A model generated the notes under the pieces. The model was not told where the DNA came from, did not search any database, and saw only the letters and a program-made list of their open reading frames with translations. From the NCBI GenBank assembly GCA_021030905.1, contig JAGFMI010000015.1, positions 62,001 through 126,000 of the forward strand: DNA of 64,000 bases, given 5' to 3'. Origin of the DNA: Pyrenula massariospora (lineage: Eukaryota; Ascomycota; Eurotiomycetes; Pyrenulales; Pyrenulaceae). This document shows, in pieces, positions 1-64,000 of the stretch. Numbering within the stretch: position 1 is the stretch's first letter; each line of letters begins with the position of its first letter. A program made the translations under genes and the position numbers.

Positions 1-848
1 ACAAACCACGCCGCATGTCTATATTACTGGACGATCTTTTCCAACTCTTCACAGGTCACGAACTAGAATCGCCCGACATCATTTCGAACAAAGCCAAATA
101 TCGGACAGCAGCTTCCAAGGACGGTCTCTGCATCTTCATCGATGGTCTGGCGTCCATGACTGCTCGGGCAGAATTGCTGGGCCGCGTACATGTCATCCCT
201 GGCCATACAGTGCATTCCCCTTCCAGAAATCCGCAATCGACGCCCAGAGATTATATGACAGTAGTAGATATCGATCAAGTGCCCACTTCCAACACCGAAA
301 GTCTTGACGTTCTGCCTGGAATACAGGACCTGGAAGTAGAGGATCAGATGACACTTCCAAAAGCAGCAGAAGTGAAAGCCGAAGTAGTCGAGACAGGAGA
401 ATCCGGGGAACTACTTTTCTACTACCGTATCCCAACTCCAAGTGGCGATATCGTCGTTCAACCAGGTGGGATGACCGATGCCGTGCTAAAAAGCACCGCA
501 CTCATTCCCTGCGACAAATACAATTGCCCCAAGGCGGTTGAGGGTCTGTTAGACTTGGTCACTGTCAAGAAGGGCTGGACCGTAGCTGGGGACATATTGA
601 ACAGACTGGTATCGGATGTATGCTGCAACTGGGCGAATGTGAGAACATCGGAAATTGGCCGGCTGGCTGCACTCGCCGCGCAACATTGTGAGGAATATGG
701 TAAAGAAATGGCGTGGCATGTCTTACTACGGCGGGACGAGTGTCTGCCATGTTGTGTTCTGGCGGCTGCTAAGGTTGCTGAAGAAGATCATGAATTAACG
801 AGAACGGAAGGGTGGGAACCTGGGGAAATGATTCTGCATATTATCTAG
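1..848 (+). CDS. Hypothetical protein, probably 3' part of a gene entering from the left edge
   Basis: An open frame runs from the left edge to a TAG at 846-848. The first ATG is at 15, but the frame is open upstream of it, so the window probably starts inside the gene and the true start is unknown. About 277 residues follow the ATG. I recognise no domain. The middle is acidic and the C-terminal half is cysteine-containing and rich in helix-forming residues (for example CCNWAN, CLPCCVLAAAKVAEE). No signal peptide or membrane segment is visible. Codon use looks like a real gene: the frame is long, and the other frames are broken into short pieces. Function cannot be assigned. Confidence 0.6.
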   Translation, partial: KPRRMSILLDDLFQLFTGHELESPDIISNKAKYRTAASKDGLCIFIDGLASMTARAELLGRVHVIPGHTVHSPSRNPQSTPRDYMTVVDIDQVPTSNTESLDVLPGIQDLEVEDQMTLPKAAEVKAEVVETGESGELLFYYRIPTPSGDIVVQPGGMTDAVLKSTALIPCDKYNCPKAVEGLLDLVTVKKGWTVAGDILNRLVSDVCCNWANVRTSEIGRLAALAAQHCEEYGKEMAWHVLLRRDECLPCCVLAAAKVAEEDHELTRTEGWEPGEMILHII

Positions 849-1810
849 AGGAGGATGACTATTCTAGTGACTCCAACGACAGGTCTTCGAGAGGCTCGGG
901 ATGTTTGCCTATTTCCGTCCATGGCATGCCGTCGCCGAGATCTGTTCAAGGGTAAATGCTCTCTTCCGATTCTGTACCTATAACCTTGCAGGTGCTCCTG
1001 GAAGCTTCGATGGCCACATCTCCGGTCAATCATCCCTGATATAAACTGCGAAAGATACTATAGGCAGCATAGCACATATACTCTTTACAGATCGCAGAGA
1101 AAAGAAAAATGTACTCCAAATAGAGCAGTTCCCTTTCTCAGATGATAAAGAATAAACAGGCATTATTGGTAGGGTTGAGCTGGTACCTTAAGGTTTATGA
1201 GGCTAGCAGGTAACCCAATTTCACGATGCAGCATCTCATTCTACATATGGATCATCATGACATTAGGCACCTGGTCCGGCTAATACAACATCGGAGTGGT
1301 TGACCGCTATCAGCTTCTGGGTGCTGCTGCTGCGGCTCATTCATGTATTCCCATCTCCCCTCTCAAAATCCTGCCTCTTCACACAACTAGCGGTCATGGA
1401 TTATAGAGGAAATTTGCAAGGAGAAATGTAGATTTGAATATTTGGGAGACATAGAGACAGGAGATCTGAAATGTAAGAAAGATGCGCAAGCGTTGGTTTT
1501 CTTTTGAATGCTACGATTGACTCCTAGTGCTTTTATGCTTGATTGATGGCTTGTAGTTCTCGATTAGACGTGGCAAGCGCTGGACCTTCTGACACTTCTA
1601 AGCAATAATTTCTGTTGCCTTATTTCTCCTTTTACTAGCTTATTATGATATTTGGAGTACGTTGTCTTCAAGCTACAAGCCTCAGGATCAGCTCACCAAG
1701 AGCTTCTAGAACTAGATCTTGGTTGAAAGGTCTGCTGCACAGCCTTTGCTTCTCCCAATGCTCTACTAAAATACTGCACATGTCGACAAGGAAGCCGGTG
1801 CGCAAACGAC
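849..1810. other. Intergenic, no gene seen
   Basis: About 960 bases between convergent genes. Only short open frames occur and none has a recognisable product. It should contain the 3' ends of both flanking genes. Confidence 0.5.
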
Positions 1811-2953
1811 CTACACAAGCCTAGAACCCGCCGACTTCGCCTGCTCCTCGCGCTCCCTCACCACCCTTGCGACCTCCGCCCTAATGTCGATCCGAGACCT
1901 CTCCACCCCAAGGACCTCGTTGTCCAATCTCGTAAACACCTGCAAGCCACCAAAAAAGGCAGTCAGGAGTGTTCCGAAAAACTCCTGGGGCCCGTATATT
2001 CCCTTCGATATATTCTCCGATGCAGCCCGCCGTGTGTCCTCGATGGAGAAAGATTTCACCTGCCAAGGAGCCTCGGTTTCTGCTTCAGCGATTCGGGCTA
2101 CGTCTTGTTGGGTGAGCACGCCGTCGGAGATGTGGTAGAAGCGGTTCGATATCTTGCTGGGATCGCTGAGGAGGGTCACGAGGGCGCCGGATAACGTGGA
2201 GAGGCTTGACGCGGGAAAGGGACAAACACCATTGTCAGGGAGGTCTGCGGTATGATTCTGAAAATCGAAGCGGATGAGTCCATTTTTGAGACCTAGTATG
2301 CCTAAATTGAGCAAATCTTATAAAGTTTACCAGGAACGTCATTTGCCACGATGAAGAGAAACACTCAACGACGAAAAATCATTTAGGTCGGTGTAAGCAC
2401 TTACATAGCTCGACAAGCACACCCGCATATATCGCCGCGAAGCAGATTTTCTTCTCCGCCGCCCGACACAAGAGATAATTGTGCGACACACGCTTAGGCG
2501 CAATGACCATGTTTGTCGGCAGCGTGGGCCCTTGCCGCTCGAGGGTGCTTCCCATGATCGCCGCTGTGTCCATGGCCCATTCTGAAGGGATGAAGTATTT
2601 TACACCCGCTTCGATTGCGGCATTGACTAGGGCGATGTGCTTGATGTCAAAAGCGGAATTTGGGTAGAATGAAGTAAATACTACGACGGCATCTTGGCCT
2701 TGGAGATGTTTGACGAGGCTGGTATGATCTGCGAAGTCGACCTCGTGGACTGATGAAGGTGGGAGTGGTAAGGAAGAGTATTTTGAAGTTGGTTGGCGGA
2801 TGAGGAGTTTGCAATTAAATTGGCCTGTGGCGACAACTTTCTCAAGGATTGGTAGGCCTAGTTTACCTGTCTAAGAGTCGATTAGCCAAAGTGTGTTCCA
2901 TCTGGGTATATGTCACCTACCCCAACCCAAACGATGTTTTTCAGAGCAGCCAT
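1811..2953 (-). CDS. NmrA-like / isoflavone-reductase-like NAD(P)-binding protein
   Basis: Three exons: 2953-2917, 2866-2405 and 2301-1811, giving 329 residues. Both introns have GT..AG ends and the joins keep frame (exon sum 990). The N-terminus reads MAALKNIVWVGVGKLG, a Rossmann nucleotide-binding turn (G-x-G-x-L-G) that exists only when the first 50-nt intron is removed. Residues near 100-115 carry the family hallmark FIPSEWAMD. The C-terminal half (GVLTQQDVARIAEAE and following) is typical of fungal isoflavone-reductase/NmrA-like proteins. Such proteins act as soluble NAD(P)H-dependent reductases or redox sensors; substrate cannot be inferred. There is no biosynthetic cluster next to it. 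Confidence 0.85.
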
Positions 2954-4549
2954 TGCCAGATCAGTCGACGTTGTTCTATAATTTCGATTTCGTCCGCCGA
3001 GATCGATGGGAACAGAGATATTCACCACCCGAGAGCTTCTTATAAGAAGTTACGACACTTCTTTTCAATTGAAATTTGTACTATTTCCAATAATGATGAG
3101 TAATCTTTGCCGAGGATGGCAGCCCTGTTGTTCCTTGCACCCATTAATTGCAGACACTGCATAATCACCATGGCCGGATCTATGCAAGTGCATCCTAGAG
3201 CAAGGTCCGTAATGCATTTCCTTTTTGCTGGGCCTTGCCATGTCTGCTCTTACTTTCCGTTGGGGGTGCAATAGCCTCCATGAAAACTGGTAGAAGGATC
3301 AACTCTGTGCTACTAGATAACGCGCCATACGTAACAGATGCCATAGTTTTCTGTCAAAATAATGGAACGCCGTTCGGTGCAAATAGATTAATAAAAGAAT
3401 TTCTAGAGGTGGGTTTTGAACGAAGCTGGCAGCCGTCAGCTTGAACCGAGAGACCTGCGGGGCGGCGTTGTAGTTTCTAAGTGTTTTGGCGTAGTCACAT
3501 TGCTCTTTCTTGATAATGATAGGCTCAATACGGTGTCTAGGTCACTTAAATCCTTTGTAGTTTTTCCCTAATGACGAAACTTTTTGTATAGTAAGTTATG
3601 TATTTCGCAAAACGTGTACAAAATCATCGAATGTGATTGTTACCAAGATACGTGACTGCGCGTGACTAGGCACCGCGACGGCGAGATGCCTTAAGACCTG
3701 AGTTCTAGCGCATTTCGAACATTTTAGCATGAAATCACAGACTAGCGGCAAACCTTTAAAGGTCCAAAACACTTCCGAAAAAAATAATGACAACTATTTA
3801 GGTGCGACGAAACGGTGATACGGCTGCCACGAAGCTCCGTAGCGCTCCCCGCAAATTGCTCTCTCTTGGCAGCTTCCTTTGGAACTAGAGTCCTGGCTTC
3901 AGGACTAGTGTGCCAAGACTACACTTCAGTGTGGAAACTCGATAGTGCCTGTACTGTCTTTTTGCTGCCAAGATGTTAAAATGGTCCGTTCTCAGCCCTC
4001 GAGCTCTTTTAGAACTAGCATTAAGCACTGCCCTACCGTCATGGAAGGTGGACAAGAAGGCCGCCCCTCGGCTAAAATCCGGTCTAAGGACGGCGCTCTT
4101 CTTTTCTGAAAGACACAATCCTTACCGCGTATCTTTGCTCCTGCTGGAGAACTTCTGTGAGAATCTTCGTGCTCTGCAATGCCTTCTTCTCTAGCATCAC
4201 CAGCGCAAATAGCTGTGCACGACAAGATGCCGAAAATGCACCCCCTTCTCGTCTGGAAGGCTCTGAACACTAACTATGTTCACATCGGCCGCAAGGCTGG
4301 AGAGTTACATGGGGCGAAGATCAGCAACCGCCCCAACAAGGATATGCTGCTGATTATGTATTGGATGATAACCGGCAGGATCAGCTGTCGCTATATAACA
4401 TAAGTACCACTTGCTCCCAGCTACTGCTTTCCCTCACTCTTAGGGAGTGTCTTGTCGTTCAACATGCAGCTTGCAGAGCAACCCAGTGCTTCTTTCCATA
4501 TCGGTGACTTGCGCGATACATCGTCACCCAGTCTTCTCTAACTGGTAAG
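2954..4549. other. Intergenic, no supported gene
   Basis: Roughly 1.6 kb between divergently placed genes. Several short open frames exist on both strands (up to about 90 codons), but none has a recognisable product, a plausible intron structure or family resemblance. It should contain the promoters of the NmrA-like gene and of the membrane-protein gene. Confidence 0.5.
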
Positions 4550-6451
4550 ATGTTGCACTGGAAAGTGCCGACAACTGTTGTTGGCTCCTTCTTTGCTGGT
4601 CTCGCGTTGGCCCTTGGCCATCATTTCTTCTACAGCTCGCTGGCAGGCCAGCCCGTCAGCGATGATGGATACCATCAGCTATTGAATAAAGGCATTGGTA
4701 CTGCTCTCGCATACTTCGTGCGGGCAGCATTGGTCATTTCAATTGGAAGCACTTACTGGCAGATCTTCTGGGATACGCTGCACCGCAAGAATCTAACAGT
4801 ATCTACCGTTGATTCTCTTGCAGGTATTCTTGGTGCGCTACACGAATTCTTTAACTTCTCAATACTCAGAGCAAGTCCGCTCTTGGTTGTGGTAGCCGTA
4901 TTGTCATGGTTGATGCCTTTCACTGCCATTGTGCCGCCGGTTACACTCACGATCTCGCCTTCTATCTTGACCAATCAATACATCGCAGCCCTGCAAGCAC
5001 CAGACTTTGCTCACAGAGCGGCCTTCGCCATCGTGAACGATAAGCACCTCGGCTACGTCGATCCTCTAGGGTCAGAATCGGCCTCGATGTCATCATCGTA
5101 CTCGGGCCCGAATCGCGATGTTCTCCGTCTCACTATGGCATCGGTTTACGATGGGCAACTACCCGTCTTCTCCCCTCCGGCCGAAAACTGCTCGTATTCG
5201 CAATCCTGGCTTGGACCAGCCGTTCAATGCCAGTCCATCCCGACTTCTATCTTATCAGACTTCACGCCGGCTACAGGAGGTTTCGATCCAAATCTCCCGG
5301 CCAGCATGTACACAGATCTTCCGGCCAGCGAGTACCCCGGGAGCGGCTTCCACTATCTGTCCTGGGTGCCAGAAAATGCCACGGTGCCATTCGGAAACGA
5401 CAGCATTAGGACGTATGCTGATGTGTGGGAGGGAGTTGGCCCATTGCCCACCAAAGCGACCCTTGGTGCCATCGAAGGTCCGGCTGAGATCTTTATCGCC
5501 GCAAGGGCGGATATCTCTACAAGCGACTGGACGGTCGTTAATTGCTCGTTGCATAACGCTTCTTATACAGTCGACTTCGCCTTTGCAAACAGATCGCAGG
5601 ACATAAAGGTCTCGGCGCTTCACATCTTAAATCCCATTACGCCCAACATGTCACCGGACGAACCACATTCTATAAGTTTGGACAGTACAACTTCTGTGAG
5701 CCCCGAGTCAGAGAGTTACCAGGCGCTGATGGATATTCTGGGCACGGCGCTTGCCGGCGCTATTTGGCTCTCCCGGGGTATTATCCACTCCCCTGGCGGG
5801 GGACCCAACTCAGGCAACAGCAGCGAAGTCGTAAGTCCCGACATTCTCGAGATTGATCGCACACGCGTGCTCGAGACCGCCGTCGCGCAGACACGGGAGC
5901 TCTGGCCACTCTACGTCAACATTACCAATGCTACAGACCAGGGTCTAAGCCCAGTCGCGCCGCCTACCGCACTACCGCTAGCCACTGCGATCCAAGACCT
6001 TTTCCAGAATATGACGCTAGCACTCCTTGCGCGGCCATACTATCTAGCTGCCCAAACGGAAGCTACGACCATTACGGAACGCGTGCCTAGTAACATCTAC
6101 GCCTACGACGCGCGACGCTTGTGGATCGCCTATGGGCTCGCTTTGGCACTGACGCTGCTTGTGATTTGCGCCGGTTGCGCAAACGTGGTCAATGCTGGTG
6201 CGACGTACAGCAACCGCTTCTCGACCGTGTTGCGCACGACGCGCGGCGCAGAACTCGATGCGCTGGTTACGGCCGAGTATCGGGGTGGCGAGGACCCGGT
6301 GCCGCATGCGGTACGGAAGGCGCGGTTGGGCGTTGGCAGTCGCCGTGACGCGCGTGTCAAAGAGTCAGAAGAAGGCGTCGGGCAGAGCCTGTTGGAAGGA
6401 AAGTCGGCCCCAATGACGAAAGCAGTATCGGCGGAGTGCAGGTTGCATTGA
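4550..6451 (+). CDS. Multi-pass fungal membrane protein of unknown function
   Basis: Single exon, 633 residues. Hydrophobic segments lie near residues 8-30, 50-75 and 103-132, and again near 525-548 (WIAYGLALALTLLVICAG). The ~390-residue loop between the third and fourth segments carries many N-x-S/T sites (NCS, NAT, NDS, NAS, NRS, NSS, NIT, NAT, NMT), so it is probably lumenal or extracellular and glycosylated. The C-terminal ~80 residues are basic and probably cytosolic. This three-helix plus loop plus one-helix layout recurs in a large family of uncharacterised Pezizomycotina membrane proteins. No catalytic motif is visible. The start ATG at 4550 precedes the first helix by only seven codons, which is reasonable for an uncleaved signal anchor. 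Confidence 0.75.
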   Translation: MLHWKVPTTVVGSFFAGLALALGHHFFYSSLAGQPVSDDGYHQLLNKGIGTALAYFVRAALVISIGSTYWQIFWDTLHRKNLTVSTVDSLAGILGALHEFFNFSILRASPLLVVVAVLSWLMPFTAIVPPVTLTISPSILTNQYIAALQAPDFAHRAAFAIVNDKHLGYVDPLGSESASMSSSYSGPNRDVLRLTMASVYDGQLPVFSPPAENCSYSQSWLGPAVQCQSIPTSILSDFTPATGGFDPNLPASMYTDLPASEYPGSGFHYLSWVPENATVPFGNDSIRTYADVWEGVGPLPTKATLGAIEGPAEIFIAARADISTSDWTVVNCSLHNASYTVDFAFANRSQDIKVSALHILNPITPNMSPDEPHSISLDSTTSVSPESESYQALMDILGTALAGAIWLSRGIIHSPGGGPNSGNSSEVVSPDILEIDRTRVLETAVAQTRELWPLYVNITNATDQGLSPVAPPTALPLATAIQDLFQNMTLALLARPYYLAAQTEATTITERVPSNIYAYDARRLWIAYGLALALTLLVICAGCANVVNAGATYSNRFSTVLRTTRGAELDALVTAEYRGGEDPVPHAVRKARLGVGSRRDARVKESEEGVGQSLLEGKSAPMTKAVSAECRLH

Positions 6452-7102
6452 TGCTGCGATGCTTTTCGATCTGAGGACTGTAAGCTACTCCTCCCTAGAA
6501 TCCTCCGCGACTGGCAGGAAGATTTGAGCTTTCTTAATAATCACATGTCGAGAGGCGATCCATCATGCAGCAAGCTTGAGAGAGAAAGTTCTTCTAGGTA
6601 GCGGGAGTCGACATCAAAACCGCTCGTAATGCCGAGTACATATCACTCCGGGAGACAACATGAAGACAGTGGTAGCCCTACCTAGGGAAAGGTACTTGAA
6701 CCGTAAACAGAGACCGGCCAGTCATATACTTCGAATAGAATAAGGGATGCTTTATTTTCCTTCAGATGGGTATAACTAGGACTCTCAACACTTGTCTGGC
6801 GGCTGAAAACTATTTTAATGTTGCTAGAAAATTATGTGAAAAGATAGTTATAGTATGCCTAATGAGTGAACTCAGGAATGCTATACTCATTAGAAAGGTA
6901 ATGATCAAACTAAAAGTGGTACGAGACCGGATACGGCGGAGGAATTTATCTACGCATTCTGGCCATTTTCGAACCATTCCAGATCTTGCGCACCTTCTCA
7001 ACACAGGTAACCATCCTTAAAGCTAATGTATGGCGGTCCACTCACCCGGCGAAATATACCATTAATCTCCCACCCCTCGGTGCTCAACGCTTGCGAGCGC
7101 AA

Positions 7103-7414
7103 ATGTTTCCAATGGAAGACAACATCTTCGTTCACGAGCCTTTGGATTTTACCCAAAAGGCCATCCGCGTCCTTAAAATTCTACCCGATTCCACCGAGTC
7201 TCGCATATGCTGTTCGATCCAGCATGTACCACTAAAAGAAAACCATGTTTGTCTATCTTACAAATGGGCCGATGATAGAGAGAACCAAACCATTGAGTTG
7301 AATGGCAAGAACTTTATGGTTCGCCGTAATCTATGGAACTTCTTGCAACGCGCTTATAAGGACTTTTAGCGTGAATCGCTTTGGGTTGATGTTATTTGTA
7401 TATATTCCCATTAG
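7103..7414 (+). pseudogene. HET-domain (heterokaryon incompatibility) gene fragment
   Basis: The frame from ATG 7103 encodes a recognisable start of a HET domain: FVHEPLDFTQKAIRVLKILP, then HVCLSYKWADD, then IELNGKNFMVRRNLWNFL. These match the family pattern of a leading loop, the [YA]-x-LSY-x-W block and the NL-x-x-x-L helix. A TAG at 7367-7369 interrupts it. The same frame then continues with LWVDVICI, which corresponds to the conserved LW-[IV]-D-x-x-CI block, before a second stop at 7412-7414. Nothing downstream resembles the rest of a HET protein. HET domains trigger cell death on non-self recognition in filamentous fungi. This copy is truncated and cannot encode a complete domain. Confidence 0.75.
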
Positions 7415-8045
7415 CCGTAATAAAATACCTTGGAGTTATAAGGCTCGCGCCTCGGATTTTTGAGGGGATTAATTTTACACATTCGGCTTGGTCAGGTCTT
7501 ACAACACAATAATCGTGGTTGAGAAACAGCTGTTTTGACCTCAGCTTAAGTTGAGCCTCGGGGCCATTCCTCATTGACCATGATAAAAACTTGAGCGCTT
7601 GTTTGATGTTCTAACTAGTACGTGAAGCTCAGGTTATGTATTAAGGTTGCAGGGATGCTGGGGAAGCCCAGAAGTTCTTCTTCGGCTACATAGGTTTTGG
7701 AGTCCTAGGCGCCTGCACCATTACTTTCAGCAAAGCACTCCCAAATCTTTCATTGAGCAACCAAGACACAGCGCTGATCTGATGCCTCAAAAACCGACGG
7801 CCAGAACGGTAACAGTACCTAGCTACAGTCATTTCTCTCGCTCGTTTATCATTTAATCTTTTGTGAGTCTTTTTGGCGCAGGAAATGACCAATCGTGTGG
7901 TTTTCTCTTCTATGCAGACCAGGCAACTGTGCATGAGGCGCAGGAATTGCACAGCCTCAATTTTCAATATCTTCTCAATTTCGGTTTCCACATCTCTTGA
8001 CTGAAGAAATATCAACTTAATATATAATCCTCGCGACAATTCACG

Positions 8046-10596
8046 ATGCCTGCGCTCGAAAACTTCTCAATCGTGTCGAACGTGCTCCAAGTCGTCAGTT
8101 TCGCCGACACAGTGTTTCGCAGCGGGAAAAATCTCTACGAGCTCTTCGACAAGGCTCGGTCCGCATCAAGAAATATCCAATTGCTGCTCCACGAACTCCA
8201 AGCGTTGCTCTCGGTTGTAGCCTACGTGCGCGTGTTCATCGATGAACATGCATCATCACCATTCGTCCAAGACGATAGCCACACTCTGCCAAATATTCAC
8301 ACAATGCTAACGCTGATTGAACAAGATTTTCGCCACCTAAAAGAATTATTAGTGCAAACAGTAGGCTCCGGACGCGAAGGCTGGTTATCATTACTCCAAA
8401 GCAACCTTCGATGGGCACTAAAGGACCATGAGATCGCGGCTTCGAAGCAGCGATTTGCTCACTATACTCAGAACTTGACGGCCGCCTTGTCTGTCTCAGG
8501 AAGGTAGGTAATATTGTTGATTAATCGCTAAGAGTCGATTGCGTGTGCATCATCACTGATGTTCAAATAGACGAAATGATATCGTTCTCCGAACTAAACT
8601 CCAGCATATTGAAGAGAGATTACAGGTTATCTCACAAAAGTACTTGCACCAACCACTCGACCCCGGAGTTGGAAAAACACCATCAACCATCAAGCCAACT
8701 TTCCGAGTCACAAGACGGCAATTTAGAACAAAATGTACACCAATACAACACCGAAGTAGTGGCCAGAGTAGCCTTGCCAGTACGCACTGGACTCCAGCCC
8801 GCTGTTACCGTCGAAAGAATCATGGGGATGCACACGACACTGAGGCTTTCAACAGACTAGATCATCTGTTCATCAACGATGAAAGTCCGAAAATTAACCT
8901 ATACGAGCAGGCAGACGGAAAACTCTTTCTTGATGCTGGTAATTATGCGCTCGATCGGATCACCAAAGCAGGCATGCTTCTTCGAGATTCGCTCGTCGCG
9001 CCTTTTGATGCAGTGCGCACCGATAGATTTATGAGTATTGGCGAGACTCAAGTGGAGCACTTGCGGATGCTGTTCGATCTTCTGCTTGTGTCGTGTCACA
9101 TGGCGTCAGCTGAGACTACCATGAGGAAGTGCGGCGACAATCCAGAAACCAAGCTACTCAATCGAGGCTTCTGTGCTGGCAAAGTCAAAGACGCAAATGT
9201 TCAAAGACGAGGCACAGATTCCCGCAGCAGCGCGAGGAGCTCCTTGCCGATGTTCCTGGAAGCAAAGAATATGACGCTCAAAACCAACGTTGGTTCCGTC
9301 AAAGCCGAGGTACTGCTAGCACAATCCTGTAGGGACTCTGTATTGCTAGCATTCACTTTCGAATATTTCGGGCATGATGAGCTCCGTCTATCGAGCTTTG
9401 CGGTCCATTACATGTCTCACCTGCTCAAGACCAGACAACTTCCATCAAATCCCTGGCCAATCCGGATGGCTCGGACCAAGGCTCACGACCTGGCGAGAGC
9501 CTGGACATCGCCCCTGCTAATCTATAGGTACGAGACTGGACAAGCCATGATCAATGACGTTGACCCCTCATACGGGGAGACCGCCTTAATGGTATTCGTA
9601 TCTTCGTCTACAGTTGTCAAAGATCTAACAAGACACAGGCAGCTGTCCATGGACGGCAAATTGAAGTGGCTCGCTTCCTCCTAAGTTGGGGTGCAAACCC
9701 TTATGATGTTAATGTTGACGGTCTGTAAAAGATATCATTTTTTGATCTCTGGAGGCTTGGATGAGCCATATCTGACACCACTTAGTACTGCAACAGACTA
9801 TACTCTGGCCTACAGTTCGAGCAGGGGCGATAAGATTGGCAAGAAAGATGCTCTTCGCGCGATGTTTGACATGGGATATATATCCTCTCTGCATTGAATC
9901 GTTCTCCATGTCTCTTCTCTTGACGTTGCTCATAAAATTCAGCAGAAGCACTCAGGCCTAATAAAAGTCCATGACTCTTACTACCTTTCACTCCTGCATT
10001 GGTATATGTGGCACAACATGACCGGGCACGCGGAGATCATCGCATCCGCCAGTGCAATAGATACAAAGGGACGCACTGCACTACATCTGTGTTGTCTGAC
10101 AGGCTCAGTTGAAGTCGCAAGCCTGATTCTCGAGCAATGCGGCCAGCAAGTAAGCTGCGCGGCAGACACTGTCAGTACGCAGCGACGAATGCTGGTCAAC
10201 AATCAAGATCTTTACGGCTTCTGTCCATGGCACCTCGCGATTGTCTACGGAAAATCTTCACTTCTCGCTTTGTTCATGCAGTACAGCTGCGATTTCACGA
10301 TATTAACGAACTTCAAGCAGTCCGTACTGCATTTTGTGGCTATATTCGGTAATAACACCATCGCGAAGATGCTTCTTTCCGCGGATTTAAAAGGTATTGA
10401 CGTTCACGCCACAGATGACCTTGATCAGACAGCCGAGGACTATGTAACCTCTTACTCTGGCCCAGTGCTGGATGAGCTACAGAAATTAGCACTACCGGGA
10501 GTATCTGGATATCCGGATGATTTGACTTCGAATCTGAATAACCTACTAATTCATGCAAGGAGACAAAATGGATTACTGGGTCCTCGAGAACATTAA
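8046..10596 (+). pseudogene. Ankyrin-repeat protein with fungal STAND-type N-terminal domain, interrupted by one in-frame TGA
   Basis: Four exons join in frame: 8046-8503, 8571-9591, 9639-9724 and 9786-10596; the introns are 67, 47 and 61 nt with GT..AG ends and branch-like CTAAC or CTGAC. The N-terminal ~150 residues (ENFSIVSNVLQVVSFADTVF and following) resemble the helical N-terminal domain common in fungal NACHT and ankyrin proteins. No P-loop is seen. Ankyrin-like repeats appear from GETALM-AAVHGRQIEVARFL onward and again at GRTALHLCCLTGSVEVASLI. A TGA at 9895-9897 interrupts an otherwise continuous frame between the two ankyrin blocks. Either the gene is a recent pseudogene, the copy is truncated, or an unrecognised intron removes the stop; I found no good donor there. 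Confidence 0.7.
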
Positions 10597-12301
10597 TTCG
10601 AGCTCTGATAAAGGAAAGTTATAGCATTTACTATCTATAGAATACGGCGACGCGTCTTCTAAAACACCTTTAGCTCCTTCGAAGATTTGTGGCGGAGATA
10701 TCAAGGGCTAGAATGCTATGAGCATTGACAATAGCTTACATGCGAAAACCATGTCCACGGAGAGGCTGGCACGACGAGAAGTGTTGTAACAGTGCTCTTG
10801 GAGAATCTCCCGCAAGATGGACTTGGTGACTGCTTCCATTGATTGATTCAGTATATGGTGACCAGAATAATGTTAGTGAGCGGGATGATCAGGTCCAGCA
10901 CGTGGCGGCTATCTATCAACAAGCTAACTACGTACCGATCTTGGCCGGATTCATCTCTGACGAGGTGAAAAGCTTGAGCAATACTTTACAGCGAGTCGGT
11001 CAGCTATTTAGGGGATCAGCGTCCGTATTATGGGAATTTATATATGCAGTTGTGCCCTCATGGTGCACCAAACCATGAAAGTGATCACGAATCCGGTAGT
11101 CATGCTTCACAGTCCATTTCCTACAGTGTACTTTCGTGGCGCGAAATTATCACAGGGGCCAGAATTATGTAGATTTCCATATTAGCATTTCTTTATATCC
11201 TCACAAAATACTCTACGACTAATTGTTCCAAGGCATTGTCGCCGCTATAACTATTCACTATAAGCTAACGCATTCAGAGTAAGTTGGGTATTCAAGAGGA
11301 AGTCCATATAAATAATAGTTCAGTATAATAGATTAGGCAGAATGACAGCTTAAACGGGTAGCATACACATTAATAAGAAGTCAAAGAAATAGGGGCTGAA
11401 CTCGCTTAATTCCGGCCGCTAGCTTCTGCCTAATAATAGGGCCTGTATCCTGGCGCTGGCGGGGACGAGAAGTAACGCTTGAATAACCTTGAGCACTGTC
11501 GACACGACGAAAAGATCTGCGTGATGTGAACTTGATGTGCGCACGTGAGTGTGCTTATGAGGCAGGTACACAGACGAAGCCGTGCAAATCGGGTTCAGAG
11601 CAATGAAGTGGTGTTCAATTGATCAGAGAGAAGTCCACCATGGATCCTTCCGTTCATAATGCTAATAAAGCGGAAGTAGTCATCATTCTCTTTTCCCACA
11701 ATCTTCCGCACGAACACTGGAGTACACCTTCCAAAGATCTGGCTATTGCAACCGATGAAAGGACGCAAACGCCAAATTTCATCACCGCATGCTGTTCGGA
11801 GAAAGACCGAGGGGACAAGGTTAAAGGCTGTGGGCGAGGTCTGCAGGGGTTCTAGCGCATGAAGCCGACCCCAGATTGTCGGATATCAATGGCGTAGGTG
11901 GGACAAAAACATGGGCTACCGAGCTTGGCATCACCGCGGCCCGTGCCCCTTTCCGTGAAATTATCTTATCTGATCTGATCATCTCATGCTGCGTCCTATC
12001 AGATTGTAGATCCGGGCATCGACATCAACAAGCCAAGAAAACATGGGATGGGCTAATTCACTGAATCCTGGTCTTGGGCGCCTCCGCACCAAATTCTCAC
12101 ATCATGGGTGCTATCCGACATCGCTGCTGGATCTCGCCGCCTCGTCATGCTACCGGTCCATCGGAGGAGTCTTCCAAAAGAGGCTGAGCCCGGTGAAGGC
12201 TATTTAGGGAGGCCATAACCCCGATGGACAGAGTGCTGTAGCATTCTATTCGGAACCCAGAGATGCGACCATTTTGCTTGTAAAGTCAAAGTTGCCTACA
12301 A
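10597..12301. other. Intergenic, no supported gene
   Basis: About 1.7 kb. The part around 11080-11400 is AT-rich. Short frames at 10839-11078 and 11619-11855 have no family resemblance. The right end is the promoter of the permease gene and contains tandem GATA sites (separate entry). Confidence 0.5.
11961..11980 (-). promoter_or_regulatory. Tandem GATA-factor sites upstream of the Dal5-like permease
   Basis: The plus strand reads TTATCTTATCTGATCTGATC; on the minus strand this contains two overlapping AGATAA sites (consensus HGATAR). In ascomycetes such sites bind AreA/NIT2-type nitrogen regulators. They lie about 320 bp before the start codon of an allantoate-permease-like gene, a family often under nitrogen control. 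Regulation is inferred, not shown. Confidence 0.45.
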
Positions 12302-14200
12302 ATGGCGAGTCCCGACCGACCCCCCAGAGAAGAAATTGAACAAGTCAAAGAAAAGAACCTTGTCCATCAACATGAATTCATACATGAACCTCAAGCATCG
12401 GAGCCATCGTCAGAGCCTACCATATTAGCTCTGTTCAAACGATCAAGGAAGCACAATCTGGACGAGATCGCCACTCAGCCTTCTGTTTTCGATGATCCCA
12501 AAAAGGCAGAATATCATCAACCCCATGCCAAGTATGAAAACTTACATCGATTCGATCCGAGCTTTACATGGACATGGCGTGAGGAATTGGTTAGTCTCTT
12601 TGACTCGAACAAACCTTGAGAACCTTCGCTGACCTAGATGAACCAGTCCCTCGTTAGGAAGCTGAATTGGAGGGTGTCGCTTTGGACATGGGTCATATTC
12701 TTGGCTCTCAATTTAGACAACAGTTGTATGGTTCAAGCGCAAGCCGACAAGTTCTTGAAAGATTTAAAATTGAACACAAATGGTACGGAGATTCCGACTT
12801 ATCCCCCGAATCATGACGGGTCCTCTAATACTATACAGACTACAACCTGGGCAATACGACCTATAGATTGGCATTCTTGCTTACGGAAGTTCCATCTCAA
12901 CTCGTGAGCAAGAGATTTGGACCCGACCGATGGATCCCGATATTGATGATACTGTGGGGCATCACTGCCGCGTCACAGTTCTTCATATCAGGCCGTACAT
13001 CATTTCTTGTCACCCGAGCAATAATAGGCTTCCTGCAAGGAGGATTCATTCCGGACGTTGTTCTGTACCTTTCGTACTATTTTAAAGGAACAGAGCTCCC
13101 TCTACGGATGGCTATCCTGTGGACGGCAGATCGCTGCAAGAACGTCGTTTCGCCTCTACTTGCCTACGGTGTTCTTCGGCTCCGCGGCGTGCATGGCTAC
13201 GAGGGCTGGCGATATCTGTTCCTTTTTGAAGGTTGGATCAATATCGCAGTCGGAGTTGCATCTATCTTCATGATGGCGCCATCACCGACTCAAACCAAAG
13301 CCTGGTGGCGACCGAAGGGTTGGTTCACCGAGTCGGAAGAAAAGATCCTCGTCAACAGAATTTTGCGCGATGATCCATCTAAAGGGGACATGCACAATCG
13401 ACAAGCAATAAGCCCCAAGCTGATCTGGAAATCGTTCTGTGACTTTGATCTATGGCCGCTCTATGCCATAGGCATAACCTTTTCCATACCTGTCGGACCT
13501 CCAGCGCAATATCTCACATTATCGCTGAAGGGGCTAGGATTCAGCACCTTTCAAACAAATTTGTTGAGCATCCCGCCTTATGTATTCACTTCGATCAACG
13601 TAAGATCAGCTCCCTCAGATCCTCTATCCCTCTACAGCAAAACAAACACTATTGGACAAGGCACTAACACCCACCACCCCACAGATGCTACTCCTAACCT
13701 ACGCCTCAGAGAAACTCGGCCAACGCTCTTACCTCGGGATCCTCAACCAGCTCTGGATGCTCCCCTGCCTCGTCTCCCTGGCCATCATCCCCTCCAAGAC
13801 AACAGACAAGTGGTCCATCTACGCCCTCATCGTCGTCCTGCTCTCCTACCCCTCCCCGCACCCCATGCAGGTCGCCTGGTGCTCCCGCAACTCCAACTCG
13901 GTGCGCACCCGCGCCATCTCCGCCGCGCTGTACAACATGGCCGTCCAGCTCTCCGTGATTATTAGTAGCAACATCTACCGCGACGACGACAAGCCCGAGT
14001 ACCGCCGCGGGAACCGCGTGCTGGTGGCCATCGCGTGCTTGAATGTTGTACTGTACCTGTTCGCTAAGGGGTACTATACGTGGAGGAACCGGGAGAGGGA
14101 GCGGGCGTGGGGTGCGATGGGCGCGGAGGAGAGGTTGGGGTATCTGGACACGACGAAGGATGAGGGGAATAAGAGGTTGGATTATCGGTTTGTTTCGTAG
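12302..14200 (+). CDS. MFS transporter, Dal5/allantoate permease-like (anion:cation symporter family)
   Basis: Four exons: 12302-12589, 12647-12782, 12839-13599 and 13685-14200 (introns 57, 56 and 85 nt), giving 566 residues. The joins recreate family-typical text: [18 protein letters not shown] before helix 1, then [19 protein letters not shown], then the [19 protein letters not shown] helix and [11 protein letters not shown], a signature of ACS/Dal5-type carriers. The cytosolic N-terminus (~100 residues) is hydrophilic; twelve helices are expected. Members import allantoate, ureidosuccinate, vitamins or related organic anions at the plasma membrane; substrate cannot be read from sequence. 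The last exon is more GC-rich than its neighbours. Tandem GATA sites upstream fit nitrogen regulation. Confidence 0.9.
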
Positions 14201-15277
14201 ACCGGTTGCACAGGTGTGTATGCTGTCGCTCAATTGAGTTATCATGTCACGACTAAGATCTAGTTTCTTGGTGCCTTGCACTTCCCGGTTGTTCTTAGAA
14301 CGGCGTAGGACGAAGTCCGTGCGTATACGAGAAGACTACTTTTACGATCCATACTGGAAGAATATCCATGACCTCCCCAGACAATACCTAGCCAAGCCCC
14401 CTATCAACTTCATCCAGCCTACACCACGACCCATGACGAAACACCATTCCCCCCAACCAGAAACAACACGCATCCTCTTCTTAACACCCCCCCCCCCTCC
14501 CTTCCAACCTTCCGTCAGGAAAACGCATTCCACCCTCCCATCCCCGCTATCCAGCCAGCACCGCTAGCGCGTAAGCACTCTGCACAACCACAACAATCTA
14601 CAGCCCCACCACTACGCAATCCCAGCGCAACGTGCTTGTCTCCCACCGCGACAAGTCCGCGCCTGAAAAATACTTCGCAGATAAGAATCACCACGGCGAC
14701 GCCTCACGATGGGCCTACGGCAGTGAGCGTTCTCCGGCGGGGATTTTGAAGGCCGAGGAGGGCCACAGGAGTGAGGCGGTGATGATTTACAGTAGGGGGA
14801 GTATAGAAGGAGATGGAGCGAGGTCAATGGTCAATGATATCCCCAAAAAGGCGCAGACGGCGGCGAAGATGGGTGTATAGGGCAAGCGAGTGATTTTAGA
14901 TTGTTGACCAAATTATGGTATGATACGCGCTGTTGGAGCTGTAGTGACTACCCGCCATGGGCATCTCAGCCCATTACCGAGCATTGTGAAAGTACCGTAT
15001 AGCGACTACGCTCATATCAAACAGAGTCGGTATGCCGAGCAGGGGTAGAAAACTCTATCTACTTGCATACCTCCATATAGTTTTATACAGGCAGTAATAT
15101 ATGCCAGTTTCTAGTCTGTTCCACCACCGTTTGACAGCTCAATACAATGGCATTTAGATCACGGTACTGCCATCTCTTCCGTTGACTTAAATCTTCACCT
15201 CTGTCAACCTAACGAAATCCAAAAAACGGTGTTCCTCTGACCCCTGCTCCTACCCTCGTCTCCTTTAAATTCAGGCG
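14201..15277. other. Intergenic between convergent genes
   Basis: About 1.1 kb between the permease gene and the convergent secreted-protein gene. Two short plus-strand frames (14244-14567, 14632-14880) have no recognisable product. A C-rich run lies near 14486-14505. Confidence 0.5.
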
Positions 15278-16727
15278 TCACGGAGGCCTGACCCTTGGCA
15301 TTAGGTCCGTCTCCCGTATTAAATACCCGCGCTTGAATTCGTTTACATTTATGCTCAGTCGCCACCCAAGATCTGCCAGGCGACCCAGCAAGGCAAAGAA
15401 GACCGAATTTGCGGCATTCTGCGGTTTATAGTGAAAAGAGTCGCTGATTATCATTTTAAAGTAGTCGGCCGGTATGTATGATGTATCTGCCATCCTTTGC
15501 AGAAGATCTTTTTCTATGTTGCCCGAGGTTAGTGTGGTTGTGTGAGTCGAGGGGGGGAGACGATTATCAAATTGTGGAGAGGAGCCACGGGTAGGATACA
15601 AAATGGAGGAGAGGCTGTGGCAAGGGTGAACTCACTGTTGTAAGGTGGTAAGAGAAGTACCTAGGGCAGGATTGTCAGTGTGAGAAACGCAGTGGCTCGG
15701 GTTTGGCTAACTTGGTGTAAGAGGACAAAAGGGGTTAAAGCCCGAAACCAATCCATGGGAGTATTCTTCTGCCGGTGCTGATCCGGAGATCTCAAAGCTG
15801 CAAAGTTTGACCCTTCCATAACATCTAGAGACGAGATCCCTCGGGCGAATTGTCTATCGCATATCTGAAATGTAAGACCGTTCTATTAGCAGGGTTCTGC
15901 GAAACCACAACTCGTGACGGACCGTTATCGTGGCTCTCAGCGGATTCTGATCCCCGTGAGGATCAGGCCCAGGAAACACATTGCCGTACGCCACGGCTTG
16001 AATTCGATCGTTCCGGTCTTTGCAGGTCGGACTCTTGCCCATCATTCTAAAAGAGAGACGTACAATGTCAAATGTTATTTTGAGATCACTTTGCACGATT
16101 ACTTACATCCTGTTCTCCTTGTCTACCCATTCTTGGTAAGGCTGAAGCGGCTTAGCATCAATAGGATGAGGCCGATCTCTCTGTCGTCGGACACGGGCTG
16201 GCACGCGAGGCCAGCGAACCGGTCCAGGAAGGTTAAATCCCTCATCTTCCCTCAGTGTCCATCGCGTATTGCTATTTGGGCTTGGATCTTGAGGGTCGTC
16301 ATCGCAGTAGAATCGATAGTTCGCTCGATCGTGATCATCGCTTTGAATTATTTGAGATATGTGAAGAAGTGTTTCTCGGTAATAGAGTTAATTTAACGAC
16401 TACATTGTTGACTGAGGATTCAAGCTACTACTTACGATCTAGGTCTAATCTTTCATCCTCATAACGTGCATGGTCTGGTTGCAAAAACAACCTCTGGAAG
16501 TAAAAACTTTGGAGTTGGTCCATGCTCGTAACCAGAACATCGCCTAGATCTAGTGAAAAATACAGTCGTTCGCTGGCTCTAGCTGCCCAGAATCGAAAAT
16601 CGTCCATAGCGTCCTCGAATTGCGCGTTATGGCCAAGACATGATTCGTGCACCCAGTAGGTAAGTGGCGGTTCAGGAAGTGACATGGCAAACGGCGCCAG
16701 TGTGAATATCGAGAGTATCAGTTGCAT
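15278..16727 (-). CDS. Secreted protein resembling fungal lysine-specific metallo-endopeptidase-like family, putative zinc motif altered
   Basis: Starts at 16727 with a signal peptide (MQLILSIFTLAPFAMSLPEP). Exons that join in frame are 16727-16436, 16323-16107, 16046-15980 and 15864 to about 15712; the last exon is the open frame ending at 15278. Conserved-looking blocks in order: WVHESCLGHNAQFEDAM, YRFYCDDD, ICDRQFARG, MDWFRALTPFVLLHQ and NSVFFALLGRLADLGWRLS. This layout resembles fungal secreted metallopeptidase-like proteins in which the LLHE-x-x-H block binds zinc. Here the corresponding residues read HQVSQ if translated without splicing, so activity is doubtful. The junction between 15712 and 15600 is unresolved. 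Family assignment is by motif memory and moderate only. Confidence 0.5.
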
Positions 16728-18185
16728 AATGAAATTTCCGTGAGCTGCGAAGAGACAGACTAATCAATTGCACGATAATCATTATCAAGACTATCCATCA
16801 GTACACATTCTACCGTGGAGTAGCCTAACTATCGAGAAGTAATTTAGCCCCCGTGAAAAGGCATGGAATGTTGGATATCCATTTTGAGCGACCCGGACAT
16901 GACGCCCAACAAGCTTTCTCTCCGCAACCAAGCATTGCGGTGGTTAAGGGTGTTGTTGGCGCTAGTCTTTCACGATCCTCTTAGACGAACTGAGATGTGG
17001 CAACAGGAGGTAAAATGATGATTATAAGTGCGACCAAAGACGTTTAATAAATGGTTTAGACCCGCTGTGGGGTCAAGAAACCACCAAATTGTCAGTTGCA
17101 GGTAACTTTTAAGCTCGATGCGTCCACGATCAAAAGATGGCATGTGGCTCACAACCGGAGGCGCAGGAGGATCTCGGCAGCTGCGAAAGGCGCGAGGGTC
17201 GGGCTTAGGGTCACACCCCATGATGTCAGACACGCTCTCATCTCGAGCATGCCCTTAGTCTTCCGTGGAGAGTTTCGGTTGTGATTATACTGAGGTACTG
17301 ATATAGCTGAGAAGCGGGTAGAGGAATATGCGCATGCGAAGTTCACAATGCATGGAAAATAGTATTTCCGATGGCTGTTCAATCCACCCGACGTTCCATT
17401 ACTTTAGATCTTCCGCGACCACAAACTTACACTTACACGCTAACCACTGGCATTCAGCTAGAGAAATAAGGGAAACATGGATGGGTAGCGAAACACGTTG
17501 GTCCGGCTCGCGGCCCCCGGTCAGCTCGCGACCGCTGGGTACGCGTTACTACGCAGGCACTGAGTCCCATAAGATTCCCCATGAACGCGAATCCGCGAGC
17601 GCAGACATCTCCACCCATTCTACGATCCTCAGAAACCCATCGGTAGCCAAGTCCTAGAGCGCGAAAAGCGTAAACGTCCCTGCAATTTTTAGGCCTATGG
17701 CTCGCATCTCCACCATTGTATCCACCGCTAGAAACCCTCTTCCTATGTATCAAGACGTGCGAGGGCTCAGGAGGCGTAATCTAAGATCCTCCAACACTTA
17801 GGGCGCTTGCTTAGGCACGTGGAGGCTGAGAGCAGGGTCACACAGCTATGGATCGGGTCGGTTTATCGCTCGTCGCTCAGGTTAAAATGGCAAGTGCTCA
17901 GGTTTGGACACCGAAGTGACATTTGGTGAGGTGAGTTTTTGGCGATGGAATATTCCGCTATAACGCAATCATATCTGATCTTCTACGAATTTTGCTTCGG
18001 TTTCAGCGCCCGAGCCGCTTCATCCAGGTCAAAATCGGGGTTTGGCTTGACTTAGAGTTAGTTTTCGGTCAAGGTCCTGGATTATGTTTTATATATGAAG
18101 TAGACGTATGTACAAAAGGCTACAAATCAAGAAACTTTTGTCGTTCACATCCTCCCCACAATGGCTCAGCTAACAGAAACCTCCG
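16728..18185. other. Intergenic, no supported gene
   Basis: About 1.5 kb. Short frames such as 16970-17233, 17328-17657 and 17454-17753 overlap one another on opposite strands and show no family resemblance. The left end should hold the promoter of the secreted-protein gene. Confidence 0.45.
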
Positions 18186-19145
18186 CTAGACGGCAACCAT
18201 CTCGACGCTGTCAACGGCAAAGTTGGCCAGCCCAGGCGCATCCATCTGTATAAGAAACGTCCCCACATCACTGTCCGCCTCGAACGTAGTCTCCACCTTC
18301 GTCCACGCCGCCGTTGCATTAGCCCTAATCTTAACGCTCGTGTGGACCGGGTAGGTGAACCGGAACTCGCCGCTGTCCCCCCTAATCTGGGCCGAGAGCC
18401 TATACGTCACACTCGTCGTCAACCCGGGCTGCTGCCCGATATACGCGTCGATGTGGTCGCGCTGGGAGCCATTCTGCCCATTGCCCGTGACCCTCACGTA
18501 GCGCCTTCCGCCGCCGGGGGCACAGTCGCCGGGCAGGGTCGGGTCGCAGTCGACGATGGTCTTGCGCATGGAGCTGTCAGAGGTAAAGTCCTGGAAGAAC
18601 CAGGGCTTGAAGCAGCCGGATTCGAAGCCGCCGTTGGGGATGAGGGGGTTCCAGGGGGTCCAGTTTGTGACGTTGTAGATGGCGAGATAGGTGGCAGTGG
18701 TGGAGGGGGAGCACTGGACGCTGCTCGGGTCGTAGAAGTCGGCAGCGAGCCAGCAGTTACCGATGGTGGGCGTGGTGGAGTCTGAATACCAGCTGAAGGT
18801 TCGGCACCTGGCATTTTTGGTGCACTTGTTCTTGCATTTCTGGATGCCTTTTTGTTGGTCTGGATCGGTTTCGACGGAGTCAATAAAGCTTTGGTAGAGG
18901 CAATGGGGACCGGGTTCGGCTGCGAGTTTGAAAGCCCGGGGGGTTGAGTATGAGGTAGGCGTGCATTGAGCTTTGCTAGCAACGTTTTCTGTTTTCGTGA
19001 TCTCTACATCCGCGGAATCTGGGTCTGGGGCTTCCGAATGGTCATAGAAAGTATTAGCAGATTGTGGGGCAGGAGCTGGGATAGCCGAGACCACGCTCAG
19101 AAGGGCTGTTGAGATGAGAAGTAAAGAGGGGATAGAGAAATACAT
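18186..19145 (-). CDS. Secreted cysteine-rich protein with apple/PAN-like region and carbohydrate-binding-like C-terminus
   Basis: Single exon, 319 residues. A signal peptide is clear (MYFSIPSLLLISTALLSVVS then AIPAP). Residues about 60-150 have spaced cysteines (C-TPTSY, PHCLYQSF, CKNKCTKNARCRTFSWY, GNCWLAADF), a pattern like PAN/apple-type modules. Residues about 170-319 begin PNGGFESGCFKPWFF and continue as a predicted beta-rich domain; the GFE...W start resembles CBM4/9-like or DUF modules of fungal secreted proteins. N-glycosylation sites are present (NVTNWT, NGSQ, NATA). It is likely an extracellular or wall protein, perhaps carbohydrate-binding. No catalytic residues can be named. Confidence 0.75.
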   Translation of the reverse strand: MYFSIPSLLLISTALLSVVSAIPAPAPQSANTFYDHSEAPDPDSADVEITKTENVASKAQCTPTSYSTPRAFKLAAEPGPHCLYQSFIDSVETDPDQQKGIQKCKNKCTKNARCRTFSWYSDSTTPTIGNCWLAADFYDPSSVQCSPSTTATYLAIYNVTNWTPWNPLIPNGGFESGCFKPWFFQDFTSDSSMRKTIVDCDPTLPGDCAPGGGRRYVRVTGNGQNGSQRDHIDAYIGQQPGLTTSVTYRLSAQIRGDSGEFRFTYPVHTSVKIRANATAAWTKVETTFEADSDVGTFLIQMDAPGLANFAVDSVEMVAV

Positions 19146-20923
19146 ATTGAATGAGTGACCAGTGCGGTATCAAACCGGGTCAAAGTGACTGACGGACCCT
19201 AAAAAGGTTCCTTGCTGGAAATGACAACGGAAGGCATCGAGCTGCTTTAGGGAATCAATCCTACCTTAGCTTTATAGTCTCCTTACCTGACGTTCCGAAC
19301 TCTTCGTACCCTTCGTACTCGGTACTTCTGTTCTGTAAGCCATGCTTCCTCAAGGAAGAATCGGGTCAGCCGTGCATTCAATCATTATTGTTGATTGGCC
19401 CAGATTCCGCAAGGGGAAATTGGATCCCCACTTCCCCGGACCCCGCAACGCCAGGACCCTGAAGGCTAACTTAGCCTGCTTTCCTGCATGTCGCAATTTC
19501 TTTATATATAATTATAGTTTAACGCGATCACGTAAGTTGTTCCCCAGAGCCCACCCTTCACGGTGTATTTGTGTGACAGGGCCCGAAAACGGGACCTGCA
19601 TCCTAGCGCTTACAGAGACATTCAAGGCCCACGAAGGGATGTAGAGGACGGAATAATCCACGGGTTGAGCGTCGTACATTAATTCGTTTCCCTCCCCGGG
19701 CCGCTAAGAGGATATATCATTAATATTCTGCACCGCGCTCATTGTCGATCAGCTACTCTGTCTGCGCGTCGTACGTACCACATCAGACGGATTGAAACTT
19801 GAGCGGGTTGAGCCAGAGATTCGTTGGTAGGACTAGGACGTGGATGGGTAAGTATAGACACGGCGTTGAGCTGCCCGGGCGGGTACTCAGTGAGAGAGCT
19901 GCGGAAACTTGTGTAAGGTTTTACTTGGCATATCGTTTGAGAGCTAATAAGTATGTACGTCAAGTAGTCGGCCTACCGCCGGTTATCAAACGAGATCGTT
20001 TGCAATATTATTCAGCGAGAATGTCAACGCTTCACCTACTTCATCTAAGGAACTCGAGCCGTTGAAGAGCCTGTCTTCCTATCTGCGATGGTGCGCCTCT
20101 ACGTTGAGGCCCCCAATTATGACCGGTATTATAGAGGGCAAGATGAGCTCCTGGGGTAGCGGTAAGAACGCTGACTTCGGAAGCTAGATACTAGAGGCCA
20201 TATTACGGCGCTGCTAGACATCTTTGCGATCGTCCTGCTACACGATCATAGACTGATGCACTGAATCCGTCTACTCCTTCGTTGAAGTGTTTTCGATGGT
20301 AACTATGGTAGTTGTCATTGCGTTGTTCCTCGCGCTGCGTCGCTGGTGATCTTGCAAAATCTGCCAGGGGAAAGGTTTTAATTGGTGGTTGTCTCGAACT
20401 GTGTCGTAGTGTTCTCGTCTAGCTTATTGATGCTGCTGGAGGTATAGTATTTTCAAGTGAATCAGATGATGATGGTTTTGAAGGCTTGTTCCGTGGTGCT
20501 GTTGGGGTTTCTTTCAAATAGTGGATAGCGGTGAGATGGCGTTAATATGCTCTAACTAAGTAGACTATGTCTTAAGGGAACATGCCCTGGATGTATATTC
20601 ATATCACGACGAGGGAAATAAGAACCGGTAAAGGCCGGCGCAAGAGTAAAACGACGGAAAGTATGTATCTACTTAATGACGTGAGAGTCCCGGAGCGGCC
20701 AGTATAGTGAATGGTTACTGCAAGTCATCAAAATACAGTAGGTAATCGCCACTTATATAAGACTGTATCTTTAGCCTATGACATAGATAGCCCACCCCTA
20801 CTGTTTAAAGAATGTAAAGAGAAATCAAAAAGTTTAACATCATCACTAAGTCTCAGTCTTCCTGAGTTTTGAAATCTTCAGGAAAGTCCCCTTTTTGCTC
20901 ATGACATCTGCCGAAACCTGTGA
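19146..20923. other. Intergenic, no supported gene
   Basis: About 1.8 kb between two minus-strand genes. Short frames at 19342-19644 and 19799-20065 have no recognisable product. No repeat longer than a few bases was seen by eye. Confidence 0.5.
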
Positions 20924-23900
20924 TTAAGATGTCACCCCATGAAATGGAATATATGTCGGGCTTATGATGACAGCTTTAATATTCAGATCTCTTACAGTAG
21001 AAGTATCTTTTACCCCGGTCGTGGCACCTCTCTCGATCAGCAGCCGTGCAATACTCTCTCTTTCCTGACTTTTGGCGAGCTGTAATGGCGTCAGGCCATA
21101 GTTGCTTTTTACATCAATATCAGCGCCCCTCTCGATTAGAAGCAGAACAATGGCCTTAAGACCTCTCTGGACGGCAAAAAATAATGCTGTATTGCCATAC
21201 ACATCTATTGCATCAACGTTTGCGCCTTTTTCAAGTAGCAGCTGTACAATACTTTCATTCTCAGTCGCTATGGCTTGTTGTAATGGTGTCACATCATAAG
21301 GACCTTTCGCATCGATATTAGCACCTCTCTCGATTAGAAGCAAAACAATGGCCCTAAACTCCCAATCGACGGCAAGAAATAATGCCGTATAGCCATGCGG
21401 ATCTTTTGCGTCAACGTCTGCGCCTTTATCAAGTAGCAGCTGTACGACACCTTGTCTCTTATCTTTCATAGCTCGCTGTAATGTCGTCATGCGATCATGA
21501 TCTTTCATAGCTCGCAGCAATGGCGTCATGCCATCAAAATCTTTCCTTTCGATATCAGCACCTCTTTCAAGTAGTAGCAGAACAATGGCCTCGGACAACT
21601 GTACGATTGCATAATCTAATGCCCTAGAATGATAATTACCTCTTGCGTCAACGTATGCGCCTTTGTCAAGTAGCAGCCGTGTGGTATTTTCATGCTGGTT
21701 TAACACTGCACATATCAACGGCCTTCGGCCCTCATAGCAGAGTTCGTTCACATCTACGCCACTCTCAAGCAGTAGTTCAACGATGAAATCATTTCCGTAA
21801 GTAGCTGCATGACACAGGAGCTCCAGCTTATTGTTTCTATTGCCTGTTCCGATATGTGCGCCCTGTTCGACCAGTAGCCGCGCAACAGCTTCATGCCCTT
21901 TCTCTAATGCTATCCAAAGTAACGAATGGTGGTTGGCTTGGAGTTCGTTCATGTCTGCGCCATACCTGACGAGCAACCGCACGACAGCTTCATGCCCTTT
22001 TTCGACAGCTATGCGTAGCGGTCTTTTGCCGCAGTAGCAATTATTCCCAGGACTTGCACCATTTTCGAGCAAGAGTCGCACGATGGTGTCGTACCCTTTC
22101 TGTGCTGCAATGCACAATGGCATTTCATTCCCGCCGCCGTTCCCAAAGTCGGCACCTTTCTCGAGCAGCAGTTTTGTCATGGCCTCGTCTCCTCTTCTGG
22201 CTGCTCTGAATAGCGGCGTCTCGCTGTTGTATGTTGTCTCAATATCGACACCTTCCTCGATGAGCAGCCGTTCCATAGCCACATTCTCGCTGCTCATAGC
22301 TAAAGCCAGGAGCGATCTCCCCTCGGAGTCTTTCAACTCAAAATTAAGCTCATTGAAAGCATTCAAAGAGCTCCTCTTCCGCTGCAAGAGAACCTTGACC
22401 GCGTCTACATTTTTATGAGCCACAGCAGCGATTAAAGGGTATGCAAAGCGGCCTCCTGGAGTAATGATCGCAGAGACACGAAGAGGCACTTCACGTAAAA
22501 GCCTCGTCAAGCCCTTGTCCGCAGAGATGTAACAGAGGCTTGCAGTCGACTTGTAATGATGACTTGAGAAATCCTCAAATAGATTGTGACAATAGATCCA
22601 GATGTCCAGAGCAAATGTTTCCAGAAATTCACCTTGCTGTAGTCCGACAGCAGCTTCATTGGCATGATGAAGCACATGATTAGTCGCGTATTCAAGGAAA
22701 GGGAACTTTCTTGAGACAAATTCACCCGGTCTTCGTGCAGTATCAGAAGGCAACTGACTAGACATGTCAATCTTCATGTAAGCATGGCAACACTGCTTTA
22801 GTCGGTCATGAGTTGAGCTGCGCAAATCGTCACCAATATTTGGCCACAATCCGCGTAGACCGTTGCCTCCTACAAGATAATCCCGTACCGATTCGTGGAT
22901 GAATTGGATCGTTCGTGGCGTTTGGGCTCTAAACATTGTGATCTCGGTAGGCCAATCAGAAGGAGCAGTAAAAGTACCTATGCCCTCGTACCTTCTTATC
23001 TCGGCGAGCCCTTTAGAGGCAGAGATGACAAATCTATCCAGCTCTTCTTCAGTGATATTTTCCGGGTCCCACGTGACTAGGTTCTCCGGATCAGAAGCGA
23101 GCTCAGAGACGAGGGCGGCATAAAGCTCTTCGGGCGTTAACGGCCGCTTCGCGAAAAGTATCCACTGGATACATAGCAGCACATCTTCCATGTCCGTACG
23201 ATCCCTCTCTAGAATTTCTCTAAATAAGTCGCTTAGCTTCTCAGGCAGCTCTTGGAGCCTTTTTTGGACCGCAAAGGTTCGGCCGCGACGAAATTCTTTG
23301 TTGAGGATATCGACGACTAACACAACCCATAGAAAAATTCCATTTGCCTTCTTGGTGATCTGGGCTCTGATGTGCTCGATTTTAATTCCCCTCTCAGCTT
23401 GTAAATGGGTTTCTACATATTTTGAAAGATCTTCTTCGTGACCGACCTCATGTTCCAAGGTTAATTGCTGGCTCTTTAGTACGTCAATTGTTGGATAGTG
23501 GCGACTGGAAAAGCATAGGTAGAAGCTGATTCCTTTTTCAATGGCCGTCTGTCCAAGCTCCTCAAAATATGTCACCATGTCTTGAGCTTCCTGCTCATCA
23601 CATTCATCAAGAGCATCAATAAAGCAGGTAAACCGACGCTGACCGAGGTTCGCTACCGCGGAGGAAAAACATCTTTGAAGCAGATCCACTGTCCAAATTG
23701 GGCGTTCAATCCAAGGTTCTATCAAAGCTGGGTCGACCAGCACTTCTTGAAGGTCTGGTAGCTTCTTTAGCAGCTGAAAGAGCAAGGATCGATAGAGTCC
23801 TATTGTCGACCTTTCTACTTCGTATCCCCCAGCATTGAAGAAGAACGAAGCGCAAAACTCGTGCTCGGCAGCCAAACAATGAGCGTTCGTATACAAGAAC

Positions 23901-24407
23901 TTCATGAGTGTTGACTTCCCTGCCCCAGGTTTTCCCTTAATCCATAAGAAGCCTCGATGCTGGGACAATTTCTTAGTATCAAGCCAGTCCATATAGTCAG
24001 CATGTTTCAGTAGCCATTCGCATGTCCTTGAGTATGCGCTTCTGACAGCAGTACGTCGAGAGTCCATCTCATCAAATCTCAAAGTTGCCATTAGGGTTTC
24101 TTGGCGGTTTTGTAGTTGGGTATATTCGTTCCGCTTGTCAACATTTCTGTCACGGTTGTGGGTCACTGACACTAAAATATTGGGTCATCGGACGAGTATG
24201 CTTGCTTTGGGGCGAATCCATACCATTGAAGTCTCGGCCAATAATGGCGTTTCCATTGAAGTCCGAAATACCCCGAACGTCGAAGTAGTCAGGTTCATGG
24301 ATCCAGCCATTGTCAACGTCGGTATCACCACTGCCTGGACATGGCGTCTCTTCACTTTGCCTACGTCTGTGACCGTTGATCTTGCGTCTCTTCTTGGGGC
24401 CCTCCAT
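20924..24407 (-). CDS. NLR-like protein: N-terminal amyloid-type motif, NACHT NTPase, 14 ankyrin repeats
   Basis: Two exons, 24407-24224 and 24171-20924, separated by a 52-nt intron (GTATGG...TTTTAG), give 1143 residues. Order: a basic NLS-like start (PKKRRK, HRRR, residues 4-16); the motif NGNAIIGRDFNV (51-62); the fungal NLR linker ending AVRSAYSRTCEWLL; NACHT with P-loop GKPGAGKST (141-149) and Walker B CFIDALDECDE (about 245); then about 14 ankyrin repeats from residue 630 to 1125. There is no HeLo, lipase or phosphorylase domain at the N-terminus. Fungal NLRs of this type oligomerise on ligand binding and trigger cell death or defence; ankyrins are the likely sensor. The divergent neighbour encodes a PNP-fold protein with the same motif, its likely effector. 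Confidence 0.9.
24170..24278 (-). other. Putative amyloid-type signalling motif in the NLR
   Basis: Residues 44-62 of the NLR, with the pattern V-x-G-x4-G-N-x2-I-G-R-D-x-N-V. The 52-nt intron splits the codon of the last V, so only spliced mRNA joins the motif to the NACHT domain. The Gly/Asn-rich alternation with short hydrophobics is like known NLR amyloid motifs, but I cannot match it to a named family. Confidence 0.5.
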
Positions 24408-24802
24408 TTTGTTTGCTCGGAATTCAGGAAACGGAAGAGGAGCATCTGGGTATATTTGAGGTAGAGAAACAGTTGTGGGATGCCTTGAGCTTCAATTTCT
24501 GTCTAAAACAGTAGCTGGTGGAAAGGTACTACGGATGGCTTCTCATAACATTGGGGTAGCGACGGAACCCCAACACAAGAACAGTCGTCTTTCTCATTCT
24601 AAATGGGGATATTGAAAGTGGTGACAAGGCTTGGTTGCGAGCGGGGCAGGCTGCTAAAATAGCAAATCCTCAGCCTTACTTGTATGTCATGAAATGAACA
24701 ACATTGCCATCCTGAGTTCATGTCATAACTTGATCTTCATTGTGCTATTCTACCCACCCAGGAGGGGCAGGTCTGGTAAACGAACGCGTTAGAGACGGCT
24801 TA

Positions 24803-25981
24803 ATGCCAAACCACCTTTCGCCCGGGCCGAAGCTTCAAGAGAGGCATCACGTAGTTGGTTTCCAGAATGTGAGCGGAAACTTCTCTATTGGAAGAGACAT
24901 AAATGTTGGTATGATGCTACCGAATGTGGAATCTACCCTGTTGCCATTACTGACATGTAACAAAGGAGTATTCGATGAAGGCAGCAAATTTCTCACAGAT
25001 ACCCGCGACGACAGAGAGTATGTTGGAAATGGAAGCAACATTACACACGGAGATGCGCAAGACTATACTGTCGCATTGATCTGCCCTCTGTCGATTGAAC
25101 TGTCTGCAGCGAGGCTGATGTTAGATGAGGAACATGAAATGCTTCGCATAAGAGTCGGAGAGGATGATAATGTATATACTTGCGGTTCGATCAATGGCCA
25201 TAATATTGTCATTGTCAGTCTTCCTCATTGGCACTGCGGACTTATATCCGCTGCGCACGTCATTAATCCTTTGAGTCAAAGTTTCCCAAACCTGCGAATG
25301 ACGCTGTTGGTGGGCATTGGCGGTGGCATTCCACAAAAAGTTTCAGCAGCAAATCCGGTTGACGATGTCCACCTCGGAGATGTGGTCATTGGCTGGAATG
25401 GGGACAAAGAGCCGGCAATAATACATTGGGAAGCACCTAAAAGGATTCTACCTCAGCCGAGTCTTCAGATCTTAAACGCGCTAAGCAAACTTCAATCAAA
25501 TCGTGACCTCGGCCGCACAACGTTTCAAGATCACCTTGAGAAGTGTCTGGACCATCTCTACGCAAAAGCCAAATTTTCTTATCCAGGACTCAAGAACGAT
25601 AAGCTTTTCAACGCGAATTACCACCATGAAAGAGAGCCACTGTCTCCATGCGAAGGCTGCAGACCCGAACAACTCGTCCACCGGCAAAAGCGGAGTTCAA
25701 AAGACTTCCAGCTACATTTCGGGACCATAGCCTGTGTGGACAAAGTCGTCGATGACGCCATAATCAGAGACCGCATCAGAGATGAGGTAATGGCAATCTG
25801 CATTGAAATGGAAGCTGCAGGAGTTCTAGGCAGACAAAATTGTCTCGCTATTCGAGGAATATCCGACTATGCAGATAGCCACAAGAATGACCTGTGGAAA
25901 GGTTACGCGGCTGCAACGGCGGCAGCTGTAGCGCGAGAGATTCTCTGCATTCTGAACCCGCGGGACGTGCGCGACCTGTGA
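24803..25981 (+). CDS. Stand-alone nucleoside phosphorylase-fold (PNP_UDP) protein sharing the NLR's N-terminal motif
   Basis: The frame is open from 24740, but the first in-frame ATG is at 24803, giving 392 residues; a 5' exon ending at the AG near 24770 is possible. Residues 17-35 hold the motif SGNFSIGRDINV. From about residue 88 (DYTVALICPLSIELSAARLM) the sequence is a nucleoside phosphorylase-like domain with GIGGGIP (about 171), HLGDVVIG, the acidic EMEAAGV (about 335) and RGISDYADSHKN-x-LW near the end. In many fungal NLRs this same domain is fused at the N-terminus as the effector. Here it is separate and lies back-to-back with a NACHT-ankyrin gene lacking it. Enzymatic activity (nucleoside or nucleotide cleavage) is inferred from the fold only. 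Confidence 0.85.
   Translation: MPNHLSPGPKLQERHHVVGFQNVSGNFSIGRDINVGMMLPNVESTLLPLLTCNKGVFDEGSKFLTDTRDDREYVGNGSNITHGDAQDYTVALICPLSIELSAARLMLDEEHEMLRIRVGEDDNVYTCGSINGHNIVIVSLPHWHCGLISAAHVINPLSQSFPNLRMTLLVGIGGGIPQKVSAANPVDDVHLGDVVIGWNGDKEPAIIHWEAPKRILPQPSLQILNALSKLQSNRDLGRTTFQDHLEKCLDHLYAKAKFSYPGLKNDKLFNANYHHEREPLSPCEGCRPEQLVHRQKRSSKDFQLHFGTIACVDKVVDDAIIRDRIRDEVMAICIEMEAAGVLGRQNCLAIRGISDYADSHKNDLWKGYAAATAAAVAREILCILNPRDVRDL
24851..24907 (+). other. Putative amyloid-type signalling motif in the PNP-fold protein
   Basis: Residues 17-35 (V-x-G-x4-S-G-N-x2-I-G-R-D-x-N-V). Ten of 19 aligned positions, including GN, IGRD and NV, are identical to the motif in the divergently transcribed NLR. Confidence 0.5.
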
Positions 25982-28183
25982 GATGCGATGAGTCGCCCGG
26001 CCACGAGTTCTAGGGAGCCCTACGGTTCTTAATGTGGCCCTTCGGCCCTGGGGCTCTGGGGGTTCATTTCGGGATCTTTCGGCCCTGTCCCTAGCGAGCC
26101 TCCGCTAATTTAAGCTCCGCCCGTCGAACCGTCCTTGACTACGGACAGTTGGGGCCAAAGCACTCTCAGTGTGATGACAGAGGACTACATCTAAGTTTTC
26201 TGAAGTTGAATTTTTGTCTGGTATATTACGCCAGAATTTTGACGTCGTCCTAGAATCATAACCACCCCTTAAATCGAAATTCTAATGTGGCCAATCTTCC
26301 TGGGTCGGCACATAAAGTTCACCTCGTAAACCCCAATGGAATGTGCTACCCCCGCCGCTGTCTCTTTCGTCGGGGAGGATCTACAATAGTCTTATCGATC
26401 TCATAAGCCCAGTCTAAACCCGAACCGAAATATCTCCTACTCGACGTTCGCCCTCGCCACCGCTCCTTACGTGATCTTTGGCTCCACTAGTAGTCGCCTA
26501 GCGCGGCGACATCGACTCTTGCATCAACTTTTGCCACGTTAGCTGCCCAAATCAAGGGCTTCTCGGACCTTCATAGGCGTTAAGGATCAAATAGGAATAC
26601 TAGAGGCGCAGAAACTTGAAGTTGAGTCTTCGCTAAAGGAGTTGACGTGCCACATTTGCAGCCTATTTTGGTACGTTCGGGCACGCAGAACAACCGTCGC
26701 AACTATTCCTATAATGGTGAATATACCGACGACAATGCGGAGCGTTATGTTAAGATTGAACTTGTTGCCATCAATAGGTGAGCCTTCAGAAGAAAGGTAG
26801 GATTGAGCGGAGCTTGAGACATAGGAGAGTGTTGGTTGGCACCAATTGTCAGAGAGGCTGATGAGGTAGAGGCTAACGAGACAGTGTCTAAATAGGTAAG
26901 AAAGCTAATGAGGAAGGGATTGAGTATGTTTGCTGCTAAGGAGAAGGCTTTAGTACCAGGATCTAGCCTGAACATCGACTTGAAGATATCCTAATGGCCC
27001 TAGTTAAACTCGAAGTCAATGTGTTGTACGCAGGCACGATATCCGCTGAAGTCGCGCTTGGCCCTCAAGTGTCACTTGTGTAGCTATTCTCCGATGAGGC
27101 GGTAGCCGTCTTATTGGCTAAGCAAATGCCATCCAACCAAATCTCTCACTCACAATACGAAGCTCGTTCCCCTATGGTAGCAGGACGACTCGCCGAGGTC
27201 TTTGGCACAGATGCTGGAGCAAATTCCATGATTCCGCACCAAGTTGACATTTCGATATGCCGGTAAAGGTGAGACAAATGCTGAGAATGCGCAGAGAAGG
27301 ACGAAAAACAAGGGGAGGGCTGTGCTGGGAGTGATAGCGCTCGATCACTTCTGGTACACGGCCAATCTTGCACTTTGCTTACCTGTTTCGGGCAGAAGGT
27401 GATACCACTTTACACCGATCGGAGGGTGAGGCCGTCCATATTCAGTCGAATTGTTCAAAAATCATGTGGATAAAGTGTTCCGCCGTCCTTAGCTTGACAC
27501 CTCGATTTCCTCTCTCTTTGCTTGGCCGAACAGATGGAGATAGACTTAGGTTGCCTATTGTAGTTAAATTTGCCTCACCGTTGGGATAAGATCACTGTAA
27601 GAAGGAGCTCGCAAAGTTGACTACTTATATTGTGATGAAGAAACTGAGTGTGGTTTGAATTTGTGGGTTACTGGATTGTTTGTGGATGAAAGAGTTCATT
27701 TTTTATTTATGCTTTCTCCATAGGCGGAAGTAGACGATCAGAGGGTGGAGCGTAAGTCTCCGCCACTCAATTGATCCTGTTTGCAACCAACAGGAGTGCA
27801 AGTTCGACTCCAATTCAAATTTTGTTACTGGGTAGATCGAAAGATGATAAACGAGATAAATTTTGCATTGCTTAGACAGAACTCTGAGGTAGGCCATTGA
27901 TTAGTATTCACGCGCCCGCAACACCTGTAAACCCTGTTGTGGTGACATCTGCCAAGGGAAATCAGGTGTCCCTGAGATGTCTTTCACCCCTGTCGAAATA
28001 CATGTTGGAGAGTGAAGAAGCCTTTGACCACATTTTCATCACAAGATGCTAGATGTCATTTGACATTTGAGTCTTTGATTCAGGGGATCTGCGACCTCAG
28101 ACCAATTTCTAGCTTATGCAAGCTACATCGACCACCTTGGTTCGCCTTATTCTGGAATCGAGCTCCATTTTAATTGCTACAAG
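25982..28183. other. Long intergenic region, possible gene remnants only
   Basis: About 2.2 kb without a supportable gene. A GC-rich stretch lies at 25990-26130. A plus-strand frame near 26578-26800 has a heptad-like segment (DQIGILEAQKLEVESSLKEL), and minus-strand frames at 26745-26975 and 27146-27373 are hydrophobic, but none resolves into a gene. It may contain eroded coding sequence. Confidence 0.4.
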
Positions 28184-29085
28184 ATGGTTGATGTTCTTCC
28201 TCGTGTTCGAGCCTGCATATTTGACGTGGACGGCACACTTATCAACTCGGAAGATGTTTACACTGAAATCTACAACAAGATCCTTAGGTCATATGGAAAG
28301 GACGACTATCCATGGACCGTTAAGGCAGTACAACAAAGTAGAGGAACTGTAGTATGTTTTATCGCAGGCTTTTACCAAGATTTAGCACTCTGACCCCGAA
28401 ACAAGGGTACCCAACGTCTGCTCGCGTGGGCGGACATACCGCACTCCGTGGAAGAATGGCGAACCAAAGAAAAGGCATAGCAAGGAGCCTTCGCCCAATG
28501 CCAAATGCTTCCCGGGGTGATGGACTACCTCAAAAAGATATCGAGCGCTTCACCTCGGATTCACATGGCCCTTGCAAGCTCGGCCAGTAAACGTCTTTTG
28601 ACATCAAGACGACGAAAGTACCAGACCTTCGAACCTTTGTGCCTTCCGAACTACAAATATTTGGCGATGATCCAGATATAGAGGGCCGCGACAATAAACC
28701 TCGTCCACACATATTCAACCTTGCTCTTCGACGCATTAGCAAACGTCTGCACTGCATCCGGACAGCCGAGTGTCAAAAGCGAGTAGTGTCTGGTTTTCGA
28801 AGATTCAATCGCCGGAGTTGAAGCTGGTAGGAGATCGGGCATGCGAGTTGTGTGAATTCCGCTTGAGGGGTTGGCGCAAGTGTGTAGAGGCTACGAACTG
28901 AACGTCCTCATGGGCTTAACGGAGAAAGTCGGTCTACCCTCCGATTTTGGTGACTCGAAGGAGGGAGAACATCGGACACCCATCCCGCTCCGAGAAATAA
29001 TGTAATGTCTAGTGATAGCCATGCAGAGATGATCATGTTCTTAGAGGAATTCTCGCCAGCTAAGTATGGTATCAAAGGGGCAATG
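28184..29085 (+). pseudogene. HAD-superfamily phosphatase pseudogene (pseudouridine-5'-phosphatase-like)
   Basis: Starts with VRACIFDVDGTLINSED, the HAD motif I (D-x-D-G-T). After a probable intron at about 28351-28404 it continues with QRLLAWADIPHSVEEWRTKE, PGVMDYLKKISSASPRIHMA, LASSASKRL (motif II region), FGDDPDIEGRDNKPRPHIF (motif III Lys), LVFEDSIAGVEAGRRSGMRV (motif IV) and KYGI at the end. The blocks lie in different frames. Damage seen: TAG at 28478-28480, a one-base loss near 28589, a frame change near 28760, TGA at 28853-28855 where the family has Trp, and another frame change before about 28990. The order and spacing of all four HAD motifs are kept, so this was a complete gene. Confidence 0.8.
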
Positions 29086-29493
29086 AACAATACTTTAAGA
29101 CGCCTTAGACGTCAAGAATGAATGAAGAGCCCACGAGGTTGTGATAATCTCTTCCACAAAGCCGCTTGTAGGCTGCATACGTATGGAAGCAGCGCTAATG
29201 CTTTCACCGTCGCATGAGACAGGTTGAAGCTGGAAAAATAGCAAGGAGTGCGCTCATGCGCAGGTGAGGCAACTATCTAAAAATCCTTTGTCTCTCCTTC
29301 CGATGCCTTGTGTTCACCTCCAGCTGCCTCTGATTCTGCTTGTCCTGATTTTGCAAGCTCGGAAACCTGACTCAATTTCTGCATTTCATTCTTTAGATCC
29401 TGCGGACAGAACATCTCGCAGAGATTGGTCATATCGTCGTAGACCCTGTGAGATCGTTATTCATGGACCCACTGCGTTGATAACACACTAAGC
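29086..29493. other. Intergenic between the HAD pseudogene and the convergent kinase gene
   Basis: About 400 bases with no supported gene; it must hold the 3' end of the fructosamine-kinase-like gene. Confidence 0.4.
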
Positions 29494-30743
29494 TTACACT
29501 TGCCGTTGCTGTGAGCCAGGTATATATATTGTGTTGCCAATATTGAAAGGCAACGAGTAAAGAAGATTGCGGGCATCCCAGTCTTCGACAGGCTCTGAGA
29601 TGGGGAAGTGTTGCTTGTATGACTGTATGTAAGCCTCGTTACTGAGCCTGTGTCTAGGAGCTCTCCAATTCCCTATATCGTACTCGTTGTGACCGTAGAA
29701 TGAGCAAACATCAAATACAAAGGCTGCTCCGGTTCTAGCGTCCATAGCTGTATTACCATCCCAACAATCACCATGGACAAGACAGGGTTTCAAGACTCGG
29801 CCCTCCGCCTGAAGGGGAAGAAGGAGGCGAGGAACTACTTTCTCGAGAGTAAGTCTACAGACCACATCAAATTCTGGCCAGTTCAGGATAGGCTTCGCCA
29901 AAGTGATTATGTGCGCGAGATGACGCCCAAAAAGGGCACACCATGAATCGTCCCAAGTGTCCACAGCTTGGGCGATCTTCGCATGGCAAGTTGAAGTGTG
30001 GAAATCAAATTTGCCGGTCGGCGACTTTGAGCGGAGATGCAAGTCTGCAAGTCGAGGTGCCAGTTTGCTTGGATCGGCAGGCTTTCATTGGTTAGAGCTT
30101 TCCGGTATGCGTAAGATATTCACATCATGTACGAAAATCAATCTGTGCGAGAATATAGGGGCAAAGCTAAGATCATTTGGCGTACCTGTCCGCCCACCTC
30201 TCGAAACTCAGAAAGCAGGAAATACTTCTCTGGGCTTTTCTGCCTATACATTCCCCATGCATAAGGCTCAGGAACGAAGTCTGGCGAGATCGCGTAGATG
30301 GCTTTCAATGATTCGAACTCTCCCTCACACATTTGTCGCCCAATCTCTCCGATGAAAACAACCTAGTCATTTTATGAGCCAGGGGCTTATTGTATTTAAA
30401 TACGCCTACCTTCAGGAAATAACTTTTGATACCCCCCTTTGGTAATTTGGTCACAATTTTCGCAGTCTCGCCCCAGAGGGACTCGCCGTACTTGAAAGCT
30501 TGAACGATCTTCGTGCTTGGTGTCGGAAAAGCTGAAGCGAATCGAGTCTTAGCCTTAGTTCGAGGAATTGATAAAATGTTCTCGAGCTTCCATACCGCTA
30601 ATGACACTTTCGTCGACATCATACGCGCCTGTCGCGACAGGTGGTTCCATTGAGTCAAATAGGTTCACTTCAATTTCACGTTGTAAACCCGTTATTGTAA
30701 CGTCCGAAAGTGCGTGTGCCGGGTATCCTTTCATGATAGACAT
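29494..30743 (-). CDS. Fructosamine/ketosamine-3-kinase family protein
   Basis: Four exons: 30743-30596, 30531-30410, 30362-30186 and 30081-29494 (introns 64, 47 and 104 nt), giving 344 residues. The joins recreate family text: VDESVISAFPTPSTKIVQAF, YGESLWGETAKI, SYFLKVVFIGEIGRQMCEGE, then FVPEPYAWG, then ADPSKLAPRLADLHLRSKSP. The catalytic loop reads LVHGDCWDGNTA and the metal-binding block is FVFDVCSFYGHNEYDIGNW. Members phosphorylate fructosamine or ribulosamine adducts on proteins (deglycation) in the cytosol. In many family members the metal-binding residue is in D-P-A-x-Y-G-x-x-E; here it is D-V-C-S-F-Y-G-H-N-E, a small change that could affect activity. Otherwise intact. Confidence 0.9.
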
Positions 30744-31189
30744 GCCTGCAAAAGAGCCACAATCTTTTATACGTTTAGTATTGCATTAAAAGCTCTGGAT
30801 TCATTTAGAAAAGCCGCAGAGCATCACGACCCAGACTGAGCGAGAGACACGTGCGGATTGGTGACGCTGGCTAGCCGTGTCAAATCTACAAAAGCACCTC
30901 AGCACCGCTAATCCGGGCGCCAACAATTTAATTCAATGTATCCAAATGGCGGTGCACGTGATTTGTACAATAGTACATTGAATTTAATCAGTAATATAAT
31001 ACAACTTGGGATCAATCTCATTACTCCTTTATTTTCATGCCAAATCTGTGACTGTTGGTTATTTTCTGTGAGGCCGTTGAACCTGCATGGATCTTTGGAC
31101 TTTCGACCAATGAGCAATAGGAACATTCGCTGTTGCAGATATTTGTACAGATTATCAAGTTTAAGCCGGCCTTAAAACCCCTCTTGCCA

Positions 31190-31733
31190 CTAGGCTAAGT
31201 CGTATTTCTCTTCTTTCAAAAGGCAATTCTGATTCACCGAGCGATGATATCGTTTGAGCAAATTCGATAATCCTAACTCGCTCGTAATCCCATACGGCGC
31301 TTTCCCGCCGACCTGACCGACAATAAGAAGCGTTACGTAGGAATCAGATGCTTTGATCTTCGTTAAGCATATAACAGTTCCGTCTAGTTCTCGGTCAAGG
31401 AGTTTCTTGTGGAGGTCGGATCCTCGTGAACAGTCTCCGCCAATTGATGTCGCCTCTACCTTGTAGCCAGGAATTGAGGGAGCAACGCAACCGCATTCGT
31501 CTTCGCGGAGCTTAATCTTCAACATTGTCGCCACAATGTACAGGTACGGCAAGGCATTAGCGATGATCGCGTCATGATCTGCAATAGATACTTCTTCGAG
31601 CCGACATTCGATTGAACCATCTTGCTTTTCGATACTGAAGTAAGGAGAGCTGTCCTCAAGAATCCCATCTTGATCAAGACTATCTACGACTTCTGACCAA
31701 CCAATAATTCGCCCATCCCACGTGTAATAAGCC
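31190..31733 (-). CDS. Orphan 3' coding segment of unknown protein
   Basis: A continuous 180-codon frame (from AYYTWDGRIIGWSE to the stop after KYDLA) begins just after an AG at 31735-31734 that could be a splice acceptor. No in-frame ATG lies near its start, and upstream sequence is AT-rich with no clear exon. Coding character is good (balanced composition, no stop), but I recognise no family. It is either the last exon of a gene whose 5' part is not visible to me, or a remnant. Confidence 0.4.
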
Positions 31734-33531
31734 TTTTAGACTTTAATTCCGGGCTTAGAGTAGCTTGGTGCGATTGTGATTTATGTTAAAGATTGGATTG
31801 GCTCAACACTGCGGTACGTGATAATTGAAAGGATTCGCAGAGCCCGTTGTATATCTTTGTCATCTTTAAGTTTATTATCTATCTCTTTAACTAGTCGAAT
31901 TTTAATCCACTTTAATAATCTTAGAAAGTGCTCAATACATAGCTGAATATCTATAAGGTTTAAAATCTCTCGAGTTTGTAGATCATGAAAAATCGATCTT
32001 TAATGTAAGCGTTGTATGATCCTTAAACTCGGATATCAAGAGACAATCGGAGGCGCTGTAGAGATGGCTTCGTCAGTTACAATTTCGTATCCCTCAATCT
32101 TATACTAGAGACATCAAGGCGCACACGGTAAATGCAAGAATGTATTTCAATGATTGTAAAACATTGGGGAAGTTTTTAGATTTTGATCGGCCCGTCCATT
32201 GGAAAATTATGTTTTTGTTTAAGCCGTTTATCTATCGTCGAAGTCCGCTATGAGATTAGAAAAAAGCGTTCTAAAATTGCTGTAAAGCTCTTCGGTTAAA
32301 TCTGCGGCGTCTGGTGAGGCGGCGGGGATACGGTTGTATGAATTCATTTTTTGCAGTTGCGGGTATGGTGCGGTGGAGTAGCCCAAACTTTATAAATTTG
32401 TCTAGTGAAATTCTGCATTCAGCGCATCGAATAGATCTCTGTGTTTATAATTGCAGATTGTTATTAAGTTCAATGCAGCCCGTGCTTCATTTTCAATTTC
32501 CCTACTTTATCGTACATATCATAGCGTTACCCTATCAACGGATCGCTCCATAACACTCAGCCCCAATCACTTTCCATTGGTTCATTCCAGGTTTTTCAGC
32601 TTCCGTAGATGACGAGCTTCTGGCCCTTCTCAAAGCCATATTCAATTCCGTTTGAAGGTTTTGCTTTGGCAGGCCACTGGGATTTCCACGGCTGTGCCCT
32701 TTGCTCGGTAGGGTCCAATACCGAGCAGCATTCGGCAAATTGGGACGTGGACCTGTTTGCAGACTGAGGCACAAAGCCATTTTCCAGCGGACCAGTGGCA
32801 GGCATGATGCTGGAGACAATCAAAGTTCTGTTCCTGTAGTTAATGGTCAGCTCATTGTCAGAAGGTACGGAGTTAGGATTTTTGCTTCCCAGGGTACCTA
32901 CCTGTGATTTGATGCTGGAGTGGCAAAGTGATAACAATGCTCACCCTTGGTGTATGTTGATGAACGTAAGGTGACAGTGTGGAGTAGTTGAAGGAGACTT
33001 TATGCTGATAACAACGCTCCGGTGGCACGTAAGCCGCGATCCTGCATTCCATTGGCGCAGGGAAACGAGTGCTATTGGCCTCGCAGTTAAGCCCCAGCTT
33101 TGCCCAAGCTGCATCCTTCCAATTAACTTGCGTGTGCCCCTCTTTCCCCTCTTCCCCTCTTTTCCACCGACACATGATTTCCTTTTTGTCCGTCTCGACC
33201 CTGCTACCTCGTGATGTGAGATGATTGACGCTCTCTGCGACCGAGTTCGCTCTAAGATTTTCCTACTGGTCGCTTGGCGTCGCCGATAATCGCCCTTATA
33301 GAGTGACTGTCCATATTCGTAGCGACTCGAAAGCACGGAGTTCATTGTGCCCTCAAACGAGTCTTATCTAGCTGTGCCAGAGCGCCAGAACCAAGCTCAC
33401 TTTCATTCTGCACAATGTTGCAGCTATAATTAGTTCTACTTGGCGTTGGAAGTGTGAAACAACTCGTCAAGTGGATCATGGTTACCTTTCCTATCTCACA
33501 GGCCAATCGAAAAGAGAAAAGTAACAGCAAT
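31734..33531. other. AT-rich intergenic region with small coding-like remnant
   Basis: About 1.8 kb. The part from 31760 to 32300 is strongly AT-rich. On the minus strand at about 31787-32010 a 75-codon frame (containing EHFLRLLKWIKIRLVKEI) lacks a start and may be eroded coding sequence. Frames at 32535-32937 and 32941-33345 overlap each other and are unassigned. Confidence 0.4.
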
Positions 33532-34607
33532 ATGTCGGATGGCATAGAGAGCTCGATCTTTTTCATGAAAAGAGACAAACTTCACTTAGAGCAGAAACCC
33601 TACGCCTATCGCTTTGCAGCTCAGATAGATATCCCACAAAGCAATTTCGTGCTTCAAGAGCATCATGGGATACGTGTTACGGATATCCGCAGACACTTAA
33701 AGGACTTTACTTTACAGAAGAATGGTTTTGTCGTCTTAAGCTTGGCCGATGAAATTTCTTACGACGATTTTTTTGATCCAGAGAGGGTCAAAGTGTACTT
33801 CCGTCAGGTCGAGGCACTTCTGAAAAGTCATCTGGGAGCCTCACAAGTCGAAGTATTTCGCCATGCTGTAAGTATTCGATTCTTCACACTAGTCATTCTG
33901 ACGATAAATCGTCAGATTCGCAAGAGGGAGCCAAGCTTTCCGATAGCTACCGGGAAACCCTACGACTACGATCAACCGACTTCTGTGGCGCATATTGGTG
34001 CGTTCGAGTGTTCACCATCATCTTATCAGGAATTGCGCTGATTTTGGCCAAAAACTCAGACACTACTACCGCTGAAACATTAAGGGAAGTTGTTAGGCAG
34101 CACGGCGACGAAGCTGAAAAACTTATCGAGAAGAAACGCATTCAGTGGATCAAGTGCGTGCATTGTCATCTTTAGTATTTACTGAGGAGCGATGGCTAAA
34201 CAAAATGGTCATCATCTAGCATCTGGAAGCCCCTTCGTGGGCCGTTGAACGACTGGCCTCTAACATTTTGCGACACTTCCAACATCAATGCGTCAGAAGA
34301 CTTTGAGAGAGCAGATCTGCTGTACCCCGAGTTTGTGATTGAGAATTGCCAGATATACTACAGCCCGCACTATCGCTGGCACTACTTGAGCGAACAACAG
34401 ACCAATGAGCTTATTGTGTTTAAGCAATCGGATACAGACTCGGAGGCAAGTCCCGGTATGTTATGATGTTTCGTGCACCCTTGTTCCCATACTGAGTACC
34501 CCAAAGGAGTACCCCATTCATCATTTTACAACCCAGCTGTTCCATCCTACGAGCTTCCGCGTGAGAGCATCGAAGTCCGAGCCTTGGTTTACTATGACGA
34601 ATCTTAG
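33532..34607 (+). CDS. CmcJ-like / GA4-desaturase-like oxidoreductase family protein
   Basis: Five exons: 33532-33867, 33916-33997, 34060-34153, 34220-34455 and 34507-34607 (introns 48, 62, 66 and 51 nt), giving 282 residues. The joins recreate family-typical text: QVEVFRHAIRKREPSFP, PTSVAHIDTTTAETL, IQWINIWKPLRGPLNDWPL, then CDTSNI, YYSPHYRWHYLSEQQ and PRESIEVRALVYYDES at the end. This fungal family is annotated as CmcJ-methyltransferase-like or GA4 desaturase-like and relates to non-haem iron oxygenases such as those in secondary metabolism. An upstream in-frame ATG at 33454 would add 26 residues. No PKS, NRPS or terpene gene lies nearby, so a pathway cannot be inferred. Confidence 0.9.
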
Positions 34608-35657
34608 CATCGTATCAATCTTGATTTGGGCGGTTATTCCTTTCTGGCATAAGGTTCATATGGAGCAGCTCTTTGTGTTGTTGGGTCTTGCTTTGGTTTT
34701 TGACATCGATGATCGCGGATGCTCCGCGCCAAAGGTTCATAATTTGGGGTTCATACAGCTGGGGATTAATCATCGATACAGTTCAATATTATGATCCCGT
34801 AACTGTTATGATGATTAAGGAAGATGAAGAATAAGGACTAGAAGCAAACCGCCTACACAAGTCGTTTTGCGGTATGTGACGATAAGGTTATAATAATAAC
34901 GGTTTAGTGTCGTGATTAATAACTAAAGTAGTAGATAAAAGGTACTTAATAGCAGGAAACAAATTTTTCGGTGCCAAGTTTTTTGTTACCCGCGTGCCTA
35001 CCCTGTCATACTGCACATGCTAATCCTCTACCTATCCCTTACTAGTCGGTAAATGGCCACTTATAATTTGGGGGCACAGTTCTAGGCGCCCTTGGGCGCG
35101 TGCGGGGTAATATATAAGCTTAAAATATTAAAATAATAAGCTATAAATCCCTATTAATTAGGTTTAAGATCCCGATCCGCGAGTCCGCACGCGCTCGGAG
35201 GCCCTAGAGCTGTACCCCCAAATTATAAGTGGCCATTTACCGACTAGTAAGGGATAGCAACCATAGAAATGAATATCTATCCTTTTCATCGCTCGCGGAT
35301 TCTAAAGCCATTTTGCTAGAGGCTACATCCTAATTATTATGACCATGTGTCTCGGGATAAGGTGCCTAGCTTCCGGGAAAGTCGGAATTGAGGGCAGAGG
35401 GAGGGAGAGGGACATAGGCCTGGTGGTGACCGTAGCATGCAACTCTACAGCAATCCCGGCAATGCTGCAGATGAGCGATATCATCGTGAAAACAGTAATG
35501 TCGCTGAAAGGCTTGGTACCAACCTTCGCGAAATTTACAGTCCTCAATATTAACAAGATTATATTGATGCTTGACCAGTGAGCTTGAGACTCCCAACACG
35601 GCGGACTACTGTCTTCTTGTCCGTCGAAGCATGTTGCTACCAGGAAATGAAATCTAA
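34608..35657. other. Intergenic with MITE
   Basis: AT-rich from about 34790 to 35160. The only defined element is the inverted-repeat MITE at 35035-35254. Frames at 35323-35661 overlap on both strands and are unassigned. Confidence 0.5.
35035..35254. mobile_element. 220-bp MITE with long terminal inverted repeats and TA target duplication
   Basis: The left end (TCCCTTACTAGTCGGTAAAT...) and the right end are near-perfect inverted copies over about 60-75 bp, differing at only a few positions at first and more toward the centre. Both outer ends are flanked by TA (35033-35034 and 35255-35256), the target duplication of Tc1/mariner (Fot1/pogo) transposons. There is no coding capacity inside; the centre is AT-rich. 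It is a non-autonomous element presumably moved by a transposase elsewhere. Confidence 0.85.
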
Positions 35658-37497
35658 TCAATGCTCTGGGCCTAACTGAAGATCCTCTGGCCGCAAGCCG
35701 AAGCCATGCTGTAGTTCCTGCTCAAGCGGATATACGATGTCCTCGTATACTTGCTCACTGATCTTTTCGCTATCGAGGCCGATGTTACTTGCCAAAATTT
35801 GGTCATACTCGAGGCAGGCCTTAATTGCCCTGCGATAGCCCATAGGTTGGTCTCCCTCCGAATCTTGCAGCAAACGATAAGCAGTTGTCAAATTTGTGTG
35901 CTCATTTGGCTGTCCGTCGTCTGCCAGGTCCTCTTGCGACCAGCGGGACTCGATAGGTTCGCTCAAGTAGATTTCTAGGAGTAAGATTCCCAAAGACATA
36001 AGTGCCAGGGAAGGCTGTTCGTTGAGTAGATTTGCATCTCCTATTGCGCTAGAAGGCTTGTGGTTAAAGTTGACGGCGAGATACGGTCGGCCGAGATCTG
36101 GCCCTCCTGAGGATTCCTTTTCAAAGAACGATACATGCTCTTTGCTCCAGTCATTACAGAGCCAGGGACTGTTGGAGCAATGCAGAGCAGCATGAGCAAG
36201 TATTACAGCAAGTGTCCACTTGTCTTTCAATTTGAGTTGTCGTGAGGGACCACGAAGTAGGCCTTTTAATGGTATGTCGTTCTGGCCTCGTAGCAGCAAG
36301 CTCCTCCTCCGGGACCGCGTCTGCCAGAGCTTTCCCCGTTCAAAAACCATTCTCAGATTTATGCCTCTCCTATGAGACTGAGTAATCAAGGTGCATAACG
36401 ATTCAGCATCAACATCTTTTCCGGGAATGCTCGGGGAAGACGGGTTTGGCACATCTTTGCTACTGACGACAAAATGTACTTCTTTTCGGGTCGCAGTCTG
36501 ATCGCTATTCCTGGAGAAGTTCGTTAGTCATGTTCCTCCAGAAACATGTCCCTGCATGCTCTAGCCGAGAAAACATACTGGTTGGAGGAGACGAGCATAG
36601 TGCTTTCCTGCCAGGTTGTGACGTCTTCGTCAACATTTGGCACCGATACGACCATGTCAAGGCTATCATCAGACTCTGGGTGGCGTTGAGTCGAACAGCA
36701 GTTCCAAAGACAAAGGCGCGCTTGATGTTCACATTTACAGTCACAGGAAGTGGGCCACTTGCCAGCCATCTTGTGGTATAGGCGGATCGAGAATCTCCGA
36801 GTCCTCGTTGATGGAGTTCCATCCTTCTTCAGATAAAGTTGCTCATCGTCACTTGGAGGTCTTAGTAATAGTGAGCCTTGAAGCAGACGCTCCAGCTTCT
36901 TGTTGCCGTCAATTATCCTGAGCATTGCAACCTTACGAGTACGTTCATTTTTGGTGAATCGAAAGCGGCTCCATAGAGCCTGTTCTGTCTCCCCATTCTC
37001 GACGGCCAACTTGAATGTTTCGAGCTTGGCGAACATTGCGTCCGGGAATTGCTAGTACAAGTTAGCTTTCAGCCTATCGGGGTAAATGGAGTACTCACAG
37101 TATCTGATTCTGTGAGAGCGAGCGACTTGTCGCTCACAACATTTTCCACACTTTTGAGCAGCCGTTCAAGGATGCTTCTGAATGGCTCATAGTTGAGCCC
37201 GAGCGCTATCTTAAGCGTGTCGTCTATTTTTCCGTTTGTATGCCGAGACCACTTAACGATCAAGGGCATTGCTTCCGAATGATCCCGCAGCGAGGGTACG
37301 TTGTTGATGAGTCTCTGCAGGTTGCTTGCTAGCAAGGAAAGCTCCTCATACAACTCATAGTAGAAGCTGAGTTGCTGGTCATTCTTCGCCTTGTTTGATG
37401 TGATGGTCTGGAGCTTGTCCTTGATATTGTGCTCGGCTGCGGAAATAACCAGCGGCAGAACCGCCAAAGCTAACCCCCCTATCTCAATACCAGACAT
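35658..37497 (-). CDS. Fungal DUF7580-type protein
   Basis: Three exons: 37497-37099, 37051-36579 and 36510-35658 (introns 47 and 68 nt), giving 574 residues. It begins MSGIEIGGLALAVLPLVISA, a hydrophobic helix that opens many fungal DUF7580-like proteins. A helical region follows (EELSLLASNLQRLIN). The C-terminal domain carries the typical blocks KWTLAVILAHAALHCSNSPW, RPYLAVNF, LALMSLGILLLEIYLSEPIE and IVYPLEQELQHGFG. The C-terminal domain has the look of a pseudokinase-like fold, but that is inference. It is head-to-head with the NB-ARC/TPR gene, 362 bp between start codons, so the two may share a promoter. Function unknown; relatives occur near incompatibility and NLR loci. Confidence 0.85.
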
Positions 37498-37859
37498 CGC
37501 TGCCTCGGAAGTCGAGATACCAGCCGATCTACTCGCAAGCAAGAGACGGGAGGCTGAGGAATCTGACACCGGAAAAGTAGGACGAGCCTCTTCGTTAAGT
37601 ACCTGCGATGCCTGGCAGCCTTGCGTTACACAGGGCGCCCCCAAGGCGTTTCGTACCCCGCCTAGCTGACAAGTGATCCAACCAATGCTGGACGAGAGCA
37701 TAATCATTTTGGCGCAATGAGGCTGTGGGCTTCGGACGGGAACATGGGTGACACTGAGCCTTTGCTTTTGAATCCAAAATGTTCGTATTTGCCTTGCTCC
37801 TCTAATTTCTAAACTTCGAGGCTCTCTCTTCTTCCAATGTTGCGTTGCTGCTGATCATC

Positions 37860-40800
37860 ATGGCTCCTGGGGACATATGTGTACAAGCGCGCGAATGTCT
37901 TGAAACTTTCGATCTCCTGCTTAGGATCGAAGTACAAGTAAGAGAAAGTGGCAAGGCTAAATACTTGCAGCCCGATGAGCTCAGGACAGATGATCAGCTT
38001 GCCAGATTTCGGATGTGGGCAGGCAATATTGGTGCATTCGCTGGCGGACATGCATCTTTAGATTACCGTCTGCGAGATAACGATGACGCGAAGAGGGTAA
38101 TGAACAGATTCCTGGAGAGCTTAAGAGATTCTCTTCGAAGGGGTAGGATTTTGCCGGCTCACGACTTGAGAAAAATAGCTAATTGCTCACGCGACAGCTC
38201 TGGAAGCTTTACCTGATTCAAGTAATTTTTCGGAGGTAGATCTATTGTCGCAAGACCCTGCCCAGGAGAACTTGGTGGACACAGCTGAAGACTCAGTCTC
38301 TTCTCAAATATCGTCATCGTTTCAAGGTACGGACACCGACTCTATTCAAGATCTATTACTCGGTTCATCGCTTCAAAATCCGTTCGAGCGACATTTGCAA
38401 GAAGTCGAGCGAACCATTGACCGATTGTATCGTCTTTCGGTGCTGATACGACAGCCATCGATCACGAATCAGAATAGCAAGGCCGAGAAATTTGTTATCA
38501 CTGATGAAGAAGGCAATGACATCAATGAAAGCTTTGCAGACTTTTCATTTCAGATCCTTACGCATCGATTTCCAGAAGCTCCTAAGCAATTGAGGCAGAG
38601 GCTAGCAAGAGGAGTAACAGTCCGAAGGAGACGGTTCCAGTACCGTAGAAGCCATCAAAGCAAATTGAGTGCCCGAGAAAGTGTGATTCCGTCTCAGAAT
38701 CTGCGAGACACGTCCGAAATAGATTCTACGGTCAGAAGCTTTGGAGATCTTGTGCAGAGCCCAGTACAGGAACACGGTCACCAGCCACGAGGATCTCCGA
38801 ATCTGCGATTGCCCTCGCTGACATCTGCATCTGCGATGACCAAACGGCCAATTCCGATTGAAAAGATCACGGAGGATGACGCATCAAAGCAATCCACCGT
38901 CTTTACGATGGCCTTTACTCAAGACACACCCGTGTCGATTCCCGGGCCTCCGAAACCAGCCCCAGGTAGCAAAGAGTTCGAATGCCCTTATTGCTGCATC
39001 TTTTTACCAATAAACCAGGCGAAAGCCTCACATTGGAGGTGAGATTTATAGTTCACGAAGATTATAGCTTGAATTAATAAGATCATCGTAGGAAGCACGT
39101 CCTCAACGATCTGGAGCCCTACTCATGCGTCTTTGAGAATTGTCCGATGGACGATGCGCTTTTTCGAGATTATCGAGGTTGGAACGCACACATGAAGAAG
39201 ACTCATGCAAGCAGATGGATTTGTACTATGACCGGCCATGAGCCATGTACATTTGACAACGAACAAGCTTATGAAGATCACATGCGGGCAGCACATCATG
39301 GTACTTTCACGGAGTCACAATTACCTGTGCTGAAGAGGCGAAGCAAGACTCCTGGCATTGTCCTATTTGAAGAGTGCCCCCTGTGTGGATTCAAGCCTTC
39401 TGAAAATGACGTGAAGAAAACAGTCGAGAATCGCGGCTTGGGGGAAAGAAGAGAAGTGGCGGCAGAAATCGCTTCAGATCTTATCACCAAACATCTTGCT
39501 GGGCATCTAGAATCTGTGTCCGTGAGGGCATTGCCTTGGCAAGAAGTCACGGAAGATTCAAAGAGTGAGAGTACCTTATCCAAGAATTCTAAACAAGCGG
39601 AGGAGGGTAGTGGCGTCAGCGAAGACGATGTTTCGCTTAATTTCGAGGATCCAGCGCCGCGTTTGTCCCAGTCTTCGAAAGAGACAACCACCTGGCCAGA
39701 TGCAGATGGTGACATATTGATCGACTCATCAATTACTTCCTATGAACAAGACTACGAACATGACTGGGGATTCATTCCCTTGTCTCCCTACTATGGCCAT
39801 GACAGAGACCCAATACTACAAACTTTACTCCGAAAGCTCTACTTGGGCACCTCCTCTCCTGCTGTTCATGGCCTTGGCCCGCAGCTTCCTGCTTTCTCCG
39901 TTCCAGTGGATCGCGACAAGAATTTTGTTGGTCGAGAGTTTGCGTTGAACGCAATGAGGGATGCTCTTTGTCCTAGCGATCTCACTGCTCCGGAGGCCAG
40001 CAAGCCGCCGACTTTTCCGAGATGCTTCACAATTTATGGTCCAGGAGGACTGGGTAAAACTCAGGTGGCTGCTCAATTTGTGGTAACACACCGCCAGGAT
40101 TTTGACGCAGTGCTTTGGGTCCACGCAGAAAACTCTTCCAAAATTGCACAAGACTTTCAGACCATTGCTATTTCTCTTGGACTCGTTTTTGAAGATTCGG
40201 TGGATGCCACTGATTTGACTTTTACTCGAAATGTTGTCAAGAGATGGCTTGTGAACCCTGTCAAGAGAACAGCTGGCAGTGGCTCGCGATCGCCTAAGAA
40301 AGCCTCTTGGCTAATGATTTTTGACGGAGTGGAAGAACCCGATGATTTGAACGAATTTTGGCCTTACGACGGCCCTGGCTCTATCTTGATTACAAGCCGC
40401 AGCCCATACTCCTGGTCTGCATCACTGCAGCTTCGACCTTTTTCCGCAGACGAGGCGACGACTTATCTTTTGCAGGCTACAGGGAGAGTTCCTGAGGAGA
40501 AAGAGGAGCTGGCTGTAAAGACCATAGCCGCTCGTCTCGGTGGACTTCCCCTAGCTCTCGCCCAAATGGGAAGCATTATTGTACACAAAGGACTGTCGTT
40601 CACCCAGTTCCTCGGTCTATACGACGAGAAGGAAAGTCATCAACAGCTGTTGAACTGGCAGGTATTAGATGCGCGTCCGCAAATATCAAATTATGAGCAC
40701 AACATTGCTTCGGTCTGGGCTTTTGACAGTCTTGCTCAGAGCGGAACACTGCTCAATATACTTTCCATGTTAGACGCGGACGGAGTGCCTGAAAAGATTT

Positions 40801-42326
40801 TTCTTCGTGATGATAGCGAGAACAGATTGCCTGAAGTTCTGTCCCAAAGCGCGTACAAAAAGGCGAGAAAGGAGCTGTTGGCGCGCTCTCTGGTGACCGG
40901 CAACAAACACGAGAAGAAATTGTTCATTCACAGGCTTGTTCAGGATGTTGCGCGAGCACGAATGCGCCCGTTAGAGCTTCGTGCGACTTTTCACTTGTGT
41001 GTCAAGCTTCTCTTTGCAAGTTGGCCTTTTGAAAAATTCACCTGGCGTCAAGGTGTTGCTCGATGGGCTGCTTGCGACGAGCTATTTACACACGTTCAGA
41101 AACTTAAAGACCTGCATCCAGAAATCACTCACTCCGCACACACCCTCGAAGACTACGAATTTGCAAAGCTTTTGGTCGACGTGGGATGGTCAGCTCTTTT
41201 CTCTTCATGGTGAAACTGTATTGCTAACTCCTACAGGTATCGCTACGAACGTGGGAAATTTATAGACGTAGTACACATCAACAATATGGCTCAGTCAATC
41301 TGTGAATCACTGAAGCTACAAATACTCGAACACCCAGAGTCCTTGGATGGAAAAGTAACGCTAGAGCAACTGAATTATGCTCTCAACGAGCTCAATCACA
41401 ACAGGGGCTGCACTGCACTCGCTACTAATGAGATACAAGACACGCTGAGATATCTGAAGTTGTTCAATACTATGATGGTAAGAGAATTCAAAGATAAATC
41501 GCCTTCCAATGACATGCGGCTTGCGATATCTTGGAATGAGGTGGGCAATGCATATATGCTCGATCACGATTGGGCGAAAGGCGAACAAGCCTTTGTCAAT
41601 TCGATAGAGGAGATGAAGAAGCTCACAAATTTTACTTCTGCATTACTCTCTTTGCCTGTCGCGAACCTCGGCCTTGCGTACTGGTTCCAAAATGAGAACG
41701 ACAAGGCGATCGAAACTCTGATGCAAGGTCTTCAGGATCGTGAAGCAGCCTTTGGTGTCGACGACCGGAGTTCATTCATGTAAGTGTTTGATTTGGAAGC
41801 AGCTGAAAATCAAAGTAATTAGAGCCTTGTTACTAATTGAGATCTTTCTCACAACAACAGAACCGGCCGTCTACTTCACGCCATCGGGAACGTCAGAAAC
41901 AGCCAAGGTCTTTTCGACGAGAGCCACGATTACCATCGCCGCGCCTTGCTTCTCTACAAGTCGACCTTGGGCAACCGCCACCACCGTACCGCAGACGTCT
42001 TTGTGAAAGTCGCCGAGCACAATATCCGCCTTGACCAGCACGAGATGGCTATCGCGCTACTCGACCGCGCCATCGAGGCCTACTCATACTCGAGCAGTTT
42101 TATTCTCGAGAAGGCTCGAACGTCGTTCAAGAGGATCAAAGCGTTGCGGTCGCTGAACAAGGTAGAAGAGGCAGAGTCGGAGTTGCAGAAGTGCTTCAAG
42201 ATTTATACCATGATATTCAATGATCGGGTGAGGGAGGGGAGGGTTAAAGAGAGTGCAAGGAAGACGAGGGCAGAGGATCTGAGAGATGTGGATTTCGATG
42301 AGTTGATGGTCTTTTGGTCTAGATAG
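37860..42326 (+). CDS. NLR-like protein with zinc-finger-like region, NB-ARC ATPase and TPR repeats
   Basis: Five exons: 37860-38142, 38198-39038, 39092-41188, 41237-41779 and 41861-42326 (introns 55, 53, 48 and 81 nt), giving 1409 residues. The N-terminus (CLETFDLLLRI...RMWAGNIGAFAGGHASLDYR) is the helical domain common in fungal C2H2/NACHT-type proteins. A C2H2-like block follows (FECPYCCIF, HWRKHVLNDL, CVFENCP, HMKKTH, about residues 355-440). NB-ARC has P-loop YGPGGLGKTQ (about 690), the Walker B region SWLMIFDGVEE and the GLPLALAQMG motif (about 860). TPR-like helices fill the last ~350 residues (GNAYMLDHDWAKGEQAF, IRLDQHEMAIALLDRAI). Such proteins are STAND ATPase receptors that switch by oligomerisation. 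Exon 3 uses the weak donor GTCAGC. It is head-to-head with a DUF7580 gene. Confidence 0.9.
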
Positions 42327-42931
42327 GTAGATAGACAGACGGCAATTAAGTACCTAATTAAGACTGGATTAAGTACCGGTAACTGTGGATAGGAACAGTA
42401 CCTAGTGTATCCTTTTGCCTCTACTGCGCGCGATACAAGCCGGAGGAGAAAGTATCAATAATGCGCCTCGCTACGCTATGCTATGTCTTCAAATGTAATT
42501 TACACGGATAAAGAAGGACAGTGGATAAGTGATTAAGTATGATATAAAATCTAGTCACAAAATCTTGTATTATTTTTCCATATCTCAGCTGTAGATCTTT
42601 CCAGCTGTAAATTTATAATTATTTTAATAATAAACTTATTTTTATTTATTATTAGATTATTCTGATGAGAATTCGCTCTTAATTTAAAAAAAGCCTTTTA
42701 AATAATAAAGATTTCTTTATTCATAATGAAAAGTACGGATTTCGGACCTCATTTATTTTTACTTTGGACGTCATATGCCGCACACTGTGTATCAGATGCC
42801 AAGAGCTCTCAGACGGTCGGCGGCGGACATTTCCGCTGCTTTAATTTTTGACCCGACCATTTTCGTTGAACCGCAAACCGTTCGGCGCGAGCTGAAGTGC
42901 AAATTTCAGGAGAGATACTTTCCGCTTTATC
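42327..42931. other. AT-rich intergenic boundary
   Basis: About 600 bases; 42540-42770 is strongly AT-rich (long runs of A, T and TTATT). It separates the NLR-containing region from the block of core genes and holds the PRP46 promoter at its right end. Confidence 0.6.
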
Positions 42932-44254
42932 ATGGCCACAGGACCTGTCAACCCATCGCAGATCGCTCAACTATCCACGAAACGAACTCGTGACATTTTC
43001 GGCGCCGACTTTGCGACAGACGCTACAGAGCCACCTAGTATTGGAACACTCTACAAGAGAAAAGCCTACGATGCTGTCAAGGAGCTTCCGAAGAATCTAG
43101 CAGAGAAACAAGCGAATACTTCTAGGCAGTCAAAGAAGATAAAAAGAACAACAAACCCAAACGGGACATCCACTGCGCTTGTCAAATCAAACAGCAACAA
43201 TTCTTCAGGCGTAAACGGCAATACTCAAAACTCTACAAGTTTGGTCAGAAGACCGAATATACAACAGCCGAAACCTCAGTGGCATCCTCCATGGAAGCTG
43301 ATGCGAGTCATCTCCGGGCACTTAGGCTGGGTTCGAAGTCTCGCAGTTGAGCCAGGAAACGAATGGTTTGCAAGCGGTGCAGGAGACAGAACAATAAAGA
43401 TTTGGGATCTCGCAAGAGGTAACCTGCGCCTAACTCTCACAGGCCACATATCCACCGTCCGCGGCCTTGCAGTCTCTCCTCGACATCCGTACCTCTTCTC
43501 TTGCGGCGAAGACAAAATGGTCAAATGCTGGGACCTCGAAACTAACAAAGTCATCCGCCACTACCACGGCCACCTCAGCGGTGTCTACACCCTCTCCCTC
43601 CACCCCACTCTAGATGTCCTTGTCACCGGCGGCCGTGACGGCGTCGCCCGCGTCTGGGACATGCGCACCCGGAGCAACATCCACGTCCTGAGCGGCCACA
43701 CACAGACAGTCTCCGACCTCAAATGCCAAGAAGCCGACCCCCAAGTCATCACTGCATCCCTCGACTCGACAGTCCGACTCTGGGACCTCGCCGCCGGGAA
43801 AACAATGGGCGTTCTCACCCACCACAAAAAGGGCGTCCGCGCCCTCGCCGTCCATCCAAAAGAATTCACCTTCGCCAGCGGCTCCGCAGGCAGCATCAAG
43901 CAATGGAAATGCCCGGAGGCAGCCTTCATGCAGAATTTTGACGGTCACAACGCCATCATCAACACCCTCGCGGTCAACGAAGAGGACGTCTTTTTCTCCG
44001 GCGGCGATAATGGGAGCATAAGCTTCTGGGACTGGAAGACAGGGCATCGGTTCCAGAGCCTAGAAACTACAGCGCAGCCAGGGAGTTTGGATGCGGAGGC
44101 GGGAATCATGAGCAGCACTTTTGATCGGACGGGGCTCAGGTTGATCTGTGGGGAGGCCGATAAAACGATCAAAGTTTGGAAACAAGATGAGAATGCGACA
44201 GAGGAGAGTTTCCCGTTGGATTGGAAGCCGACGCTAGGACGCCAAAAGTATTAA
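42932..44254 (+). CDS. prp46: Pre-mRNA-splicing factor PRP46 / PRL1 family WD40 protein
   Basis: Single exon, 440 residues. A basic, low-complexity N-terminus (residues 1-115) is followed by seven WD40 repeats (about 125-425), each ending in WD-type dipeptides: [54 protein letters not shown] and IKVWKQDEN. The sequence [20 protein letters not shown] is diagnostic for the PRP46/PRL1/PLRG1 family, which is part of the NineTeen complex of the spliceosome and acts in the nucleus. It ends 97 bp before the stop codon of the convergent ORC1 gene. No odd features. Confidence 0.95.
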
Positions 44255-44351
44255 TTCAAAAGACTAAATGCTGGATGTTAAATAATGATACCCATTTTAT
44301 ATTGTCTCTACATCTGCGTGGCTCTATACATATACCTAACTCCTATCTACT

Positions 44352-46646
44352 TCAAGCAGAGAAACCCATCCCCTTAACCTCCACATCCCCCATCAACGCC
44401 CCCCTAACCTCCTCCTCCCCAACCCTCAATCGAATCCTCCCACTCCTCTCCCCCCTTGCCCTACTCTCCACCGCCACCACTCCAGCAGCCTGCAACTCCA
44501 TCGCCGCGCCGCCCATCGCCAGCACCCTCGGCCCCTTCCCATCCAGCAGAAAATCCCTCACCCCCACGCAGTCCACAAGATCGGCGATCTTCTTCGCTTC
44601 GTGAATGACGTCCCCCAGCGACGACTCAGCAACACCCGTCCTCCTCGACCGCGCAAGAAGAGCCGCGAGGAACAATTTCGCCACGAGCGGCAACGCGCGG
44701 AGATACAGCGCCAGCGGGCTCGACGTCGCTTCGTTGATCGCCTGCTTGATCGTCGCGATAGTCACCTTCACCGGCCCCCTGTCCTTCTCCCTCTCCCTCT
44801 CCTGCTGCAGTCTCCTCTTCCCGCCCTTCTTACTCGGCGTCTGTACCTCCCCCTCATCCCGCTCCCCCTGCGCCAGCTCCGCAATCTCCACCGCGCGCCG
44901 ACAAATATCCAGCGCCCTCCTCGCATCCCCCGACACCGCCGCCACCTTCCGGCTCGCAAACTGAATCGCATCAGCCTCGACGATATTCCCCGGCACCCCC
45001 TCGAGCCGCGTCGATATGATCTCCATGAGCTGCGTGTGCGTGTAGCCCGGGAACGTGATGCGCGTCAGGCCGAGGCGGCTGCTGATCTTGTTGGAGAGGG
45101 TGCGCTCGGGCAGGTCCATCGTGTTCGCGACGGCGAGGACGATGAGGCGGGAGTGGCGCAGGGCGGGCCAGTTGAAGAAGTTGTACATGACGCTCTGCGT
45201 CTTGGTGACGAGCTGGTCGAGCTCGTCCATCAGCACCACGCAGGGGATTCGGCGGGGGCTGGGGTGCGAGAAATCGTGCTGCAGGAGCTCGAGGGCGTGG
45301 GCGGGGGAGACGCGGTCGCCTTTTAGCGCTTCCCAGAGTAGGGCGTAGGACTGGTGCGGGTCGGTGAGTTTCATGCCGTTGATCTCGACAAAGGTGAAGT
45401 CGTCGAGCTCGTCGGCGCGGATGGCATCGGTGAGCGACGCGACGACTTCGCGGACCGTGGCTGTTTTGCCTGTGCCAGGAGTCCCAGAGATGTAGATGCA
45501 TGCGCCAGTGCCATCAGAGATGGCGGAGTGCAGATGCGAGTAAACGGTTTGAAACTCGGTGTTGCGGCAAGGGAGGGAGGAGGGAACGGCGGAGACATGG
45601 AGAGTTGTGCGCGCGTGAGCGTAGGGGGAGGATGTGAGGGCGGTTGGGGAGATGATACGGGTTCCAAGGGGGGTGATTTCGAGCGGTTTCTTGATGGTAA
45701 TGCGTTTATGGGTTGGCGTGAGGAATTTATTGGATTTGCGAGAGCTGGTTGGAGTAGTGGTTGTAGAGGTTGTCTTTCGGCGTTTTTTGGGAGTACTGGG
45801 CAGGGTATCATCACCGTCGCGGTCTTTTATGTTTCTATATTCAGGGTCGGTTTTGGCATCTGGGCTACCGACTCGTTTTCGGGGGCCCTTGGTTTCGACT
45901 TTGACTCTATCAAGCAAACCCAGAAGGTCTTCAGCACCGCGATAAACATCCTCCCAAATGAACTCGTCTGTGTACTTCGAGGTCCGTTGCTTAACTCCGC
46001 GCCGGCATACGACAGTCTTTCTGTATTCCGCCAAAGCAGCCCGTTTTTTCGGAGGTTGACCCCCAGGGTACAACGTTTGGAAGCGATCCCAAGACATGAC
46101 TCTGGCCGTACCGTTGATAGCTGTCAAGGGATTCCAATTAAAATCTGCCGTGATGTATTGTTCGTTGGGAACAATATCCATTCTCCTCTTCTCCCTTTTC
46201 CCAAACTCGTCCGGAGAGACGAACCACATAACATTCACTGACATTTCCTCTTCATCATCTTCATCAAATCCAGAAAATCCACAGACCAAAGCCGCCCAGT
46301 CTTTCCCTTCCTCCGGAGACTTCAACAAGACGGTATCGCCAATCTTGCAGGAAAAGCTGCCCATTTTCGCGCCAATGATTTGGGGCTTCTTCTCAATTTC
46401 GGCCATTGCTGAGGCTTTTCGCTTGCGTGTTGGTGTCTTATCCGCATCTTGAGTATCGGCCGTCTGTACCTCATTTTGGTAGATCCACTCCCATGGAAAG
46501 TCTTCGAGTCCCAGCTCGTCATCGGAATCTTCCCTCGACAGTCCACCTACTGTCATCCATTGGCGGGATTTGCGTGGCTTGTTCTGAACCTCGACAGTCA
46601 AGGTCATCTTGCCAATCCTCTTTTTGGATGGTGTAATGGCATCCAC
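44352..46646 (-). CDS. ORC1: Origin recognition complex subunit 1
   Basis: Single exon, 764 residues. A basic N-terminus leads into a BAH-like domain (about residues 90-215, with KIGDTVLLKSPEEGKDWAAL and MWFVSPDEFGKREKR). A basic linker follows, then the AAA+ ATPase domain with Walker A ISGTPGTGKTATVREV (about 385), Walker B CVVLMDELDQLV (about 470) and a sensor region FNWPALRHSRLIVLAVANTM. The winged-helix part is at the C-terminus. ORC1 binds replication origins as part of ORC and licenses MCM loading in the nucleus. The coding GC content is high in the C-terminal half. Two MluI cell-cycle boxes lie 56-95 bp upstream of the start. Confidence 0.95.
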   Translation of the reverse strand: MDAITPSKKRIGKMTLTVEVQNKPRKSRQWMTVGGLSREDSDDELGLEDFPWEWIYQNEVQTADTQDADKTPTRKRKASAMAEIEKKPQIIGAKMGSFSCKIGDTVLLKSPEEGKDWAALVCGFSGFDEDDEEEMSVNVMWFVSPDEFGKREKRRMDIVPNEQYITADFNWNPLTAINGTARVMSWDRFQTLYPGGQPPKKRAALAEYRKTVVCRRGVKQRTSKYTDEFIWEDVYRGAEDLLGLLDRVKVETKGPRKRVGSPDAKTDPEYRNIKDRDGDDTLPSTPKKRRKTTSTTTTPTSSRKSNKFLTPTHKRITIKKPLEITPLGTRIISPTALTSSPYAHARTTLHVSAVPSSLPCRNTEFQTVYSHLHSAISDGTGACIYISGTPGTGKTATVREVVASLTDAIRADELDDFTFVEINGMKLTDPHQSYALLWEALKGDRVSPAHALELLQHDFSHPSPRRIPCVVLMDELDQLVTKTQSVMYNFFNWPALRHSRLIVLAVANTMDLPERTLSNKISSRLGLTRITFPGYTHTQLMEIISTRLEGVPGNIVEADAIQFASRKVAAVSGDARRALDICRRAVEIAELAQGERDEGEVQTPSKKGGKRRLQQEREREKDRGPVKVTIATIKQAINEATSSPLALYLRALPLVAKLFLAALLARSRRTGVAESSLGDVIHEAKKIADLVDCVGVRDFLLDGKGPRVLAMGGAAMELQAAGVVAVESRARGERSGRIRLRVGEEEVRGALMGDVEVKGMGFSA

Positions 46647-46701
46647 AGGCGTGGCTTATTTGTTCCCATGTTAGTGGTCTTATGGTGTATGCATGCACTT
46701 T

Positions 46702-46740
46702 ACGCGTCAAGACGCGCTTGAAAACACGCTAGTAACGCGT
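46702..46740 (-). promoter_or_regulatory. MluI cell-cycle boxes (MCB) upstream of ORC1
   Basis: Two perfect ACGCGT boxes (46702-46707 and 46735-46740) and one near-match ACGCGC (46712-46717) lie within 40 bp, 56-95 bp before the ORC1 start codon. MCBs bind MBF (Mbp1/Swi6-type) and drive G1/S expression of replication genes in ascomycetes. Clustering and position make chance unlikely; function is inferred. Confidence 0.6.
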
Positions 46741-47551
46741 CCAAATCACTGGTAGGACTCTGCTGTCTTTCATGAGAAACGCATTCTTGTATACAAGCCT
46801 CCCGACACGCTTTTGAACGATATTTCGTCGCCGGCCGTATTCAAGTCATCTACTGCCGTTCATGTGATCTGTCATCTTGTAAAGGGAGATTCTTAATGCT
46901 GTCGGGATGACGAGACACTAGAAGCTTCCAAGCGCCTACCCACAGGAAGGTGCGAGCGCATCAAAGCATTCTACAGGAAGCAGCGACTTTCAACAACTAA
47001 TGTCATCAAATTAATCTCGTCACTCAAGGCAACGTTTACATGATGAAGCAAACGCATTCTCCTGGTTGATAGTCAGCTTGCCTCAATTCGACCTCCTAAG
47101 GTGGTCCGTGCACAATTGAGTGACCTTCGAGCAAACGTTTCCGTGAACTGTTCTTGGCTTCATGCACATCTTCTAGCATGCTCACTCTGCCGTGGTCTAA
47201 GCGATATAAAGAGAGATCTTAATCTGACCATACTTGCACAAAGCTGCTCTAAGGTCTCGAGATCGAGCATATGCTTTCTTCAAAACAGTCTCAAAAATTC
47301 CATAAATCTCTTCTCCTTCTCTCACCAACATTCATAAGCTTGTTGATTTCACAACACGATAGGCGCGATACGAAATATCGCTTATACTTTTAGATCTATG
47401 ACATTCTGTCGCTTCTCATATAGCACTAGTGATTTCCTCACCAGCCATTTACGAACTTACATTTCGTGGCCTATCTAGAATTGAGCAAATCCAGTCACAA
47501 AACATGAAGATACACTGAGCTTAGAAGGTCTTTTACTGCATCTTTCTTACA
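46741..47551. other. Intergenic between divergent genes
   Basis: About 810 bases; the left side is the remainder of the ORC1 promoter and the right side the promoter of the next plus-strand gene. Only short unassigned frames. Confidence 0.5.
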
Positions 47552-49711
47552 ATGGCGCCGCCGCCGAGACCTGACCATGAACACGAGCTTGCCAACGCCG
47601 AAGAATGGCAACTAGATCTTCCGCAGGCACCACCGAAGCCAAATGCAACTTATCCTTTCCGTCGCCAGCCTCAGATCCCGACTCTTGATGACTTACCCAA
47701 GATTGGAGCCACAAAGAAGCATATTCATTCGAAACAGCTGGGCCCGCCTCAGAATCCAAAGCGGAGCACACAACGACCAAGACCATCCGAATCGGCGCCC
47801 ATGACGAGCACTCATCCTTTACCTCCTAGGGAACCAAATAATAAGCTGTTCTCAAAGGTCCGTCCCCGCGACGTCAGAGAAGAACAGCGCGCAGAGGACA
47901 GAGCGAGAATAGAAGAACAAGAGAAGCAATTCACGCAGCCTTTGCCTCCTCCCATAGAGTTCCCTTTCAGTGTAAGTAATCAAGTTTGCGGGTGTCTATT
48001 GAAAAAGCTCCGTCTCAGCATAGAGCAAATGTTAATTTTTATCCTGACATCTTAACAGCTTGTTTTCCTATGGCCAGATGGGCCTGTCAGCCTTGACACT
48101 TTGGATCGAGACCACAACAAGACCACGCTCGACGACATTCGTCGCCGCTACCACTGTTTCATGGAATTTGATGGTGCAAATAATGCGATCATCTGCCATG
48201 CAATGTCAGAGAGCGACATTTTCCTCTTACAGCAACGCCTCGTAGGTTTGTATAGGGAGATTATCTCTAGGTGGGATAATGCCAACACCATCAACGTCAT
48301 CAATAGTCCTCGGTCTTTCGTCTACAAGGGTCAAGTTGATCTCAGACCTGTGTCTAACTCGGCAGTCGATGGCTACTTTCCGATGCTAATGGGAGACCAA
48401 CCAAAAGCGGGTTCGAAGGAGGCTCTAGATCAAGCGGCAGCAGAATCCAGCAGAGCAAATGAACAACTCATGCGCAAGGCTATCGAGGTTCAACTACAGG
48501 AATTGCGACTTACAAGGCAGCACGTTCGGATGAGGCTGAATATTGGCCACATGGCCGTTACGAGATACCGGAAACCTTTGGACGGAGCTGTGCATACAAT
48601 AGAGGAGTTTGAGGAAATGATGGGTGAAGAGCTCACAAGCATGGCAATGCGGCGCATCGGTATTGGCCGTTACAATGGCCACAAACTTCATGCCGCTTGT
48701 TTGGACTTGGGACTCTTTTCGGATCCAGTGGAGACTTTTGCAGCTAATTTTGATTTCATGGGCAGTGATGAGAAGATTCTCCGGCTAGAAATCGATTACA
48801 GCCAGAACGAATTTACCCAGGAAGTTGAGATTAGTCATCGACGTTGGCTGGAAATCGCAGGACAAGGTAAACAGCTTAACGTTTTAGAGATGAATGTTCT
48901 CGATTTTTCGATGTATGATATTGGTTTCTGTTGCGCAACTTTCAGGACTCACAGTTTGCTAGATTTGATACCCAGCTGCTTATTACAGCTGCTGAATTCT
49001 CAAACAATATCGCCATTCAAAAGCAACTAAAGTCGTTTGAGAACAGCATCCGCTTTGAACCTGACTCTTCACTCGCTGACGACTCTCAATCCGTACCAAA
49101 ACGCCGTTCGCAATTCATCGTATCCGGCAACAACGCACCCAGTAAGCAACCTGCAATCCTGTAACCTTTTCCTACCGCTCGCTAACTCCCTGTTCCGTTT
49201 AGACGAAATCCACGAAACATGCACCATTACCTACTCCATCACCGGCACGAATCTCAAATTTGCCATCACCCGCCACAACACCTTTTGGCCGCATCGGAGC
49301 GGTCCAACGCCCCCGACTCCCAAATCCGAATGGAGCTTCAGTATCTTCGACCCGGCCTGGGACGTCATGCTAGGGGAGCTAAGTTATCTTGAGCCGGGGC
49401 AGGATGTTAGCTGGAACAGAAATTTGGAGACGTTTTTCCCTGGCGGTGGGGTAGGAGGGGCGAAGGCTGCGTTCAAGGAGTTTGCGGTGACGGTTGAGAT
49501 AGTGCAGGATTTTTTGGCGAGGGTGATCGAGGGCGGCGGGAAGTTTTCGTATCAGGAGAGAAGGAGGTTGGATGGAGAGGCTGAAAGGTTGAATGGGAAA
49601 TCGAAGGGGAAGGCCAAGATGAACGGACCGGTGAATGAATCGTCGCATTCTGCGGCAGGAGCTGGCGGGATGATGAGCTCCAGATCTGGAGCTAAAGGTC
49701 GCCCGTACTAG
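47552..49711 (+). CDS. Conserved fungal hypothetical protein
   Basis: Exon 1 is 47552-47971; exon 2 starts at 48059 (joins as PPIEFPFS-LVFLWPDGPVSLDT); the last intron is 49142-49202, joining GNNAP to NEIHETC. Exon 2 ends somewhere in 48870-48930 and exon 3 starts at 48948: the clean donor GTAAAC at 48870 does not keep frame with the only good acceptor, while phase-0 donors such as GTTCTC near 48897 (giving VLEMNDSQFARFDTQLL) do. The protein is about 640 residues: a Pro-rich N-terminus, a central region with EEFEEMMGEELTSMAMRR, then a beta-rich domain (TYSITGTNLKFAITRHNTFW). I recognise it only as a widely conserved fungal type without known function. It sits in a block of core genes. Confidence 0.7.
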
Positions 49712-50019
49712 CAAAGGCGCGCACGGATGGATGGCGATGCCATGATGTGATGGAGTTGGTCTGGAGCTTTCGTGTGGCAAGTGGGATCGATAGCGCTAAG
49801 CATAGCTGGGGCGTTCGAGGAGCTAGCATTTCATTTCGGCGGACGCACACTGTTCAGCGCTCGGCTCCTGATCTTTCGAGCATCTTTATAGACGAATCTT
49901 CCCAATCTATTCCCTCGGGGTATCAACCACCGTTCCCAATCTCTCATCCTACCCACCACCCTCAACCCAAAATCGATTGTGACAATTTCTATCCCTCCAC
50001 GCACATCAAGAAAAACCCT

Positions 50020-50505
50020 TCACGTCCCCTCCTTACCCTGCCCCTGCTGCCTAACAACCTTCCCCCGCAACACCTCCTCCACAACCCTCAACTGCTCCCC
50101 CTTCCCCCCCACCACCTTCTCCAACTCCTCCAAGCTCCCCCCCAGCTCCTTCACCTTCCGTCCATAAAACTCCTCCGCCTCCTTCCTCCCCTTCTCGATA
50201 TAATACCCCGTCCCCACGTCTACCAGCACACTCTCCCCACCCGATGCAGACAGGCGGCCGGGGATGTAGAGGGATTGGGTGAGCGGGATGAGGATCGCGG
50301 AGGAGGGAGAGGAAGAAGGGGGGGAGAGGGAAGAGAGGGTGGCGATGCAGGAGGAGAAGCGGGACTGGGCGGCGCGGAGGGAGGTGTGGGAATTTGTCAG
50401 GGTTTCGAGGTCGGAGGAGAGGCGGGATTGGAGGGTGCTGAGTTGGGGGATTGTCAGGGTTGTGAGGTCGACGGCGTTGGGCGGGGCGGCGGTGGAGGTG
50501 GACAT
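50020..50505 (-). CDS. Prefoldin subunit 5 (GIM5-like)
   Basis: Single exon, 161 residues from ATG 50505. The frame is open for another 88 codons upstream, but MSTSTAAPPNAVDLTTLTIP is the natural start. A coiled-coil helix (LQSRLSSDLETLTNSHTSLR) is followed by the beta-hairpin core with LIPLTQSLYIPGRLS and LVDVGTGYYIEKGRKEAEEF, the signature of alpha-type prefoldin subunit 5, and a second coiled coil (ELEKVVGGKGEQLRVVEE). Prefoldin is a cytosolic hexameric chaperone that passes actin and tubulin to TRiC/CCT. The GC-rich coding sequence is convergent with the preceding gene (308 bp between stops). Confidence 0.9.
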   Translation of the reverse strand: MSTSTAAPPNAVDLTTLTIPQLSTLQSRLSSDLETLTNSHTSLRAAQSRFSSCIATLSSLSPPSSSPSSAILIPLTQSLYIPGRLSASGGESVLVDVGTGYYIEKGRKEAEEFYGRKVKELGGSLEELEKVVGGKGEQLRVVEEVLRGKVVRQQGQGKEGT

Positions 50506-51021
50506 CTTTTTTCTGTTTGGGGTGCGAGAAAGGGTGGAGGGGGAGTTGAGATGAGGTGGTGGTGGTGGTGCGAAGGTTGTTGGGGATTTATGGGGTAGAG
50601 AGAGGTTCAAGCTCGAGTTTAGGGGATGGTTATAGCTGCGTGATTGGTGGGAGGGTTTGCTGGATAGCGCATTAAATTCCAGTCTCGGAGATGGGAAGCT
50701 ATGGTGGGTTTTCGTGGCGTTTAGTAGTGGTCGGCCTCCTGACACGAGGCAACGTTTGGCACGCGGCAAAAATTGTTTGGGTCATTTCCGGCTAGGCTAC
50801 TTCCGAAAGCACCAAAGAGCTCCAGTAGGTGACGAGGATTGGTCCACAGGCATCTGCTCTATTTTTACCTTTTAAGCTTGAATTGTGATCTATGGGAGAG
50901 GTAATTAACATAGCTGGGTATCTCTAATTGTTATAGTTGGGTATCTAAGGCCATGTGCATACTGTACAATTCATCCCTGTGAACTCCGGTGACAGAAGAT
51001 TTGTAGGCTGTCCTCAGTATA

Positions 51022-52932
51022 TTACAATCGCTCCAACAGCTTCTCAACTTCAGTTCTGAGACTCTCCAGAAAGACATCTTTCCGAATTTCTAGACGCCGA
51101 CAGATGATTTCCACTTTTTTATGCTCCAGCCAATTGCTTCCCATAACCACGATGATTGGAAAGCCCATAGTCATCGCCTCTTCGATTCTGGTCCGTACAT
51201 TTATATCCCTATCATCAAGAACGCCGTCTATGGCTTCGTGAAACAGTGCTTCGTCTCCTAACTGTGCTTTTGCAAGCTTATCAAAAACTTCCCAGGCTCG
51301 TTCTTTGATCTCTTTAGTAGGTATGACCACATAATGAAAAGGCGCTATCGCTTTCGGCCAGTTCAGTCCTTGAGAATCGGACAAGGTGTCAGCGATAGCA
51401 GCAATCATCCGCGAAATTCCGATCCCGTGACACCCCATTTCCGGCCATAATCTCGGCTCGATTCTTTTTTCCTTCAGAGATCCTTCCTCTACCACGACCT
51501 TTGACGGTCCGACAACGCTGAGATCCAAGTCTTTTGTATATCTTGTGCCAAGGTGAAAAGTATGGCCCAATTCAATGGCTTTAAGGATTTGTATTCCCGC
51601 ATTTCCGCATGAAGAACACTGGTCACCATTCCTCGGACTCTGCAAGCCTAAAGCCTCTTGACCCAACTCAGGAGTCAAAAGAAGGAAGTTTTCCACTGAC
51701 ATGGGCGTGCTCTTAACCTCCTCTGCGAGCAATTTTCTTGATTCGGTGTCACCTATGCGAGCATCCAAGAGAAAGTACCGTGTTTGTGCATTCTTTTGAT
51801 GAGAACCTGCGTTGGCCAGTTTTTCAAACTTTTCCCTCGGTTTCTCGACTCCTAGGTTGATTTGCGGAAAGGCTGCTTTTACAATATATGGGTTGATTGC
51901 TCGTGTGTTGCCCATTGAATCAGGGTCCCTTGGACAGATCACAGTTACCAGTCCTAGTTCATCGTCTGTGATTCCATCCCATCTCGTCATATCTGATCCA
52001 GTGGGTCCCTTAAAACGATCTTCGGGTTCTGCCCGTGCGGTTCTGATGATCTCGTCCAGAATTTTTTCTTGGCGGTATTTCACGCGTCTATGGACAAATT
52101 CCTCGTTATATGTCATAGAACAGGAAGGACAATGAATAAGCTGGTCCTCGCCATTGGGATTAGGAAGATGATACTCATGGCTGATGTTCCCTCCCATATT
52201 ACCAGAATCAGCTGCCGCCACAACTACAGGAAGCTTGAGATCTGCAAAGAAGCCGTTGTAAGCATTGCGAACCTCGTCATACGTGCTTCTGGCACTTTCT
52301 TCGTCCAGATCGAACGTGTAAAGATCCTTCATCAGGAATTCTCGCCCCCTCAGTAGGCCACCTCTGGGACGCAATTCATCTCGATATTTTCGGCCGACTT
52401 GGTAAAGTCTCAGAGGAAAATCTTTGTATGACTTCACGACATTTCCAACCAGCGCAGTGATTTCTTCCTCATGTGTTGGTGACAGCAAAATTTGAGAGCC
52501 TCTTCGGTCTTCCAAATGGAAGAATTCTTCACTTTTTTTGGTACCGGCACCAAGTTGACCAGGCGCTAGACGACCAGATTGGCGCCATAGCTTTTCCGAT
52601 GACAAAGAAGATAAGGAGAGCTTTGCTGCACCGATACCCTGCATGTGTTTATCAATCAGATGCTCTATCTTATCTTGCACTTTCAGTCCTAAAGGGAGAA
52701 GGTGGAAGATTCCTGGTTGGCTTTGCCGCAAATACCCAGCTCTACTCAACAAGGCGGTAGAGTTTTCTTTGCCGTCATCTTTCGTCTTTGTTTCGATGCC
52801 AGCAAGCCGTACGCAATATTGCGATAATCTCGGACGTGCATGTTGATGGAGAGCTCGCCTAAGAGACTTTGCAAATGTATTGGAGCAGACTAAGCGAGAT
52901 CTGTAAAGCTGGAAAGGGGGAACAATTCTCAT
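51022..52932 (-). CDS. Mitochondrial prolyl-tRNA synthetase (bacterial type)
   Basis: Single exon, 636 residues. The first ~40 residues are Arg/Ser-rich without acid residues, a mitochondrial targeting sequence. Class II motifs are visible: SPTHEEEIT (151-159), motif 2 RKYRDELRPRGGLLRGREF (181-199) and motif 3 HGIGISRM (about 505). Between motifs 2 and 3 there are two Cys pairs (CPSC, CSSC) and a bacterial-type insertion region. The end carries the anticodon-binding fold (FHYVVIPTKE ... RLEIRKDVFLE). It charges tRNA-Pro in the mitochondrion; the yeast counterpart is AIM10. It is divergent from MAK21, with 368 bp between starts. Confidence 0.9.
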   Translation of the reverse strand: MRIVPPFQLYRSRLVCSNTFAKSLRRALHQHARPRLSQYCVRLAGIETKTKDDGKENSTALLSRAGYLRQSQPGIFHLLPLGLKVQDKIEHLIDKHMQGIGAAKLSLSSLSSEKLWRQSGRLAPGQLGAGTKKSEEFFHLEDRRGSQILLSPTHEEEITALVGNVVKSYKDFPLRLYQVGRKYRDELRPRGGLLRGREFLMKDLYTFDLDEESARSTYDEVRNAYNGFFADLKLPVVVAAADSGNMGGNISHEYHLPNPNGEDQLIHCPSCSMTYNEEFVHRRVKYRQEKILDEIIRTARAEPEDRFKGPTGSDMTRWDGITDDELGLVTVICPRDPDSMGNTRAINPYIVKAAFPQINLGVEKPREKFEKLANAGSHQKNAQTRYFLLDARIGDTESRKLLAEEVKSTPMSVENFLLLTPELGQEALGLQSPRNGDQCSSCGNAGIQILKAIELGHTFHLGTRYTKDLDLSVVGPSKVVVEEGSLKEKRIEPRLWPEMGCHGIGISRMIAAIADTLSDSQGLNWPKAIAPFHYVVIPTKEIKERAWEVFDKLAKAQLGDEALFHEAIDGVLDDRDINVRTRIEEAMTMGFPIIVVMGSNWLEHKKVEIICRRLEIRKDVFLESLRTEVEKLLERL

Positions 52933-53300
52933 CAGAGCCTAACTTTACAATTCAATTAAGAGCAAATGTAGATTTGCCACGATGCTAGAGATTCGAAAAA
53001 AGTTGCAAATAATTCTATGCAGCTTTCCGGTCTTAACATTAGAGAGAAGCGTAAAATATTCTATCCGATATGAAAGTGCTTCTTGAAGCTTAACTTGTTC
53101 GCCCTTGGACGAGCTTTGATGCTTGGCGACATTTCTTATCGATAAACTTAAATCTCCAGCTTCTCCACAGCTAGCAAAGTGAAAAGTTCGGGCAAACCCA
53201 AGCACACCATGGAATCTCGCTGATAACGAGTCGCTGCGCACTACGTGAAAGATGTGTGAGCTCCTGAACGCCTTTTCTGTCTTGCCCAAATACCGGAACG

Positions 53301-56300
53301 ATGAGACAGCGAGTGAAAGAGCGGAGAGAGATCTCCAGCGGACCCTCTTTTCCGCACGAGCGAGAAAAGGAAACCCACTCGATTTCCCCTCTCCCTAGCT
53401 CTACGATCTCAGAGCTGTCGAAGAAGATTCAAGAAAAGATCAAAGCTCAGAGTCCGGCAACGACAAATACCACCAATAAAGCTGGGAAGAGCCGGGACAA
53501 AACGCAGACCAGCGCCAGCACTCCAGTGACCAGCAATGGTCCAAAAGGCAAAAAGAGAGACAATTCCGGAAGAGTGTTGGATGCAAGCACGAAGAAGAAC
53601 AATATTCACACGAACCAGAAAGAAGCATCCTTAGGTGATGAGAAATTAAGGCAAGAAATTGAACAATTGGGAGGTACTGCGGACGATTTTGATCTTGTCA
53701 ATGGCGTTGAGTCTGCTTCAGAATTAGAGGGGGAGAAGCTTGGGTCCTTAAATGCAGCTAAAAGCCATAAAACAGACTCTAAGTCCTTCAAGAATAACCT
53801 TTCAGCAATCTTGAAGGAGTTCTCCGGCGTTCAAGAGGCAGGTGATGCTAGTACCAATAGCTCAGAAGCCGAACCCTCCGAAGCATCATCGCAATCTTCG
53901 GTGGCTAGTGATCCTATCAGTCCACAATTAACGGCCGCTAAAGAGAAAGCTCCGGCTCTTGATTATAAGCATCGCAAGTTGAACATTGATCCAGGGTCAG
54001 ACTGGGCCTCTTTCTGCGCAAAGTCTTCATTGAAATCGATGCAAGAACTCCGATCTATCTCCCAAGAAGCTTTGCAAAATCTCTATAGATACTCACTCAA
54101 GCTTCTTGAGGAAGAGAATGCCGAGTTTCAACGACTACAACAATCATCAACGGCGTCAAGTACCTTCTATAGCCAAGTCATGACCTCGGGGACACTGACT
54201 GATAAGACTTCAGCACTGACTCTAGCTGTGCAGGAATCACCAATTCATAATGTTAAAGCTCTTGAGAATCTTATGTCTTTGGCAAGGAAGCGAAGTCGTG
54301 CCCAGGCTATTGAAGTCCTTAGGGCGCTGAAAGATCTATTCGCACAAGGCACATTACTTCCAAGCGATCGAAAACTACGATATTTTATTCATCAGCCGTC
54401 TCTACTATCTGCGTTCCAGAATACAAAGTCTTGGAAAACAGGAGATGCTCTTCCTTCTCAGCTATCAAATCAACATCTTATAGCGTGGGCATACGAAGAC
54501 CGGCTTAAGGGGATCTATTTTGATTTCCTGAAGATCTTAGAGGTCTGGTGCAATGATGAGCTGGAGTTCTCGAAAGCAAGGGCAATAAGCTATGTCTACG
54601 AGTTGCTCAAGGAGAAGCCTGAGGAGGAAGCCAATCTACTTAGAATGCTGGTCAACAAACTCGGAGACCCTGTCAAGAAGATTGCTTCAAGGACGTCGTA
54701 CTTAATTTTGGAACTTCAGATCTCTCATCCCTTGATGAAAGAAACCATCATCAACGCAATCGATTCAGATCTTCTCCTGCGGCCAAATCAGAGCCTTCAT
54801 GCTGTGTACTACGCTATCATTACCCTCAATCAAACAGTTTTGAGCAGCCGGGAAGAACACATAGCACTTAAACTGCTGCAAATATACTTCAGGCTTTTCG
54901 TCGCCTTCCTTAATGTTGACAACACCGATAACCAGGCCAGCAAGACGAAAAATATCAAGCCCGGGAGATTCAAAAACAAGAAATCGAAGAAGCTTAAGAG
55001 CAGCAAAGAAGAAGTCCAGGAGAATGAGCTTCGGGAGAAAGTCATCTCAGCAATCCTCACAGGTGTCAATCGAGCATATCCGTATGCAGGTGCAGATCCA
55101 TCCAGCCTCTCCAAACACATGGACACACTCTTCCGAATCACACATTCCTCCAATTTCAATACCTCTGTTCAGGCAATGATACTTATCCAGCAATTGTCGG
55201 CAACGCATCAAGTTGGCTCTGATCGCTTCTATAAAACACTTTACGAGTCACTTCTTGACGCTCGACTCGCAACTTCTTCGAAACAAACGCTTTACATGAA
55301 TCTCCTGTACAAAGCTCTTAAATCCGACCTAAGCATCAGTAGGGTGAAAGCATTTGTGAAGCGTATTCTTCAAATTCTCACCCTCCATCAGCCCTCCTTC
55401 ATCTGCGGCGCCATGCACCTCCTCTACGAACTCACCAAAAGCTTCCCTAGCCTGCCGACTATGATCACCCAAGCTGAAGAACATGACTCTGAGATCGAAT
55501 CCTTCCACGACGTTGACGAAGACGACAATGATCCCCCCTCTCATCCAACAGCGATAGTGCCCAAGTCTAACACTCACAACGACCATTACGACGCCCACAA
55601 GCGCGACCCTCTCCACGCCAACGCCGGCTCAAGCTCCCTCTGGGACCTCCTCCCCTTCCTATCTCACTATCACCCCACCGTCTCCCTCCATGCCGCAAAC
55701 CTCCTCCATTCAAACCCGTTCTCCGGAAAACCCGACCTCAATCTGCACACGCTCTCACACTTCCTAGACCGTTTCGCGTACCGCAACCCAAAGGCCTCGG
55801 AGACCGCTCCGAGAGGATCATCGATCATGCAACCGATCACCAGCTCCACAAATGCGGCGTTGCTTGTTGGGGGGAAAGCGAAAGGAAGGGATATGCCATT
55901 TAACGCGGAAGTCTTGGCAGGGAAGACGGGGGACGAGGTGAAGGCGGAGGATGTGTTCTTCCACCGGTATTTTGAAGCGCTTCGGAAGGGCAAGCGAAAG
56001 GAGGGGAAGCAGAAAAAGAAGGAGAAACACGTCGAGGAGGATGCAGAGGGGAGCGAAGAAGACGAGGAAGAAGTCTGGAAGGCGATGATGGAGTCGCGGC
56101 CTGACCTGGAAGGGGATAGCGACCTGGAGGAGTTGGAGATGAGTGATTTGGAGTCGGAGTTTGATGATAGCGAGGGTGAGGGTGTAGCGGAGGCTATGGA
56201 CGTTGATGATGCGGAAGATAGCGAGAGTCTGGATGGAGCGGTACTAGACCTCGACGATGAAGATGATCTGCTGGGGGATGACGAGGAGGCGATGGGGGTT

Positions 56301-56426
56301 GCTGTCGTGGAGGATCGAGCGGACAGGAAGGCGAAACGGAGGAAGCTGAAGCATCTGCCTACGTTTGCGTCGGTGGAGGAGTATGAGAAGATGATTGGGG
56401 ATGATGATGGGGGAGAGGAGGTTTGA
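53301..56426 (+). CDS. MAK21: Ribosome biogenesis protein MAK21/NOC1 (CBF/Mak21 family)
   Basis: Single exon, 1041 residues. The N-terminal ~230 residues are low-complexity with Lys/Ser. The HEAT-like repeat domain follows (YKHRKLNIDPGSDWASFCAK, ARKRSRAQAIEVLRALKDLF, WAYEDRLKGIYFDFLKILEV). The CBF/Mak21 domain lies about 620-850, with QTLYMNLLYKALKSDLSISR, HQPSFICGAMHLLYELTKSF and LLPFLSHYHPTVSLHA. The C-terminal tail (about 910-1010) is highly acidic (long Glu/Asp runs) and ends KRRKLKHLPTFASVEEYEKM, a typical MAK21 ending. It works in early 60S pre-ribosome assembly in the nucleolus. Confidence 0.95.
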   Translation: MRQRVKERREISSGPSFPHEREKETHSISPLPSSTISELSKKIQEKIKAQSPATTNTTNKAGKSRDKTQTSASTPVTSNGPKGKKRDNSGRVLDASTKKNNIHTNQKEASLGDEKLRQEIEQLGGTADDFDLVNGVESASELEGEKLGSLNAAKSHKTDSKSFKNNLSAILKEFSGVQEAGDASTNSSEAEPSEASSQSSVASDPISPQLTAAKEKAPALDYKHRKLNIDPGSDWASFCAKSSLKSMQELRSISQEALQNLYRYSLKLLEEENAEFQRLQQSSTASSTFYSQVMTSGTLTDKTSALTLAVQESPIHNVKALENLMSLARKRSRAQAIEVLRALKDLFAQGTLLPSDRKLRYFIHQPSLLSAFQNTKSWKTGDALPSQLSNQHLIAWAYEDRLKGIYFDFLKILEVWCNDELEFSKARAISYVYELLKEKPEEEANLLRMLVNKLGDPVKKIASRTSYLILELQISHPLMKETIINAIDSDLLLRPNQSLHAVYYAIITLNQTVLSSREEHIALKLLQIYFRLFVAFLNVDNTDNQASKTKNIKPGRFKNKKSKKLKSSKEEVQENELREKVISAILTGVNRAYPYAGADPSSLSKHMDTLFRITHSSNFNTSVQAMILIQQLSATHQVGSDRFYKTLYESLLDARLATSSKQTLYMNLLYKALKSDLSISRVKAFVKRILQILTLHQPSFICGAMHLLYELTKSFPSLPTMITQAEEHDSEIESFHDVDEDDNDPPSHPTAIVPKSNTHNDHYDAHKRDPLHANAGSSSLWDLLPFLSHYHPTVSLHAANLLHSNPFSGKPDLNLHTLSHFLDRFAYRNPKASETAPRGSSIMQPITSSTNAALLVGGKAKGRDMPFNAEVLAGKTGDEVKAEDVFFHRYFEALRKGKRKEGKQKKKEKHVEEDAEGSEEDEEEVWKAMMESRPDLEGDSDLEELEMSDLESEFDDSEGEGVAEAMDVDDAEDSESLDGAVLDLDDEDDLLGDDEEAMGVAVVEDRADRKAKRRKLKHLPTFASVEEYEKMIGDDDGGEEV

Positions 56427-58368
56427 ATTATAGTCTCGTCAATACAGACAGCAAACGCTAGATTTTTAGCGCGACGGCAAGTCTTCGCAAAGGTTGTACG
56501 CCTGTTATTGATATCCCCACCAGCGTCCTCGCAGTACTTTACATATCACCACTCGCTGGGAAGAGTATGACGCCGATAATTACCTAGTCAGACCTTCTCA
56601 TGGCCCGCCTAGCAATAGTGTGGGCCAGTCGTGATATGTAAAAGATATCCAATCTAACAATCCCGTCCCAAACGTCGTTTTCGAAGAAGGTCACGGAGCC
56701 CCTCTCTTCCCTGGTATCTGACTTGGATTCTCAACAGGGGTGCAAGCAGCTTCGGCTGCGGCATAAGCTGCGTACATGAGCTAAACTAGGTCCGGGGAGG
56801 AGTGGAGCTTGCAGACGCGAGGGAAAGAGGTGAAGCAGTCGCTCCGTCCTAGTCCATCAAAGCGCTATTGTATCGGAGCTTCGCATGAGTTGCCCTTGAA
56901 GAGCGGCATTATAGAACCGGATCCATAGTTCGCGTTGAGAAGGTCGAATAAAGGCCAGGCCGGTGTACAGTACATCGATTAGATTCTGCTTTTAGGTTCA
57001 TATCTGCCTTCTATCGTGGAATTGCCTGTAGCATCTCCAGCTGCTGGATTCTAGATTCCGTGATGACGGTTGAATCGGTTGGCGGCTTCTTCGAGAGGAG
57101 TATGCTCTATGCGTGTTCTCGGTGTTGGTGAGGGTCTCGTATTGGATCCAAGCAACTTGCAGGTCTCAGGTGGTGACGAGGGTTTGGGTGATGTGGTGGA
57201 CGAGTGCTGCGTTGTCAACTCTGGGATAGAGATCTGTAGTTTAACGTGAGATGAAAACATCGGTATCTTTTATAGAGCGCTGGAAAGAAAGTTCTACGAA
57301 GTAGAATTGTGGAATGGGACGGGCGATGCTAAGTTCGAGTATGGCGAGGCACTGCAAGAAAATAGTTCTACTTCGCACACACGAGAAGACGACAAGAAAC
57401 AATGAGAAAGGAACGCGTGTGGTTTGTCAGCATTTCTGTGAATTTTCACCCAAGCTTTTTTCGTAGCAGCTACGTAAAGAAGACGTCGGGCTTCAAACTA
57501 TTAATTAGATAGTGCTAGGTATATGTGAAGGCGAACTCTTGACGCTCAACCGAGATGATTGCTTGCGGCTCAGATACTCTGTTGCTCTCGACGTGATGTT
57601 CTAAACACCATCGAGTTCTCGATTCATTGAACTTGTAAACCATTAAGCTCTTAACTCGTTGATGGTGCGAAAGCTAGAGCGGCGAGATAATTTTAAGTCC
57701 CGTCGCTGAACCCTCGACGAACTTCAACGGTCATAGTCGAGGACAATACCTTTTCCGATGATTTAAGCGTCGTTACAGAGACTATTTTCTTCGGTATACA
57801 CTGGACAAAGATCTTCTTATGGCACTGTTATAGCCGCTCTCCGGCGAGGGATACTGTCACGTCTATCTAAGGCAGCAAGAACTTTTCATATGCCCCTTTG
57901 AAAAAGCTCGTAATAAGAAGAAAGCCACCGCCCATCAATGACTCCGACCATCTTGTGCCATGACATGAAAGCCCGAAATCAAAAGATCGATAACTTTAAG
58001 CATTCCCCATATGGCTCGGTCGATGGTCCAATCATCCTCCTCATATCCAGCGTAGGTCGAGTCAGCTCCGTACCCAACTATGCTCAAAATTTCCTTGGTC
58101 CATGCTCCTCTCCGCTATGAAGTCTTCAAAAGATAGTGCGAAAAGGCCCCAATTGCGCTCATATGCGTAGATCTCACTCCATGCTCGCTAGCACCAATCA
58201 ATCAACCATACCGTACACCTTACCCAACCGAGCAGCGTTGCGTCGCTATGCATCCGATCCTATGCACCGAAAACCCCCACAAGCAGTAGCAGAAGTAGCA
58301 ATAACATCATTCGTCCAGTTTCACTCATCCCGGTCGCATCTCGAAGCACCGAGAATAGACATCCCATC
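56427..58368. other. Intergenic, no supported gene
   Basis: About 1.9 kb between convergent genes. Short frames (for example 57051-57260 on the minus strand) show no family resemblance. No repeat array or RNA gene recognised. Confidence 0.5.
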
Positions 58369-61300
58369 TCACCTTGCACTTCCTTTGCCTCTCCCGGTCC
58401 CATTTTGTCCACCGCCTGCCTTCACTGCAGGTGGCGCATCTGGCGGGCTTAACGCCAACCCATTCATCATCTTCGGTAGTGGTTTTCTCCCTCCGCCACC
58501 AACGAAACCCCTGCTCTTCTCACTGATCCTAGGAACGCCCTGGATCATCCGCGGCTCCCTCATCAGACTTGTATCCAGCTTCGCCGGCACTCGGGTGACA
58601 ATAGACCGATAGTCCCTGCCGTCCGTCAATAGATCCGTTTTGCTGGAGGTATATGTGGCAGATGCAGAGCGCCAGAGGTGGTCAGAAGTATCTGACAGGA
58701 AATCGGACGCAGCATTCGGTGAGAGGAAGGGCGTAGAGCTGTTGAGGCGGGAAGAGCTGGATGAGAAGAAGTTGCGAGTTGCCGTGACGGGAAGGGAGGA
58801 GCGGATGCGGCCGCGGTTCCGCTTAGACAGGATAATGCTGTCAAAAAGAGCGATGCTGTTGGATATCGGAGCCGGGTTAAGGGTCGAGGCAGAAGGGGTG
58901 GCGCTGTTGCGCTCACGGTCATGAATGAACTCGTTGAATGCTGTAAAAGAGATAGATGAGTAAGAGTGAGCTAAAGGGGGAAAAGATGAATGGCGTACCT
59001 TGCGTCTCCCGAAGCATCGCTACATATTCGGCGTTTTCATGAGGCAGGCTTTGCAGGAAAGTGTCCATGTTGAAGGAATATAGGATACCTTGCTTTCTTT
59101 GATTTCCATCAGCGTGGCGCATATACTTGCGGTAGGTATATAGGAGGCTGGCGAAGCAGCGGACAAAAGCCGCTCGAATTTGATCCGGGAAAAAGGCCGC
59201 TGGGCACACGATGCAGACTTCTTGTGAGCATTTTGCATGAGCTTTCATCCCACAACCAGTACATTGGTATATGCCATTTCCGGCTTCCTCATCACAGATC
59301 GAGCATATAGCTTTATCCTCACGAGGTTGGTATTGTAGGCAATGACCCTCCACCCAACTGGTGGTATCCGTATTTCGCACCGGTTGCATCAGCATTTGAG
59401 GCATGATTGTAGAGGCCGCAAGAGTTGACTGAGCGTATGTCGATGGGGCATATGTCGAAGTAGAAGGGAAATGATCAGGGTTGATTGTCCCCACAGAGAG
59501 GTTAGGAGAGTGCCCTAGAAATGGTATGCTTGGCTTCCTTCCAGGCTGCATGTACGCAAGTTTTGCACTTCGATTGGACGAGGAATCAAAATGACCAGAT
59601 CGTTTCTCCCTGAGGGAGGACTGAAGCGCAAATCCAGAGTCATTCCTCGAGACGGGCGTTACGGGAAGTGGAAATGAGCTGTCAGTTGGCGACATGCGTG
59701 GAGGTGAATCAGGCTGGCTGTTTTTGGAAGTCGAGCCAGTTCTCGGCCTATCGTTCCCTCTTGATGCATCAGACTTAGCTTGTAGGAATGCATTGAAGAT
59801 TGGAGGCCGTTTAAGTCTGTCGCTCGCTGCCGGCGCACCGAATCCTGTGGAGTTAAGACCAACGTACTTGGCGAGGGACGTAGGCTCAGCGCTTGGTGTG
59901 AAAACTCCGAGATTCTCGGAAGCAACTGCATCAAAGGGAAAGCTCTCCACGGCGTACAACGGTGGACCTGGCTGCACGCCAAATCTGTTGTGGTGAGGAG
60001 CCGCAAGCTGCAGAAGAGACATAAGTTTCCGACGCTGTTGCCGGGGCAAAGGCGTTGGTCTGGCTGTACTTTCGATCTCATTATTGTCGAGGTCAACAAG
60101 GACGAAATCGTCCTCCGGCAGCTGATAGTCCTCATAACGGCGTTCGATACCACAAATATATGGACATGGAGCCTCGAGAGCTTGTATTAGTCGCACAGGT
60201 AAGACCGGTATAAAGACCCCAGCCCATTTGAACGGGAAGAGTAGTTCGACAATCGCTTTGCAGACTAGATGTAACATAGAAGTATGGGACGAAAGTAGGA
60301 TAATTCGTGATTCAGCGAGAACGTACTCGAAAAGTACGAGGATGTTAGGAATAGTGAGGGCGCGGAATAGCGGGTAGAGATCAGTACTGCGGGCCCCGGG
60401 CAGCTCGTTGATGGCTTCCTTTCGTGCGAAAAGTCTGAGCTCACGCACCAGAATCTCAACCTGAGTCTTGGATGAAATCGGACTTGGCGCCTCCGTGCAA
60501 AGATTAATGACGTATCTTTCTAAAGGCTGCCACATCCCAAGCCGGGGGGAACTTGGTGGAACGCGAAGGACGCCGCCATCAGCCATTGGAACGACAACAG
60601 CTCGCAGCCATTCTTTCCAAAAGCTTGTCATTGAAGCGTCTTTGCCAAGTATGCCGTATGCTCTTGGGATCCACAGTCCCGTGTCTCCGTCTGTAAGACC
60701 TTCGATTTTAGAGGAGGCGCCATGCCGTACAGGACGCAAAATATCAGCCATCATGGTGATCTTTTCTTCCACAGCGCTAATTTCTTCTTCTAGCTCATCC
60801 CGAGCATCAGACTCGGAAGCGACATGCGGCAAACGAGCTAAGAGGCGTGATAGTTTAGCCCTCTCAGCAGCAAGTCTTTCTCCTAGGCTCGCTGCAAGTT
60901 CTCTTTCAGCGTCAGACATGTTGGCGCGCCGCCACTCCTCGCATCGTTTCTCAAGCTCATCTGCTGCCTTCGAGTTCATAGGGATCCAAACAATGACGCA
61001 TATAGCATGCAGCCTTGAATTATCTCCTGCGGTCATAGAGAAGCCATGCCACGTAGATCGCGGACGGGTGTCGGCAGAAACCACGTTGATGTCATTAGGA
61101 AAGGCAAACATTGGCACGTAGTCAGGGAACTCTCCACGTCCTTGCACTACGTCTGGAAGGCCCTTTGGAGGATATCGGTCGAGAAGCACTGGTTCAAATT
61201 TTCTTTTTAGAGGATGCATATTCGATGGTGCAACAATGGGCTCAGGCGCCGGTATGACGGAATTATAATTGCTCGTTCTTCTCGAACTTCGGACAGAAGC

Positions 61301-61999
61301 TACATTGCCTAGTTGTGAGCTTTCTCCTGGGTGAGAAGAGGGATTATGCTTACCTTGTCTAGACATGACCGATGATTGTCTTTTCATGCTATTCATTCCT
61401 CTTACCGACATGTGCCGTCTAACACTCCCAATGCTTGATCTCAACCCATTGTTCCCAACCTCTTCTGACACAATCCTTTGAGTCCGTGGTCGTGGCCGAG
61501 GTCTAGCTGTGTTGGTCACGGCGCCAGCGCTCAAATTAAGATCAAGGAAGAAGGACTCTCGGTCGGCAGCAAATCGACGTAAGGCATCGTCAAAATTCTC
61601 GTCATTAAGACTTCCTGACTGTATCAAGGAGCTCCTGACTGGGCGAATTGTCGCACTGCTTCTGTTGCTTGCTGTGCCTGACCGGTTCGAACCCGAGGCC
61701 TTAAGAGAGGTAGTAGCATCGTTTGACAAGCGAGAAAGTCGGTTGAGGGAATTGTGCTTCGAATGCCTAGATGTCGGACGTGGTGAGCCCTGCACAGACT
61801 GTGCTTCCTCCTCGGCTGCTTCATCTTCCTCAATCGTATCTTCCAAGCCAGGACTGTGAATGCCGTTCAATTTGCTGGCTTCCCCGAGTTGAATGTACTT
61901 TTCAAGAAGCTCTGAACTGTCCAAGCCAGCAATCCAGAAATATTCTGCAAGGGGTGTCGAGGAAACATCCCACGTCTTGGGCTGGGTTTTCGAAGGCAT
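58369..61999 (-). CDS. DENN-domain protein with zinc-binding C1-like motif, probable Rab-GEF
   Basis: Two exons, 61999-58999 and 58940-58369, with a 58-nt intron, giving 1190 residues. The join reads MLRETQAFNEFIHDRE, typical of the end of the DENN module. Order: a Ser/Arg-rich N-terminus (1-250); uDENN (about 265-480, with PLKRKFEPVLLDRYPPKGLP and HAICVIVWIPM) containing a helical insertion (DAERELAASLGERLAAERAK); cDENN (about 515-650, LFRALTIPNILVLFEYVLAE, RIILLSSH); a low-complexity spacer; a C1-type Cys/His zinc site (about 885-925, ICSICDEEAG, CTGCGMKAHAKCSQEVC); then dDENN. DENN proteins exchange nucleotide on Rab GTPases in membrane traffic. Without the second exon the protein would end with a hydrophobic intron-encoded tail, so the splice is needed. 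Confidence 0.9.
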
Positions 62000-63452
62000 G
62001 ATGGCACACGTTATTGTCGTCGCGTATGAGCGTTATGCGAGAGCATCTTTCGTATCGACGCCAGTAACACCCCTCGATATTTTGATCTGGCCCAAAGTCT
62101 TCACTGCCGAGGATTGGAGGTTTGCGTGACGAGTCTCCAAGCTTGGTACCACCTGAGAATTCTAATTGACCTCCGGCCTTCGACTCGCCCCGCGAGAAAC
62201 TCGAAGCTGAAGAATTGCCGTGCCGCTTGACGTTGAGGATTCGAGAACGAGGAAAAAGAAGCCTCCCTGAGGACGCGCTCCGGCGTCAGCGAGCGTTGGT
62301 CATTCGTGCGATTGAGTTTAAAACCTTACCAGAGCTTTGGGTCACGATTAAATGCCCGTACAAAGTACAAGGACAGGGTGTGTACCCAGCCAAACCTTAA
62401 TTGATGGCCAGGTGAGACCGGCTGAAAGGGAAAAGTCGGACGCAATTAATTTGCGTTTGACAATTTGATGGCGTCTAGGTACAGACAGCCTTCACGAACG
62501 GCAGCTCAGAAGAATTTAGCTTTGAGAAGACACGCATGTGCCAACTCCTGACTACTGCAAAGGTCGAGGGGGTCCGGGACTGAGAGTGAGGGGGCGCAGA
62601 CGTGGATAGCTACCTCAGCGTTGAGGGATACTCGGTGCTGGGCGGAAAGGTGATAGGCCCCCCTAGCTAAGGGTTTCCCCCAGCTGTTCCCCTTTGGCCT
62701 TAGTGCTTGCCCTTGTTTAGCAGAGGCCGGTGCCTGATCCTGAACACCACCGACGCTTTAGGGAAGTCTTCAGCAGTGCGCTGCGAGCCCCAGTGGCCGT
62801 AAGGGGCCGATGGCGCCCGAGAGTGCCTCCGAAAAGGTTTGCTCACTCCTCGGACCGACTAACCGTCAGCGTTCACGTCTAATTGCAAAATATCTGTCAA
62901 GAAGGGATCACCAGCATATCGCCTGTAGCATTCACCCACTAGTCCATTGACAGCAATTCAGAGTGGTGCTGCACATCTTACTCGTTCGTATCACAGACCT
63001 CTGTGGACATGCATTGCTTCGGACGTCTACCTATCTGGCGGCATCCTCGGCTCTCTGCCGCTCTTTGCCTCCTGGCTGTTTAGCGTGGGGACAGGGCTCA
63101 AGTCTTCAATCTATTGGGGGCTGTCTCCGCAAATGACACGCCTTTTCAAGAGCTCCGAAACATCTGGCCTATCCTTAGATGTGCCTGTTCGGGTAGCGCG
63201 GCCAACAATCCAGCCGTTCTCCTTGACTTTTCCCCTTGCAGGCCAACATAACAACATGCGATGGCCCCGATTCTCTATTTATTAATTAATGGAGATCCAG
63301 CCAGATGTCATGTAGTCATAGGACATATGAGACCCCTGGTCATCGATGGCGCACTAGCACGCAATCCCACGCCCAATATTCCGAGCAGATCCCCCTATCA
63401 ACGCCAAAAAAAGAAATTCTGGGGTATCAACATAGCCTTTTTCATGAAACCA
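62000..63452. other. Intergenic, no supported gene
   Basis: About 1.45 kb upstream of the DENN gene and downstream of the edge gene. Short frames (62215-62400, 62947-63285, 63261-63560) lack family resemblance. It includes the DENN gene promoter. Confidence 0.45.
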
Positions 63453-64000
63453 TCATGCTCCCCCTCCCATCCCAGTAACCATTTGACCCTTTCTTACAAC
63501 GCCATGGCTGACAGATTCTTCTCCCGTCATCCATGTCGGCATTTGCTTCGCCTTGATTAAGCCGGTCTCAACAAGCTGCCGCAGGCCGGCAAATACGTCT
63601 GGCCCATGGAATGTCAAGGTGACAGGCGAACTGCCGTGTCCAGTGTCTCCGTTGGAGGCGGTACCTACAGAAACTTCTTGTCCTAAAGTCTCGTTCATGT
63701 TGTCCGCCATCCTGATCTGCAAGCGGTCGATTCCTTTAGAGTCTGGCAGGGGGGCACAAATAGCTCCAAAGCGTTTTGCTGCGGCAATCTTGCGCTTCTT
63801 GCTGCCATAAAAATCTTTTACCGAAGCGTTGGTATCTCTCTCACGAAGTGGGCGCCTCCGCTTCCCGCCTAGTTGCTCTGGTTCTTCTGGCGTACTGTCT
63901 CGCTTCTCGGCCTGTGCTTGTTCTTCTAAAGAAGTGGCGTTTTCACCCTCGATGCTGGACTTTGCACCCAATTCTAGCGGGCTCTGGTCCACAATGCCAT
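63453..64000 (-). CDS. Partial gene at right edge, nuclear-looking protein of unknown function
   Basis: The frame is open from the right edge to a stop at 63453; the start lies outside the window. About 182 residues are visible. It has a basic stretch GGKRRRPLRERD and KDFYGSKKRKIAAAKR (nuclear-localisation-like), then a more ordered end with TLTFHGPDVFAGLRQLVETG, which may be a short helical domain. I do not recognise the family. Confidence 0.5.
   Translation of the reverse strand, partial: GIVDQSPLELGAKSSIEGENATSLEEQAQAEKRDSTPEEPEQLGGKRRRPLRERDTNASVKDFYGSKKRKIAAAKRFGAICAPLPDSKGIDRLQIRMADNMNETLGQEVSVGTASNGDTGHGSSPVTLTFHGPDVFAGLRQLVETGLIKAKQMPTWMTGEESVSHGVVRKGQMVTGMGGGA

Follow-up and report, generated by a model that had tools for sequence, protein, structure and literature searches.

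Does the divergent gene pair at 24.2–26.0 kb of the window, formed by a NACHT-ankyrin NLR on the minus strand and a stand-alone PNP-fold gene on the plus strand, encode a receptor together with its effector, and are the two proteins connected through the short motif that their N-termini share? By the window we mean the whole stretch of 64,000 nucleotides that was analyzed (G000:C6:62001-126000), which belongs to a fungal genome of 37.8 Mb. The original prediction had considered a PNP-fold effector in an NLR pair to be possibly undescribed. This does not hold, because the available part of Wojciechowski et al. 2022 (PMC9815663) already reports PNP_UDP effectors that are paired with NLRs via the motif PUASM, via an HRAM3-like motif and via the rare motif PF01048_015 (four pairs). 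According to the same part of that paper, PUASM peptides were tested for fibres in vitro and the effector-side PUASM was prion-tested in Podospora. The pair screen described there compared effector C-termini with NLR N-termini, and because it was limited to the effector C-termini, it would not have detected pairs whose effector carries the motif at the N-terminus. PUASM 1-2 are also mentioned in PMC12261475.

Results and Discussion

The start codons of the two genes are separated by 395 bp of common intergenic region (24408..24802). Exon 1 of the NLR (24224..24407, minus strand) begins with the ATG at 24407, has the protein start MEGPKKRRK... and provides residues 1–61 plus the first base of codon 62. 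Its initial basic stretch MEGPKKRRKINGHRRR resembles a nuclear localization signal. A predicted intron of 52 nt (24172..24223, minus strand, GTATGG...TTTTAG) leads into exon 2 (20924..24171, minus strand), which encodes the NACHT-type domain and the ankyrin repeats through to the stop codon, so that the predicted gene model gives a spliced protein of 1143 aa. The exact splice between the two exons is a prediction: another acceptor lies 6 nt beyond the first and is likewise open, and under the rules used there are five open choices in total, of which the two with donor 24271 would delete the motif. This alternative donor (GTATTT; 24172-24271) leaves the NLR frame open, and a motif-less receptor could arise by alternative splicing at this site. 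A coding start farther upstream than exon 2 is supported by the comparison with the NLR frame of locus L027: the exon 2 frame is already similar to it from residue 11 onward, and the first Met of the exon 2 frame comes 21 residues later. The NPHP3_N/NACHT nucleotide-binding domain is located at 23501..24025 (minus strand; NPHP3_N 6.7e-32) with the P-loop GKPGAGKS at 23912-23935, and the ankyrin repeat region, the presumed sensor, has the approximate limits 20993..22228 (minus strand). Profile scans agree with the original prediction that the NLR has no recognizable effector domain at its N-terminus. Within the ankyrin region, a 198-nt unit is present in 1.9 copies (21112-21483, 79% match), suggesting repeat turnover in the NLR sensor.

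The candidate effector on the plus strand is a single-exon gene (24803..25981; first ATG at 24803, stop codon ending at 25981) for a protein of 392 aa. By eye, a 5′ UTR intron is possible at 24682-24761; a longer N-terminus via an upstream exon was considered and rejected, as this possible intron puts a stop codon in frame (by eye). With 25.0 bits the protein falls just below the cut-off of the PNP_UDP_1 profile (25.1), which 4/6 of its full-length paralogues exceed. The NCBIfam MTAN model PRK05584 matches with 6e-10, yet far below its cut-off, and PADLOC assigns PDC-M60C (2.5e-11) and a PN-superfamily effector model (2.4e-9). An AlphaFold2 model, calculated from an alignment with 16 bacterial relatives, has a mean pLDDT of 73.0 and is mostly confident for the domain after residue 79; Foldseek ranks futalosine hydrolase (E 1.1e-11) and MTAN (E 1.4e-11) at the top. 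Judged by profile score and modelled fold, the protein belongs to the PNP_UDP_1 superfamily, as had been read from the sequence before.

Its PNP/MTAN-like nucleosidase domain (25058..25978, plus strand) contains GIGGG (25313-25327), EMEAA (25805-25819) and ISDYAD (25859-25876), and the protein terminates with this domain. EMEA and SDxAD align with those of MTAN 4jos (E 0.0076 for the whole match), and the residues E250, M251, E252, D270 and D273 are invariant across seven aligned PNP domains. In MTAN, the Glu of EMEA binds ribose and the Asp of SDxAD is catalytic; by the alignment, the protein retains both the MTAN-type Glu and Asp. Ahead of the domain lies an N-terminal extension of 85 residues (24803..25057, plus strand), which carries the motif and is probably disordered, given the pLDDT of below 50 that the model assigns to residues 1–79.

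The strongest support for a receptor-effector reading comes from the comparison with the paralogues in the same genome. When its own genome was searched for the PNP protein, eight matches were obtained, namely the protein itself, six full-length paralogues (38-63% identity) and one fragment. All six full-length paralogues lie directly 5′ of, and on the same strand as, an NLR frame above cut-off, which is of the NPHP3_N type in L017, L019, L021 and L022 and of the NB-ARC type in L018 and L020. In-frame PNP-NLR bridges by a single intron with a GTNNG donor were found for four of the six, while the other two bridge under looser rules only, which yield many candidates. The paralogues are therefore likely PNP-NLR fusions. 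From the first Met to the PNP domain they have 4–13 residues, compared to 85 in the window copy, which among these PNP copies is the only one with such an extension and has no fused NLR. Two further PNP_UDP_1 matches in the genome (on C3 and C13), missed by the protein query, were included in the motif scan described below. On the receptor side, different domains occupy the N-terminus in the closest relatives of the NLR: a PNP frame in L022/L027 (40% identity) and a HET domain in L026 (43% identity; HET 6.3e-10). Because of the paralogues next to NLRs, their short N-termini and the other N-terminal domains of the NLR relatives, the pair in the window looks like a PNP-NLR fusion that was split into receptor and effector, with the motif in place of the covalent link. 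By the same in-genome comparison, a receptor-effector relation of the two proteins is likely. The fused PNP_UDP-NACHT/NB-ARC NLRs, with six likely examples in this genome, share the effector family with our pair, but there receptor and effector are apparently one polypeptide, and a motif extension is missing.

The motif itself is found in frame in both proteins and close to both N-termini, just as first reported. On the effector side, SGNFSIGRDINV (24872..24907, plus strand) forms residues 24–35 of 392; on the receptor side, NGNAIIGRDFN(V) (24224..24257, minus strand) forms residues 51–62 of 1143 (NGNAIIGRDFNV), with the final Val codon straddling the predicted intron and finished at 24170-24171. 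The complete matched stretch, which starts at 24851 in the PNP gene, comprises NLR residues 44–62 (VRGISDFNGNAIIGRDFNV) and PNP residues 17–35 (VVGFQNVSGNFSIGRDINV), and 10 of its 19 positions are identical. By eye, the NLR reads NRDRNV (24140-24157) ten residues past RDFNV, possibly a degenerate second repeat. Pfam assigns no family to the motif stretch of either protein.

How does this motif, which we write as GNxxIGRDxNV, relate to the known ones? Two features of amyloid-signalling pairs are present, because an NLR without an effector domain is adjacent to an effector protein and both carry the same short motif; the third, an effector copy at the C-terminus, is replaced here by an N-terminal copy. 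The PUASM pairs, as described in the available part of PMC9815663, are alike in that the genes are adjacent, the NLR has a short N-terminal motif without an effector domain and the PNP_UDP effector carries the same motif. They differ in the C-terminal position of the effector motif and in the NLRs, which are NACHT or NACHT-WD40 there and NACHT-ankyrin here. The PUASM pattern FxGxGxQxxGxGxF is matched at no more than two of its seven fixed positions in either sequence, and the core NxGxQxGxN of the PP motif at no more than two of five; the PP/RHIM-like and sigma systems resemble the pair in that their gene clusters contain motif copies on both the NLR and the effector side. In NWD2/HET-S and the HRAM pairs (PMC4518210, PMC5485727), a receptor N-terminal motif is likewise matched by the adjacent effector and amyloid templating follows, but the effectors are HeLo-type and their 21-residue motif is C-terminal and doubled. 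Scored against the HRAM pattern (21 residues; G19, hydrophobic 5/8/10/16/18, K/R 15, N/Q/H 3), the NLR reaches at best 4/8 and the PNP protein 5/8, both without G19; the registers with G19 give 3/8 and 4/8 and are different in the two sequences. Neither N-terminus has a HET-S, NACHT_sigma or Ses_B match in Pfam, nor does NACHT_sigma (PF17106) match anywhere in the genome, although in both cases HMMER filters can lose short motifs. The four exact motif peptide strings were not found in the literature text searched. The motif may hence be new: text patterns set it apart from PUASM, PP and HRAM, while PF01048_015, a rare PNP_UDP-associated motif in NLR pairs, located at effector C-termini in the available description, could be the same motif. 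The N-terminal placement on the effector is a difference from the published pairs, as far as the available text of PMC9815663 describes them. That the motif family and the N-terminal placement on a PNP effector are both new, and that the module stems from a split PNP-NLR fusion, is a tentative combination that we would rate slightly on the doubtful side.

Taken together, we consider it fairly probable that the two genes form an NLR/effector module which is wired by amyloid templating of the shared motif. What we observe is the layout of the genes, the motif they share, the conserved catalytic residues and the paralogues next to NLRs; for the dynamic steps we infer the following course. The ankyrin repeats would sense a ligand. 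Oligomerization of the NACHT domain is established for NLRs, and here it would cluster the N-terminal GNxxIGRDxNV segments of the receptor, which could then fold into a beta-arch amyloid seed. This seed would template the matching segment in the disordered extension of the PNP-fold protein, so that the nucleosidase domains are brought together and switched on. The enzyme would probably cleave an adenine nucleotide such as ATP, which is named as a substrate of PNP_UDP immune effectors in the available parts of two reviews (PMC10197012, PMC12881547) that cite other work for it. As the outcome, cells would die or stop growing as part of a response to non-self or to viruses. An older reading, given in the available part of PMC4986451, assigns MTA/SAH nucleosidase activity towards bacterial signals to the PNP domains of fungal NLRs, and it counts against this explanation. 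So does the fact that the NLR copy of the motif hinges on a predicted splice which is lost in two of the five open models. Another warning against N-terminal effector motifs is that, in the available part of PMC9815663, PUASM placed ahead of GFP or RFP gave no foci, while the C-terminal motif fusion did. Amyloid signalling as such probably exists in this fungus, since one PP-type motif exceeds the Ses_B cut-off. The Ses_B scan of the genome gave three matches in total, of which this is the only one above cut-off (G000:C8:648662-648727); a weaker one (C8:148497-148541) has an NLR match (C8:145808-146629) at a distance of about 2 kb. Scanning the genome with the HET-S profile gave one sub-threshold match.

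Could the likeness simply be one of chance between two disordered N-termini, so that the neighboring genes are not wired through this stretch at all? The match is short, and all statistics given here assume the pair as given, although it was picked by a reader from among many genes. A BLASTP comparison of the two sequences gave E = 5e-4, and the ungapped score of the real pair, 48, was reached by only 5 of 20,000 shuffled pairs, with a Gumbel tail of 4e-4. Among 138 real N-termini from the fetched loci of this genome, none matched either partner as well, the maximum being 38 for each. When real N-termini were paired at random, 210 of 20,000 pairs scored at least 48, a figure that favors chance but deserves little weight, because the unfiltered set still contains homologous ORFs and overlapping loci. 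In leave-one-out scans with a single motif, the partner was the top non-self match each way with a score of 43, followed by runners-up of 26 and 35, the latter an unrelated hit inside the NACHT region of L047. These scans covered 587,880 six-frame residues, made up of the window and the fetched loci (some of which overlap each other) minus five that overlap the pair. By standard ungapped statistics we estimate that one or two matches of 43 are expected by chance in 588,000 residues. The weight therefore falls on the location of the match in the N-termini of two adjacent and functionally plausible partners, a receptor and the effector type expected for it, while the paralogues have no such extension. 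We thus regard the shared motif as probably real and coincidence as improbable.

The divergent orientation and the position of both copies close to the start codons would also fit a functionless relic, left when the intergenic 5′ region was duplicated in inverted orientation. At the nucleotide level, identity amounts to 34/57 in the motif and falls to 27/100 and 21/100 in the unrelated flanks, and four of the ten identical residues are encoded by different codons. These values make a recent DNA duplication unlikely as the source of the match, and we give the relic hardly any credence. A different case is a short homotypic docking segment of non-amyloid nature, which would recruit the PNP protein by ordinary strand pairing or with a third protein as intermediary, with no templating and no prion state. 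The same data fit such a segment, and the motif follows none of the published amyloid patterns among PUASM, PP and HRAM. Against it speaks that fungal NLR/effector pairs of this layout use amyloid motifs in the published work available to us, and that the Gly/Asn turns and short hydrophobic strands of the motif would suit a beta-arch. We consider docking unlikely, but it is an alternative that deserves to be kept in mind, and amyloid templating is the reading we prefer.

Further copies of the motif were sought in several places. A protein search of the own genome returned for the PNP motif and for the NLR exon only the respective query itself; because this method misses even the known partner, the absence of other matches there means little. 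The scan of the fetched loci is the more telling negative: it covered 29 NLR loci besides that of the window, out of 90 match rows, and gave no third copy. Nor was the motif found in 52 bacterial PNP relatives (ORFs of at least 60 aa; best score 23.5). The viral contigs contained no relative, and the plasmids gave one weak unrelated match (E = 8).

If amyloid templating holds, effector amyloid motifs can occupy either end of the protein. The published count of pairs would then be an underestimate, and the N-termini of stand-alone effectors would merit rescanning. Moreover, a single receptor-effector family apparently exists in this genome in both fused and split form, a natural comparison that makes it testable what amyloid wiring adds to direct fusion.

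A parallel is found in actinobacteria, where the tail motif of PNP/MTAN-like proteins (L074–L104), often similar to VGIQAxxIHGxVY, appears again where the next downstream frame begins (for instance L085:3391 and 3753; L095:3376 and 3726). Such a recurrence was seen in 18 of the 31 testable loci (52 in total) at p ≤ 0.004 versus 500 shuffled tails, with the reservation that the loci are kin and so dependent, and that shuffling against the already chosen frame alone flatters p. In the two loci scanned, the downstream frame encodes a protein of about 650 residues without a Pfam or PADLOC match, and none of the titles listed by a literature search concerned an actinobacterial PNP tail motif. This suggests that PNP effectors elsewhere may also be joined to a neighbor by a short shared motif, and it supports the general logic, not GNxxIGRDxNV itself.

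Elsewhere in the window, a DUF7580 gene on the minus strand has as its neighbor, probably in divergent orientation, a plus-strand gene that encodes NB-ARC and DUF7779 (35323-42326 for the two) and in which zinc-finger and TPR parts can be recognized by eye; this is a possible second receptor-effector neighborhood. Finally, a frame at 28079-28393 (IFDVDGTLINSED...), labeled by eye as HAD-hydrolase-like, ends after about 100 residues and is either split by an intron or decayed.
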